Assembly (NCBI GenBank): GCA_003222155.1
Contig: QHUU01000071.1
Span: 1-42,654, forward strand
Origin: Gemmatimonadota bacterium
GTDB lineage: Bacteria; Gemmatimonadota; Gemmatimonadetes; Gemmatimonadales; GWC2-71-9
Direction of reading: 5' to 3'
DNA: 42,654 bases
Positions 1-42,654 of the stretch are shown in pieces. The position numbers and the translations under genes were made by a program. Below the pieces are notes generated by a model. That model was not told the DNA's origin. It ran no database searches and saw only the letters and a list, made by a program, of their open reading frames with translations. How positions within the stretch are numbered: the first letter of the stretch is position 1; every line of letters begins with the position of its first letter.

Positions 1-1
1 C

Positions 2-175
2 TCGGGACTGGTCGACAGCGTGCAGGCGCCGCGCTACGCGGTGCCGGTCGGGCTGGTGCTGTACGCGGCGCGGCGGCTGGCGCAGGGCGGCGCGCCCGGC
101 GGCTCGCTGGTCAGGAGTGCGGGGGTCGACAAGCTGTTCGGACCGCTGAAGCGGTGGTTGCAGGACTTCTTCTGA
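2..175 (+). CDS. ftsA: FtsA, cell division actin homologue (3' end only)
   Basis: Only the last 57 codons are in the window; the reading frame is open from the first complete codon to TGA at 173-175. The visible residues, with a G-L-V-D start, a hydrophobic GLVLYAARRLA stretch and the C-terminal KRWLQDFF, match the end of FtsA: the last part of the actin-like domain followed by a basic/aromatic amphipathic tail that binds the inner membrane. FtsA tethers FtsZ filaments to the membrane at the division site. The position 19 bases ahead of ftsZ supports the call, since ftsA-ftsZ is the usual order at the end of the dcw cluster. The identification rests on a short tail plus context. Confidence 0.85.
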   Translation, partial: SGLVDSVQAPRYAVPVGLVLYAARRLAQGGAPGGSLVRSAGVDKLFGPLKRWLQDFF

Positions 176-194
176 TCGGTCACCCGAGGGAGCC

Positions 195-1358
195 ATGATC
201 TTCGAGCTCGAAGAGACCGTCTCGCAGAACGCCCGGATGAAAGTCGTCGGTGTCGGCGGCGGTGGCGGCAACGCCCTGAACCGCATGGTCGACGAGGGAC
301 TCCAGGGCGTGGAATTCATTTCCGTGAACACCGACGCGCAGGCCCTGCTCAACAACAAGGCCGACGTGAAGGTGCAGATCGGCAAGAAGCTCACCCGCGG
401 GCTGGGCGCCGGCGCGCGCCCCGAGATCGGCCGCCAGGCCATCGAGGAGAACCGCGACGAGGTGCTCCACTCCCTCCAGAACGCCGACCTGGTCTTCGTC
501 ACGTGCGGCATGGGCGGCGGCACGGGCACCGGCGCGGCACCTATCATCTCGCAGATCGCGCGCGATTTGGGCGCGCTCACGATCGGGATCGTCACCAAGC
601 CGTTCCTGTTCGAGGGCCGCAAACGCATGCGGCAGGCGGAAATGGGAATCGCCGAGATGCGTAAGCACGTCGATACCATGGTCGTCGTGCCGAACGAGCG
701 CCTGCTGGCCGTCGTTGGCAAGGGCATCCCGTTCCAGGACGCCCTGAAGAAGGCCGACGAGGTGCTGCTGCACGCGACGCAGGGCATCTCCTCGCTCATC
801 ACCGTCACCGGTATCGTGAACGTGGATTTCGCCGACGTGCGCACCGTGATGCAGAATGGTGGGGCGGCGATCATGGGGACCGGCATGGGACGGGGCGAGA
901 ACCGCGCCATGGAGGCGGTGCAGCAGGCGATCTCGTCACCGCTGCTCGACAACATCTCGATCACGGGCGCGACGGGCGTGCTCATCAATATCACCGGCGG
1001 CGAAGACCTGACGCTGGGCGAGGTCACCCAGATCTCCGATGTCGTCAAGGATGCGGCCGGCGAGGAGGCGGAGATCATTTTCGGGACCGTGAACGATCCG
1101 GCGATGCACGGCGAGATCCGCGTCACCGTGATTGCGACGGGGTTCGACCGCCAGAACGCCGGGGCGGAGGCGTCGGGCCGCGCGGCCCCGGGCGTGCTGC
1201 CGTTCCGCGAGCGCGCCGGGCGGCCCGCGGTCGCCCCGCCCGGGTACGTGAAGCCGGCGGAGCAGCCGGCCCGGCGCGGTGCCCCCGCCAACCCGCCGCT
1301 CCCGACCGAGCTGAACGAGCTCGAGATCCCCACGTTCATCCGCCGGCAGATGGACTGA
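195..1358 (+). CDS. ftsZ: FtsZ, cell division tubulin homologue
   Basis: FtsZ is the GTPase that polymerises into the cytokinetic ring. The protein is 387 residues, a normal length. It shows the glycine-rich N-terminal nucleotide loop (VGVGGGGGNA, about residues 18-27), the tubulin signature GGGTGTG at residues 107-113, and the T7 synergy loop NVDFADV near residue 210 whose acidic residues complete the GTPase site of the next subunit. A short Pro/Ala/Arg-rich linker leads to the conserved C-terminal peptide EIPTFIRRQ, the docking site for FtsA and other partners. The ATG at 195 is preceded by a GAGGGAG ribosome-binding site. The stop overlaps the start of the next gene by one base, so the two are probably translationally coupled. 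Confidence 0.98.
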   Translation: MIFELEETVSQNARMKVVGVGGGGGNALNRMVDEGLQGVEFISVNTDAQALLNNKADVKVQIGKKLTRGLGAGARPEIGRQAIEENRDEVLHSLQNADLVFVTCGMGGGTGTGAAPIISQIARDLGALTIGIVTKPFLFEGRKRMRQAEMGIAEMRKHVDTMVVVPNERLLAVVGKGIPFQDALKKADEVLLHATQGISSLITVTGIVNVDFADVRTVMQNGGAAIMGTGMGRGENRAMEAVQQAISSPLLDNISITGATGVLINITGGEDLTLGEVTQISDVVKDAAGEEAEIIFGTVNDPAMHGEIRVTVIATGFDRQNAGAEASGRAAPGVLPFRERAGRPAVAPPGYVKPAEQPARRGAPANPPLPTELNELEIPTFIRRQMD

Positions 1359-2629
1359 TGGCGCGGCCTTGGCGCACCAGCCACTACGTCGTCGCGGCCG
1401 CCCTCACGGCCGCGGGCCTGGTGTGGGCGACGCGCGAGGCGTGGCCCTGGCGCCAGCCCCTCACCGCGCCCGCCATCGTGGTGGACGCTGCGTACAGCGA
1501 CTTCAGCCACGCCCTCGGCCGCCGCGAGACCCTCTCCGACGTGCTGGCGCGCGCCGGCGTGACGGGACGCGACTACGCCGGTTTCCTCACGGCGGCGAAG
1601 GCTCTGCCCGTGCGCCGCCTGCGTCCCGGCCTGGTGTTCGAGTTCCGCCGCTTGAAGACCGACAGCGTGGCGAGCCGGGTCAGCGTGCGCCTCTCCCCCG
1701 AGAAGCGTCTCTCGGTGGCGCGCGGCGAGACGGGCTGGGTGGAAACCGTCGAAATCATTCCCTGGACCGTCATGCGTCTGCGCGTGACGGGGACGATCGA
1801 GTCGTCGCTGTACGACGCGCTCGACAAGGCGGTGACGGATACGTTCCTGCCCCCGGTGGAGCGGCGCCAGCTCGCCTGGGCGATCGCCGACGTGTACGAC
1901 TGGGAAGTGGACTTCACGCGCGACATCCGGCCGGGGGACCGTTTCACCGTGCTGCTCGATCGCCTGGAGTCGTCTGAAGGGGAGCGGCGCTTCGGTCGCA
2001 TCCTGGCCGCACGCGTCGACGTCGCGCGCACACCGGAGTACGCGTTCTACTTCGAGGATTCGACGGGGAGTCGCGGTGGCTTCTACGACGAGCGCGGGCG
2101 CTCGCTGCGCCGCGCGTTCCTGCGGGCGCCGCTCCAGTTCCGGCGCGTCTCGAGCGGGTTCGGGTCCCGCTATCATCCGCTCCTGCACACCTGGCGGCAT
2201 CATGAGGGCGTGGACTTCGCGGCGGCGTACGGGACCCCGGTGCGCGCCACGGCCGACGGGATCGTGACGCGCGTCGGACACGATGACTCGGGCTACGGCA
2301 ACCTGATCGAGGTGCGGCACGTCAACGGCATCCGGACGCGCTACGGCCACCTGTCGGGGTTCGCGCGGGGTCTGCACGCGGGTGAGCGCGTGGACCAGGG
2401 TGAAACGATCGGCTACGTCGGCTCGACGGGCCTTTCGACCGGGCCGCACCTGCACTACGAGTTCCTCGTGGCCGGCCGGCCCACCAATCCGCGTCGCAAG
2501 GACATGGGCGCCGGCGCGCCGGTGCCGAAGAGCCTCGACGCGGCGTACGGCGGGGTACGCGAGGCGCTGCGGGCCCAGCTCGAGCCCACTGGCCCGCCCG
2601 CACCCGCCGTCGCGGCCGCGCGCGATTAG
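1358..2629 (+). CDS. M23 family murein endopeptidase, membrane-anchored
   Basis: A 423-residue protein with an N-terminal membrane anchor or signal segment (about residues 8-25), a region resembling the OapA/LysM-like domains found ahead of M23 domains, and a C-terminal lytic M23 (LytM) domain. The zinc ligands are visible: HxxxD in HHEGVDFA (about residue 285) and HxH in GPHLHYEF (about residue 364), so the domain should be catalytically active rather than an EnvC-like activator with lost ligands. It would cleave peptide crosslinks of peptidoglycan in the periplasm. The gene starts inside the ftsZ stop codon (TGATG), which suggests a role in septal wall splitting; that role is inferred from position. 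The family is certain, the precise substrate is not. Confidence 0.93.
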   Translation: MARPWRTSHYVVAAALTAAGLVWATREAWPWRQPLTAPAIVVDAAYSDFSHALGRRETLSDVLARAGVTGRDYAGFLTAAKALPVRRLRPGLVFEFRRLKTDSVASRVSVRLSPEKRLSVARGETGWVETVEIIPWTVMRLRVTGTIESSLYDALDKAVTDTFLPPVERRQLAWAIADVYDWEVDFTRDIRPGDRFTVLLDRLESSEGERRFGRILAARVDVARTPEYAFYFEDSTGSRGGFYDERGRSLRRAFLRAPLQFRRVSSGFGSRYHPLLHTWRHHEGVDFAAAYGTPVRATADGIVTRVGHDDSGYGNLIEVRHVNGIRTRYGHLSGFARGLHAGERVDQGETIGYVGSTGLSTGPHLHYEFLVAGRPTNPRRKDMGAGAPVPKSLDAAYGGVREALRAQLEPTGPPAPAVAAARD

Positions 2630-2653
2630 TCTCCTTTAGTTTTCTTTCTGGCC

Positions 2654-3340
2654 GTGGAGCTGTATCCCGCCGTTGACATCGAGGGCGGGCGCGTGGCCCG
2701 TTCTCCCTCCGTCGCCGACCCCATCGCCGCAGTGCGGCAGTTCGCGCACGACGGCGCCCGCTGGGTGCATGTCGTCGATCTCGACCGCGCGTTCGGCACG
2801 GGCGAGAACCGCGAGCTGACACGCCGTCTCCTGGCTGAGGTCGCAGTGCGGATCCAGGTGGGGGGCAGCCTGACGACCGACGAGGGCGTAGCCGAGCTCG
2901 TCGGCTGGGGCGCGACGCGGGTCGTGATCGGTACGGCCGCGGCCGTCGATCCGGTGCTCGTGGCGCGGCTGCTGGCGCGCTACGGCGCAGAGCGGCTCGC
3001 CGTGGGCATCGACGCGCGCGACGGCCGGGTCGCAGCGCGCGGCTCCGACCTCACGCTCGCGCTCACGCCGCTGGAGCTGGCGCGCCGCGTGCGCAGCCAA
3101 GGCGCCCGCACCGTGATCTACACCGACGCCGCCCGCGACGGCAGCCTCGCCGGACCGGACGTGGACGGCGCACACGCCATCGCCGCGCTCGGGCTCGACG
3201 TGATCGCGTCGGGCGGGGTTGCCTCGCTCGACGACCTGCGACGCGTTCGCGCTGCGGGGCTGGCGGGTGCCATCGTCGGACGCGCGCTGCACGAAGGACG
3301 GTTCACGTTGCGCGAGGCCCTGGCGTGCGTCGCCGCGTGA
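2654..3340 (+). CDS. HisA-like (beta/alpha)8 protein with altered substrate site
   Basis: A 228-residue TIM barrel clearly related to HisA, the isomerase of the fourth step of histidine synthesis. Shared features are PAVDI with the first catalytic Asp (D8), HVVDLDRAFG, the phosphate-site strands RIQVGG and VIGTAA, TDAARDGSLAGP with the second catalytic Asp (D158), and SGGV...AIVGRALHEGRFT. Three normally conserved places differ: the loop after strand 1 is about nine residues shorter and lacks the usual RLxQGDY-type segment, the Arg after QVGGG is absent (QVGGSLTT), and the Trp after the mid-barrel Gly is replaced (RGSDL instead of a GW motif). No other his genes are nearby. The start is GTG without an obvious ribosome-binding site. 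It could be a divergent HisA or a paralogue with another substrate, so I give no symbol. Confidence 0.8.
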   Translation: MELYPAVDIEGGRVARSPSVADPIAAVRQFAHDGARWVHVVDLDRAFGTGENRELTRRLLAEVAVRIQVGGSLTTDEGVAELVGWGATRVVIGTAAAVDPVLVARLLARYGAERLAVGIDARDGRVAARGSDLTLALTPLELARRVRSQGARTVIYTDAARDGSLAGPDVDGAHAIAALGLDVIASGGVASLDDLRRVRAAGLAGAIVGRALHEGRFTLREALACVAA

Positions 3341-5127
3341 CGCTGGGGCTCGCCGCGCTGCGGGCCACCGGCGTCGGCGCCCTGGTGCTCCTCATCTGGA
3401 ACCCGGCGGCGGCACGCCTCGGCGTGGGGGACGCACCCCGCCTCGTGCTGCTCGACGCGTCGCTCTCCATGGCGGGGCGGGGTGGGCGGTGGCGCGCGGC
3501 GCTCGATACGGCGCGCGCCCTGGCGCACGGCGACGTGATCTGGCGATTCGGCGCGCGCGTCACGGCCTTCGATACGCTCTCCCCGGGGGACGGCGCCACC
3601 CGGCTCGCGCCGGCGCTCGCCGCCGCAGCGGCGCGCGGCGGCCCCGTGGCGATCGTCACCGACGGCGCCATCACCGATCTGGCCGACGTGCCCCAAGACC
3701 TGCTGCAGCAGGCGCGCATCGCGGTCCTGCCGCGCGCGCCCTTCTTCGATGCCTTCATCGATTCGGTTGCGGGACCGACGAGAGTGAGCGCGGGAGATAC
3801 GGTCCGACTCAGGGTGAGCTATGGGACTGCCGGGGGTCGAGCCGGTGAAAGGCCCGGGAAGGGGGAAGGGCGAAAAGGAACGCTCGTCGTGAACCTGTCC
3901 GGTCGGCGCCTGCTGTCGCGGGACGTCACGCTACCTGACAGCGGGATCGTGTCGACCGATCTCACGCTTCCCCCTTCCCCGGCTGTTCACGGGCCGTTCA
4001 CGGGCTCTTCTCCCTCCGGCGGCTGGCAAACGCTCGAAGTGCGGCTGGAAGGTGTCGCCGGCGACTCCGAGCCCCGCGACGACGCGCGTACCGTCGTGCT
4101 CCGCGTGAGCGCACAGCCGTCGATCGTGCTGCTCGCCTCGCCTCCCGACTGGGACACGCGCTTCCTGGCGCACACGCTCGAGGACGTGGCCCGGGTAGGG
4201 GTCAAGGTCCTCGTGGCGGCCGACCCGGGCGGAAAACGTTGGCGTGACGCCGCTACCCTGGCGGCGGTGGCCCCCGGTGAGGTGGCGCGGGCCGTGCAGG
4301 GCGCCTCGCTGCTGGTCGAAGCGGGTGATCCCACCACGTTCGCGCGGGTCGCCCCCAGGGGCGCCGTTCTGCTCTGGCCGCTCGGCCGCCGCCAGGAAGG
4401 CGACTGGTATGTCCAGCCACCCGCGTCTTCACCCATCGCGGGCGGGCTCGCGGGCGTCGCGTGGGACTCCCTGCCACCCGTCACGGCGCTCGGCGAGCTC
4501 GCGCCCGACAGCTCGGCAACGATCGCCCTCACTGCCCGGCTGGCACGGCGCGGGCCGCCGCGCCCGTTGGTCGCGTTGTCGCAGCGCGGTGGCCAGCGTC
4601 GCGCGACGATCGCGGCGGGAGGACTGTACCGCTGGGCGTTCCGAGGAGGCGCGAGCGCGGAAGCGTATCGCGCGCTGGTGGCCGGGTTGACGGACTGGCT
4701 GCTGGGCGGGGGAGTCGCGAGCGGGGAGCGGTTTGTCCCGATGACGACCGCGATTCCGAACGGGTTGCCGGTCCAATGGCGCTGGCTGGCTGGGGGTGAG
4801 CCGCGCGACGTCGTGGTAGCGCTCACGTCGGCGCACGGGCTGCAACAGGACACGCTGCGGTTCGATGCCGAGGGCCGGGCCGAGCTGTGGCCGGCACCGG
4901 GCCAGTACCACTACGCGGCGGCGCAGGGACCGGAGCGTGGGCTGGTCGTTGTCGATACCTACTCGGAGGAGTGGCGCCCGGGGCCGGTCGTGGTCGCTCC
5001 TCAAGCGGGTGCGGCGGCGGGACGGCTCGCCAGTGTCGCGCTGCGCGACCGTTGGTGGCTGTTCGTGGCGGCGATCGCCGCGTTCACCGCGGAGTGGGCG
5101 TGGCGGCGACGCCAGGGATTGCCCTGA
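3325..5127 (+). CDS. von Willebrand factor A-like membrane protein (BatA-type architecture)
   Basis: A 600-residue protein with a membrane segment at the N-terminus (GLAALRATGVGALVLLIW), a VWA-like domain and a C-terminal membrane helix (WWLFVAAIAAFTAEW) followed by a basic tail. The MIDAS metal-site motif is intact: DASLS in VLLDASLS, a Thr in the ATRLAP segment, and the Asp of IVTDGAIT. The middle holds a Rossmann-like region (QPSIVLLASPPDWDTRFLA onward) like those in VWA/glutamine-amidotransferase-like membrane proteins of diderm bacteria. The GTG at 3325 is inside the upstream gene; GTG at 3337 gives the GTGA overlap typical of this genome and is an equally good start. The segment GKGEGRK is coded by a G-tract repeat. 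Its function is unknown, probably assembly of protein complexes at the membrane. Confidence 0.75.
   Translation: MRRRVTLGLAALRATGVGALVLLIWNPAAARLGVGDAPRLVLLDASLSMAGRGGRWRAALDTARALAHGDVIWRFGARVTAFDTLSPGDGATRLAPALAAAAARGGPVAIVTDGAITDLADVPQDLLQQARIAVLPRAPFFDAFIDSVAGPTRVSAGDTVRLRVSYGTAGGRAGERPGKGEGRKGTLVVNLSGRRLLSRDVTLPDSGIVSTDLTLPPSPAVHGPFTGSSPSGGWQTLEVRLEGVAGDSEPRDDARTVVLRVSAQPSIVLLASPPDWDTRFLAHTLEDVARVGVKVLVAADPGGKRWRDAATLAAVAPGEVARAVQGASLLVEAGDPTTFARVAPRGAVLLWPLGRRQEGDWYVQPPASSPIAGGLAGVAWDSLPPVTALGELAPDSSATIALTARLARRGPPRPLVALSQRGGQRRATIAAGGLYRWAFRGGASAEAYRALVAGLTDWLLGGGVASGERFVPMTTAIPNGLPVQWRWLAGGEPRDVVVALTSAHGLQQDTLRFDAEGRAELWPAPGQYHYAAAQGPERGLVVVDTYSEEWRPGPVVVAPQAGAAAGRLASVALRDRWWLFVAAIAAFTAEWAWRRRQGLP
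3856..3979. repeat. Inverted pair of G-tract repeats inside the VWA gene
   Basis: The 13-base sequence GGGAAGGGGGAAG at 3856-3868 recurs as its exact reverse complement at 3967-3979, with 98 bases between. Both copies are in frame: the first encodes GKGEG, the second a Pro/Ser-rich stretch. The segment lies between the VWA domain and the next folded region, a place expected to vary. The arms could pair in mRNA. Confidence 0.7.
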
Positions 5128-5978
5128 TGCGCCTGTGGGAGCGGCTGGCGCACGCGTTCGGCGGCGGTGCGGATGGCGAGCGTGCCGCGGCCGAGCGGAT
5201 CCTGCTCGAAGCCGACTTCGGTGTCGAGGCGACCGAGGCCATCCTCGCGCACGTGTCGCGCGCTTCGGGCGGCGACTTTAGGGCGGCGCTCGAGCACGCG
5301 GTGACCGCAGCGCTCGCCGCCGATCCCGCGCCGGGCGACCCCGGTGCGCTCGCGCGGGCGCCCACGCCCCCCACGGTGATCCTCGTGCTCGGCGTGAACG
5401 GGGTGGGCAAGACGACGACCGTGGCGAAGCTGGGCGCCCGTCTGGCGCGCGGCGGGCGGTCGGTACTGCTCGCGGCGGCGGACACGTTTCGCGCCGGCGC
5501 CACGCAGCAGCTCCAAGTGTGGGCCGATCGCCTGGGCGTGCCCGCCGTCACGGGCACGGGCGACCCCGCCGCCGTGGCCTTCGACGCGATCGCCGCGGCG
5601 CGCGCCCGCGGCGCCGACACGGTGCTCGTGGACACCGCCGGCCGGCTTCATACGGAGGACCGGCTGCTCGACGAATTGAAGAAAGTGGTCCGGGTCGTGG
5701 CGAAGCAGCAGCCGGGGGCGCCGCACGAGTCATTGCTGGTGCTCGACGGCACGGTGGGACAGAACGCGGTGCAGCAGGCCCGCGCGTTCGCGGCGGCGGT
5801 GCCGCTCAGCGGCCTCGTCGTGACTAAGCTCGACGGGACCGCGAAGGGCGGGAGCGTGGTGGCACTCGAGCGCGCGGTGCGGGTCCCGTTGCGGTTCCTC
5901 GGGACGGGCGAAGCGTTGGGCGACCTCGAAGTGTTCGACGCGGCACGCTACGCCCGCCGCTTGGTGGACGCGTCGTGA
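5127..5978 (+). CDS. ftsY: FtsY, signal recognition particle receptor GTPase
   Basis: FtsY receives SRP-ribosome-nascent chain complexes at the inner membrane and hands them to the Sec translocon. The 283-residue protein has the NG core without a long acidic A domain: an N-domain helical bundle (about residues 1-75) and an SRP-type G domain with G1 GVNGVGKTTT (about 89-98), the DTFRAGA insertion-box motif, G3 DTAGR, G4 TKLDGTAKGG and the closing GTGE. The ATG at 5127 overlaps the upstream stop by one base (TGATG). A longer open frame runs upstream, but it lies in the VWA gene and does not look like FtsY. The stop overlaps recG by 4 bases (GTGA). Confidence 0.97.
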   Translation: MRLWERLAHAFGGGADGERAAAERILLEADFGVEATEAILAHVSRASGGDFRAALEHAVTAALAADPAPGDPGALARAPTPPTVILVLGVNGVGKTTTVAKLGARLARGGRSVLLAAADTFRAGATQQLQVWADRLGVPAVTGTGDPAAVAFDAIAAARARGADTVLVDTAGRLHTEDRLLDELKKVVRVVAKQQPGAPHESLLVLDGTVGQNAVQQARAFAAAVPLSGLVVTKLDGTAKGGSVVALERAVRVPLRFLGTGEALGDLEVFDAARYARRLVDAS

Positions 5979-8041
5979 CGCTGCAGCTCACGACGTCGGT
6001 GAAGTACTTGAAAGGGGTCGGGCCGAAGCGTGCCGAAGCGCTCGCGCGGCTAGGGCTACGCACGGTGGGCGATCTATTGTATCACGCTCCGCACCGCTAC
6101 CTCGACGCCACCAGCGTCACGCCCCTCGCCCAGGCGCATGTGGGACAGGACGTGACGTGCATCGGACGGGTAGCGAGCACCGGCGTGCTCCCGACCCGCA
6201 AGGGCCTGCGGGTGTTCCGGGCGGTGCTGCGCGACGACAGCGGGAGCGTGCTCGAGTGCGCCTGGCCGGGTCAGCCGTTCCTCGAGCGGCAGATCAAGAA
6301 GGGGCAGCTGCTGCTCGTGACCGGGCCGGTGCGCTACTATCACGGCCGGCAGCTGGTGCCGCGCGAGTTCGTGATCCTGGCGGACGAAGGGGACACGGGC
6401 CCGGACCGTGGGCTCGTGCTTCCGGTCTATCCGGCGACGGAAGGCCTGACCCACCGCCAGATCCGCGCGCTCATCCACCAGCACCTCGAGAGTTTGCTCG
6501 CATTGGTGCACGACCCGCACCCCGGCGCGTTGCGCGAGGCGGTCGGCCTGCCCGACCTCCGCACCGCGCTCGCGGCGGTGCATCGGCCGGCGGCGGCGGA
6601 GGACGCGGAAGCCGGGCGCCGGCGCCTCGCGTTCGACGAGCTGTTCGACCAGCAGCTGGTGCACGCGCGCGCGCGGGCGCTGGCCAAGCGCTCACGGGCG
6701 GGGATCCGCTTCGCACTCAAGAAGGAGCTTACGACCCGCCTCAAGGAGCATCTCCCGTTCGAGCTGACCGGCGACCAGCAACACGCGATCCGCGAGATCG
6801 CCGACGACATGACCGCGCCGCTGCGCATGCATCGCCTGCTGATGGGCGATGTCGGGACCGGCAAGACGGTCGTGGCTCTGTTCGCGATGCTGCTCGCCGT
6901 GGAGAACGAGTACCAGGCGGTGATCATGGCGCCTACGGAGCTGCTCGCCGAGCAGCACGTCGCGACGCTGACCCGGCTGCTCGCGCCGCTCGAGCTCCGG
7001 CCCGATCTGCTGATCGGCCGGCTGAGCGCGGCCGAGAAGACGGCGGCGCGCGAGCGCATCGCCGCGGGCGCGTCGCGAGTCATCGTGGGCACGCACGCGC
7101 TGATTCAGGAGTCGGTCACATTCCATCGCCTGGGACTCGCGGTGATCGACGAGCAGCACCGCTTCGGGGTGGAGCAACGCGCGGCGCTGGTCGAGAAAGG
7201 CGACGCGCCCGACGTGCTGCTCCTCACCGCGACGCCCATTCCCCGCTCCCTCGCGCTGACCTGGTACGGCGACCTGGACGTGACCGAGCTGCGCGAGCGG
7301 CCACCGGGCCGCGGGACGGTCAAGACGGCGCTGCGTACGGAGGCGGCGCGCCAGAAAATCTACGAGTTCCTCCGGAGCGAGTGCGCCGCTGGCCGCCAGG
7401 CGTACGTGCTCTATCCCGTGATCGACGAGTCGGAGAAGGCCGACTTGAAGGCCGCGACTGTGATGGCCAGCCGGATCGCGAAAGTGTTCCCGGAGCTCGT
7501 GATCGGCCTGGTACACGGGCGGCTCAAGCCGGAAGAGCGCGACGCCGCGATGCGCGCGTTCCGCGACAACGCGGTGCACATCCTGGTCGCGACCAGCGTG
7601 ATCGAGGTGGGGATCGACGTGGCGAACGCGACGGTGATGCTGATCGAGCACGCCGAGCGGTTCGGGTTGGCCCAGCTGCATCAGCTGCGCGGCCGGGTGG
7701 GCCGGGGCGCGGCGGCGAGCCACTGCATTCTCCTGTCGGACGTGCCCGAGGCGGCGCCGCGGCTTGAGGCGTTCGCCCAGACGACCGATGGATTCAAGAT
7801 CGCCGAGCTCGATCTCGCGGAGCGGGGGATGGGCGAGCTGACCGGGGCGCGCCAGTCGGGGGGAGTGCCGCTGCGCTACGCCAATTTTGCCACGGACCTG
7901 CCGCTGCTCGAGGCCGCACGCCGCGCCGCGGCGCAGATCATCGCGCGCGACCCGGCGCTGGCGCGCGCGGAGCACGCGGCGTATCGGGAGCGGATCGTGC
8001 AGCGCTACGAGCGGGGGTTCGAGTTGTTCAGGGTGGGCTGA
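5975..8041 (+). CDS. recG: RecG, ATP-dependent DNA helicase
   Basis: RecG remodels stalled replication forks and branched recombination intermediates. The 688-residue length is normal. The N-terminal wedge/OB region begins with a helix-hairpin-like KYLKGVGPKRAEAL and includes the OB fold around residues 50-130. The helicase motifs follow: Walker A GDVGTGKT (about residue 290), the DEQH box in VIDEQHRFGV (about 391), motif III TATPIPRS, and motifs V-VI in VIEVGIDVANATVM and QLRGRVGRG (about 569). The TRG region and C-terminus are present, so the gene looks intact. The GTG start overlaps the ftsY stop as GTGA. Transcription probably comes from the upstream unit and may end at the hairpin that follows. 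Confidence 0.98.
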   Translation: MTLQLTTSVKYLKGVGPKRAEALARLGLRTVGDLLYHAPHRYLDATSVTPLAQAHVGQDVTCIGRVASTGVLPTRKGLRVFRAVLRDDSGSVLECAWPGQPFLERQIKKGQLLLVTGPVRYYHGRQLVPREFVILADEGDTGPDRGLVLPVYPATEGLTHRQIRALIHQHLESLLALVHDPHPGALREAVGLPDLRTALAAVHRPAAAEDAEAGRRRLAFDELFDQQLVHARARALAKRSRAGIRFALKKELTTRLKEHLPFELTGDQQHAIREIADDMTAPLRMHRLLMGDVGTGKTVVALFAMLLAVENEYQAVIMAPTELLAEQHVATLTRLLAPLELRPDLLIGRLSAAEKTAARERIAAGASRVIVGTHALIQESVTFHRLGLAVIDEQHRFGVEQRAALVEKGDAPDVLLLTATPIPRSLALTWYGDLDVTELRERPPGRGTVKTALRTEAARQKIYEFLRSECAAGRQAYVLYPVIDESEKADLKAATVMASRIAKVFPELVIGLVHGRLKPEERDAAMRAFRDNAVHILVATSVIEVGIDVANATVMLIEHAERFGLAQLHQLRGRVGRGAAASHCILLSDVPEAAPRLEAFAQTTDGFKIAELDLAERGMGELTGARQSGGVPLRYANFATDLPLLEAARRAAAQIIARDPALARAEHAAYRERIVQRYERGFELFRVG

Positions 8042-8048
8042 CGGAAGC

Positions 8049-8108
8049 GTGCGCGGTACGCGGTGCGCGGTTATCTCCGGAGGCAACCGCGCACTGCGCA
8101 CCGCGCAC
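8049..8108. repeat. Large GC-rich hairpin between recG and asnS
   Basis: Positions 8049-8072 and 8085-8108 are inverted repeats of 24 bases with 22 matches (one G-U pair and one A-C mismatch in RNA). The 12-base loop contains CTCCGGAG, itself a palindrome. Each arm is built from repeats of GTGCGCGGT/GTACGCGGT. No T-run follows, so it is not a textbook intrinsic terminator. It sits just before the asnS promoter and could stop recG transcription, protect the 3' end or be an extragenic palindrome. Confidence 0.8.
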
Positions 8109-8114
8109 CCGTCG

Positions 8115-8143
8115 TTGACAGTCCCTTCACCCATCACTAAGAT
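8115..8143 (+). promoter_or_regulatory. Sigma70-type promoter for asnS, leaderless geometry
   Basis: A perfect -35 TTGACA at 8115-8120, a 17-base spacer, and TAAGAT as -10 at 8138-8143. Transcription should begin around 8150, only a few bases before the ATG at 8154. No ribosome-binding site precedes that ATG, so the mRNA would be essentially leaderless. Confidence 0.65.
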
Positions 8144-8153
8144 GCCCGACCCT

Positions 8154-9452
8154 ATGCCCTCCTTCCACCGCATCGAAGAGCTGCCGCCGCTCGCGGGTCA
8201 GGGTGTGATCACGCGCGGCTGGGTGATGACCACCCGCTCGTCGGGCAAGATCGGGTTCGTGATGCTGCGGGATGGCACCGGATACCTGCAGGTCGTGCTG
8301 TCGAAGAAAGACCTGCCCGAGGCGGCGTGGGACGCGTTCGGCCGACTCACCCAGGAGACGTCGCTCGAGGTCGCCGGCATGGTGCGCGCCGACGCGCGCG
8401 CGCCGGGCGGGGTCGAGCTCACGGCATCCGACGTGAGGATCCTGGGACCGAGCGTCGATTTTCCGATCACGCCCAAGGAGCACGGCACCGCGTTCCTGTT
8501 CGAACACCGCCACCTGTGGCTCCGCAGCCGCCGCCAGGTGGCGATCGCGCGCGTGCGCCACGAGGTGATCCAGGCGATTCGTGACTTCTTCTACGAGCGG
8601 CATTTCGTCCTGGTCGACACGCCGATTCTCACGGGAGCGATCGGCGAGGCGGCGGGCCACCTGTTCGCCACCGAATACTTCGACCTGGGAACCGCCTACC
8701 TCGCCCAGACGGGGCAGCTCTACGTCGAGGCCGCGGCCGCGGCGCTCGGCAAGGTGTATTGCTTCGGACCCACGTTCCGGGCCGAAAAGTCGAAGACCCG
8801 TCGGCACCTGACCGAGTTCTGGATGGTGGAGCCGGAGGTGGCCTGGAACGACTCCGACGCCAACATGGGGCTGCAGGAGGAGTTCGTCAGTTACATCGTG
8901 GCGCGCTGCCTGGAGCGGCGCCGGGCCGAGCTCGCCGAGCTCGAGCGCGACGTGACAGCGCTCGAGGCCGTGCGGCCGCCGTTCCCCCGCATCACGTACA
9001 CGGACGCCGTGGCGAAGCTCCAGGCGCTCGGCGGCGACATGGAGTGGGGACGCGACCTGGGGGGCGACGAGGAGACGCTGCTCGCCAAGCAGTACGACCG
9101 CCCTGTGATGGTCTTCAACTATCCCAAGGCGGTGAAGGCCTTCTATATGAAGGAGAATCCCGCCGACCCCCGCACGGTCCTCAACAACGACATGCTCGCG
9201 CCCGAAGGCTACGGGGAGATCATCGGGGGCAGCCAGCGCGAGGACGACTACGACAAGCTGCTCGCCCGCATCCGCGCGGACAAACTACCCGAAGACGCCT
9301 ACAGCTGGTACCTGGACTTGCGCAAGTTTGGCACGTTCGTGCACGCCGGGTTCGGGCTCGGCGTCGAGCGCACGGTGGCGTGGATCTGCGGCATCGCGCA
9401 CATCCGCGAGGCGATCGCGTTCCCCCGGACACTGTACAAGCTGTGGCCGTGA
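8154..9452 (+). CDS. asnS: Asparaginyl-tRNA synthetase
   Basis: A class IIb aminoacyl-tRNA synthetase of 432 residues. An N-terminal OB-fold anticodon domain (about residues 15-105) is followed by the catalytic core with motif 2 FRAEKSKTRRHLTEFWMVEPE and motif 3 GFGLGVERTVAWICG near the C-terminus. LTEFWMVEPE and GEIIGGSQRE are typical of AsnS rather than AspS, and the inserts of bacterial AspS are absent. It charges tRNA-Asn directly. The start is a choice between ATG 8142 and ATG 8154: the first overlaps the apparent -10 box, so I prefer 8154. The only close upstream signal is the promoter, so asnS looks independently transcribed from recG. Confidence 0.95.
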   Translation: MPSFHRIEELPPLAGQGVITRGWVMTTRSSGKIGFVMLRDGTGYLQVVLSKKDLPEAAWDAFGRLTQETSLEVAGMVRADARAPGGVELTASDVRILGPSVDFPITPKEHGTAFLFEHRHLWLRSRRQVAIARVRHEVIQAIRDFFYERHFVLVDTPILTGAIGEAAGHLFATEYFDLGTAYLAQTGQLYVEAAAAALGKVYCFGPTFRAEKSKTRRHLTEFWMVEPEVAWNDSDANMGLQEEFVSYIVARCLERRRAELAELERDVTALEAVRPPFPRITYTDAVAKLQALGGDMEWGRDLGGDEETLLAKQYDRPVMVFNYPKAVKAFYMKENPADPRTVLNNDMLAPEGYGEIIGGSQREDDYDKLLARIRADKLPEDAYSWYLDLRKFGTFVHAGFGLGVERTVAWICGIAHIREAIAFPRTLYKLWP

Positions 9453-9628
9453 CACGCGAACCACGCTCGGGCTATCTCGCAGGCGGCTTCGTCGTCCTGC
9501 TCGTGGTCCTGTGCGGGCTGTTCTACTACAAGTGGGGCGGCGCGATCCGCACGGTGTCGGGCGTGCGCGCGCTGGGCCGGTGGTCGGGGACGGCCGAGGG
9601 GCTCACCACGGGCTACCGTCGCTCCTGA
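9449..9628 (+). CDS. Small single-pass membrane protein, 59 residues
   Basis: Starts with GTG inside the asnS stop (GTGA overlap) and ends at TGA 9626-9628. It has a short basic N-terminus, one strongly hydrophobic segment (AGGFVVLLVVLCGLFYY, about residues 11-27) and a basic, glycine-rich tail. I do not recognise a family. The overlap with asnS and the clean signal-anchor shape support a real gene. In another frame the following DNA encodes a second hydrophobic segment, so this may be the front half of a two-helix protein broken by a frameshift near 9620. Confidence 0.5.
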   Translation: MTREPRSGYLAGGFVVLLVVLCGLFYYKWGGAIRTVSGVRALGRWSGTAEGLTTGYRRS

Positions 9629-9723
9629 TCCTGGCGCGCGAGACGCGCCCGCGTGTGGCGGTCGCCGTGGCGCTGGGCGCGTGGGTGCTGGCGACCGCGG
9701 CCGGGCTCGTGGCGGGGGCGTAG
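9580..9723 (+). CDS. Possible small membrane ORF or frameshifted continuation
   Basis: An open frame of 47 codons from GTG 9580 to TAG 9721-9723, overlapping the previous small gene by 49 bases. Its second half reads LLILARETRPR followed by a hydrophobic helix (VAVAVALGAWVLATAAGLVA). The helix looks like a genuine membrane segment, but the start has no ribosome-binding site and the first part is unremarkable. It could instead be the C-terminal half of the preceding gene. It ends one base before the convergent mazG stop. Confidence 0.25.
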   Translation: MVGDGRGAHHGLPSLLILARETRPRVAVAVALGAWVLATAAGLVAGA

Positions 9724-9724
9724 C

Positions 9725-10474
9725 TCAGCGCGCCTTCACCTCATCCCACAACCGGTCCAGGTCGGCCAGACCCGCGCGTCCGAGATCGAGCCCGCGCTGC
9801 TCGGCCAGCCGTTCCACGGCCTCGAACCGCCGCGTAAACTTGTCGTTCGCTTGCTCGAGCGCCGCGCGCGGATCGATCGTGAGTTTGCGGGCAACATTCA
9901 CCACCGCGAACAGGAGATCGCCGAGCTCGTCTTGCAACCTTTCCCGTTCCCCCTTTCCCGTCTCCCGCTCCAGCTCGGCCAGCTCCTCTTTGACCTTCTG
10001 TATCGGTCCCGTCGCGTCCGGCCAGTCGAACCCCACGCCCGCGGCCCGTTCCTGCAGCCGGTACGCCATCAGCAGGGGGGGCAACATCGGTGGCAGGCCG
10101 TCAAGGACGCCGCGTTGTCCCTTTCCCTTTTCCCGTTTCCCGCGCTCCCACGATTGCGGCTTTTCGCCGCGCCCGAACAGGTGCGGATGCCGTCGCCGCA
10201 TCTTTTCCTCGACCCCGCGTGTCACGGTCTCCGCGTCGAACTCGCCGCGCTCTTCCCCGATCACAATCTGGAAGGCGAGATGCAGCAGCAGGTCGCCAAG
10301 CTCGTCGCGCACGGCGTCGGGCTCCCCCCGACGCAACGCCTGGTCGAGCTCGAGCGCTTCCTCCACGAGGTACGGGCGCAGCGTGTCGCGGGTCTGGACG
10401 TGGTCCCAGGGGCAGCGCACGCGCAGGTCGCGCACCAGCGCGAGGGCGCGCGCGAGGGCGGTGTCACCAGGCAT
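9725..10474 (-). CDS. mazG: MazG, nucleoside triphosphate pyrophosphohydrolase
   Basis: MazG hydrolyses NTPs and dNTPs to monophosphates and PPi and lowers (p)ppGpp-linked stress signals. The 249-residue protein has two MazG domains. The first carries YLVEEALELDQAL and DELGDLLLHL (about residues 30-72), the second VKEELAELE and DELGDLLFAVVN (about 165-200); both supply the E...ExxD metal-binding pattern. HPHLF and GVGFDWPD are also family hallmarks. Two stretches, ERGKREKGKGQRG in the interdomain linker and ETGKGERER inside domain two, are coded by G-tract repeats and lie where the E. coli protein has unrelated sequence. It is the only minus-strand gene in the first 25 kb, divergent from alr. 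Confidence 0.95.
   Translation of the reverse strand: MPGDTALARALALVRDLRVRCPWDHVQTRDTLRPYLVEEALELDQALRRGEPDAVRDELGDLLLHLAFQIVIGEERGEFDAETVTRGVEEKMRRRHPHLFGRGEKPQSWERGKREKGKGQRGVLDGLPPMLPPLLMAYRLQERAAGVGFDWPDATGPIQKVKEELAELERETGKGERERLQDELGDLLFAVVNVARKLTIDPRAALEQANDKFTRRFEAVERLAEQRGLDLGRAGLADLDRLWDEVKAR
9943..9966 (-). repeat. G-tract repeat in mazG, site 1
   Basis: Read on the minus strand, four G-runs of 3-5 bases are separated by GAC/AAA/AAC-type spacers (GGG, GGG, GGGGG, GGG). This meets the pattern of an intramolecular G-quadruplex and encodes ETGKGERER in the second MazG domain. Confidence 0.7.
10119..10149 (-). repeat. G-tract repeat in mazG, site 2
   Basis: Five GGG runs on the minus strand (plus-strand CCC at 10119, 10125, 10132, 10139 and 10147) with spacers AAA, AAAA, AAAC and AGCGC. 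It encodes the basic linker ERGKREKGKG between the two MazG domains and resembles the ribE repeat. Confidence 0.75.
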
Positions 10475-10520
10475 CGGGTCTCCGGAGCAGCCGGGGTGGC
10501 GGGGAATCTAGCAGGCGGGT

Positions 10521-10526
10521 TATCAT
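10521..10526 (+). promoter_or_regulatory. Possible -10 box for alr
   Basis: TATCAT lies 10 bases before the GTG start of alr in the 62-base divergent gap with mazG, the same distance as in the asnS promoter. No convincing -35 is seen 17 bases upstream, so this is a weak call. Confidence 0.35.
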
Positions 10527-10536
10527 ACGCGCGCCT

Positions 10537-11628
10537 GTGAACGCGTCTCCGAGCGGGCGCGACGCGCGCGCCTGGGTCGAAGTGGACCTCGCCGCGGTCG
10601 TCGAAAACGCCCGCACCGTGGCACGCGTGGCGGGTACACGGCTCCTCCCGGTGGTGAAGGCGAACGCGTACGGGGTGGGAGCCGTTGCCGTTTCCCGGGC
10701 GCTGGAGCCGCTCGAGCCCTGGGGCTACGGCGTCGCGACGATCGAGGAGGGGGCCGAGCTGCGGGCCGCGGGGATCGCACGGCCGGTGCTCGTGTTCATG
10801 CCGGCCCGACCCGACCTGTTCGAAGCCTATCACGCGCTGCGGTTGACGCCGGCGCTCGGTGACCGGGCCAGCATTGGTGCCTGGATCGCGCGCGAGGGGC
10901 GCGGCGGCGCGTTTCACCTCGAGATCGACACGGGGATGGGTCGGTCGGGCGTGCGCTGGGACGAGGTCGAGCCGCTCGCCCATCTGGTGGATACACCGTA
11001 CCTCGAGGGCTGCTATACGCATTTTCACTCGGCCGACCGGGGCGACGGCTCGGCCGACGCGCAGCTCGAGCGTTTCAAGGCTGCGGTGGCACGCCTGGTG
11101 CGCCGGCCGTCGATTCTGCACGTGGCCAACAGCGCGGCGGCCTTCCGGGGCAGGCCGTTCGCGCAGGACATGATCCGCCCCGGCATCTATCTGTACGGCG
11201 CCTCGGCCGGCGAGGGGTTGCCGAGCGGCAAACCCGCGATCGCGCTGCGCGCGCGCGTGGTGAGCGTGCGCAAGGTGCGGCGGGGCGAGAGCGTCAGCTA
11301 CGGCGCGTCCTGGACTGCGTCGCGCGATACCACCGTAGCCACGCTGGCAATCGGCTACGCCGACGGGGTGCGCCGCCTGCTCGGTCGCGAGGCCGCAGCG
11401 ACCGTGGTCCTGAGCGGCGCGCGCTGTCCGGTGGTCGGGCGCGTGACGATGGACCTCACGATGGTCGACGTGGGCGCCGGGCGCGCCGCCGTGGGTGACG
11501 TCGCGACGCTCATCGGGGAGGCGGACGGGCTGGGCAACACGCTGGACCAGGTCGCCGCCTGGAGCGGCGCGTTGCCGCACGAGCTGCTGGCTGGGCTCGG
11601 GCCGCGGCTGCCGCGCCTGTACCGGTGA
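10537..11628 (+). CDS. alr: Alanine racemase
   Basis: This PLP enzyme interconverts L- and D-alanine and supplies D-Ala for peptidoglycan. The 363-residue protein starts with the barrel strand AWVEVDLAAVVENAR. The Schiff-base lysine is K41 in VVKANAYGVGA and the second catalytic base is Y255 in VSYGASW. The PLP-phosphate region and dimer motifs are visible in NSAAAF...MIRPGIYLYG and IGYADGVRR...CPVVGRVTMDLTMVDV. The GTG at 10537 is the first plausible start after the divergent gap; upstream codons read into mazG antisense. The stop overlaps deoB as GTGA, so alr leads a long chain of overlapping genes. Confidence 0.97.
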   Translation: MNASPSGRDARAWVEVDLAAVVENARTVARVAGTRLLPVVKANAYGVGAVAVSRALEPLEPWGYGVATIEEGAELRAAGIARPVLVFMPARPDLFEAYHALRLTPALGDRASIGAWIAREGRGGAFHLEIDTGMGRSGVRWDEVEPLAHLVDTPYLEGCYTHFHSADRGDGSADAQLERFKAAVARLVRRPSILHVANSAAAFRGRPFAQDMIRPGIYLYGASAGEGLPSGKPAIALRARVVSVRKVRRGESVSYGASWTASRDTTVATLAIGYADGVRRLLGREAAATVVLSGARCPVVGRVTMDLTMVDVGAGRAAVGDVATLIGEADGLGNTLDQVAAWSGALPHELLAGLGPRLPRLYR

Positions 11629-12794
11629 AGCGCGCCGCCATCATCGTGCTCGACGGGCTCGGCATCGGGACGTGTCCCGACCAGGCGGCCTACGGCGACG
11701 CAGGGTCGGACACGCTGGGGAACGTTGCGCGGACCGTGGGGGGACTGCGGCTGCCCAACCTGGAGCGGCTGGGGTTGGGAAAGTGCCGGTCCATCCCCGG
11801 ACTGGCGCCCGGCGTCAGTCCGAGCGCCGCGTTCGGCGTGGCGTTGCCGCGATCGCAGGGGAAGGACTCGACCACGGGGCATTGGGAGATCTGCGGCGTC
11901 GTGCTCGAGCGCGCGTTCCGGACGTACCCGAACGGCTTCCCTACGTCTCTGCTGGACGACTTTGCGCGACGCACCGGCCGTGGTTGGTTGGGCAACCGGC
12001 CCGCCTCAGGAACTCAGATCATCGCCGAGCTGGGCGAGGAGCACCAGCGCACGGGCAAGTGGATCGTATATACATCGGCGGACTCGGTGTTCCAGGTGGC
12101 GGCGCACGAGCACACCGTGCCGTCGGACGAGCTGTATCGGGGCTGTCGGGCGGCGCGGGACCTGCTCGTCGGCGAGCACGCGGTGAGCCGGGTGATCGCC
12201 CGGCCGTTCACGGGGCAGCCGGGCGCGTACCAGCGGACGCCCGGCCGCAAGGACTTTTCGATCGAGCCGGTGGGCGAGACGCTGCTCGACCGGCTCGCCG
12301 CGGCTGGCGTGCCGCGGGTCGGGATCGGGAAGGTGGACGACCTGTTCGCGGGCCGGAACATCGCGAGCGAGCACACACCGACCAACCGGGACGCCTACCG
12401 GCTGGTCGAGCGAGCGCTGGACGAGACCGAGAGGGGATTCATTTTCGTGAACGTGATCGAGTTCGACCAGACGTGGGGGCACCGCAACGACGTCGCGGGG
12501 TTTCATGAGGGGCTGCGCGAGCTCGACGCCTGGATTCCCCGGCTCGAGGCCCGCGCCACCGGAGACGACGTGATCATCCTGACCGCCGACCACGGGAACG
12601 ACCCGACGACCCCGTCGACCGATCACTCCCGGGAGGCGGTGCCGATCCTCGTGCTGGGGAGCCGCGTGCGGGCGCGTCCGTTGGGCGAGCGGCGCAGCTT
12701 CGCCGACATGGGCGCGACCGTGGCCGATTTTTTCGGGGTGGCGCCCCCCCCGCTCGCGGCCGGGACGTCGTTCCTGCCGGAGATCCGGACTTGA
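11625..12794 (+). CDS. deoB: Phosphopentomutase
   Basis: DeoB moves phosphate between C1 and C5 of ribose or deoxyribose, linking nucleoside breakdown to the pentose phosphate pathway. The 389-residue protein belongs to the alkaline phosphatase superfamily. Visible dimetal-site elements are D10 in VLDGLGIG, the phosphoacceptor Thr in KDSTTGHWEI (about residue 84), FDQTWGHRND and TADHGNDPTTPSTDHSRE near the C-terminus. The cap-domain segment with RPFTG and HTPTNRDAY is also typical. The GTG start overlaps the alr stop and the stop overlaps cdd (TTGA). Next to cdd it forms a short nucleoside salvage pair. A run of eight C near 12744 lies close to the 3' end without breaking the frame. Confidence 0.97.
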   Translation: MKRAAIIVLDGLGIGTCPDQAAYGDAGSDTLGNVARTVGGLRLPNLERLGLGKCRSIPGLAPGVSPSAAFGVALPRSQGKDSTTGHWEICGVVLERAFRTYPNGFPTSLLDDFARRTGRGWLGNRPASGTQIIAELGEEHQRTGKWIVYTSADSVFQVAAHEHTVPSDELYRGCRAARDLLVGEHAVSRVIARPFTGQPGAYQRTPGRKDFSIEPVGETLLDRLAAAGVPRVGIGKVDDLFAGRNIASEHTPTNRDAYRLVERALDETERGFIFVNVIEFDQTWGHRNDVAGFHEGLRELDAWIPRLEARATGDDVIILTADHGNDPTTPSTDHSREAVPILVLGSRVRARPLGERRSFADMGATVADFFGVAPPPLAAGTSFLPEIRT

Positions 12795-13192
12795 GTGCGG
12801 AGCTGGTGCGCCGGGCCCGCGCGGTCAAGCAGCACGCCTACTGTCCCTACAGCAAGTTTCGCGTCGGTGCGGCGCTCGAGGCGGCCGACGGCGGGGTGTA
12901 CGTCGGGACGAACGTCGAGAGCGCCTCGTACGGGCTCACGATCTGCGCCGAGCGGATGGCGATCGGGGCGGCCGTGGCGGACGGGGGAGGAGCGGGGACG
13001 CGGGCGTTCCGTCGCATCGTGGTGGCGACCGACGTCGATCCACCGGCCTCGCCGTGCGGCGCCTGCCGCCAGCTGCTCGCCGAGTTCGGGCTCGATCTCG
13101 AAGTGATCGCAGTGGGGCCCAGGACCGAGCGGCGCTGGGTGTTGCGCGATCTCCTGCCGGACGCATTCGCCAAGCCGGCGCTCTCGCCATGA
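12791..13192 (+). CDS. cdd: Cytidine deaminase
   Basis: Converts cytidine and deoxycytidine to uridine and deoxyuridine. The protein has 133 residues, the length of the homotetrameric Cdd class. The zinc and catalytic residues are C52 and E54 in CAER and C89 and C92 in SPCGACRQ. The N-terminal YCPYSKFRVGAAL and TNVESASYG motifs bind the nucleoside. The start is TTG at 12791, overlapping the deoB stop by 4 bases; no ATG or GTG in this frame would keep the conserved N-terminus. Its partner deoB acts later in the same catabolic path. Confidence 0.96.
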   Translation: MSAELVRRARAVKQHAYCPYSKFRVGAALEAADGGVYVGTNVESASYGLTICAERMAIGAAVADGGGAGTRAFRRIVVATDVDPPASPCGACRQLLAEFGLDLEVIAVGPRTERRWVLRDLLPDAFAKPALSP

Positions 13193-14427
13193 TGGCGCGG
13201 CGCGCGATGCTGATCGCCGGCGTGGTGGTGGTGGCGGCTTGCGTGGAGCGTGTGTCCGCTCCCGGCGCTTGTCCGTTGTTCTGTCCCTCGGGTCAGATCC
13301 AGATCGTCGACACGGTGCTGACGGGCGTCATCTCGGGTGACTCGTCGTTCCGCGGCTACGTGACGGCGCCGCACGCCCCGCTGATGCTCGCGGCCGATCT
13401 CCCCGGTCTCGTGGACGGGCGGCCGATCTTTCGGATCAACGGCAGCGGCTCGCGCTTCGTGTTGAGCGCCGCCGATACCGGAGCGATCCTCGGCGCCGAC
13501 TCGGCGCGCCTGCAGCTCACCGTGGCGCGGCGCGACACCGGGGCGCACAATCTCTCGCTCGCCTTCTACCGGCTGCCCATCACGCTCGATTCCACGACCA
13601 CCTTCGCGGACCTGGCAGGGCCGTTCACCAACTCGCTCGTCAAGCGGGTGAACCTCGATACGCTGCTGGCGCGTCCGGGACGCAAGGACACCATCACCGG
13701 GGACAGCGCCGTGGTCGACACGCTCAACCATGTCCTGGCACTGAGCCTGAAGCTCGACACGGCGGCGGCGCGCTACGTGGGAACGGATTCCGGGACGGTC
13801 GCGTATGGGGTGCGCGTCTCGGCCGACTCGCGCGCCAGCATCGGGATCACCAAGGCGCTGACGTGGCAATGGTACCTGCGGGTCGACTCGGCCGGCACGC
13901 CGGTGGCGCGCACGCCGGGCTCGCTGGGCGCGGCCTTTGCGAGCTTCGTTTTCGACCCGCCGCCCCCGCCCCCCGATTCCACGCTGGCGGTGGGCGGCGT
14001 GCCGCCGGCCCGCAGCATCCTGCGCGTCGCGTTCCCGCGCTTCATCCGCGACTCGTCCCAGATCATCCGCGGGACGCTGACGCTCGTCCCTGCCGCTCCG
14101 GTGCAGGGCGTACCGTCGGATTCGTTCGTGGTCGAGGCGCACACCGTGTTCACCGACGTGGGCGCCAAGTCGCCGGTCATCGTCGACGCGACGCGCACCG
14201 ACACCGCCATCGTTCACGTCGGCGCGAGCGACACCGTGCGGATCGAGGTGACCAACCTGCTGCAGTTCTGGGCATCCGACACCACCCACGCGACGACGCT
14301 CGTGCTGCGCGCCCAGCAGGAAGCGACGTCCTTCTCGCTGATCCGGTTCTATCCCTCGCTCGCCCAGGCCTTCCGGCCGGCGCTGCGCATCACCTTCGTG
14401 CGACGCTTCCCCTTCGGGCAACCATGA
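13189..14427 (+). CDS. Lipoprotein of unknown function
   Basis: A 412-residue protein with a type II signal sequence: positive N-terminus (MMARR), hydrophobic core and lipobox VAAC at about residues 15-18. The mature part is rich in Ser, Thr, Asp and beta-forming residues, with a six-proline run before DSTLAVGG near residue 265. I recognise no catalytic motif. The ATG overlaps the cdd stop (ATGA) and the stop overlaps the next outer-membrane gene (ATGA), so the lipoprotein and the barrel are probably made together and may form one surface complex. Sorting to the outer membrane is inferred. Confidence 0.7.
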   Translation: MMARRAMLIAGVVVVAACVERVSAPGACPLFCPSGQIQIVDTVLTGVISGDSSFRGYVTAPHAPLMLAADLPGLVDGRPIFRINGSGSRFVLSAADTGAILGADSARLQLTVARRDTGAHNLSLAFYRLPITLDSTTTFADLAGPFTNSLVKRVNLDTLLARPGRKDTITGDSAVVDTLNHVLALSLKLDTAAARYVGTDSGTVAYGVRVSADSRASIGITKALTWQWYLRVDSAGTPVARTPGSLGAAFASFVFDPPPPPPDSTLAVGGVPPARSILRVAFPRFIRDSSQIIRGTLTLVPAAPVQGVPSDSFVVEAHTVFTDVGAKSPVIVDATRTDTAIVHVGASDTVRIEVTNLLQFWASDTTHATTLVLRAQQEATSFSLIRFYPSLAQAFRPALRITFVRRFPFGQP

Positions 14428-15536
14428 CGACTCGCATCGCCTGGGTCGTCGGCGTGGTGCTGGTGGGCCCGGCCCTTGCGGGCCGGGCCAAGGCCGCCGC
14501 CCAGGATTCCCAATTCGGGATCCGCGGATTGGGCACGCCCGGTCGGGGGGAATCGGTGCGTTCCCGCTCGACGGGGGGAGCGTTCGGTCCGTTCGACCCG
14601 CTCTCTCCGCTCACCGAAGCGGGGCTGGCGGACGTGCCGCAGCTCACCGCCACCGCGATGCAGAGCGCCTCGTACCGCGACGCCGAAATCGCCGGGACGA
14701 CGACCGCGTTGCGCGCCACGCGGTTTCCGCTGTTGAACGTCGCGGGGCGGGTGCATCGGCGACTCGCGATCGCCGCGGGGTTTACGACCTACCTCGACCG
14801 GTCGTGGGACGTGACGTTGCGCGACTCGGTCCTGCTGCGGGGTACGCTCGAACGTTACACCGACGAGGTCACGAGCGACGGGAGCATCGCCGATCTCCGG
14901 TTGGCGGCCGCCAGCCGGTTGACGCGCCGCATCGCGGTCGGCGCGGGCCTGCATCTGCTCGCCGGCTCGACGCGCGAGACCGCCGAGCGCCGCTTCGACG
15001 ACACGACCTTCCACACGGTGCAGCAGCTCGCCGAGGTGCGCTACTCCGGCATGGGCGTGTCGGGGAGCCTGCTGCTGGGCGTCGCCCCGGGGCTCAGCGT
15101 GATCGGCTGGGCCCGGGCGGACAACCGGTTGCGCGCCACGGTGGCCGACACGACGAGCGCCGAGACCGACCTGCCGCGCATGGCGGGAGGCGGGATGCTG
15201 TTTTCCCCCAGCCCGAGCGTCCGATTCGGCGGGTCGGTGGCATGGCGCGGTTGGGCGCGCGCCGGCGCCGGCGCGTTCGACACCTGGAGCTGGTCGGCGG
15301 GAGCGGAGATCGGTGGCGGGCGCATGCCGTTCCGGTTCGGGGTGCGGGGTGGCCAGCTGCCGTTCGGGCCGGGTACGATCGCACCGACCGAATTCGCCGC
15401 CGCCGCGGGGTCCGGGCGCGCGTTCGCCCAGGGGCGCGCGCTGCTCGATGTAGGTGTGGAGCGGCTGCAGCGTCGGGGAGGGGGACTCACCGAGCGCGTG
15501 TGGACCGCACTCGTGGGCCTCACCGTGCGTCCGTGA
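14424..15536 (+). CDS. Putative beta-barrel outer-membrane protein
   Basis: A 370-residue protein with an N-terminal signal peptide (hydrophobic VVGVVLVGPALA, cleavage expected near AKA/AAQ at about residue 26). The rest has alternating hydrophobic residues, many Gly, Arg and aromatic residues, and strand-like stretches such as RRIAVGAGLHLLAG and VRFGGSVAWRGWARAG, as in FadL/OmpP1-like or generic outer-membrane barrels. It ends in VGLTVRP rather than a terminal aromatic residue. Two palindromes lie in its first 110 bases: a perfect 10-bp hairpin at 14466-14489 and CCCAAT...ATTGGG just after. Neighbouring overlaps tie it to the lipoprotein upstream and mtaB downstream. Function unknown. Confidence 0.65.
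   Translation: MTTRIAWVVGVVLVGPALAGRAKAAAQDSQFGIRGLGTPGRGESVRSRSTGGAFGPFDPLSPLTEAGLADVPQLTATAMQSASYRDAEIAGTTTALRATRFPLLNVAGRVHRRLAIAAGFTTYLDRSWDVTLRDSVLLRGTLERYTDEVTSDGSIADLRLAAASRLTRRIAVGAGLHLLAGSTRETAERRFDDTTFHTVQQLAEVRYSGMGVSGSLLLGVAPGLSVIGWARADNRLRATVADTTSAETDLPRMAGGGMLFSPSPSVRFGGSVAWRGWARAGAGAFDTWSWSAGAEIGGGRMPFRFGVRGGQLPFGPGTIAPTEFAAAAGSGRAFAQGRALLDVGVERLQRRGGGLTERVWTALVGLTVRP
14466..14489. repeat. Perfect 10-bp GC hairpin with TTGC loop in the signal-peptide codons
   Basis: GGCCCGGCCC at 14466-14475 and its exact reverse complement at 14480-14489 flank the loop TTGC. It is in frame and codes the end of the signal peptide (VGPALAGRA). On the opposite strand the loop reads GCAA, as in the mtaB hairpin at 16141-16160. 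Confidence 0.75.
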
Positions 15537-16795
15537 ACGTCTACTTCCATACCTTCGGCTGCAAGGCGAACCAGTACGACACGGCCGTGGTGCGACAGGC
15601 GTTCGCCGATCAGGGGGCGACCGTGGTGGACGACGCCGCGATGGCGGACCTCGCGGTGGTGAACTCGTGCACCGTGACGCACGAGAGCGAGGCGAAGCTG
15701 CGGCGCTTCGTGCGCCGTCTGGCGCGCCAGAGCGAGCGCCTCGAGACGGTCGTGATGGGCTGCGCCGCGGCCCGCGACGCGGGCGCGATAGCGGCGCTCC
15801 CGCGCGTCCGGGCGGTCGTTGGGGGAGCGGAGCCGGCTGCGGTGTTGCGAGCTGCGGGGATGACAGGGGTTGGGGGCTCGGGATTCGGGACTCGGGCGCT
15901 GAGCCCCGGATCCCGAGCCCCGGGCCCCGAGCCCCGCGCCAGATCCCGCGGGCTCCTCAAGATCCAGGACGGCTGCGACGAGCACTGCACCTTTTGCGCG
16001 ACGACCATCGCGCGGGGGGCCAACCGGTCGCGGGGGATTCCGGAGCTGGTGGAGGAGGCACGGGCGCTGGCGGAGCACCACGCGGAGATCGTACTGACGG
16101 GCGTGCATATCGGGACGTATGGGCGGGACCGCACTACTGACCCCCGGCGCAAGCCCGGGGATTTGGGAGCATTGCTCGAGGCCCTCATCACGGCCGTGCC
16201 CTCCGTGCGCTTCCGGCTTTCCTCCATCGAAGCCACCGAAGTGGACGACACCGTCGCCCGGCTCCTGATCGATGCCCCCCGGAATCTCGCGGCACACCTG
16301 CATGCCCCGTTGCAATCGGGCTCGAACCGCGTGCTCAAGCGCATGGGCCGCCACTGGTACACGGCCGAATCGTACCGGGCGCGCCTGGAGTGGCTTGCCG
16401 CCCGTCTGCCGGTGCTCGGCCTCGGGGCGGACATCATCGCCGGCTTCCCGGCCGAGACCGACGACGATCACCGTGCAACCGTGGCGCTGGTCGCGGCGCT
16501 CCCGTTCACCTATTTGCACGTCTTTCCCTACAGCGAGCGTCCGGGCGCCGCCGCGGCGCGGCTGGGCGCGCCCGTCCCGCCCCGCGTGCTGCACCAGCGG
16601 GCGCTCGACCTGCGCCGGCTGGGAGAGGCGAAGGCACAGCGGTACCGAGCGGGCCGCGTGGGCCAGCGCGCGGACGGCGTCGTGAGCGGGCACGGGGCGG
16701 GCAAAATCGAGGTGCTCACGCAGGACTACGTTTCGGTCTATCTTCCCACCCAAGAGTGGGATGGAAGCGCCCGCTTCGAGGTGACCGTCCGATAG
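15533..16795 (+). CDS. mtaB: MtaB, tRNA t6A37 methylthiotransferase
   Basis: A radical SAM enzyme that converts t6A37 to ms2t6A37 in tRNAs reading ANN codons. The 420-residue protein has the N-terminal [4Fe-4S] cysteines C10 (FGCKANQYD), C46 (NSCTVT) and C77 (MGCAA), the radical SAM triad C148/C152/C155 in CDEHCTFC, and a C-terminal TRAM-like segment. FGCKANQ and NSCTVT distinguish MtaB from MiaB. Residues about 111-140, between the N-terminal and radical SAM domains, are an unusual Gly/Ser/Pro/Arg-rich insert coded by a large palindrome, and a second small hairpin codes DPRRKPGD near residue 205. The GTG start overlaps the upstream stop as GTGA. Confidence 0.95.
   Translation: MNVYFHTFGCKANQYDTAVVRQAFADQGATVVDDAAMADLAVVNSCTVTHESEAKLRRFVRRLARQSERLETVVMGCAAARDAGAIAALPRVRAVVGGAEPAAVLRAAGMTGVGGSGFGTRALSPGSRAPGPEPRARSRGLLKIQDGCDEHCTFCATTIARGANRSRGIPELVEEARALAEHHAEIVLTGVHIGTYGRDRTTDPRRKPGDLGALLEALITAVPSVRFRLSSIEATEVDDTVARLLIDAPRNLAAHLHAPLQSGSNRVLKRMGRHWYTAESYRARLEWLAARLPVLGLGADIIAGFPAETDDDHRATVALVAALPFTYLHVFPYSERPGAAAARLGAPVPPRVLHQRALDLRRLGEAKAQRYRAGRVGQRADGVVSGHGAGKIEVLTQDYVSVYLPTQEWDGSARFEVTVR
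15873..15921. repeat. Palindromic G/C-tract insert in the mtaB linker
   Basis: The left arm 15873-15889 and the right arm 15905-15921 pair with one G-U-type difference over 17 bases; the arms contain GGGCTCGGGATTCGG and its near reverse complement, and further CCCCGAGCCCC copies follow to about 15935. It is in frame and codes about 25 residues of low-complexity linker between two conserved domains. Confidence 0.75.
16141..16160. repeat. Small GC hairpin with GCAA loop in mtaB
   Basis: CCCCCGGC at 16141-16148 and GCCCGGGG at 16153-16160 pair at 7 of 8 positions around the loop GCAA. It codes PRRKPG in a loop where MtaB proteins normally have a shorter segment. Confidence 0.6.
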
Positions 16796-16797
16796 CC

Positions 16798-18123
16798 ATG
16801 CCGCGCATTTACATCGAGACGTACGGCTGCCAGATGAACGTCGCGGACTCCGAGCTGGTGCTCGGGGTGCTCGCGCGCGAAGGCTACGTCGCGGTCGACG
16901 ATCCCGCCGCGGCGGACGTCGTGCTGGTGAACACCTGTGCCGTGCGCGCCCACGCCGAGCAGAAGGTGCTCTCGCGCGTGGGGGAGCTGAAGCGCTCGAA
17001 GCGTCCGGGCGGCGTGCTGGGCGTCGTGGGCTGCATGGCGCAGCGGCTGGGGCCCCGGCTGCTCGAGCGCGTCCCGCAGGTGGACCTGGTGGTGGGTCCG
17101 GACGGCTACCGCGGGCTGCCCGACCTGATCGCCCGGGCGCGCGGCGGCGAGCGCGCCGCCGCGGTGGAGTTCAAGGCCTGGGAGCACTACGAGGACGTGC
17201 CGCCCGTGCGAGAGGAGGGGGCGGCCGCATCGGCGTTCGTGACGGTGCAGCGGGGCTGCGATTATCGGTGCACCTTCTGCATCGTTCCGATGACACGCGG
17301 CCCGGAGCGAAGCCGCAAGTTGGCGGACGTGGTGCGGGAGGTGGAGCGCCTCGCCGGGGGAGGGGGGGGCACCACGGAGGTGACGCTGCTTGGGCAGACG
17401 GTCAACAGCTACCACGACGGCACGCACGATTTCGCCGACCTGCTGCGCGCGGTCGGGGGTGTGCCGGGCATCCGCCGGCTGCGGTTCACGTCGCCCTATC
17501 CCACCGATTTCAGCGAGCGCGTGGTGGCGGCCATGGCCGAGACGCCCGCTGTCTGCGAGCACGTGCACCTGCCGGTGCAGAGCGGCAGCTCGCGCGTGCT
17601 CAAGCGGATGCTGCGGCGCTACGATCGCGACCGCTACCTGGGCATCGTCGCGGCGCTGCGCCGGGCCATTCCCGGCATCGCCCTCACGACCGACATCATC
17701 GTCGGGTTCCCGGGCGAGACGGAGGACGACTTCCAGGAGACACTTTCGCTCGTCGAGGCGGTGGTGTTCGACGACGCCTACACGTTCCGCTATTCGCCGC
17801 GCGAGGGGACGCCTGCGACGCGCCTCAAGGACGGCGTACCCGACCATGTGGCCGGGGAGCGGCTGGAGCGGCTCGTGGCGGCGGTCCGCGGGATCGCCCG
17901 CTGCAAGAATGTCGGCCTCGTGGGGACCACGCACGAAGTGCTCGTCGAGGGGCGCGCCAAGCGGGGCGATCTGCTCCAGGGGCGGACCCGCGCCAACAAG
18001 GTCGCCCTGTTCACGGGGCCCGACGCCTGGATCGGGACCTACCGCATGGTGCGCTTCACCGGCACTACCGGCTCGACCTTCGCCGCCCGACTGGTGGGCC
18101 GGGAGCTGGCCGTCGTGGGGTGA
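16798..18123 (+). CDS. miaB: MiaB, tRNA i6A37 methylthiotransferase
   Basis: MiaB adds the methylthio group to i6A37 in tRNAs that read UNN codons. The 441-residue protein has the N-terminal cluster ligands C11 (YGCQMN), C47 (NTCAVR) and C79 (VGCMAQ) and radical SAM cysteines C154/C158/C161 in CDYRCTFC, followed by the PMTRGPERSR motif, TLLGQTVNSY and LPVQSGS. A C-terminal TRAM domain follows. The ATG lies two bases after the mtaB stop, so the two modification enzymes are coexpressed. A G5-A-G8 tract at about 17355-17369 encodes the AGGGG loop before TEVTLLGQ; the frame remains intact. Confidence 0.97.
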   Translation: MPRIYIETYGCQMNVADSELVLGVLAREGYVAVDDPAAADVVLVNTCAVRAHAEQKVLSRVGELKRSKRPGGVLGVVGCMAQRLGPRLLERVPQVDLVVGPDGYRGLPDLIARARGGERAAAVEFKAWEHYEDVPPVREEGAAASAFVTVQRGCDYRCTFCIVPMTRGPERSRKLADVVREVERLAGGGGGTTEVTLLGQTVNSYHDGTHDFADLLRAVGGVPGIRRLRFTSPYPTDFSERVVAAMAETPAVCEHVHLPVQSGSSRVLKRMLRRYDRDRYLGIVAALRRAIPGIALTTDIIVGFPGETEDDFQETLSLVEAVVFDDAYTFRYSPREGTPATRLKDGVPDHVAGERLERLVAAVRGIARCKNVGLVGTTHEVLVEGRAKRGDLLQGRTRANKVALFTGPDAWIGTYRMVRFTGTTGSTFAARLVGRELAVVG

Positions 18124-18401
18124 CGAACCTGACGTACGAGGTGGTGCAGCGGGAGTACGCCAAGCTCCGACCCCAGCTGCCCCGGTTCTGCGGCTGCGAG
18201 ACGTGCCGCGGCGATGTGCTCGTGTACGCCCTCAATCGGCTCGCGCCCAGCTACGTGTCCACGCCGCAGGGCGAGGTGCTGGTGGAGCTGCGGCTCGACA
18301 GCGATCAGGAGAAGGCCAAGCTCGACGTGGCGTTGCTCGATGGGTTCCGCAAGGTGGGGCTCGCGCCCCGCTGCGGAGCGCGGCCCGTGCAGCTGATGTA
18401 G
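18120..18401 (+). CDS. comFB: ComFB family protein
   Basis: A 93-residue protein with the ComFB pattern: an N-terminal helix, then FCGCETC (C24, C26, C29), DVLVYALNRLAPSYVSTPQGEV and a C-terminal helix. ComFB was first noted in a Bacillus competence operon, and cyanobacterial members are reported to bind cyclic dinucleotides and affect competence. That makes its place directly upstream of comEC meaningful: it may couple a second messenger to DNA uptake. The GTG start overlaps the miaB stop as GTGA. Its TAG stop (18399-18401) is in the same frame as comEC. Confidence 0.85.
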   Translation: MTNLTYEVVQREYAKLRPQLPRFCGCETCRGDVLVYALNRLAPSYVSTPQGEVLVELRLDSDQEKAKLDVALLDGFRKVGLAPRCGARPVQLM

Positions 18402-18409
18402 CCCGCTGA

Positions 18410-18430
18410 GGCGGCCTCCCTGCGGCCGCC
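18410..18430. repeat. Short hairpin at the comFB-comEC junction
   Basis: GGCGGCC at 18410-18416 and GGCCGCC at 18424-18430 form a perfect 7-bp stem with a 7-base loop. It lies after the comFB stop and before the first canonical comEC start. It contains the CTG at 18420 that could serve as an alternative start, so it could affect comEC translation. Confidence 0.55.
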
Positions 18431-18491
18431 GATTCTATTCCTCAGCATATCGTTCGGAGCGGGCCTCGCGGCTGGCCTCGAACCGTTCCTG

Positions 18492-20633
18492 GTGCGTGGT
18501 GCGTGGTACGTCGTCGTCCCCGTTCTGGGGGCGGCCTTCCTCATGGTGAGAAGTGCCCCGCTCGGTGCCGCGCTCGGGATCATGACCGTCGCGGGGGCGT
18601 GGTGGGGCACGGCGGCGGGGCGGGAGCGCGAGGCGAGCTGCGCGGGGACGTGGGAAAAGGAAAATGGGGGAACGTCGCGCGCGGCGACCGTCCGGCTGGC
18701 GGATCGCGCGCCCGCGAGCGGCGGCGTGCTCGATGCGGACGTGCTGCCAGGCAGCTGCGGCGGCCCGCTGCGGTTGCGCTGGCCCGAGCAGCATGTCGCC
18801 CGCGGCGGGACGGAGTGGGTAGTGGCGGGCCGCTGGAGTGGTGCCGCCGGCCGTGGAGTGCTGGTGGTGCGTCGGATGATTCAGCTCGACGCCACACCGC
18901 GCGGCCGCGGCGCGGTGCGCGACGGGCTCGCCGCCCGGAGCGCGGAGCTGTTCGGGGCGCGGGCACCGATCGTCGACGCACTGGTGTTCGCACCCAACGC
19001 GACGCTCGATCCCGACATTCGCGAGCGCTATGTCCGCTCGGGACTGGCGCATCTCCTGTCCATTTCGGGCCTGCACGTCGGGTTCCTCGCCGCCTGGCTC
19101 GCGCTATTGCTGCGGAAGCTGCGGTTCGCGCCCGGGGCCCGCTTCGTCGCCACGGTCCTGCTCTTGGGTGGTTATCTCTGGCTGCTCGGCCTGCCGCCGC
19201 CCGCAGTGCGGGCGGGCGCGATGCTGATGCTGGCCGAGATCGCCCGGCTGCGTCAGCGAGTGGTGGCGCCGCGCGGCACGATCGCGCTCTCGGCGCTCGG
19301 CGTGGTGCTGGCGGATCCGTTCGCGTTACGCTCGGTAGGCGCCTGGCTCTCGGTGGCCGGGATCGCCGCGGTGATCTGGGCCGACCGCGCATGCGCGCGG
19401 GAGCGGCGAGTCGTCCGAGTGGTCGCGCCCGCGCTCGCCGCCACGCTCCTCACCGCGCCCATCAGCGCCTTCACGTTCGGCACCGTGGCACCGGTCGGCG
19501 TGCTCGCGAACCTGGTGGCGATCCCGCTCGCCGGGCTCGCGGTGCCGGGGCTGGTGCTGGCGCTGGCGCTGTCGTGGGTGATGACGGGTCTCGCGCATCT
19601 GGTCGCTGCCGGGTCGGGGTTGGGACTCGCGCTGCTCGATCTCGTGGCGAGCACGGCCGCGGCCGTGCCGGGCGGGCACATCGTGATGGTTGCCGGGTGG
19701 GCGGCGGGGGCGCTCTGGGCGGGCGTCGCGCTGGTCGCCTGGTGGCTGTGGCGGTCACCACGCCGCCCGTGGCTGATCGCCGCGCGCGTCGGTTTCGTGA
19801 CCACGGTTCTCGTCGCGACGTCTCTGCGCGACGTCGTTGGGCTCGACGCCTGTCGCTGCTTGACGGTACATTTTCTCGATGTCGGGCAGGGGGATGCAGC
19901 GGCGCTACGCACCCCCCACGGACGTTGGATCGTGATCGACGCGGGCCCCCGCACGCCCGAGAGCGATGCCGGACGGCGTGTGGTGGTCCCGTTCTTGCGG
20001 CGCCAGGGCGCCAGCCGGGTGGCGGTGGCGGTGGCGACGCATGGCGACGCCGATCACCTGGGCGGCATGCCCGCCGTGGTGGAGGCGTTCGATCCCGAGC
20101 TGGTGCTCGAGCCGGGGGAGCCGCTGGGGCGGCCGCTGTATCTCGAGTTTCTCGCACGGGTAGAAGAGTCGGGCGCGCGCTGGCATCCGGCGCGCGCCGG
20201 TGAGCGGATCGAGGTGGACGGTGTCGCGCTGGAGGTGCTGAGCCCGGATTCGCTCTGGATGGCGCTGCCACTCGACGTGAACGAGCACGGCGTGGTGCTG
20301 CGCGTGTCGTACGGCACGGTGCGGCTCCTGTTCCAGGCGGATGCGGGCGTGCCGGTCGAGGCCCGACTCGCGCGGACGGTGGGGCCGGTCGAGCTTCTGA
20401 AGGTGGGGCATCACGGCTCGCGCAGCGCGACCTCGGAGGCGTGGCTCGACGAGTTGACGCCGCACGAGGCGGTGATCAGCGTGGGCCGGCACAACCGCTA
20501 CGGCCACCCGACGCCCGAGGTGCTCGCGCGCCTCGCGGCGCACGGCGTCACGGTGCTCAGGACCGACGAGCGCGGCACGATCACTTTCTTCACGGACGGG
20601 CACGGTGCACGGCTCCGAAGTCATCACGATTGA
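18492..20633 (+). CDS. comEC: ComEC/Rec2 DNA uptake channel
   Basis: ComEC carries single-stranded DNA across the inner membrane during natural transformation. The protein is at least 713 residues: an N-terminal membrane/OB region, the Competence domain with HLLSISGLHVGFLAAW and about ten helices, and a C-terminal metallo-beta-lactamase domain with FLDVGQGDAAALRTP, THGDADHLGG (about residue 516), LLFQADAG and LKVGHHGSR. GTG 18492 is the first canonical start, but in-frame codons from 18402 encode a typical first ComEC helix (PPILFLSISFGAGLAAGL), so the true start may be a CTG (18420) or ATT, or arise by TAG readthrough from comFB. The segment WEKENGG is coded by a G/A-rich tract at 18652-18674. 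Confidence 0.93.
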   Translation: MRGAWYVVVPVLGAAFLMVRSAPLGAALGIMTVAGAWWGTAAGREREASCAGTWEKENGGTSRAATVRLADRAPASGGVLDADVLPGSCGGPLRLRWPEQHVARGGTEWVVAGRWSGAAGRGVLVVRRMIQLDATPRGRGAVRDGLAARSAELFGARAPIVDALVFAPNATLDPDIRERYVRSGLAHLLSISGLHVGFLAAWLALLLRKLRFAPGARFVATVLLLGGYLWLLGLPPPAVRAGAMLMLAEIARLRQRVVAPRGTIALSALGVVLADPFALRSVGAWLSVAGIAAVIWADRACARERRVVRVVAPALAATLLTAPISAFTFGTVAPVGVLANLVAIPLAGLAVPGLVLALALSWVMTGLAHLVAAGSGLGLALLDLVASTAAAVPGGHIVMVAGWAAGALWAGVALVAWWLWRSPRRPWLIAARVGFVTTVLVATSLRDVVGLDACRCLTVHFLDVGQGDAAALRTPHGRWIVIDAGPRTPESDAGRRVVVPFLRRQGASRVAVAVATHGDADHLGGMPAVVEAFDPELVLEPGEPLGRPLYLEFLARVEESGARWHPARAGERIEVDGVALEVLSPDSLWMALPLDVNEHGVVLRVSYGTVRLLFQADAGVPVEARLARTVGPVELLKVGHHGSRSATSEAWLDELTPHEAVISVGRHNRYGHPTPEVLARLAAHGVTVLRTDERGTITFFTDGHGARLRSHHD
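18652..18674 (+). repeat. G/A-tract repeat in comEC
   Basis: GGG, GG and GGGGG runs separated by AAAA and AAAAT, encoding WEKENGG in the soluble N-terminal region. It resembles the repeats in mazG, mcm and ribE but is less regular. Confidence 0.45.
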
Positions 20634-21627
20634 GCGCTTCATCATGGAGCAGGAGCGACTGCACCCCGAAGCGACCGGGGAGCTGTCGAACCTGCTGTAC
20701 GACTTGTGCCTGGCGGCGAAGATCATCTCGCGGCACGTGCGGCGCGCCGGTCTCAGCGACATCCTCGGCCCGGCCGGCGCCGTGAACGTCTCGGGCGACC
20801 TGCAGCAGAAGCTCGACCTGTTCGCCAACGAGACGGTGCGCCAGAGCGTGCAGTACACCGGGCGCGTGTGTGTGACCGCCTCCGAAGAAGACCAGGCCCC
20901 GGTGCCCGTCCCGCCGGGAAAGCCCCTGGGCAAGTACGTCGTGCTGTATGATCCGCTGGACGGCTCCGCCAACATCGACGTGAACGTCTCCATCGGCACG
21001 ATCTTCTCCATTCACAAACGGGTGACCAAGCGCAACGGCACGGCGGGCCTGGCCGACTGTCTCCAGGTTGGCAAAAAGCAGATCGCGGCGGGGTACATCC
21101 TGTACGGCTCGAGCACCATGCTGGTGTACACGACCGGACAGGGCGTGCACGGCTTCACGCTCGATCCGACCATCGGCGAGTTTCTGCTGTCCCATCCCAG
21201 CATCACCACCCCACCCGTCGGCCGGTATTACAGCGTGAACGAGAGCAACTGGAATCGCTGGGCGCCGGCGGTGCAGCGCGTGGTGGCGGCGTTCAAGAAC
21301 GGCGAGGGCAAGGTCCAGCCCAAAAACGCGCGCTACATCGGCTCCCTGGTTGCGGACTTCCACCGCAACCTGATCAGCGGGGGCGTCTTTCTGTATCCCG
21401 CCGCGACCAATTATCCGCAGGGTAAGCTGCGCCTGCTGTACGAAGCCGCGCCGCTGGCGCTCGTGGTGGAGCAGGCGGGGGGCCGGGCGACGGACGGCTG
21501 TCGGTCCATCCTCGACCTCGTGCCCGAGGACCTGCATCAGAAGACGCCGCTCGTGATCGGCAGCCGGGACGACGTCGCGTTCGCGGCGCGCGTGATCGGG
21601 GCCGAGGCCGCGGTGGCGGCGAAGTGA
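20605..21627 (+). CDS. fbp: Fructose-1,6-bisphosphatase, class I
   Basis: Hydrolyses fructose-1,6-bisphosphate to fructose-6-phosphate, the committed step of gluconeogenesis. The 340-residue protein has class I motifs: the N-terminal TIERFIMEQE, SGDLQQKLDLFANE, GKYVVLYDPLDGSANIDVNVSIGTIFSI with the metal-binding Asp residues (about 112-132), and GKLRLLYEAAPLALVVEQAGGRATDG near the end. The GTG start at 20605 overlaps comEC by 29 bases; ATG at 20644 is possible but would cut conserved TIERF. The stop overlaps the mutase gene as GTGA. Linkage to comEC is unusual and probably reflects only operon packing. Confidence 0.97.
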   Translation: MHGSEVITIERFIMEQERLHPEATGELSNLLYDLCLAAKIISRHVRRAGLSDILGPAGAVNVSGDLQQKLDLFANETVRQSVQYTGRVCVTASEEDQAPVPVPPGKPLGKYVVLYDPLDGSANIDVNVSIGTIFSIHKRVTKRNGTAGLADCLQVGKKQIAAGYILYGSSTMLVYTTGQGVHGFTLDPTIGEFLLSHPSITTPPVGRYYSVNESNWNRWAPAVQRVVAAFKNGEGKVQPKNARYIGSLVADFHRNLISGGVFLYPAATNYPQGKLRLLYEAAPLALVVEQAGGRATDGCRSILDLVPEDLHQKTPLVIGSRDDVAFAARVIGAEAAVAAK

Positions 21628-23171
21628 GCGACCCCAAACCCGTCTACGGTCCGGAAGACTGGACGGGCGATCCCGCGCGCCAGTTGAGTGACGCCGGCGC
21701 GTTCCCGTTCACGCGCGGCGTCCATCCCACGATGTATCGCGGCAAGCTCTGGACCATGCGCCAGTACGCCGGGTTCGGGACCGCGGAGGAGACCAACGCG
21801 CGGTTCCGCCATCTGCTCGCCGCGGGGCAGACCGGGCTGTCGGTGGCGTTCGATCTCCCGACCCAGATGGGCTACGACTCGGACCATCCGATGGCCGAGG
21901 GCGAGGTGGGGCGGGCGGGTGTCGCGATCGACACCGTGGACGATCTGAAAGGCCTGTTCCACGGCATCCCGCTGGACCAGGTCTCCACGTCCATGACCAT
22001 CAACGCCACGGCGGCCGTACTGCTGGCGATGTACGTCGTGGTGGGGGAAGAGCAGGGCGTGCCCCGGGCCAGGCTGCAGGGCACCGTGCAGAACGACATC
22101 TTGAAGGAGTTCATCGCGCGGGGGACGTACATCTATCCCATCGAGCCGTCGTTGCGTCTCGTGACCGACGTGTGCCGCTTCGTGGCAGCGCAGGGGATGA
22201 GCTTCAATCCCCTTTCGGTATCGGGCTATCACATGCGCGAGGCGGGGGCGACGGCGGTGGAGGAGCTGGCGTTCACGTTCGCGAACGGGCTCGAGTACGT
22301 GCGGCGCGCGGTGGCGGCGGGACTGGACGCGAACCAGCTGCTGCCCCGGATTTCGTTTTTCTTCGCTGCGTTCACCGACTTGTTCGAAGAAGTGGCCAAA
22401 TTTCGGGCCGCCCGGAGGTTGTGGGCGCGCCTCATGAAGGAGCGCTTTCAGGCGAGTGACGCGGCGTGTCGCCTGCGATTCCACACGCAAACGGGGGGAT
22501 CGACCCTCACGGCGCAGCAGCCCAAGAACAACGTGGTGCGGGTGGCGGTTCAGGCATTGGCGGCGGTGCTGGGCGGCACGCAGTCGTTGCACACCAATGC
22601 GTACGACGAAGCGCTGGCGCTCCCGACCCAGCAGAGCGCGACGCTGGCGCTCCGCACCCAGCAGATTCTCGCCCACGAAACCGGCGTGCCCGAGACGGTG
22701 GACCCCGTGGGCGGAAGCTGGTACGTCGAGGCGCTCACCGACCGGATGGAGCGCGAGGCGCGTCACCTGCTCGACGGGATCGAGCAGGCGGGCGGGGCGG
22801 CAAAGGCGGTGGAGCGAGGCGTATTTCAGGAAGCGATCGCCAAGAGCGCGTATGCGGCACAGCGGGCGATCGAGTCCGGCAAGACGGTGGTCGTGGGGGT
22901 CAACGAGTACGCCGACGATCAGGCGATTCCATCGGTGCCCGCGCCCGACTACTCGGCGCTGGCGGCGGCGCAGCGGAGGCGGGTGGCGCAACTGCGCGGG
23001 AAACGGAAAACGGGAGCGGTAAAGACTGCATTGGGTGCCCTGGAGGCGGCCGCTCGCGAGACCAGCGCGGCGCTCATGGAGCCGATGCTCGAGGCCGTGC
23101 GGGCCCGGGCCACCGTGGGGGAAATCGCGGACGTGCTGCGCGGCGTATGGGGCGTGTATCGACCCTCATGA
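21624..23171 (+). CDS. Methylmalonyl-CoA mutase, catalytic (large) subunit
   Basis: A 515-residue acyl-CoA mutase TIM-barrel subunit lacking the C-terminal cobalamin domain, as in split two-subunit mutases. Visible features are WTMRQYAGFGTAEETN, FDLPTQMGYDSDHP, GTVQNDILKEF, SVSGYHMREAGA, FHTQTGGSTLTAQQP and GGTQSLHTNAYDEALALP. The Tyr of RQYAGF and the Arg of EPSLR match methylmalonyl-CoA mutase; isobutyryl-CoA mutases carry Phe and Gln at these sites. The B12-binding subunit is not in the window. The C-terminal RGKRKTG is coded by a G-tract repeat. The GTG start overlaps fbp as GTGA. Family certain; the substrate is inferred from two residues. Confidence 0.9.
   Translation: MSDPKPVYGPEDWTGDPARQLSDAGAFPFTRGVHPTMYRGKLWTMRQYAGFGTAEETNARFRHLLAAGQTGLSVAFDLPTQMGYDSDHPMAEGEVGRAGVAIDTVDDLKGLFHGIPLDQVSTSMTINATAAVLLAMYVVVGEEQGVPRARLQGTVQNDILKEFIARGTYIYPIEPSLRLVTDVCRFVAAQGMSFNPLSVSGYHMREAGATAVEELAFTFANGLEYVRRAVAAGLDANQLLPRISFFFAAFTDLFEEVAKFRAARRLWARLMKERFQASDAACRLRFHTQTGGSTLTAQQPKNNVVRVAVQALAAVLGGTQSLHTNAYDEALALPTQQSATLALRTQQILAHETGVPETVDPVGGSWYVEALTDRMEREARHLLDGIEQAGGAAKAVERGVFQEAIAKSAYAAQRAIESGKTVVVGVNEYADDQAIPSVPAPDYSALAAAQRRRVAQLRGKRKTGAVKTALGALEAAARETSAALMEPMLEAVRARATVGEIADVLRGVWGVYRPS
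22998..23014 (+). repeat. G-tract repeat in the mutase gene
   Basis: GGGAAACGGAAAACGGG encodes GKRKTG in a linker between the barrel and the last helices. It shares the GGGAAAC unit with the ribE and mazG repeats. Confidence 0.6.
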
Positions 23172-23309
23172 ATGCACGGCATCGTAGACGGCGTGTCGTA
23201 AGGAGAGGGCACTCTGGTATACGCGTGTCGTCGGGGCGATGCTGATGGCGCCGGCATTGAGTCTCCTTGCGCCGCTCGGTGACTCGGGCGCAGCTTACGT
23301 GCGTTCCAT

Positions 23310-23846
23310 ATGCGCACGCTCATCGCCTCCATCGAAGGCGAATACCGCCGCTACAAGACCCTCGCCGAAGGCGCGCTCGACCAATTGGCCGACTCCGCGC
23401 TCGCGGCGGATGCGGGCACCGGCAATTCCATCGCCACCATCGTCTGGCACGTCTCCGGCAACCTGAAGTCCCGCTTCACGGACTTCCTCACGTCCGACGG
23501 TGAGAAGCCGTGGCGCGACCGCGACTCCGAGTTCCTCGCCCGCCACGTGACCCGTACCGAGCTCCGGGCCAAGTGGGAGGACGGCTGGCAGGTCCTGTTC
23601 GCGGCCCTCGCCGACCTCGGCGACGCGGACCTCGAGCGGACCGTGGCGATCCGGGCTCAGTCGCTCACGGTGGCCGAGGCGCTCCACCGTTCGCTCGCGC
23701 ACGCGAGCTACCACGTGGGTCAGATCGTCTATGTAGCCAAGGCGCTGCGAGGTGCCGACTGGCAGTCCTTGAGCATTCCACCCGGTCAGTCGGCGCGCTA
23801 CAACCAGGCGCCGGCGCTAGAGCGCACGCCACGCCCGCTCCGCTAG
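23310..23846 (+). CDS. DinB-like (DUF1572-type) four-helix protein
   Basis: A 178-residue protein with the DinB/YfiT fold pattern: helices with metal-ligand histidines in TIVWHVSGNLKSRF (about residue 50) and LAHASYHVGQIVYVAKAL near residue 130. DinB-superfamily proteins bind divalent metal, and several are thiol-dependent transferases; the substrate here is unknown. The ATG follows a 138-base gap after the mutase gene, which contains a TATAC element near 23218 but no convincing promoter. The C-terminal SIPPGQSARYN is typical of DUF1572 members. Confidence 0.8.
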   Translation: MRTLIASIEGEYRRYKTLAEGALDQLADSALAADAGTGNSIATIVWHVSGNLKSRFTDFLTSDGEKPWRDRDSEFLARHVTRTELRAKWEDGWQVLFAALADLGDADLERTVAIRAQSLTVAEALHRSLAHASYHVGQIVYVAKALRGADWQSLSIPPGQSARYNQAPALERTPRPLR

Positions 23847-23880
23847 GGCGGGGCGCCGGGCGTCGTTCACAGGAGGCGGG

Positions 23881-24315
23881 ATGGTGCGTATCGCGCTCGC
23901 GGGGATTGCCTGGCTGTGTCTCCTGCTCCCCCCGGTCCCTCCACGGCAAGCGCCCTCGCTCATCGAGCACGACTCCGTGGTCGCGACGCTGCAGCCGGGA
24001 CCTCACAACGGCGGCGGGGAGACGATGGCATACTCGTTCTTCGCACGGGCGCCCGGCCTGAACCTGGTCTTTCGCAAACGCGCGTTGCATCGGGGCGCAG
24101 CGATCGGCTACCACCGGCAGGCAGAGGACGAGGTTTACTACGTCGTGAGCGGGACGGGCGAGCTCACGTTGAACGGCGTACGCTCGGTCGTGGTCCCCGG
24201 GACAGCGATCCTCACCCGTCCCGGGAGCTCGCACGGCTTGCGACAGGTGGGCTCCGACGACCTGGTCGTCATCATCGTGTATCAACTCACGACCGTACAC
24301 AGGCAGGGCGCCTAG
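23881..24315 (+). CDS. Secreted cupin-domain protein
   Basis: A 144-residue protein with a signal peptide (MVRIALAGIAWLCLLLPPVPP) and one small cupin barrel. Motif 1 is YHRQAEDEVYYVVSGTGEL (G-x-H-x-E-type ligands, about residues 79-98), and motif 2 is GTAILTRPGSSHGL. The metal ligands are present, but this small family does not reveal a substrate. A strong AGGAGG ribosome-binding site stands ahead of the ATG. It is followed after three bases by a short membrane gene, with which it is probably cotranscribed. Confidence 0.8.
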   Translation: MVRIALAGIAWLCLLLPPVPPRQAPSLIEHDSVVATLQPGPHNGGGETMAYSFFARAPGLNLVFRKRALHRGAAIGYHRQAEDEVYYVVSGTGELTLNGVRSVVVPGTAILTRPGSSHGLRQVGSDDLVVIIVYQLTTVHRQGA

Positions 24316-24318
24316 ACC

Positions 24319-24480
24319 GTGTCCAAGGTCCTCACCTTCCTCGGCGCGAGCATCGGGGGCGCCATCGGCTGGTGGCTCGGCGCGCGCATCGGAACGATGA
24401 CGGCCTTCGTGGTCAGCACGGTGGGAACAGGTGTGGGCGTTTACGCGGGGCGCCGGATTGCGGACTCGCTGCTCGCGTGA
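24319..24480 (+). CDS. Small glycine-rich membrane protein, 53 residues
   Basis: GTG 24319 to TGA 24478-24480. It has two hydrophobic segments rich in small residues, LGASIGGAIGWWLGARIG and MTAFVVSTVGTGVGVYAG, ending RRIADSLLA. The spaced glycines resemble glycine-zipper membrane proteins. The stop overlaps the ATG of the next gene by one base (TGATG), which supports expression. Function unknown. Confidence 0.65.
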   Translation: MSKVLTFLGASIGGAIGWWLGARIGTMTAFVVSTVGTGVGVYAGRRIADSLLA

Positions 24481-24938
24481 TGCAACAGGATTCCGGCATC
24501 ACGGCGATCGCCCATGTCATCCAGCTGTCCGTGGCGCCCGTCTTCCTGCTGTCGGGCATCGGGGCCATGCTCGCCGTGATGACGAATCGCCTGGCTCGGG
24601 TGATCGACCGCGCCCGCGTGCTGCAGACGCAGCTGGCGACGGGCCCCGCCGACGCCGGCTCGATCGAGCGGCAGCTCATCACGCTGTCGCGCCGGGCCAA
24701 GCTGGTCAGCTGGTCCATCACGCTGTGCACGATCACGGCGTTGCTGGTATGTGCGGTCATCGCGATGCTGTTCATGGGCGCCTTCCTTCGGTTCGACGCG
24801 TCCGTGCCCGTGGCGCTCCTGTTCGTCGCGGCGATGCTCGCGTTTTTTCTCGGGCTCTTGTCGTTCTTGCGGGAGATCTTCCTCGCGACCGCCAACCTCC
24901 GCATCGGACCCGCCGAGATAGGACGCGCCGGACAGTAG
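24480..24938 (+). CDS. DUF2721 family membrane protein
   Basis: A 152-residue protein with three membrane helices. The N-terminal AIAHVIQLSVAPVFLLSGIGAMLAVMTNRLARVIDRAR is the DUF2721 signature, followed by a soluble helix with LSRRAKLVSWSITLCTI and two hydrophobic segments at about residues 80-105 and 112-135. The family has no assigned function. The ATG overlaps the preceding small membrane gene by one base, and the two are probably coexpressed. Confidence 0.85.
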   Translation: MQQDSGITAIAHVIQLSVAPVFLLSGIGAMLAVMTNRLARVIDRARVLQTQLATGPADAGSIERQLITLSRRAKLVSWSITLCTITALLVCAVIAMLFMGAFLRFDASVPVALLFVAAMLAFFLGLLSFLREIFLATANLRIGPAEIGRAGQ

Positions 24939-24988
24939 CGCCGCGCTTGCCTCGCCGCGTAGATTGTGCGTTATTGACGGCTTACGAC

Positions 24989-25285
24989 ATGGCCCTGGCC
25001 CATCAGAACCTCGTCGTCGCCGTCGGCGCCGCGAAGGAGCACGCCAGGACGGTGCTGCAGCAGTTCGAGCACCGGGGCGATGGGCGCACCGGCCGGTCCA
25101 GCTCTGTGTATCTCGCCTTGATGGTGCTGCACAAGCGACTGCTGTCCACGGACCCTCCCCCGGTGCAGCACTTCGTTCCCGACCTCGAGCACATCACGCG
25201 CGCCTGCGGCGACAAGCTCGCGTCCGTGAAACCGCTCGTGGAGGCGGCTCTTGGTGTCGCGCGCGGTACGCCCCACCAAGCCTGA
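24989..25285 (+). CDS. Conserved hypothetical protein, 98 residues
   Basis: A mostly helical soluble protein (MALAHQNLVVAVGAAKEHAR...). I recognise no family. The ATG at 24989 has no ribosome-binding site. An in-frame TTG at 24974 lies 8 bases after TAGATT (24960-24965), the same geometry as the fmdB promoter, so a leaderless TTG start adding five residues is possible. It overlaps the next gene by about 35 bases in another frame. Confidence 0.55.
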   Translation: MALAHQNLVVAVGAAKEHARTVLQQFEHRGDGRTGRSSSVYLALMVLHKRLLSTDPPPVQHFVPDLEHITRACGDKLASVKPLVEAALGVARGTPHQA

Positions 25286-25652
25286 AGGCGAGGCCAACTG
25301 GGCGCGGTTGAAGACCGCGCTGGACTTGCCGCTACGCCTCGGCGCCTGGTATCGCGTCGTGGCCCCGGTGACGGCCCTGGAGGTGGTGGTCAGCATCCAG
25401 GGGACCCGCGTATCGGTGCCGCGCCCCTACGTCGAGTTGCGCGCGACGCCCCCCGGGGAGTGGACGGTCGTGCGCAACGCGAAGGTCAGGCCCGAGCGCA
25501 CGCCGGCGGGGCTGCGGCAGGCGTACATCGTCTGCCCCGGGTGCCGGCGTCGCGTGGAGCTGCCGGCGACCCGGCTCGCAGAACAGCTCTGTCCGCACTG
25601 CAACGAGACGTTCCCGATCGCCTGGGACGAGAACCCGCGCAAGAGGCCCTGA
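25251..25652 (+). CDS. Zinc-ribbon protein of unknown function
   Basis: A 133-residue protein starting at TTG 25251 (or GTG 25254) inside the preceding gene. The first 85 residues look like a small beta domain (LGAWYRVVAPVTALEVVVSIQG...). The C-terminus carries CPGC (about residue 95) and CPHC (about residue 116), a four-cysteine zinc ribbon. It could bind nucleic acid or protein. It ends six bases before the convergent oxidoreductase gene. Confidence 0.65.
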   Translation: MVSRAVRPTKPEGEANWARLKTALDLPLRLGAWYRVVAPVTALEVVVSIQGTRVSVPRPYVELRATPPGEWTVVRNAKVRPERTPAGLRQAYIVCPGCRRRVELPATRLAEQLCPHCNETFPIAWDENPRKRP

Positions 25653-25658
25653 CGTCGC

Positions 25659-27020
25659 TCAGGTCTTGATGCTCTTCGAAGCGTCGTCCCACCACACTGC
25701 GCTCTTGCGAAAGTACGACTCGTTCGCCATGTGACAGGCCAGGGCGGCGTGATGACCGAACACCACGTCCTCGACCACCGGCTTCCGCGTGCGCACCGCC
25801 TCGAAGAACGTCCACAGGTGCGGCCGGACATCGTCGAAATCGGGTCCGCTGAACGAGATCGTCTCCGGCATCGCCACCTGCTGGCCCAACTTCGGATCGT
25901 TGTCCTGGTGCCATTTGGCGAGGTAGGCGTCCCGCAGCGCTCGCGGGTAGCTGCCGGTGTAATAGCTGGGGTAGCGATCTTTGCCGGATTGGGGCGTGTA
26001 GCTCAGGCTGGATCCCGTGACCTCGAGCACGCCCTTCGATCCCTGGATGCGATACACCTCCGGCATCTCGGTTCCCAGGTTCAGCCGCATGTACACCGGC
26101 AGCCCGTCGTAGTCGTACACGACGGCGTGGACATCGGGCATGTTGCGACCGTCCTTCCAGCGCCGGATGCCGCCCACCGCGGACGCCTGCTTGGGCGGCT
26201 CATTCATCCCCACCATGAACAGCATGCCGCTGATCAGGTGGACCAGCAGGTCCCCGGCGACCCCCGTGCCGTATTCCTTCCAGCAGCGCCAGCGTGCGAA
26301 GATGTTGGGATCGAACGCTCGCTTGGGAACCGTGCCCTGCCAGGTGTCCCAGTCCAGGTTCCGGGGGGACAGATCGGGCGGTGGCGGATACTGCCATGCG
26401 CCGGTGGGGTCGTTTCGTCCGAGCCATCCTTCTACGAGCATCAGGTCGCCCAACGTCCCCTGCGAAATCAGCTCCCTCGCCTTGGCGCAAACCTGGGAGC
26501 TCACACGCTGCGAGCCGATCTGGACGATGCGGCCGGCCCGCTTCGCCGCGTCGACCATGGCCACGCCATCCGCCGGGGTGTGCGACATCGGCTTCTCGCA
26601 GTAGATGTCCTTGCCGGCGCTCACGGCGTCCACCACCACCTGCTTGTGCCAGTGATCGGGAACCGCCGCCACGATGCAGTCGATGTCCTTGTTGACGAGC
26701 AACTCCTGATAGCGGCGCGTGACCGGCAGGTCGGCTCGCACGATCTCCCGGGCCAGCGTGTGTCGGCCGTCGTACAGGTCGCAGGCGCCGGCGCATTCCA
26801 CGCCCGGCAGCTGGATGGACTCGGACAGGAGCCAGTTCCCCTGCATGCCCACGCCGATCATGCCGAAGCGGACCCGGTCGCTGGCGGGGCCGGGGGGCGG
26901 GCGCGTGAGGAACCGCTGGGGAATGGGGCCGATCGTCTGCGCGGCGAGCGACGCGCCGGCCGCCGCCGCACTCGTGCCCACGAATTCACGACGCGACCAA
27001 TCGTTCCGTTTCACGCTCAC
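25659..27020 (-). CDS. Tat-exported Gfo/Idh/MocA family oxidoreductase
   Basis: A 453-residue protein with a twin-arginine signal (SRREFVGTSAAAAGASLAA, residues 9-27), so it is folded and cofactor-loaded before export. The Rossmann motif GVGMQG is at residues 56-61, the family EKP motif with catalytic Lys at K143 (YCEKPMS), and a C-terminal beta-sheet substrate domain follows. Such exported members use tightly bound NAD(H) and act on sugars or glycosides. The GTG start has a GGAG ribosome-binding site. It is divergent from a secreted GH130 protein, which suggests a joint carbohydrate role; the substrate is unknown. Confidence 0.92.
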   Translation of the reverse strand: MSVKRNDWSRREFVGTSAAAAGASLAAQTIGPIPQRFLTRPPPGPASDRVRFGMIGVGMQGNWLLSESIQLPGVECAGACDLYDGRHTLAREIVRADLPVTRRYQELLVNKDIDCIVAAVPDHWHKQVVVDAVSAGKDIYCEKPMSHTPADGVAMVDAAKRAGRIVQIGSQRVSSQVCAKARELISQGTLGDLMLVEGWLGRNDPTGAWQYPPPPDLSPRNLDWDTWQGTVPKRAFDPNIFARWRCWKEYGTGVAGDLLVHLISGMLFMVGMNEPPKQASAVGGIRRWKDGRNMPDVHAVVYDYDGLPVYMRLNLGTEMPEVYRIQGSKGVLEVTGSSLSYTPQSGKDRYPSYYTGSYPRALRDAYLAKWHQDNDPKLGQQVAMPETISFSGPDFDDVRPHLWTFFEAVRTRKPVVEDVVFGHHAALACHMANESYFRKSAVWWDDASKSIKT

Positions 27021-27046
27021 GGCGTCTCCAATGTCCGGGGTCGGTC

Positions 27047-27052
27047 TATTAT
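27047..27052 (+). promoter_or_regulatory. Possible -10 box for the GH130 gene
   Basis: TATTAT in the 117-base divergent gap. If used, transcription starts near 27058, which excludes ATG 27051 as the start of the GH130 gene and favours GTG 27090 or 27138. No good -35 is visible. Confidence 0.3.
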
Positions 27053-27137
27053 GCAGGCGCTACCGCGCGGTGCGATAGGTGGAGCCGACGTGGCGGATAA
27101 CTTGACCTCGCGGCAGCGAGCGCGGCAGACTCGGGGG

Positions 27138-28256
27138 GTGCGTGCAGGTGGCGGGTGCCGCTTCATCCTGGCATGCCTGCTGGGCGCGCTTCCCGGCGCG
27201 GCGCGCGCGCAGTACCCCCTCTGGGCGTTTGGCCCGTTCCACAAGCCCGGGGCGGTGAACCCCATCCTCGCGCCGGATCCCGGCGCCACGTTCCGCTCTC
27301 CGGCGAACGACACCATCGTGCGGTGGGAGGAGCACGCCACGTTCAACCCCGCCGCCGTCGTCAAGGACGGCAAGGTCTACGTGCTGTACCGCGCCGAGGA
27401 CGCGAGCGGCGACCCGCACATCGGCCATCACACCTCGCGCCTTGGCCTAGCGGAGAGCGCGGACGGCCTGCGCTTCACGCGACGCGGCGCGCCGGTGCTC
27501 TACCCGGATCGGGACGCGCAGGCCCCGTACGAATGGCCCGGAGGGGTGGAGGATCCGCGCGTGGTGCAGTCCGAGGACGGGACCTACGTCCTCACGTACA
27601 CGCAGTGGAACCGCCGCATCCCGCGTCTTGCCGTCGCGACCTCTCACGACTTGATCCACTGGACCAAGCGCGGTCCCGCGTTCGCCGCAGCGAGCGGCGG
27701 GAAATACCGCGACTTGGAGTCCAAGTCCGGCGCCATCGTTGCCCGAGTGGAGGGGGATCGCGTCATCGCAACCAGGGTGAACGGCAAGTACTGGATGTAC
27801 TTCAACGTGCCCGAGATGCTGATCGCGACATCGGACGACCTGGCCGAGTGGACGCCACTGGAGGACGACACGGGGAGGCCGTTGCGCGTGCTCGCGCCGC
27901 GGCCCGGTTACTTCGACTCCTGGCTGGTCGAGCCCGGGCCGCCGGCCATCCTCACCGAGCGCGGCATCGTGGTGCTCTACAACGCCGGCAACAGCGGGAC
28001 GTCCGGCGATGCACGGCTTCCCGCCAGGGTCTACACGGGTGGGCAGGCGCTGTACGACCGCCGTAACCCGCTCAAGCTGATCGCCCGTCTGGACGAGCCG
28101 TTCATCAAGCCCGGCGAGAGTTACGAGCGAACGGGACAGTATCCCGAAGGGACCACGTTCGTGGAGGGACTGGTCCCGTTTCACGGGCGCTGGTACTTGT
28201 ACTACGGCACGGCCGACTCGCGCGTGGGTGTGGCGGTGTGGGACGCGAATCGCTGA
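27138..28256 (+). CDS. Secreted glycoside hydrolase family 130-like protein
   Basis: A five-bladed propeller enzyme of the GH130 type, which are mannoside phosphorylases or mannosidases. Visible motifs are EEHATFNPAAVVKDGKVYVLYRAED, HTSRLGLAESADGLRF, the GGVEDPRVV loop, TYTQWNRR and GTTFVEGLVPFHGRWYLYYGTAD. From GTG 27138 the protein is 372 residues and begins with a clean signal peptide cleaved after AARA. In-frame GTG 27090 and ATG 27051 would add 16 or 29 residues. Export fits hydrolysis more than phosphorolysis, since phosphate-dependent members are usually cytoplasmic; that is inference. It is divergent from the Tat oxidoreductase. Confidence 0.85.
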   Translation: MRAGGGCRFILACLLGALPGAARAQYPLWAFGPFHKPGAVNPILAPDPGATFRSPANDTIVRWEEHATFNPAAVVKDGKVYVLYRAEDASGDPHIGHHTSRLGLAESADGLRFTRRGAPVLYPDRDAQAPYEWPGGVEDPRVVQSEDGTYVLTYTQWNRRIPRLAVATSHDLIHWTKRGPAFAAASGGKYRDLESKSGAIVARVEGDRVIATRVNGKYWMYFNVPEMLIATSDDLAEWTPLEDDTGRPLRVLAPRPGYFDSWLVEPGPPAILTERGIVVLYNAGNSGTSGDARLPARVYTGGQALYDRRNPLKLIARLDEPFIKPGESYERTGQYPEGTTFVEGLVPFHGRWYLYYGTADSRVGVAVWDANR

Positions 28257-28275
28257 CCCTTGCGCCCTTGCGCCC
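28257..28275 (+). repeat. Short tandem repeat upstream of the DUF305 gene
   Basis: CCCTTGCG occurs twice in tandem and is followed by CCC. It lies in the 52-base gap after the GH130 stop. It may only be low-complexity sequence. Confidence 0.4.
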
Positions 28276-28308
28276 GCGGTCGCTTCACGCGCACCTTAAG
28301 CGCCCTGC

Positions 28309-28905
28309 ATGCAGAGACCATCTTCACGAGTGAGCACCGTGGGAGCGCTGGCGGTCCTCGCCTCGGCCGCTCTCTCGCCCGCGGCCCGGACCCAGGCCGA
28401 CAGTGTCCGACCCCGCTACACCGCGGCGGACGCGGACTTCATGACCGGGATGATCGTGCACCACGCGCAGGCGGTGCTGATCGCCGGCTGGGCACCCGCG
28501 CACGGCGCCAGTCCGGCTCTGCGCGCTCTGTGTGCGCGTGTGGTCGTGGGCCAGCGCGACGAGATCGCGGTCATGCAGCGCTGGCTGCGGGAACGTCACG
28601 AACCCGTGCCGGACCCTGACCCGCACGGCCACATGATGCCGGGCATGCTGAGTGAGGACCAGCTGGCACGGCTCGACAGCGCCCAGGGGCCTGCCTTCGA
28701 CCGGTTGTTCCTCACGGACATGATCCAGCACCACCGGGGTGCGCTCACCATGGTGCGGGCCCTGATCGACACACCGGGCGCCGCGCGGGACGGACCGCTG
28801 TTTCAGATCGCCTCCGACATCAGCGCCGATCAGACGGCCGAGATCGACCGCATGACGCACATGCTCGACGCATTGTCACACCCCACTCAACGGAGTCCTC
28901 AGTGA
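28309..28905 (+). CDS. DUF305 family secreted protein
   Basis: A 198-residue protein with a signal peptide (about residues 1-29) and two DUF305 half-repeats: DADFMTGMIVHHAQAVLIA (His pair at 51-52) and FDRLFLTDMIQHHRGALTM (His pair near 149). DUF305 is a ferritin-like helical fold; the paired His and Met residues resemble metal-binding sites, and members often occur near copper genes. A His/Met-rich turn, DPHGHMMPGM, links the halves. The stop overlaps the start of the LVIVD lipoprotein gene as GTGA, so the two form an operon. Confidence 0.9.
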   Translation: MQRPSSRVSTVGALAVLASAALSPAARTQADSVRPRYTAADADFMTGMIVHHAQAVLIAGWAPAHGASPALRALCARVVVGQRDEIAVMQRWLRERHEPVPDPDPHGHMMPGMLSEDQLARLDSAQGPAFDRLFLTDMIQHHRGALTMVRALIDTPGAARDGPLFQIASDISADQTAEIDRMTHMLDALSHPTQRSPQ

Positions 28906-30926
28906 GATCCCTGTCCATGTTGCTCGCGATCGGCACGGTCGTCGCCGCGTGCGCCACCACTTCCACAAAGTTCGATATGTCCACGACGGCGCCCAGCCCC
29001 GACCGTCGCGTGGGCTTGCGCGCGGGGTGGATGAACGCCGCCGACGCGGCCTGGAACCTGCGCCTCGTGTCCGCAGCGCCGAAACCCCAATCGTTCACCA
29101 ATCTGAACGATCTGGGCGACTTCGGATTCCTCAATTCGGATCTCGCGTTCACCGGACACTACGTCATTCAGGGCAACTTCCACGGCTTGCAGGTGTGGGA
29201 CATCGCGCAGCCGGGTCATCCGGTCCTGGTCACGACGTACGTCTGCCCCGAGCAACAGAACGACGTCTCGGTGTACCGGAACCTTCTGTTCGCGTCCGGC
29301 GAGGACTTCAACGGGCGGCTCGACTGTGGCATCCACGGCGTGCCGGATTCGGTCAGCAAGGACCGGCTGCGCGGCATCCGTATCTTCGACATCTCGGACA
29401 TCGCGCACCCCAAGCCGATCACCAGTGTGCAGACCTGCCGCGGCTCGCACACGCACACGGTGGTGACCGACCCGAAGGACACGGCCAACATCTACGTCTA
29501 CGTGTCGGGCGGCGCTCCGGTCCGCTCACCCAGTGAGCTCCCGGGATGCTCGGACCTCGCACCGGACAAGGACCCCAACAGCGAGCGGTTCCGCATCGAG
29601 GTGATTCAGGTGCCGCTCGCCCATCCCGAGCAGGCGCACGTGGTGAGCAAGCCGCCGATCCTCGCCGACCTCGCCTCGCCGCAGGAGCACGGCGAGGCGC
29701 CGGAAGACATCGCGGCCGCCGCCAAGGTGGCCGCGGAGGCGCGCGCCAAGGGCGGCTTTACCGCGACCGTGCACGGCGTCGAGATCGTGCTGGGCCCGCG
29801 CTTCGTCGGTGCGCAGCTCGACAGCATCGTCAAGGCGCGGGGCGGGACCGGGGCGCCGACGGGTGCGGACAGCGCCACGCTCCGGGCCGCCGCGCAGGGC
29901 ATCGTGGATCGCATCGTCAACCCGCCCACGCCGGGGAACGCCCCGCGACCGGGGCCGGTCCAATGCCACGATATCACGGTGTATCCGGCGCTCGGTGTCG
30001 CGGGTGGGGCGTGCGCCGGCTACGGCCTGCTGCTCGACATTCACGATCCGGTCCACCCGCGCCGCATCGCCGCGGTGGCCGACTCGAACTTCGCGTTCTG
30101 GCACTCGGCCACCTTCAACAACGACGGCACCAAGCTGCTGTTCACCGACGAGTGGGGCGGGGGCCTGCAGCCCAAGTGCCGCGCTACCGACAAGCCCGAG
30201 TGGGGCGCCGACGCCATCTTCACGGTGACCGGCGACGCGATGACGTTCCGGAGCTACTACAAATTGCCCGCGCCGCAGACTCCGTTCGAGAACTGCGTGG
30301 CGCACAACGGCTCGCTCGTCCCCGTGCCCGGGCGCGACATCATGGTGCAGGGCTGGTATCAGGGCGGCGTCTCGGTGTTCGACTGGACCGATCCCGCGCA
30401 TCCCAGGGAAATAGCGTATTTCGACCGCGGCCCGATGGATTCGACCAAGCTGGTCGGCGCCGGCGCGTGGTCCGCGTATTGGTACAACGGCTACATCGTG
30501 AGCTCCGAAATCGGGCGCGGGCTCGACGTGTTCGAGCTGCTCCCGAGCGGCTTGCTGTCGCAGAACGAGATCGACGCGGCCAAGCTCGTCCACTTCGACT
30601 ACCTGAACGTGCAGGACCAGCCGAGGATCACCTGGCCCGCGAGCTTCGCCGTGGCGCGCGCGTACCTCGACCAGCTGGAGCGCTCTAACGGCCTGGCGCC
30701 CGGCAGGGTGGCCGCCGCGCGAACGGCCCTCGCCCGTGCCGAGCGGCTCTCCGGGCAGCAGCGCCGGGATGCCTTGACGCAACTGGCGACGCAGCTGAGC
30801 GGCGACTCAAGGGGTGCGCCACGCCTCGTCGTCGACGGGAAACCGATCGAGGGGCAGGGTGCCGATCAGGAGAAGGTGCGCACGCTCGCCGGTATGGTCA
30901 CCGACCTCGCTACCGGGGGACGCTGA
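28902..30926 (+). CDS. LVIVD-repeat lipoprotein
   Basis: A 674-residue protein with a lipobox (VVAAC, Cys at about residue 17) and LVIVD-type propeller repeats: GLQVWDIAQPGHPVLV (about residue 95), GIRIFDISDIAHPKPI (about 165), LLLDIHDPVHPRRIA and VSVFDWTDPAHPREIA. Many His, Asp and Cys residues in between could form metal or disulfide sites. An Ala-rich helical segment (about residues 265-350) interrupts the propeller, and the last 110 residues are helical. It probably sits on a membrane surface. The GTG start overlaps the DUF305 stop by 4 bases; the same pairing is seen in other bacteria. Function unknown. Confidence 0.85.
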   Translation: MRSLSMLLAIGTVVAACATTSTKFDMSTTAPSPDRRVGLRAGWMNAADAAWNLRLVSAAPKPQSFTNLNDLGDFGFLNSDLAFTGHYVIQGNFHGLQVWDIAQPGHPVLVTTYVCPEQQNDVSVYRNLLFASGEDFNGRLDCGIHGVPDSVSKDRLRGIRIFDISDIAHPKPITSVQTCRGSHTHTVVTDPKDTANIYVYVSGGAPVRSPSELPGCSDLAPDKDPNSERFRIEVIQVPLAHPEQAHVVSKPPILADLASPQEHGEAPEDIAAAAKVAAEARAKGGFTATVHGVEIVLGPRFVGAQLDSIVKARGGTGAPTGADSATLRAAAQGIVDRIVNPPTPGNAPRPGPVQCHDITVYPALGVAGGACAGYGLLLDIHDPVHPRRIAAVADSNFAFWHSATFNNDGTKLLFTDEWGGGLQPKCRATDKPEWGADAIFTVTGDAMTFRSYYKLPAPQTPFENCVAHNGSLVPVPGRDIMVQGWYQGGVSVFDWTDPAHPREIAYFDRGPMDSTKLVGAGAWSAYWYNGYIVSSEIGRGLDVFELLPSGLLSQNEIDAAKLVHFDYLNVQDQPRITWPASFAVARAYLDQLERSNGLAPGRVAAARTALARAERLSGQQRRDALTQLATQLSGDSRGAPRLVVDGKPIEGQGADQEKVRTLAGMVTDLATGGR

Positions 30927-30947
30927 GGAGCCCGCGGCCGGGTACGC

Positions 30948-31562
30948 ATGGCCGAGGGCACCGCCCGCGTCGAGGCGTTCAGCGACGGCGTGTTCGCGAT
31001 CGCCATCACGCTCCTCATTCTCGAGATCCGCGCTCCTGAGGCGGGTGCGGCGGGCGGGCTGTGGGCGGGGCTCCGGGCGCTGTGGCCCTCCTACGTCGCG
31101 TTCCTGCTCAGCTTCTTCGTCATCCTGGTCATGTGGGTGAACCACCACGAGCTGATGCGCCTGGTGCGTGTCGTCACCTACCCGTTGTTGTTCGCCAACG
31201 GTCTGCTGCTCCTCACGGTGACGTTCGTGCCGTTCCCGACCGCGGTCCTGGCGCAGCACCTCGCCACGAGCGAGGCGAAGGTCGCGGTCGCCTTCTACTG
31301 CGGGACGTTCGTGGTCAACAGCCTCGCGTGGGGGCTGGTGTTCTCGACCATGGTGCGCGGCCGGCTGTTCCACGCGGGCGTGGATGCCGGAACCATCCAG
31401 CGCGTACGCCGGGCCTATCTGGCCGGTCCGCTGGTGTACGTCGTCGCGACACTGGTGGCGTTGCGCCAGCCGCTGCTGGGCCTCGCGCTGAACGCGTCCC
31501 TGTGGCTCCTGTGGATCCGGCTCGGCTACCGCGAGACGGCCGAGGGGCGCAGGAGTCTCTGA
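30948..31562 (+). CDS. TMEM175/DUF1211 family ion channel
   Basis: A 204-residue, six-helix membrane protein. The first helix carries the FSDGVFAI motif (residues 11-18), the selectivity/gating signature of the TMEM175 potassium channel family, followed by TLLILEIR and SFFVILVMWVNHHELM. Bacterial members form tetramers and conduct K+ with modest selectivity. The ATG lies 22 bases after the LVIVD stop; a GAGGAG is present but more distant than usual. Confidence 0.9.
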   Translation: MAEGTARVEAFSDGVFAIAITLLILEIRAPEAGAAGGLWAGLRALWPSYVAFLLSFFVILVMWVNHHELMRLVRVVTYPLLFANGLLLLTVTFVPFPTAVLAQHLATSEAKVAVAFYCGTFVVNSLAWGLVFSTMVRGRLFHAGVDAGTIQRVRRAYLAGPLVYVVATLVALRQPLLGLALNASLWLLWIRLGYRETAEGRRSL

Positions 31563-31573
31563 CCGGGGCTCCT

Positions 31574-31596
31574 TGCGGCAGCGCGGCCGCGCCGCA
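31574..31596 (+). terminator. Possible weak terminator hairpin
   Basis: TGCGGC (31574-31579) pairs with GCCGCA (31591-31596), with an inner GCGGCCGC palindrome, and is followed by GTTTAT. The short T-run makes it a weak candidate for ending the upstream unit before the peroxiredoxin gene. Confidence 0.35.
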
Positions 31597-31630
31597 GTTT
31601 ATGGCCTATTGGCCCGAAAGGAGACTAGCC

Positions 31631-32284
31631 ATGGCGATCCGCATTGGTGACGATGCCCCCGATTTCACCGCCACGACCACCGAGGGCGCGATCCACTTCC
31701 ACGAATGGGTGGGGGACAAGTGGGCGATTCTGTTCTCCCATCCCAAGGACTTCACGCCCGTGTGCACCACGGAGCTCGGCTACATGGCGCGCCTCAAGCC
31801 CGAGTTCGACAAGCGCAACACCAAAATCATCGGCTTGAGCGCGGACCCGGTGACCGATCACGAGCGCTGGCTCGGCGACATCAAGGAAACGCAGGGGTAC
31901 GCGGTCAACTACCCCCTCATCGGCGACCCCGACCTGAGCGTCGCCAAGTTGTACGACATGATTCACCCCAACGCGACCGGTGGGAAGCGCACTGCGGCGG
32001 ACAACGCCACCGTGCGCTCGGTGTTCGTGATCGGGCCGGACAAGAAGGTGAAAGCGATGATCGTTTATCCGATGAGCACCGGACGCAATTTCGACGAGGT
32101 GCTGCGCCTGCTCGACTCCGTGCAGCTGACGGCGCGGCACACCGTTGCGACGCCGGTGAACTGGAAGCCGGGCCAGGACGTCATCATCCCCGCCTCCGTC
32201 TCAGATGAGGACGCCAAGAAGAAGTACCCGCAGGGCTTCAAGACACACAAACCGTATCTGCGGACCGTGCGGCAGCCGCAATAA
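31631..32284 (+). CDS. 1-Cys peroxiredoxin (Prx6 type)
   Basis: Reduces hydrogen peroxide and alkyl peroxides. The 217-residue protein has the peroxidatic Cys at residue 45 in HPKDFTPVCTTELG and no other cysteine, so it is a true 1-Cys enzyme that needs an outside thiol for reduction. The long C-terminal dimerisation domain with VATPVNWKPGQDVIIP and the final PYLRTVRQP fit the Prx6 subfamily. GAAAGGAG precedes the ATG with good spacing, and the leader suggests high expression. The next gene starts 13 bases later. Confidence 0.96.
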   Translation: MAIRIGDDAPDFTATTTEGAIHFHEWVGDKWAILFSHPKDFTPVCTTELGYMARLKPEFDKRNTKIIGLSADPVTDHERWLGDIKETQGYAVNYPLIGDPDLSVAKLYDMIHPNATGGKRTAADNATVRSVFVIGPDKKVKAMIVYPMSTGRNFDEVLRLLDSVQLTARHTVATPVNWKPGQDVIIPASVSDEDAKKKYPQGFKTHKPYLRTVRQPQ

Positions 32285-32296
32285 ACGGAGGTGCTC

Positions 32297-32857
32297 ATGA
32301 CCGGCCTGTTGACGCTGTGGCTTCCCATCCTGGTGTCCGCGGTGCTGGTGTTCGTCGTCAGCTCCGTCATCCACATGATGTCGCCCTGGCACAAGAGCGA
32401 CTACCCCAAGCTGTCGAACGAGGATCGCGTGATGGACGCGCTTCGCCCGCTCGCCATTCCGCCCGGGGACTACATGATGCCCCGCCCGGCAAGCAGGGAA
32501 GAGATGCGCTCGCCTCAGTTCGCCGAGAAGTTCAAGAAGGGCCCCGTCCTGATGCTCACCGTGTTCCCCGGTGGCTCGATGTCGATGGGGCGGCAACTCG
32601 TCCAGTGGTTCGTCTACGCCCTGGTCGTCGGGTGCTTCGCCGGCTACGTCGCGGGACGCGCGCTCCCTCCCGGGGCCCCGTTCCGGAGCGTGCTCCGCTT
32701 TGCGGGGGCCACCGCGTTCGTCGGCTACGCGCTGGCACTCTGGCAGATGTCGATCTGGTACCGCCGCGCCTGGCTCACGACCATCAAGGCGACGGTGGAC
32801 GGGTTGATCTACGCGCTCCTGACGGCCGCGACTCTCGGATGGCTGTGGCCGCATTAG
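32297..32857 (+). CDS. Conserved membrane protein of unknown function
   Basis: A 186-residue protein with a membrane helix at the N-terminus ([25 protein letters not shown]), a soluble segment with [20 protein letters not shown] and PGDYMMPRP, and three more helices at about 103-125, 135-152 and 165-183. The ATG at 32297 follows GGAGGT; GTG 32291 is less likely. I recognise the shape but no named family. Its close link to the peroxiredoxin gene suggests coexpression, possibly in oxidative stress. Confidence 0.7.
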
Positions 32858-32894
32858 GTCCCCTGTAGCGCCTGCCTCGGCGCCACGCGACCTC

Positions 32895-33368
32895 GTGCTC
32901 CGGCTGATCGCCGTCTTCAAGTTTTGCAAGGCGGCGCTGCTGGTGGTGGTGGGTCTGGGCGCGCTCCAGCTGCTCGACCCGGGCATGGCGGCGCGGGCCC
33001 AGCGCTGGGTGGCGGCACTGGCGTCGAGCAACGACCGCGGTGCGGTGCAGCAGGTCATTGCCTTCGTCGGCGGGCTCTCTCCCCATCGCCTCGAGGCCGT
33101 CGGCGTGGGCGCGTTCCTCTACGCCGTCTTGTTCACCGTCGAGGGCGTGGGGCTGTGGCGGGGGAAGCGATGGGCCGAATACCTGACGGTCATCGCGACC
33201 CTGTCGCTCGTGCCGCTCGAGGTGTTCGAGCTGACGCGGGCCGTCACACCGTCCCGCCTCGCGGCGCTGCTCCTGAACCTCGCGGTGGTGGCGTACTTGT
33301 TCCGGCGGATACGGCGTCGCGCCGGGGCAACAAACAGAGACCCCATTCAGCGCACGTTCGGGCGATGA
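32895..33368 (+). CDS. DUF2127 family membrane protein
   Basis: A 157-residue protein that begins LRLIAVFKFCKAALLVVVGLGALQLL, typical of DUF2127, with further helices at about residues 70-90, 97-115 and 122-140 and RGKRWAEYLT between them. The family has no known activity. GTG 32895 is the first usable start; 37 bases separate it from the previous gene. Its stop contains the ATG of a possible extended start of the next gene. Confidence 0.8.
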   Translation: MLRLIAVFKFCKAALLVVVGLGALQLLDPGMAARAQRWVAALASSNDRGAVQQVIAFVGGLSPHRLEAVGVGAFLYAVLFTVEGVGLWRGKRWAEYLTVIATLSLVPLEVFELTRAVTPSRLAALLLNLAVVAYLFRRIRRRAGATNRDPIQRTFGR

Positions 33369-33436
33369 AAACGGAACCCCCGGGCTCGGCGCGCGTACGA
33401 CCCGGGTTCATCCTCAAAGACTCCGGAGGTGCGCCC

Positions 33437-33901
33437 ATGAAACGTTTCACCGGACCTCAGTCACCGTTCCACGCCGCCCTGCTCTCGCTCGTGCTCGTCG
33501 CCGCCCCGGCGTGGAACGCTGCAGAGCCACCACTGCGACTGCCTGTCGAGGCCGCGTTCAACGGCGTAGATGCGACGGCCAGCTCCGTCTGGGACGGCAC
33601 GCTGCGCGTGGCGGGCGGCGGCCACGTCCATATCGCGATCCAACAGGTCGAGACCCCCGAGCACGCAGCCGAGCCTGTTTGGCACGTGCGCTCCCGCTGG
33701 GAGGTCGAGCCGGGAACGGGTCGTCATGGGTTCGTCGCCGATCTCGAGGGCATGGTGGACTGGAAGGCCGGCGTCGGGCATCTGAGTGGCGTCATCACCG
33801 AGGGCTGGAAGAAGGGCACTTGGGTCGTTGCGGACACGCGCTTCACCAATGGTGACGTCGCCGGCACGCTGACCGTGCTCCCGGCGCTCGCACAACACTA
33901 A
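33437..33901 (+). CDS. Secreted hypothetical protein
   Basis: A 154-residue protein with a signal peptide (KRFTGPQSPFHAALLSLVLVAAPAWNA) followed by a small beta-rich domain with GGGHVHIAIQQVE and GVITEGWKKGTWVVADTRF. No family is recognised. The ATG at 33437 has GGAGGT before it. An in-frame ATG at 33365 overlaps the upstream stop and would add 24 residues, but it spoils the signal peptide, so I prefer 33437. Confidence 0.65.
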   Translation: MKRFTGPQSPFHAALLSLVLVAAPAWNAAEPPLRLPVEAAFNGVDATASSVWDGTLRVAGGGHVHIAIQQVETPEHAAEPVWHVRSRWEVEPGTGRHGFVADLEGMVDWKAGVGHLSGVITEGWKKGTWVVADTRFTNGDVAGTLTVLPALAQH

Positions 33902-33951
33902 AGACAGCGAGGGATTGCACGCCGCCGGCCTTCCGCGACCATTTCGCATCG

Positions 33952-34674
33952 GTGGCGCCGGCCTATGCGGCGTTTCGGCCCCGCTACCCGGCGGCGTTGT
34001 TCGCGGCGCTGGCCAGGTACGCACCGGGGCGTCACATGGCCTGGGACTGCGCCACCGGCAGCGGGCAGGCGGCGATCGGGCTGGCCGAGCACTTCGAGCA
34101 GGTCGTGGCCACGGACGCGAGCGCGGCGCAACTGGCTGCCGCGCTCGCGCATCCCCGCGTGCGCTACGGCCAGGCCACGGCGGACGCGAGCGGGTTGCCA
34201 CCGCGCTCCGTGGAGCTGGTGACGATCGCCCAGGCGCTGCACTGGGTCGACCGCCCCGCGTTCTATGCGGAGGCGCGGCGCGTGCTCGTGCCGGACGGGG
34301 TCGTCGCCGCGTGGTGCTACGGCCTGGTCGAGCTCGGCGCCGGCCTGGATGAGCCGGTCCACGCGTTCTACGAGCAGACGGTGGGCCCCTACTGGCCGCC
34401 CGAGCGCGCGCTAGTCGACTCGGGCTACCGCACCGTCGACTTTCCGTTCGCGGAGCTCCCCCTCCCGGCGGTCACCATGGAGGCGGAGGTGACTCTGGAA
34501 GAGCTGGGCGGCTATCTCGGCACCTGGTCCGCGGTGCTGCGCTACCGCGCCGCCCGGGGTCACGACCCGGTCGCCCCGTTGCTCGATCGCCTGGGCCCTG
34601 AGTGGGGCGGCCCGAAGCGGCGCCGCACCGCCCGCTGGGCGCTGGCGATCCGGGTCGGCCGCCTCTCGGCATGA
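33952..34674 (+). CDS. Class I SAM-dependent methyltransferase, start uncertain
   Basis: A Rossmann-fold methyltransferase with motif I AWDCATGSGQAAIGLAEHF (about residues 29-47), VVATDASAAQL, and the motif IV region ELVTIAQALHWVDRPAF, as in UbiE/COQ5-like and trans-aconitate-type enzymes. From GTG 33952 it has 240 residues. Codons just upstream in the same frame read FRDHFAS, exactly what usually precedes VAPAYAAFRPRYP in this family, but no ATG, GTG, TTG or CTG exists between the in-frame stop at 33853 and 33952. An ACG at 33919, after a GAGGGA, might be the true start. The substrate is unknown. Confidence 0.8.
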   Translation: MAPAYAAFRPRYPAALFAALARYAPGRHMAWDCATGSGQAAIGLAEHFEQVVATDASAAQLAAALAHPRVRYGQATADASGLPPRSVELVTIAQALHWVDRPAFYAEARRVLVPDGVVAAWCYGLVELGAGLDEPVHAFYEQTVGPYWPPERALVDSGYRTVDFPFAELPLPAVTMEAEVTLEELGGYLGTWSAVLRYRAARGHDPVAPLLDRLGPEWGGPKRRRTARWALAIRVGRLSA

Positions 34675-34745
34675 CCCCTATTGCGTGACGTGGTGTGTCG
34701 GCCGCAGCTTACTGATACCAACTCTGCCAGTCAGGAGCCGGAGCG

Positions 34746-34919
34746 ATGTCGAAAGGGGACGACCGCAAGCTGGCCGCCTTGGCGAAGAAGAACGCCGCCA
34801 AGGCCGCCAAAGTGAAACCCGCCAAGCGCCGCCGCTACGACGACACCCTGCCGCCCGAGCGGGAGGAAGACCTCGAACTGCGCGACTTCTTTTCGGAGAT
34901 GAAGAAGCGCGAGTTCTAG
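34746..34919 (+). CDS. Small basic protein, 57 residues
   Basis: ATG 34746 to TAG 34917-34919, with an AGGAG element about 10 bases upstream. The N-terminal half is Lys/Ala-rich (KLAALAKKNAAKAAKVKPAKRRR), the C-terminal half acidic and aromatic (EREEDLELRDFFSEMKKREF). The charge split suggests binding to nucleic acid or a partner protein. I recognise no family. The next gene has no canonical start and lies in the -1 frame relative to this gene, so the two may be linked. Confidence 0.6.
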   Translation: MSKGDDRKLAALAKKNAAKAAKVKPAKRRRYDDTLPPEREEDLELRDFFSEMKKREF

Positions 34920-34966
34920 GACGCGCCGTCGTCGGCTGCCGGGTCAAGTCCGGCTGGGCCACGGCG

Positions 34967-35506
34967 GTGCTCGTGACCGGCCCCGCGGGCTCCCCCCGCG
35001 TGGTGGACCGGCAGGTCATCGAGCTGAGTGACGCGTCCGTTCCCACGTCTCGCCAACCATACCACGCCGTGATGGGCGCCCGTCGAGGCGACCGGACGGC
35101 GCTCGAGCGCCGACTGCGAGGCATCGTCGAGCGCGTCACGCGGCGCTCCCTCACGCGGCTGCTCACGGCGTACCGGCGCCGGGGCCGCACGGTGCGCGGG
35201 CTCGTGCTCGTGGTGGGGAGCGTCATCGACCCGGCCACCATCGGCAACGATCACATCCGGGCACACGCACTCGAGGGGCAGCTGTTTCGCACGGCGCTGG
35301 AGCGGGCGGCGGGGACCGCCCGGCTCGCCTGCGCGACGCACGTCGAGCGCGGTTTGTACCAGGCGGCGGCGGCGCGGCTCAAGCGGCCGCCCGCCGAGCT
35401 CAAGCGGATCGTGACGGAGCTGGGGCAGGCCCTGGCAGGCCCGTGGCGCGCCGACGAGAAGACGGCGACTCTGGCAGCCTGGATGGCGCTCGCTCGGGCG
35501 CATTGA
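34967..35506 (+). CDS. Conserved hypothetical protein, possibly RNase H-like; start uncertain
   Basis: From GTG 34967 the frame gives 179 residues, but the preceding in-frame codons read VVGCRVKSGWATA, which looks like a genuine first beta strand, so the real start is probably upstream near 34910-34930. No ATG, GTG or TTG occurs there. The protein has GSVIDPATIGNDHIRAHALEGQLFR and helical segments typical of a conserved enzyme-like fold. The initial strand-turn pattern recalls RNase H/actin-like folds, but this is a guess. The end of the gene contains the -35 box of fmdB. Confidence 0.55.
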   Translation: MLVTGPAGSPRVVDRQVIELSDASVPTSRQPYHAVMGARRGDRTALERRLRGIVERVTRRSLTRLLTAYRRRGRTVRGLVLVVGSVIDPATIGNDHIRAHALEGQLFRTALERAAGTARLACATHVERGLYQAAAARLKRPPAELKRIVTELGQALAGPWRADEKTATLAAWMALARAH

Positions 35507-35531
35507 CCCGGCCCGCTCGCCCAGCTAAGTT
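35503..35531 (+). promoter_or_regulatory. Sigma70-type promoter for fmdB-argS, leaderless geometry
   Basis: TTGACC at 35503-35508, a 17-base spacer and TAAGTT at 35526-35531. The ATG at 35540 begins 8 bases after the -10 box, so transcription should start at or beside the A of the start codon. No ribosome-binding site is present. Confidence 0.6.
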
Positions 35532-35539
35532 GTTGTGCG

Positions 35540-35854
35540 ATGCCGACCTACGAGTACAAGTGCCCGGCCGGGCATGCCTTCGAAAAGTTCTACCCGACGA
35601 TGAACAACCAGCGGCGGGTGAAGTGTCCCACCTGTGGCAAGATGGCCGAGCGTCAGATCTCCGGTGGAGCGGGGCTGGTCTTCAAGGGTTCCGGCTTCTA
35701 CATCAACGACTACAAGCGTGCCGGTGCGGCGAACCCCGAATCGGCGGACGGACCGAAGCCCGAGTCGAAGCCCGAGTCGAAGCCCGAGGCCAAGCCCACG
35801 ACCGAATCGAAGCCCGACAGCGCAAAGAAGAAAAAGCCCTCCGGCGACAAGTGA
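35540..35854 (+). CDS. FmdB family zinc-ribbon protein
   Basis: A 104-residue protein with the FmdB start MPTYEYKC and a small zinc ribbon: C8, then H12 where the second Cys of the usual CxxC would be, and C29/C32 in CPTC. The ribbon continues to GGAGLVFKGSGFYINDYK, the common FmdB end. A Lys/Pro/Glu/Ser tail of about 35 residues follows, coded by a 12-base tandem repeat (PESK units). Such proteins are thought to act in regulation or translation, without a firm role. The stop overlaps argS as GTGA. Confidence 0.88.
   Translation: MPTYEYKCPAGHAFEKFYPTMNNQRRVKCPTCGKMAERQISGGAGLVFKGSGFYINDYKRAGAANPESADGPKPESKPESKPEAKPTTESKPDSAKKKKPSGDK
35755..35790 (+). repeat. 12-base tandem repeat in the fmdB tail
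   Basis: Three in-frame copies of GAAGCCCGAGTC (the third with one change), with more degenerate copies to about 35819. They encode the PESK units of the disordered C-terminal tail. The copy number could vary between strains. Confidence 0.75.
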
Positions 35855-37500
35855 GGGCGCACGAGGCGATCCGCGCGGCGTTGGCGGCGGCGGCGGCGCG
35901 GCTGGGTGCGTCCGTTTCCGCGTCCGCGGTCGAGCTGGAGCGCCCGCGCGACCCCGCGCACGGCGATGTGGCGACGAACCTGGCGCTCACCCTCGCCAAG
36001 TCGCTCAAGCAGAAGCCCCGCGCCGTAGCCGAGCGGCTCGTCGCCGCGCTCGAGCTGCCGCAGGGCCTGGTGCGCGAGATCACGGTGGCCGGGCCGGGGT
36101 TCATCAACTTCTTCCTCGCCGAGGAGCAGCTCGCATCCGTGGTCGCCGCCGTGCTCGCGGCGGGCGCGCGGTTCGGGCGCAGCGACGAGGGGGCCGGGAA
36201 GCCCGTCAATGTCGAGTTCGTGTCGGCGAATCCGACCGGTCCGCTTCATGTGGGGCACGGTCGCCAGGCGGCCCTGGGGGATGCGATCGCCGCGCTGCTC
36301 GAGTGGACTGGCTGGCGGGTGACGCGGGAGTTCTACTACAACGACGGCGGCGTCCAGATCGCGAATCTGGCGCGGAGCGTGCAAGCACGGATCCACGAAC
36401 TGCGCGGCCGGGCGGCGCCGCTGCCCGAGGGCGGCTACCACGGGGAGTACATCCGCGAGCTCGCGGAGCGCTACCTCGCCCGGCACCCCGGAGATCCGGA
36501 CGGTGCGGACCTCGATGCCGTGCGGCGCTTCGCCGTCCAAGAGCTGCGGGAGGAGCAGGACCGCGACCTCGAGGCGCTCGGGGTCACGTTCGACGTCTAC
36601 TTTCTCGAGTCGTCGCTGTACGCATCGAGCAAGGTGGAGAAAACCCTCCGCCAGCTGGTGGCGGCCGGGCACACGTACGAGAAGGACGGCGCGCTCTGGC
36701 TCAAGACCACCGACTTCGGCGACGACAAGGACCGGGTGATGCGGAAGCGGGCCGAGAAGGGCGGCGACTATACGTATTTTCTCCCGGACGTCGCGTATCA
36801 CGTCGACAAATGGGAGCGGGGCTTCTCCCGCGCGATCAACGTTCAGGGCGCCGACCACCACAGCACGGTCACCCGGGTGCGTATCGGGCTACGGGCGCTG
36901 GACATGGGAATTCCGACGGGCTATCCCGAGTACGTCCTGCACCAGATGGTAACCGTGATGAAGGGCGGCGAGGAGATGAAGATCTCCAAGCGCGCCGGGA
37001 GCTACCTGACGGTGCGCGAGCTCGTGGACGAAGTGGGGCGCGACGCCGTGCGCTACTTCTTTGTGATGCGCCGCGGCGACTCGCACCTCGTGTTCGACGT
37101 GGATCTCGCCAAGAGTCAGACGGAGGAAAACCCGGTCTTCTACGTTCAGATGGCGCACGCCCGCATGAGCGGGATCTTCCGCGTGGCCGGCCGTGCGCCT
37201 GACGCCGTGGTGCCCCAGGGCGCCGACGTGGGGATGCTGCACGAGCCCGAGGAGCTCGAGCTGATGAAGGAGCTGGCCGAGTTTCCCGCGATCGTGGCCG
37301 GCGCCGCCCAGGCCTTGGAGCCCCATCGCCTCACCGGCTATCTCGAAGGCCTGGCCCGCATCGCCCACGCGTGGTACCACAAGTATCGCGTGCTGGGCGA
37401 GCCGGAAGAGGCGGCGCGCCTGGTGCTGGCGGCGGCCGTGCGTCAGGTGCTCGGCAACGGTCTCCGCCTGTTGCGGATCAGCGCCCCGGATCGGATGTGA
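35851..37500 (+). CDS. argS: Arginyl-tRNA synthetase
   Basis: A class I aminoacyl-tRNA synthetase that charges tRNA-Arg. The 549-residue protein has the N-terminal ArgS additional domain (about 1-95), the HIGH motif in SANPTGPLHVGHGRQ (about residue 130), FYYNDGG, the KMSKS-equivalent KISKRAG (about residue 377), and the DALR anticodon-binding domain ending with LRLLRISAPDRM. The GTG start overlaps the fmdB stop. It is followed one base later by the PfkB gene. Transcription probably begins at the promoter before fmdB. Confidence 0.98.
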   Translation: MRAHEAIRAALAAAAARLGASVSASAVELERPRDPAHGDVATNLALTLAKSLKQKPRAVAERLVAALELPQGLVREITVAGPGFINFFLAEEQLASVVAAVLAAGARFGRSDEGAGKPVNVEFVSANPTGPLHVGHGRQAALGDAIAALLEWTGWRVTREFYYNDGGVQIANLARSVQARIHELRGRAAPLPEGGYHGEYIRELAERYLARHPGDPDGADLDAVRRFAVQELREEQDRDLEALGVTFDVYFLESSLYASSKVEKTLRQLVAAGHTYEKDGALWLKTTDFGDDKDRVMRKRAEKGGDYTYFLPDVAYHVDKWERGFSRAINVQGADHHSTVTRVRIGLRALDMGIPTGYPEYVLHQMVTVMKGGEEMKISKRAGSYLTVRELVDEVGRDAVRYFFVMRRGDSHLVFDVDLAKSQTEENPVFYVQMAHARMSGIFRVAGRAPDAVVPQGADVGMLHEPEELELMKELAEFPAIVAGAAQALEPHRLTGYLEGLARIAHAWYHKYRVLGEPEEAARLVLAAAVRQVLGNGLRLLRISAPDRM

Positions 37501-37501
37501 G

Positions 37502-38425
37502 GTGAGCCTGCTCGTGGTGGGCTCGATTGCCCTCGACTCGGTGGCGACGCCGTTCGGCGAAACGGCGGACGCGCCGGGCGGGTCGGCGGTCTTCTTCGCC
37601 GCCGCGGGTGCGATCCTGCACCCGGTGCAGGTGGTGGGCGTCGTGGGGAGCGATTATCCACTCGCCGCCCTCAAGTCGCTCGAGGCGCGCGGCGTCGACC
37701 TCTCGGGCGTGGAGCAAGCAGCGGGCGAGTCGTTCCGCTGGAAGGCGAAGTATTCCTACGACCTGTCGAGCCGCGAGACGCTCGACACACGGCTCGGCGT
37801 ATTCGCCCAGTTCCGGCCCAAGCTCCCCCCGACGTTTCGTCAGGCGCGCTACGTGTTTCTCGGAAACATCGACCCGGAGCTGCAACTGGGAGTCCTCGAC
37901 CAGATCCCGCACCCGGCGCTCGTGGCGTGCGATACGATGAATTACTGGATTCACTCGAAGCGCGACCTGCTGCTCGAGCTGCTGCGCCACATCGACATCC
38001 TCATGGTGAACGACGCCGAGGCGCGCGAGCTCTCGGGCGACTGGAACATCTACCGCGCGGCCCGTTGGGTGCTCGAGCGAGGGCCCAAGATGGCCGTGAT
38101 CAAGCAGGGCGAGCACGGCGCGCTGCTGGTGGATCGGGACACGACTTTCAAGGTACCGGCGTATCCCCTCCAGGACGTGTTCGACCCCACCGGCGCCGGG
38201 GATGCGTTCGCGGGCGGGTTCATGGCGCACCTCGCCGCCACCGACGACCTCACGCCTCCCAACCTGCGGCGCGCGATGGTGTATGGCGCGGCGATGGGCT
38301 CGTTCGCGGTGGAAGCGTTCGGCGTGCAACGGTTCGAGCGCGTGACGCTCGCCGACGTGCGTGCCCGGGTGCGCGGCTTCAAGGACCTCATCCACTTCGA
38401 GCTGGACGAAGGCCGGGCCCCGTGA
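37502..38425 (+). CDS. PfkB family carbohydrate/nucleoside kinase
   Basis: A 307-residue ribokinase-fold kinase. The N-terminus has GSIALDSVATP and the PGGSAVFFA motif (residues 25-33), and the C-terminal family signature DPTGAGDAFAGGFM (about residues 228-241) holds the catalytic Asp in GAGDAF. Substrate could be a sugar or a nucleoside; the place between argS and purM does not decide. The GTG starts one base after the argS stop, and the stop overlaps purM as GTGA. Confidence 0.92.
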   Translation: MSLLVVGSIALDSVATPFGETADAPGGSAVFFAAAGAILHPVQVVGVVGSDYPLAALKSLEARGVDLSGVEQAAGESFRWKAKYSYDLSSRETLDTRLGVFAQFRPKLPPTFRQARYVFLGNIDPELQLGVLDQIPHPALVACDTMNYWIHSKRDLLLELLRHIDILMVNDAEARELSGDWNIYRAARWVLERGPKMAVIKQGEHGALLVDRDTTFKVPAYPLQDVFDPTGAGDAFAGGFMAHLAATDDLTPPNLRRAMVYGAAMGSFAVEAFGVQRFERVTLADVRARVRGFKDLIHFELDEGRAP

Positions 38426-39447
38426 CGGAGCACTATGCCGCCGCCGGCGTGCGCCTCGACGCGGCGGAGGAGGCCCAGCGCCGCATCGCGGCCCTGGTGC
38501 GGACCACGCGCACCCCGCTGGCGCTCGGCGCGATCGGCGCGTTCGCTGGCATGGTGCGCGTGCCGCCCGGGTATGAGCGTCCGGTGCTCGTGCTCTCGAC
38601 CGACGGCGTCGGCACCAAGGTGCTCGTGGCCGCGCGTGCCGGCGTCCACGATACGGTCGGCGAAGATCTCGTCAACCATTGCGTCAACGACATCCTGGTG
38701 CACGGTGCGACGCCCCTTGCCTTCCTCGATTACGTGGCGACGGGGCAGCTCGAGCCCGACGTCGCCGCCGCGATCGTGGCCGGCGTGGCGCGCGGTTGCC
38801 GCGCCCACGCCGTCACCCTCGCCGGGGGCGAGACCGCGCAGCTTCCCGACTTGTACCAGCCCGGCCACTACGACCTCGCCGGCACGATCGTGGGCGTGGT
38901 CGAGGAGCGGGCGGCGCTGCACGGCGACCTGGTGCGCCCGGGCGACGTGTTGATCGGCTACGCGTCGAACGGACTGCACACCAACGGGTACACACTGGCG
39001 CGGCGCATCCTGTTCGACACGTTGCGGCTCGACGTGCTCGACGAGTTCCCCGAGACGGGGCGCACCGTGGCCCAGGTGTTGCTGGACGTCCACTGCAGCT
39101 ACGCCACGGCGGTGACGCCGATCATCTCCCGCTTGCACGCCCTCGCCCACATTACCGGCGGCGGCATCCCCGGCAATCTGGTGCGGGTGCTGCCCGCGGA
39201 CGCGGAGGCGCTGGTGGATGCAGGTGGGTGGCCGTGGCCGACGGTGTTCCGCGTGCTGATGCGCGCGGGTGACGTGTCGCTCGGCGAGATGCGACGGGTG
39301 TTCAACCTCGGCGTCGGAATGATCGCCGTCGCCGGGCGCGACGACGCCGAAGCCGCGATCGCCACTGCCAAGCGCGTCGGCATCGAGGCGTGGATCATCG
39401 GGGAGGTGCGGGCGGGGACCAGGGGCGTGAAGTTCTCAGAACGGTAG
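38422..39447 (+). CDS. purM: Phosphoribosylformylglycinamidine cyclo-ligase
   Basis: PurM (AIR synthetase) closes the imidazole ring in purine synthesis using ATP. The 341-residue protein begins YAAAGVRLDAAEEA, the normal PurM start, and shows STDGVGTKV, GGETAQLPDLY, GYASNGLHTNGYTLAR and ITGGGIPGNL, all conserved nucleotide and substrate loops. The GTG start overlaps the PfkB stop as GTGA. It is a lone pur gene here. The stop is followed after 8 bases by an outer-membrane protein gene with a strong ribosome-binding site. Confidence 0.97.
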   Translation: MTEHYAAAGVRLDAAEEAQRRIAALVRTTRTPLALGAIGAFAGMVRVPPGYERPVLVLSTDGVGTKVLVAARAGVHDTVGEDLVNHCVNDILVHGATPLAFLDYVATGQLEPDVAAAIVAGVARGCRAHAVTLAGGETAQLPDLYQPGHYDLAGTIVGVVEERAALHGDLVRPGDVLIGYASNGLHTNGYTLARRILFDTLRLDVLDEFPETGRTVAQVLLDVHCSYATAVTPIISRLHALAHITGGGIPGNLVRVLPADAEALVDAGGWPWPTVFRVLMRAGDVSLGEMRRVFNLGVGMIAVAGRDDAEAAIATAKRVGIEAWIIGEVRAGTRGVKFSER

Positions 39448-39455
39448 GAGGGCCC

Positions 39456-40415
39456 ATGCGTCACAGCGTGCCAGTGCTCGCAGTCATGCTCGGCGTCACG
39501 TCGCTCGCCGCGCAGGGAGACCCGCAGTGCGACATCCCCGCCTCGCAGCCCGCTACTCAGGCCTGCAACACGGCGGTGGACGCGATCCGGGCGTTCCATC
39601 CCCTCGCCGGCATGATCGTGAGCGGCGGGAGCCCGGCGCTCGGGTCGTGGGGGTCGCTCGGCGGCGTCGGCCACATCAGTATCACAGCGCGTGTGAACGG
39701 GATCAAAGCGTCGCTGCCGAACCCCGACTCGACCAGTGCGACCGAGGTGCCGTCGAGCTTTCACGGCTACCTCCCAGCCCCCGTGGTGGAGGCAGCGGTC
39801 GGGCTGGTGCGGGGCCGAAACGGCTTCCTCGCCGTCGACGCCCTCGCGTCGGCCCTGGTGCTCCCCACCAGCGGTGTCTCGGAGCTGTCAGTGGACTCGA
39901 ACGCCACACACATCGGAGGGGCCGCCCTGGGGATCGGCTATGGGGCCCGGGTGGGGATCCTGGCCGGCGGCTTTCCCATCCCGGCGGTTTCGGTGAGCTG
40001 GATGCATCGGACGTTGCCGCGGATCCAGTACGGCACGCTGGGGCCGGCGCTCGGTACCGGTGAACAGTTCGAGTTCAGCATGGACCTGCGGGCCGACAAC
40101 TACCGCGCGGTCGCGAGCTGGAAGTTCGCGCTGTTCGACGTGGCGGCGGGACTGGGCGTCGACCACTACACTTCCAGTCAAACGAACATTCGCTTCCACG
40201 ACGGGCCAACGAGCGTGAGAACCGTCGTGATCAATCCGAGCAGCACCCGCGAACTACTGTTCGTGGACGGCGGGGTCAATCTCGCCGCGGTGAAATTCGT
40301 GGCGGAGCTCGGGTTCCAGACCGGGAAGGATCAGAGTTTCGCTACCACGTTCCGGGATTTCGATCCTAAGGCGGGGCATGCCTTCGGAGGCGTCGGCATT
40401 CGGTTCGGATTCTGA
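39456..40415 (+). CDS. Putative beta-barrel outer-membrane protein
   Basis: A 319-residue protein with a signal peptide (RHSVPVLAVMLGVTSLAA, cut before QGDPQ) and alternating beta-strand patterns such as GGAALGIGYGARVGILAGG and AVASWKFALFDVAAGLGVDHY. It ends AFGGVGIRFGF, with the terminal Phe recognised by the BAM complex. GGAGGG precedes the ATG. Function is unknown; a DUF6588-like family is possible. Its 3' end overlaps the likely ribD start by 38 bases. Confidence 0.75.
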   Translation: MRHSVPVLAVMLGVTSLAAQGDPQCDIPASQPATQACNTAVDAIRAFHPLAGMIVSGGSPALGSWGSLGGVGHISITARVNGIKASLPNPDSTSATEVPSSFHGYLPAPVVEAAVGLVRGRNGFLAVDALASALVLPTSGVSELSVDSNATHIGGAALGIGYGARVGILAGGFPIPAVSVSWMHRTLPRIQYGTLGPALGTGEQFEFSMDLRADNYRAVASWKFALFDVAAGLGVDHYTSSQTNIRFHDGPTSVRTVVINPSSTRELLFVDGGVNLAAVKFVAELGFQTGKDQSFATTFRDFDPKAGHAFGGVGIRFGF

Positions 40416-41514
40416 GCGACCGCCCGCCGAGCGGGCGGCCATGGAACGCGCCCTCGACCTCGCACGCCGGGGTTGGGGGCGCGTTGCTCCTAACCCCCTG
40501 GTCGGTGCCGTCGTCCTGGCCGGAGACACCACCGTCGCGGAGGGCTACCACGCCGAGTACGCGGGGCCGCATGCCGAAGTCGTGGCGCTGGAGGCGGCGG
40601 GCGCGCGGGCGCGCGGCGCCACTCTGGTGGTGAACCTCGAGCCGTGCGCGCACCACGGCAAGACGCCGCCCTGCACTGAGGCGATCGTCGCGGCGGGCGT
40701 CGCGCGCGTCGTCGCGGGCGTCGCGGACCCCGATCCGCTGGCGCACGGCGGGGCGGGGGTGCTCCGCGCCAGGGGCGTGATCGTCTCGATGGGCCTGCTC
40801 GCCGAGGCCGCGGCCGCGCTCAACGCGCCCTTCCTGTTCGCGCGCGAGCAGGCGGAGCGACCCTTCGTCGCCCTCAAGCTTGCGACCTCGATCGACGGCC
40901 GCATTGCCGACGCCGCCGGCAGCTCCCGCTGGGTCTCGGGTGAGGCGGCGCGGGAGTACGTCCATTGGCTGCGCGCGGGCTTCGACGCGATCGCGGTCGG
41001 CGGCATGACGGCCCTGCGGGACAACCCGCAGCTCACGGTACGCGGTCCGCTGACGCCGCGCCGGACGCCCGTGCGGGTCGTGTTCGACCGCCGCGCCATG
41101 CTGAACCAGACCGCCGACCTGGTGAAGACCGCGCGTGAGGTGCCGACCTGGGTCATGTCGTCGCCCGACGCGCCGCCCGCCAGCGTGTCGCTGCTCGAGC
41201 AGAGCGGCGTGCGCGTGTTCCGCCCCGGCTCGCTCGCCGACGGCCTGCGCCTGCTGCGCGAGGCGGGGGTCGAATCGGTGCTGTGCGAAGGCGGCGGCGC
41301 GCTGGGGGCCAAGTTGCTCGTCGACGGCCTCGTGGACCGGCTCTACTGGGTCCAGGCGCCGGTGTGGCTCGGCGACGCCGCCGTTCCGGCCTTTCCCGGG
41401 ATGGCGGCGGCACCCCTCGCGGCCGCCCCGCGCTGGATTCCCGTGGAGCGCCGCGCGCTGGGCCCCGATACATTACTGGTATTGGACAGGCGGATATGTT
41501 TACCGGGATCGTAA
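40378..41514 (+). CDS. ribD: RibD, bifunctional riboflavin deaminase/reductase
   Basis: Deaminates 2,5-diamino-6-ribosylamino-pyrimidinone phosphate and then reduces the ribosyl chain. The 378-residue protein has an N-terminal deaminase domain with zinc/catalytic residues H65, E67 (PHAEVVAL), C90 (EPCAHHGKTPPC) and C99, and a C-terminal NADPH reductase domain starting FVALKLATSIDGRIA with VLCEGGGALGAKLL. ATG 40378 overlaps the upstream gene; ATG 40441 would give 357 residues and also fits the family. I see no FMN riboswitch before it. The stop overlaps ribE by 19 bases. Confidence 0.95.
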   Translation: MPSEASAFGSDSERPPAERAAMERALDLARRGWGRVAPNPLVGAVVLAGDTTVAEGYHAEYAGPHAEVVALEAAGARARGATLVVNLEPCAHHGKTPPCTEAIVAAGVARVVAGVADPDPLAHGGAGVLRARGVIVSMGLLAEAAAALNAPFLFAREQAERPFVALKLATSIDGRIADAAGSSRWVSGEAAREYVHWLRAGFDAIAVGGMTALRDNPQLTVRGPLTPRRTPVRVVFDRRAMLNQTADLVKTAREVPTWVMSSPDAPPASVSLLEQSGVRVFRPGSLADGLRLLREAGVESVLCEGGGALGAKLLVDGLVDRLYWVQAPVWLGDAAVPAFPGMAAAPLAAAPRWIPVERRALGPDTLLVLDRRICLPGS

Positions 41515-42104
41515 GTGCCGTGGGGCGGATCGCGAAAGCGACGCGGCAGACGGGAAACGGGAAACGGGAAACGGGATTGACGCTCACGATCCGTGCTCCG
41601 TACAAGGGCGTCAAGCGGGGTGAGAGCATCGCGGTGAGCGGTGCGTGTCTCACGGTCGAGCGGGTGCTGAAGGGTGGCTTCGCCGTGCACGTCGTGGAGA
41701 CGACGGAGGGGCGGACGCTGTTCGGGGAATACGCCGTCGGACGCCCGGTGAATCTGGAGCGGGCGCTGCGCGCCACCGATCGCCTGGGGGGGCACATCGT
41801 GCAGGGGCACGTGGACGGCGTCGCGGTGGTGGAGCGGGTCGCGCGGAGCGGGGACGCATGGGTCTACGACCTGCGAGTGCCGCGGGCGGTGCGGGACGTT
41901 TCGATCCCGCACGGCGCCCTCACCGTCGACGGCGTAAGTCTGACGATCAACGATCTGCCGGGTCCCGACTCGGTGCAGATTTCGCTCATCCCGTTCACGC
42001 GCGAGCAGACGACGCTCGGAACACTGCGCGTCGGCGACCGCGTTCACGTGGAGGGTGACGTGCTGGGGAAGTACGTGAGGCAACTATGTCGCACGACAAC
42101 ATAA
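41496..42104 (+). CDS. ribE: Riboflavin synthase, alpha chain
   Basis: Dismutates two 6,7-dimethyl-8-ribityllumazines into riboflavin and a pyrimidine. The 202-residue protein has two lumazine-binding repeats: MFTGIV...[13 protein letters not shown] and [12 protein letters not shown], then [17 protein letters not shown]. The N-terminal loop at residues about 18-28 ([10 protein letters not shown]) is coded by a GGGAAAC tandem repeat, where other family members have a short variable turn. The stop overlaps ribB by 19 bases, the same distance as at the ribD junction. Confidence 0.97.
41552..41575 (+). repeat. Perfect GGGAAAC tandem repeat (quadruplex motif) in ribE
   Basis: Three perfect GGGAAAC heptamers followed by GGG. 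The four G-triplets with four-base loops match a canonical G-quadruplex motif. Three heptamers equal seven codons, so the repeat keeps the frame; it encodes GNGKRETG in a surface loop. Confidence 0.85.
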
Positions 42105-42654
42105 CGCAGGCGATCGCGGACATCCGCGCCGGCAAGTTGGTCATCGTCGCCGACGACGAAACCCGGGAGAACGAGGGCGACCTGGTCGGCGCGGCCGAGA
42201 AGGTCACGCCCGAGATGATCAACTTCATGGCGACGCACGGGCGTGGGCTCGTGTGCCTCACGCTCATGCCGGAGCGGTGCCAGGCCCTGGGGCTCACTCA
42301 GATGGCCGAGCACAATACCGAGGCGCACGAGACGGCATTCACCGTGTCGATCGACGCCGCGGTCCGCTTCGGGGTCACGACCGGGATCTCCGCCGCCGAC
42401 CGCGCCGCGACCATCCGCGTCGCGATCGATCCCGCCACGGTGCCGGCGGACCTGCGGCGTCCCGGGCACGTGTTCCCGCTGCGGGCGCGGCCGGGGGGGG
42501 TGCTGCAGCGGGTCGGCCAGACCGAGGCGAGCGTGGACCTGGCGCGCCTCGCGGGGCTCTACCCCGCGGGCGTGATTTGCGAGGTCCTGAACGCCGACGG
42601 ATCGATGGCGCGGCGGTCCGATCTGGAGCGCGTCGCGGCGCGGCACGGGCTTAC
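42086..42654 (+). CDS. ribB: 3,4-dihydroxy-2-butanone 4-phosphate synthase (3' end outside window)
   Basis: Makes the four-carbon unit of riboflavin from ribulose-5-phosphate. The 189 visible codons from ATG 42086 include the acidic loop [16 protein letters not shown] (metal and substrate binding), [50 protein letters not shown] and [14 protein letters not shown]. The frame is open to the window end, where a GTP cyclohydrolase II domain may follow, making it RibBA; that cannot be seen. A G8 run at 42493-42500 encodes conserved PGGV. Confidence 0.95.

Follow-up and report, generated by a model that had tools for sequence, protein, structure and literature searches.

Convergent heptamer arrays in the linker of an MtaB-like protein and in other housekeeping genes of a Gemmatimonadota genus

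Facing heptamers in the linker of an MtaB-like protein

The window, that is, the whole 42,654-nucleotide stretch of Gemmatimonadota DNA analysed here, contains an mtaB-like gene. By E-value the best model for its product is TIGR01579 MtaB (9e-90), with a score of 301.9 that lies below the curated cut-off of 357.05; the product passes the subfamily model TIGR00089 and the family is that of the MiaB/RimO methylthiotransferases. The linker between the two domains of the protein contains 63 bp (15873-15935) made of nine heptamers that keep the reading frame: GGGGCTC GGGATTC GGGACTC GGGCGCT followed by GAGCCCC GGATCCC GAGCCCC GGGCCCC GAGCCCC or, as a pattern, GGGRYTC units facing GARYCCC units (Table 1). 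The stretch encodes VGGSGFGTRALSPGSRAPGPEPRA, located between the N-terminal domain and the radical-SAM motif LKIQDGC.

The inverted-repeat arms, 15873-15896 and 15912-15935, are 24 nt long and 83% complementary, with an alternative pairing of 15866-15893 and 15901-15928. The top inverted-repeat score of the gene is 15 compared to 7-12 in 30 codon-shuffled versions and, being above all of them, exceeds chance. An earlier note on this DNA had described a palindromic in-frame insert that forms the MtaB linker, and we recover exactly such an insert. A quadruplex motif with four G-tracts is predicted on each strand. All unit types that we tried can be read without stops in all six frames, but so can 204 of the 256 GGG heptamers, and we have discarded the idea that this property is a special design. 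We see no sign of a benefit of the array to MtaB itself.

Table 1. Coordinates of the mtaB-like gene, its linkers and the heptamer arrays in the window
Feature	Position	Strand	Remark
GTRCGCG convergent pair (third heptamer type)	8049..8108		intergenic, between two genes
GGGAAAC-type array	9938..9966	-	within coding gene
GGGAAAC-type array	10113..10142	-	within coding gene
mtaB-like gene	15533..16795	+	GTG start, overlapping the preceding gene's stop
Interdomain-linker stretch	15819..15947	+	collinearity with closest relative, G001, breaks
Left array	15873..15896	+	GGGGCTC GGGATTC GGGACTC GGG; GGGRYTC type
Spacer CGCT	15897..15900		tail of degenerate fourth unit
Right array	15901..15935	-	five GARYCCC-type units (three exact), facing left array
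Second variable MtaB linker	16118..16165	+	CCCCGGCGCAAGCCCGGGG here; some relatives have GGGAAAC-like or GGGRYTC arrays
GGGAAAC array	41552..41575	+	within coding gene

The arrays are dispersed and, where paired, convergent

A genome search for the 17-base arm showed that it is not unique. The array pattern GGGRYTCGGGRYTCGGG (GGGRYTC) has 42 matches in the genome as opposed to four for a reversed-pattern control, and GGGAAACGGGAAACGGG (GGGAAAC family, at most one mismatch) has 38 as opposed to none. The existence of a second heptamer type beside GGGAAAC, proposed in the earlier note, is thus borne out, both kinds of array being dispersed in the genome; the count of two families was too low, since the window also has GTRCGCG, and relatives have GGGATGC, GGGGAGC and further types. 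The 15873-15935 stretch is best read as belonging, with its short loop, to the dispersed convergent pairs of the form (GGGRYTC)n, spacer, (GARYCCC)n.

For 19 array places of the genome we listed candidate frames and scanned 30 of these with Pfam; many of the arrays overlap frames with Pfam matches. Hosts or neighbours include the E1/E2 fusion of 2-oxoglutarate dehydrogenase, GpmI, DXR, RsmB, HemC, KARI/aconitase, ThyX, FdhD and MutL, the last with an array between DNA_mis_repair and MutL_C.

The orientation census covered 16 loci of the genome itself and 40 loci of relatives, the latter a subset of the pattern matches in 61 genomes; an array had to comprise two or more exact units plus GGG, and pairs were counted up to a distance of 700 bp. 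Of the strict pairs, all 25 are convergent, with none divergent or on the same strand, and 34 arrays are single. Some of the pairs are orthologous, so these are not 25 independent events, and the MtaB array is classed as single by these criteria, its right arm being less regular. Spacers of strict pairs range from 4 to 527 bp, and arm lengths and loops differ between copies. The convergent pairs are located in linkers, signal-peptide regions and intergenic gaps.

The GGGRYTC array pattern is matched in 16 of the 61 genomes (the genome itself and relatives), including eight of the ten of the genus. Across the phylum the distribution is patchy: the tight convergent GGGRYTC pair occurs in only 11 of 298 genomes, one of which, G135, has 112 matches on each strand. 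Pairs of this kind are present in named genomes of Gemmatimonadetes, Planctomycetes, Acidobacteria, Xanthomonadaceae and others (at least 115 stretches, among the matches listed). Only two viral stretches match the tight pair, and we do not retain viral spread as an explanation.

Some distant copies have an organization of their own. Loci L427-L432 of G135 carry very regular GGGACTC arrays of up to approximately 25 units; the arms that face them are short and have similar cores. In the Pirellulales genome CSMAG_2275 (L158, L163, L170, L171 and others) the heptamer arms form the stem inside a longer, MITE-like palindrome, the outer sequence and loop of which are common to the copies.

Several palindromes and a native form at the same sites

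The MtaB linker is not conserved among relatives (G000 is the genome under study, the other G numbers are its relatives). We are therefore not dealing with a unique arm in a linker that all relatives share: the arm is dispersed and the linker varies. A native-looking linker (...RVDPVLRRF...ARGWLKIQDGC) is present in G006, G007 and G009 and is common to more distant relatives. The linker is a CCCCCTCTCC...GGAGAGGGGG palindrome in G001, G003, G004 (two copies) and G008, and a GTAGGGGCGCAGCATGCTGCGCCCCTAC palindrome, more or less complete, in G002 and G005; palindromes outside the genus are found in G071, G035, G081 and G019.

These states are intermixed on the MtaB tree: the sisters G000 and G001 carry different palindromes, and their nearest outgroup, G006, is native. 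The tree has 28 rows, with G028 and G004a omitted by choice, G035, G090 and G027 lost at motif cutting and five genomes not extracted. If the native form cannot return, the tree would require at least five palindrome gains. Since recombination could restore the native form, we limit the firm claim to this: at least three palindrome kinds plus the native form occupy one site. The DNA flanking the linker is collinear and 89-92% identical between G000 and G001, and the linker is among the few breaks in their alignment. In a G028 copy of mtaB (L152 / L311) a TGA precedes the first linker, and the second linker contains GGGRYTC arrays.

Two further sites vary in a similar manner. The GpmI loop carries heptamers in G000, G002 and G003, a changed unit type in G001 and G006, the native sequence in G004, G005, G007 and G009, and is short in G008. 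In GpmI, as in MtaB, native residues are replaced and not merely displaced. One intergenic site has heptamers in G000, G001 and G002, a CCCCGGGC-type palindrome in G003, G007, G008 and G009, and the CCCCCTCTCC type in G005 (G004 is unaligned); G006 has 7 nt there, an empty form and a near-clean difference. Further dispersed palindrome families of the genus, CCCCCTCTCC, GTAGGGGCGCAGCATGCTGCGCCCCTAC and CCCCGGGCGCAAGCCCGGGG, use the same landing sites as the heptamers. The CCCCCTCTCC...GGAGAGGGGG palindrome of the MtaB linker of G001, G003, G004 and G008 resembles the intrastrand triplex motif TMECO as described in PMC4666352, and is a repeat family separate from the heptamers.

RsmB: arms match across a domain that is exchanged with them

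The two strict arrays in RsmB of G000 are 218 bp apart, in loops flanking a ferredoxin-like domain; the arms bracket a conserved stretch of 195 nt. The loop unit is GGGRYTC in G000 and G006, GGGAAAC in G001, G002, G007 and G072, GGGATGC in G005, G083, G019 and G073, and GGGGAGC in G004 and G024, with further units elsewhere, and the second loop is the reverse complement of that species' first-loop unit. Of 37 loci, 21 were extracted and 20 were usable, 18 of these in the near clade. For the 18 species, the best ungapped arm complementarity is 17.1 within species versus 8.45 across species (permutation p at most 5e-5), and it reaches at least 10 in 16 of them, G071 and G020 being below. Using another motif rule (20 of the 37 loci), p is 5e-5 overall and 1.5e-4 for the 12 loci outside the genus. 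Among 1081 pairs of windows within RsmB, the four that overlap both loops differ by 6.5-7.8; the next differs by 1.07 and the sd of the rest is 0.27. We did not find the arm match in more distant family members.

The unit types require 12 changes on the RsmB tree. Identity to the left of the core, in the core and to the right of it is 94/67/95 for G000-G001, 89/63/89 for G005-G007 and 85/63/87 for G005-G002, while near pairs of the same type show no drop in the core: 88/89/90 for G000-G006 and 90/90/91 for G002-G007. In its core G001 resembles G002 and G007 (77-79% identical) more than its sister, G000. Core minus flank identity is -4.4 in 14 same-type pairs and -11.8 (sd 4.8) in 106 different-type pairs; in distant pairs of the GGGATGC type it is -5.7 to -14.8, that is, these cores are as diverged as those between types. 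The RsmB arms and the domain have been replaced together as a cassette.

This weakens the case for pure template switching behind the joint change of unit type that separates G000 from G001, as the core was exchanged along with the arms. With cassette exchange, template switching is needed only for the origin of each matched type. Each matched type must nevertheless have arisen at least once, which still calls for a process coupling the two arms, though with fewer coupling events than there are changes on the tree.

Arms in the E2 subunit and in a Tat-signal gene

The E2 subunit has arrays in both linkers flanking a PSBD-like region, with arms approximately 200 nt apart. The unit type is GGGAAAC in six species and GGGGAGC-like in three, and arm complementarity is 22.7 within versus 16.4 across species (p 0.002); the case is weaker than RsmB because the two unit classes may follow descent. 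Here the core diverges irrespective of unit type: core minus flank identity is -7.7 in same-type and -9.1 in different-type pairs (18 each), and in the same-type pair G000-G006 the core is 68% identical compared to 93 and 89 in the flanks.

A TIM-barrel gene whose product has a Tat-like signal carries one arm in the leader and one in the signal region, on either side of the start codon (G002, G005, G006, G007 and one G000 copy).

Relation to known repeats

Rickettsia palindromic elements are palindromic DNA carried in frame in protein genes, with one conserved element sequence in all copies. The earlier note had likened the MtaB insert to them. The likeness stands insofar as a dispersed palindrome lies in frame in a protein gene (63 bp in mtaB), but it is superficial: the arrays have no conserved element sequence, their loops vary by copy, and their arms consist of tandem heptamers and can be separated by native sequence. 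A Rickettsia-type palindrome of fixed sequence is contradicted by the unit order, which is not mirrored between arms, and by the native coding sequence that separates the arms in RsmB, E2 and the Tat-signal gene. REP elements have a GTAG-type tetranucleotide at the foot of the hairpin and, in the RAYTs, a Y1 transposase as partner; the heptamer arrays begin without GTAG. To our knowledge, heptamer repeats of bacteria have hitherto had no known origin or role.

Rehm et al. (PMC4692102) describe quadruplex-forming heptamers, GGGAATC / GGGNATC in Xanthomonas and GGGGA(C/T)T in Nostoc. The Xanthomonas heptamers often form convergent pairs (70 in one genome and 75 in another), are 89-93% intergenic and are under-represented in genes. 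Our arrays share the period of seven, the GGG plus four bases and the dispersal with the repeats of both genera, and the frequent convergent pairs with those of Xanthomonas. They depart from the Xanthomonas repeats of that account (PMC4692102) in that many lie in frame in housekeeping genes, that sites and species differ in unit type, and that the two arms match each other from either side of a conserved domain. Judged by sequence, the arrays belong with the convergent quadruplex-type heptamer repeats of Xanthomonas, as a variant.

Coding inverted repeats whose proteins are still functional are described in the mitochondria of Nematomorpha, with template switching as a possible cause of their concerted arms (PMC6649704, which also mentions the Rickettsia elements). 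The nematomorph repeats have perfect arms encoding conserved residues, whereas the arms here are tandem heptamers in variable loops. According to PMC8604942 and PMC8794818, template switching homogenises inverted-repeat arms: one arm is rewritten from the other, with many changes at once, in coding genes too. The published switches involve short arms and favour short spacers (PMC8604942), in contrast to tandem arrays up to approximately 200 nt apart. In the open-licence literature that we searched, there is no report of a protein with facing arrays in two of its loops that co-switch unit type across species, nor of arrays bounding an exchanged domain. What appears to be new is that arrays lie in frame in the linkers of housekeeping proteins and that their arms need not be adjacent.

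Origin of the arm pairs

The arms of an element resemble each other in unit make-up (0.604, compared to 0.500 between elements). In unit order one arm does not mirror the other (297 versus 306.9 in shuffled arms, sd 7.0); with the order of R/Y variants unmirrored, we rejected a hairpin kept base by base. In 26 coding pairs, sense-strand mismatches comprise 38 A.C and 23 G.U, that is, selected mRNA structure is opposed by the lack of a G.U excess. Unmirrored order and lack of a G.U excess together mean that mRNA pairing does not look selected.

We favour, with confidence somewhat above even, a process at the DNA level: arm pairs would arise or be homogenised probably by fold-back template switching, the resulting cassettes would then recombine, and tolerant proteins would keep them. 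G-rich heptamer arrays would spread to new sites by ectopic copying, with slippage altering array length. During replication a folded-back strand would let one array template the other, giving a reverse-complement partner of the same type nearby. Matched arm-domain-arm alleles could move between lineages by homologous recombination, perhaps via hairpin or quadruplex breakage, and selection would purge the pairs except where the protein tolerates a loop rich in Gly, Pro and Arg. The long spacers of RsmB and E2 (approximately 200 nt) seem a difficulty for template switching, published cases favouring short ones. The 34 strict arrays that lack a strict partner count against a pair-forming explanation, and no close genome pair shows an intermediate of template switching with one converted arm.

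A non-autonomous mobile palindrome, similar to the Rickettsia elements, MITEs or REPs, that is inserted in genes as one unit and tolerated in linkers is the alternative we take most seriously, though we think it unlikely. It would account for the dispersed copies, for the empty form at the one intergenic site, for the several palindrome families at the MtaB linker and for the Pirellulales arrays contained in a longer repeat with common flanks and loop. However, the copies in the genus have no common element sequence or loop, arms can stand 195-530 nt apart, with native coding sequence between them in RsmB and E2, and the native residues of MtaB and GpmI are replaced and not merely displaced.

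It is quite improbable that the arms were colonised independently, the prevailing heptamer of a genome filling tolerant loops and a preference of frame or peptide setting the orientation, so that arms match without coupling. GGGAAAC matches are indeed abundant in G001, G002 and G007, which carry GGGAAAC in RsmB, but G000 has GGGRYTC on both RsmB arms and GGGAAAC on both E2 arms, all 25 strict pairs are convergent, and in E2 of G003 the complementarity extends beyond the heptamers into GGTACC.

Similarly improbable, in our view, is a hairpin or G-quadruplex selected in mRNA or DNA for expression control, ribosome pausing at domain borders or a signal-peptide role: quadruplex motifs lie on both strands, the Xanthomonas heptamer repeats form quadruplexes in vitro (PMC4692102) and pairs flank domains and a Tat signal, but there is no G.U excess on the sense strand, arms are unmatched unit by unit, the GTRCGCG type has no G-triplets and close relatives carry native, array-free alleles.

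Beyond the DNA-level origin that we favour, heptamer pairs might act as borders of exchangeable cassettes: forming around domains by fold-back copying, they would break and recombine preferentially and so drive the replacement of single domains between species, for example in RsmB. We consider this doubtful; if true, the pairs would be a DNA-level motor of domain shuffling in bacterial housekeeping genes.

The related genomes form a natural series in which unit types switch as facing pairs in housekeeping proteins and, in RsmB, the domain travels along. The origin of heptamer repeats and their part in local recombination become testable. Compensatory matching of distant sites, usually read as selected RNA structure, can stem from DNA processes and cassette exchange.

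Other repeats and islands in the window

In the 8049-8108 gap, relatives have GGAACGC or GTGCGTG heptamers, depending on the species. In the signal-peptide region of the gene preceding mtaB (14397-14560), five of the eight genomes compared have octamer arrays that face each other across the hydrophobic core (p 0.013); the other three have none.

Low-identity islands between G000 and G001 (25-57% over 75 nt at the lowest, with surroundings at approximately 90%) are located at 3796-4065, 18524-18747 and 24243-24371, among others. Complementary edges are not a general mark of such islands: 15 of the 16 in the window lie within the 95% point of control edges and one lies above it, which indicates that exchange does not require arrays.

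Approximately 280 nt at 9450-9732 have no counterpart at this junction in G006, G008 and G009, and G001 is larger there. A tandem repeat with a 12-base unit, CGAAGCCCGAGT, in 3.7 copies is found at 35754-35797.
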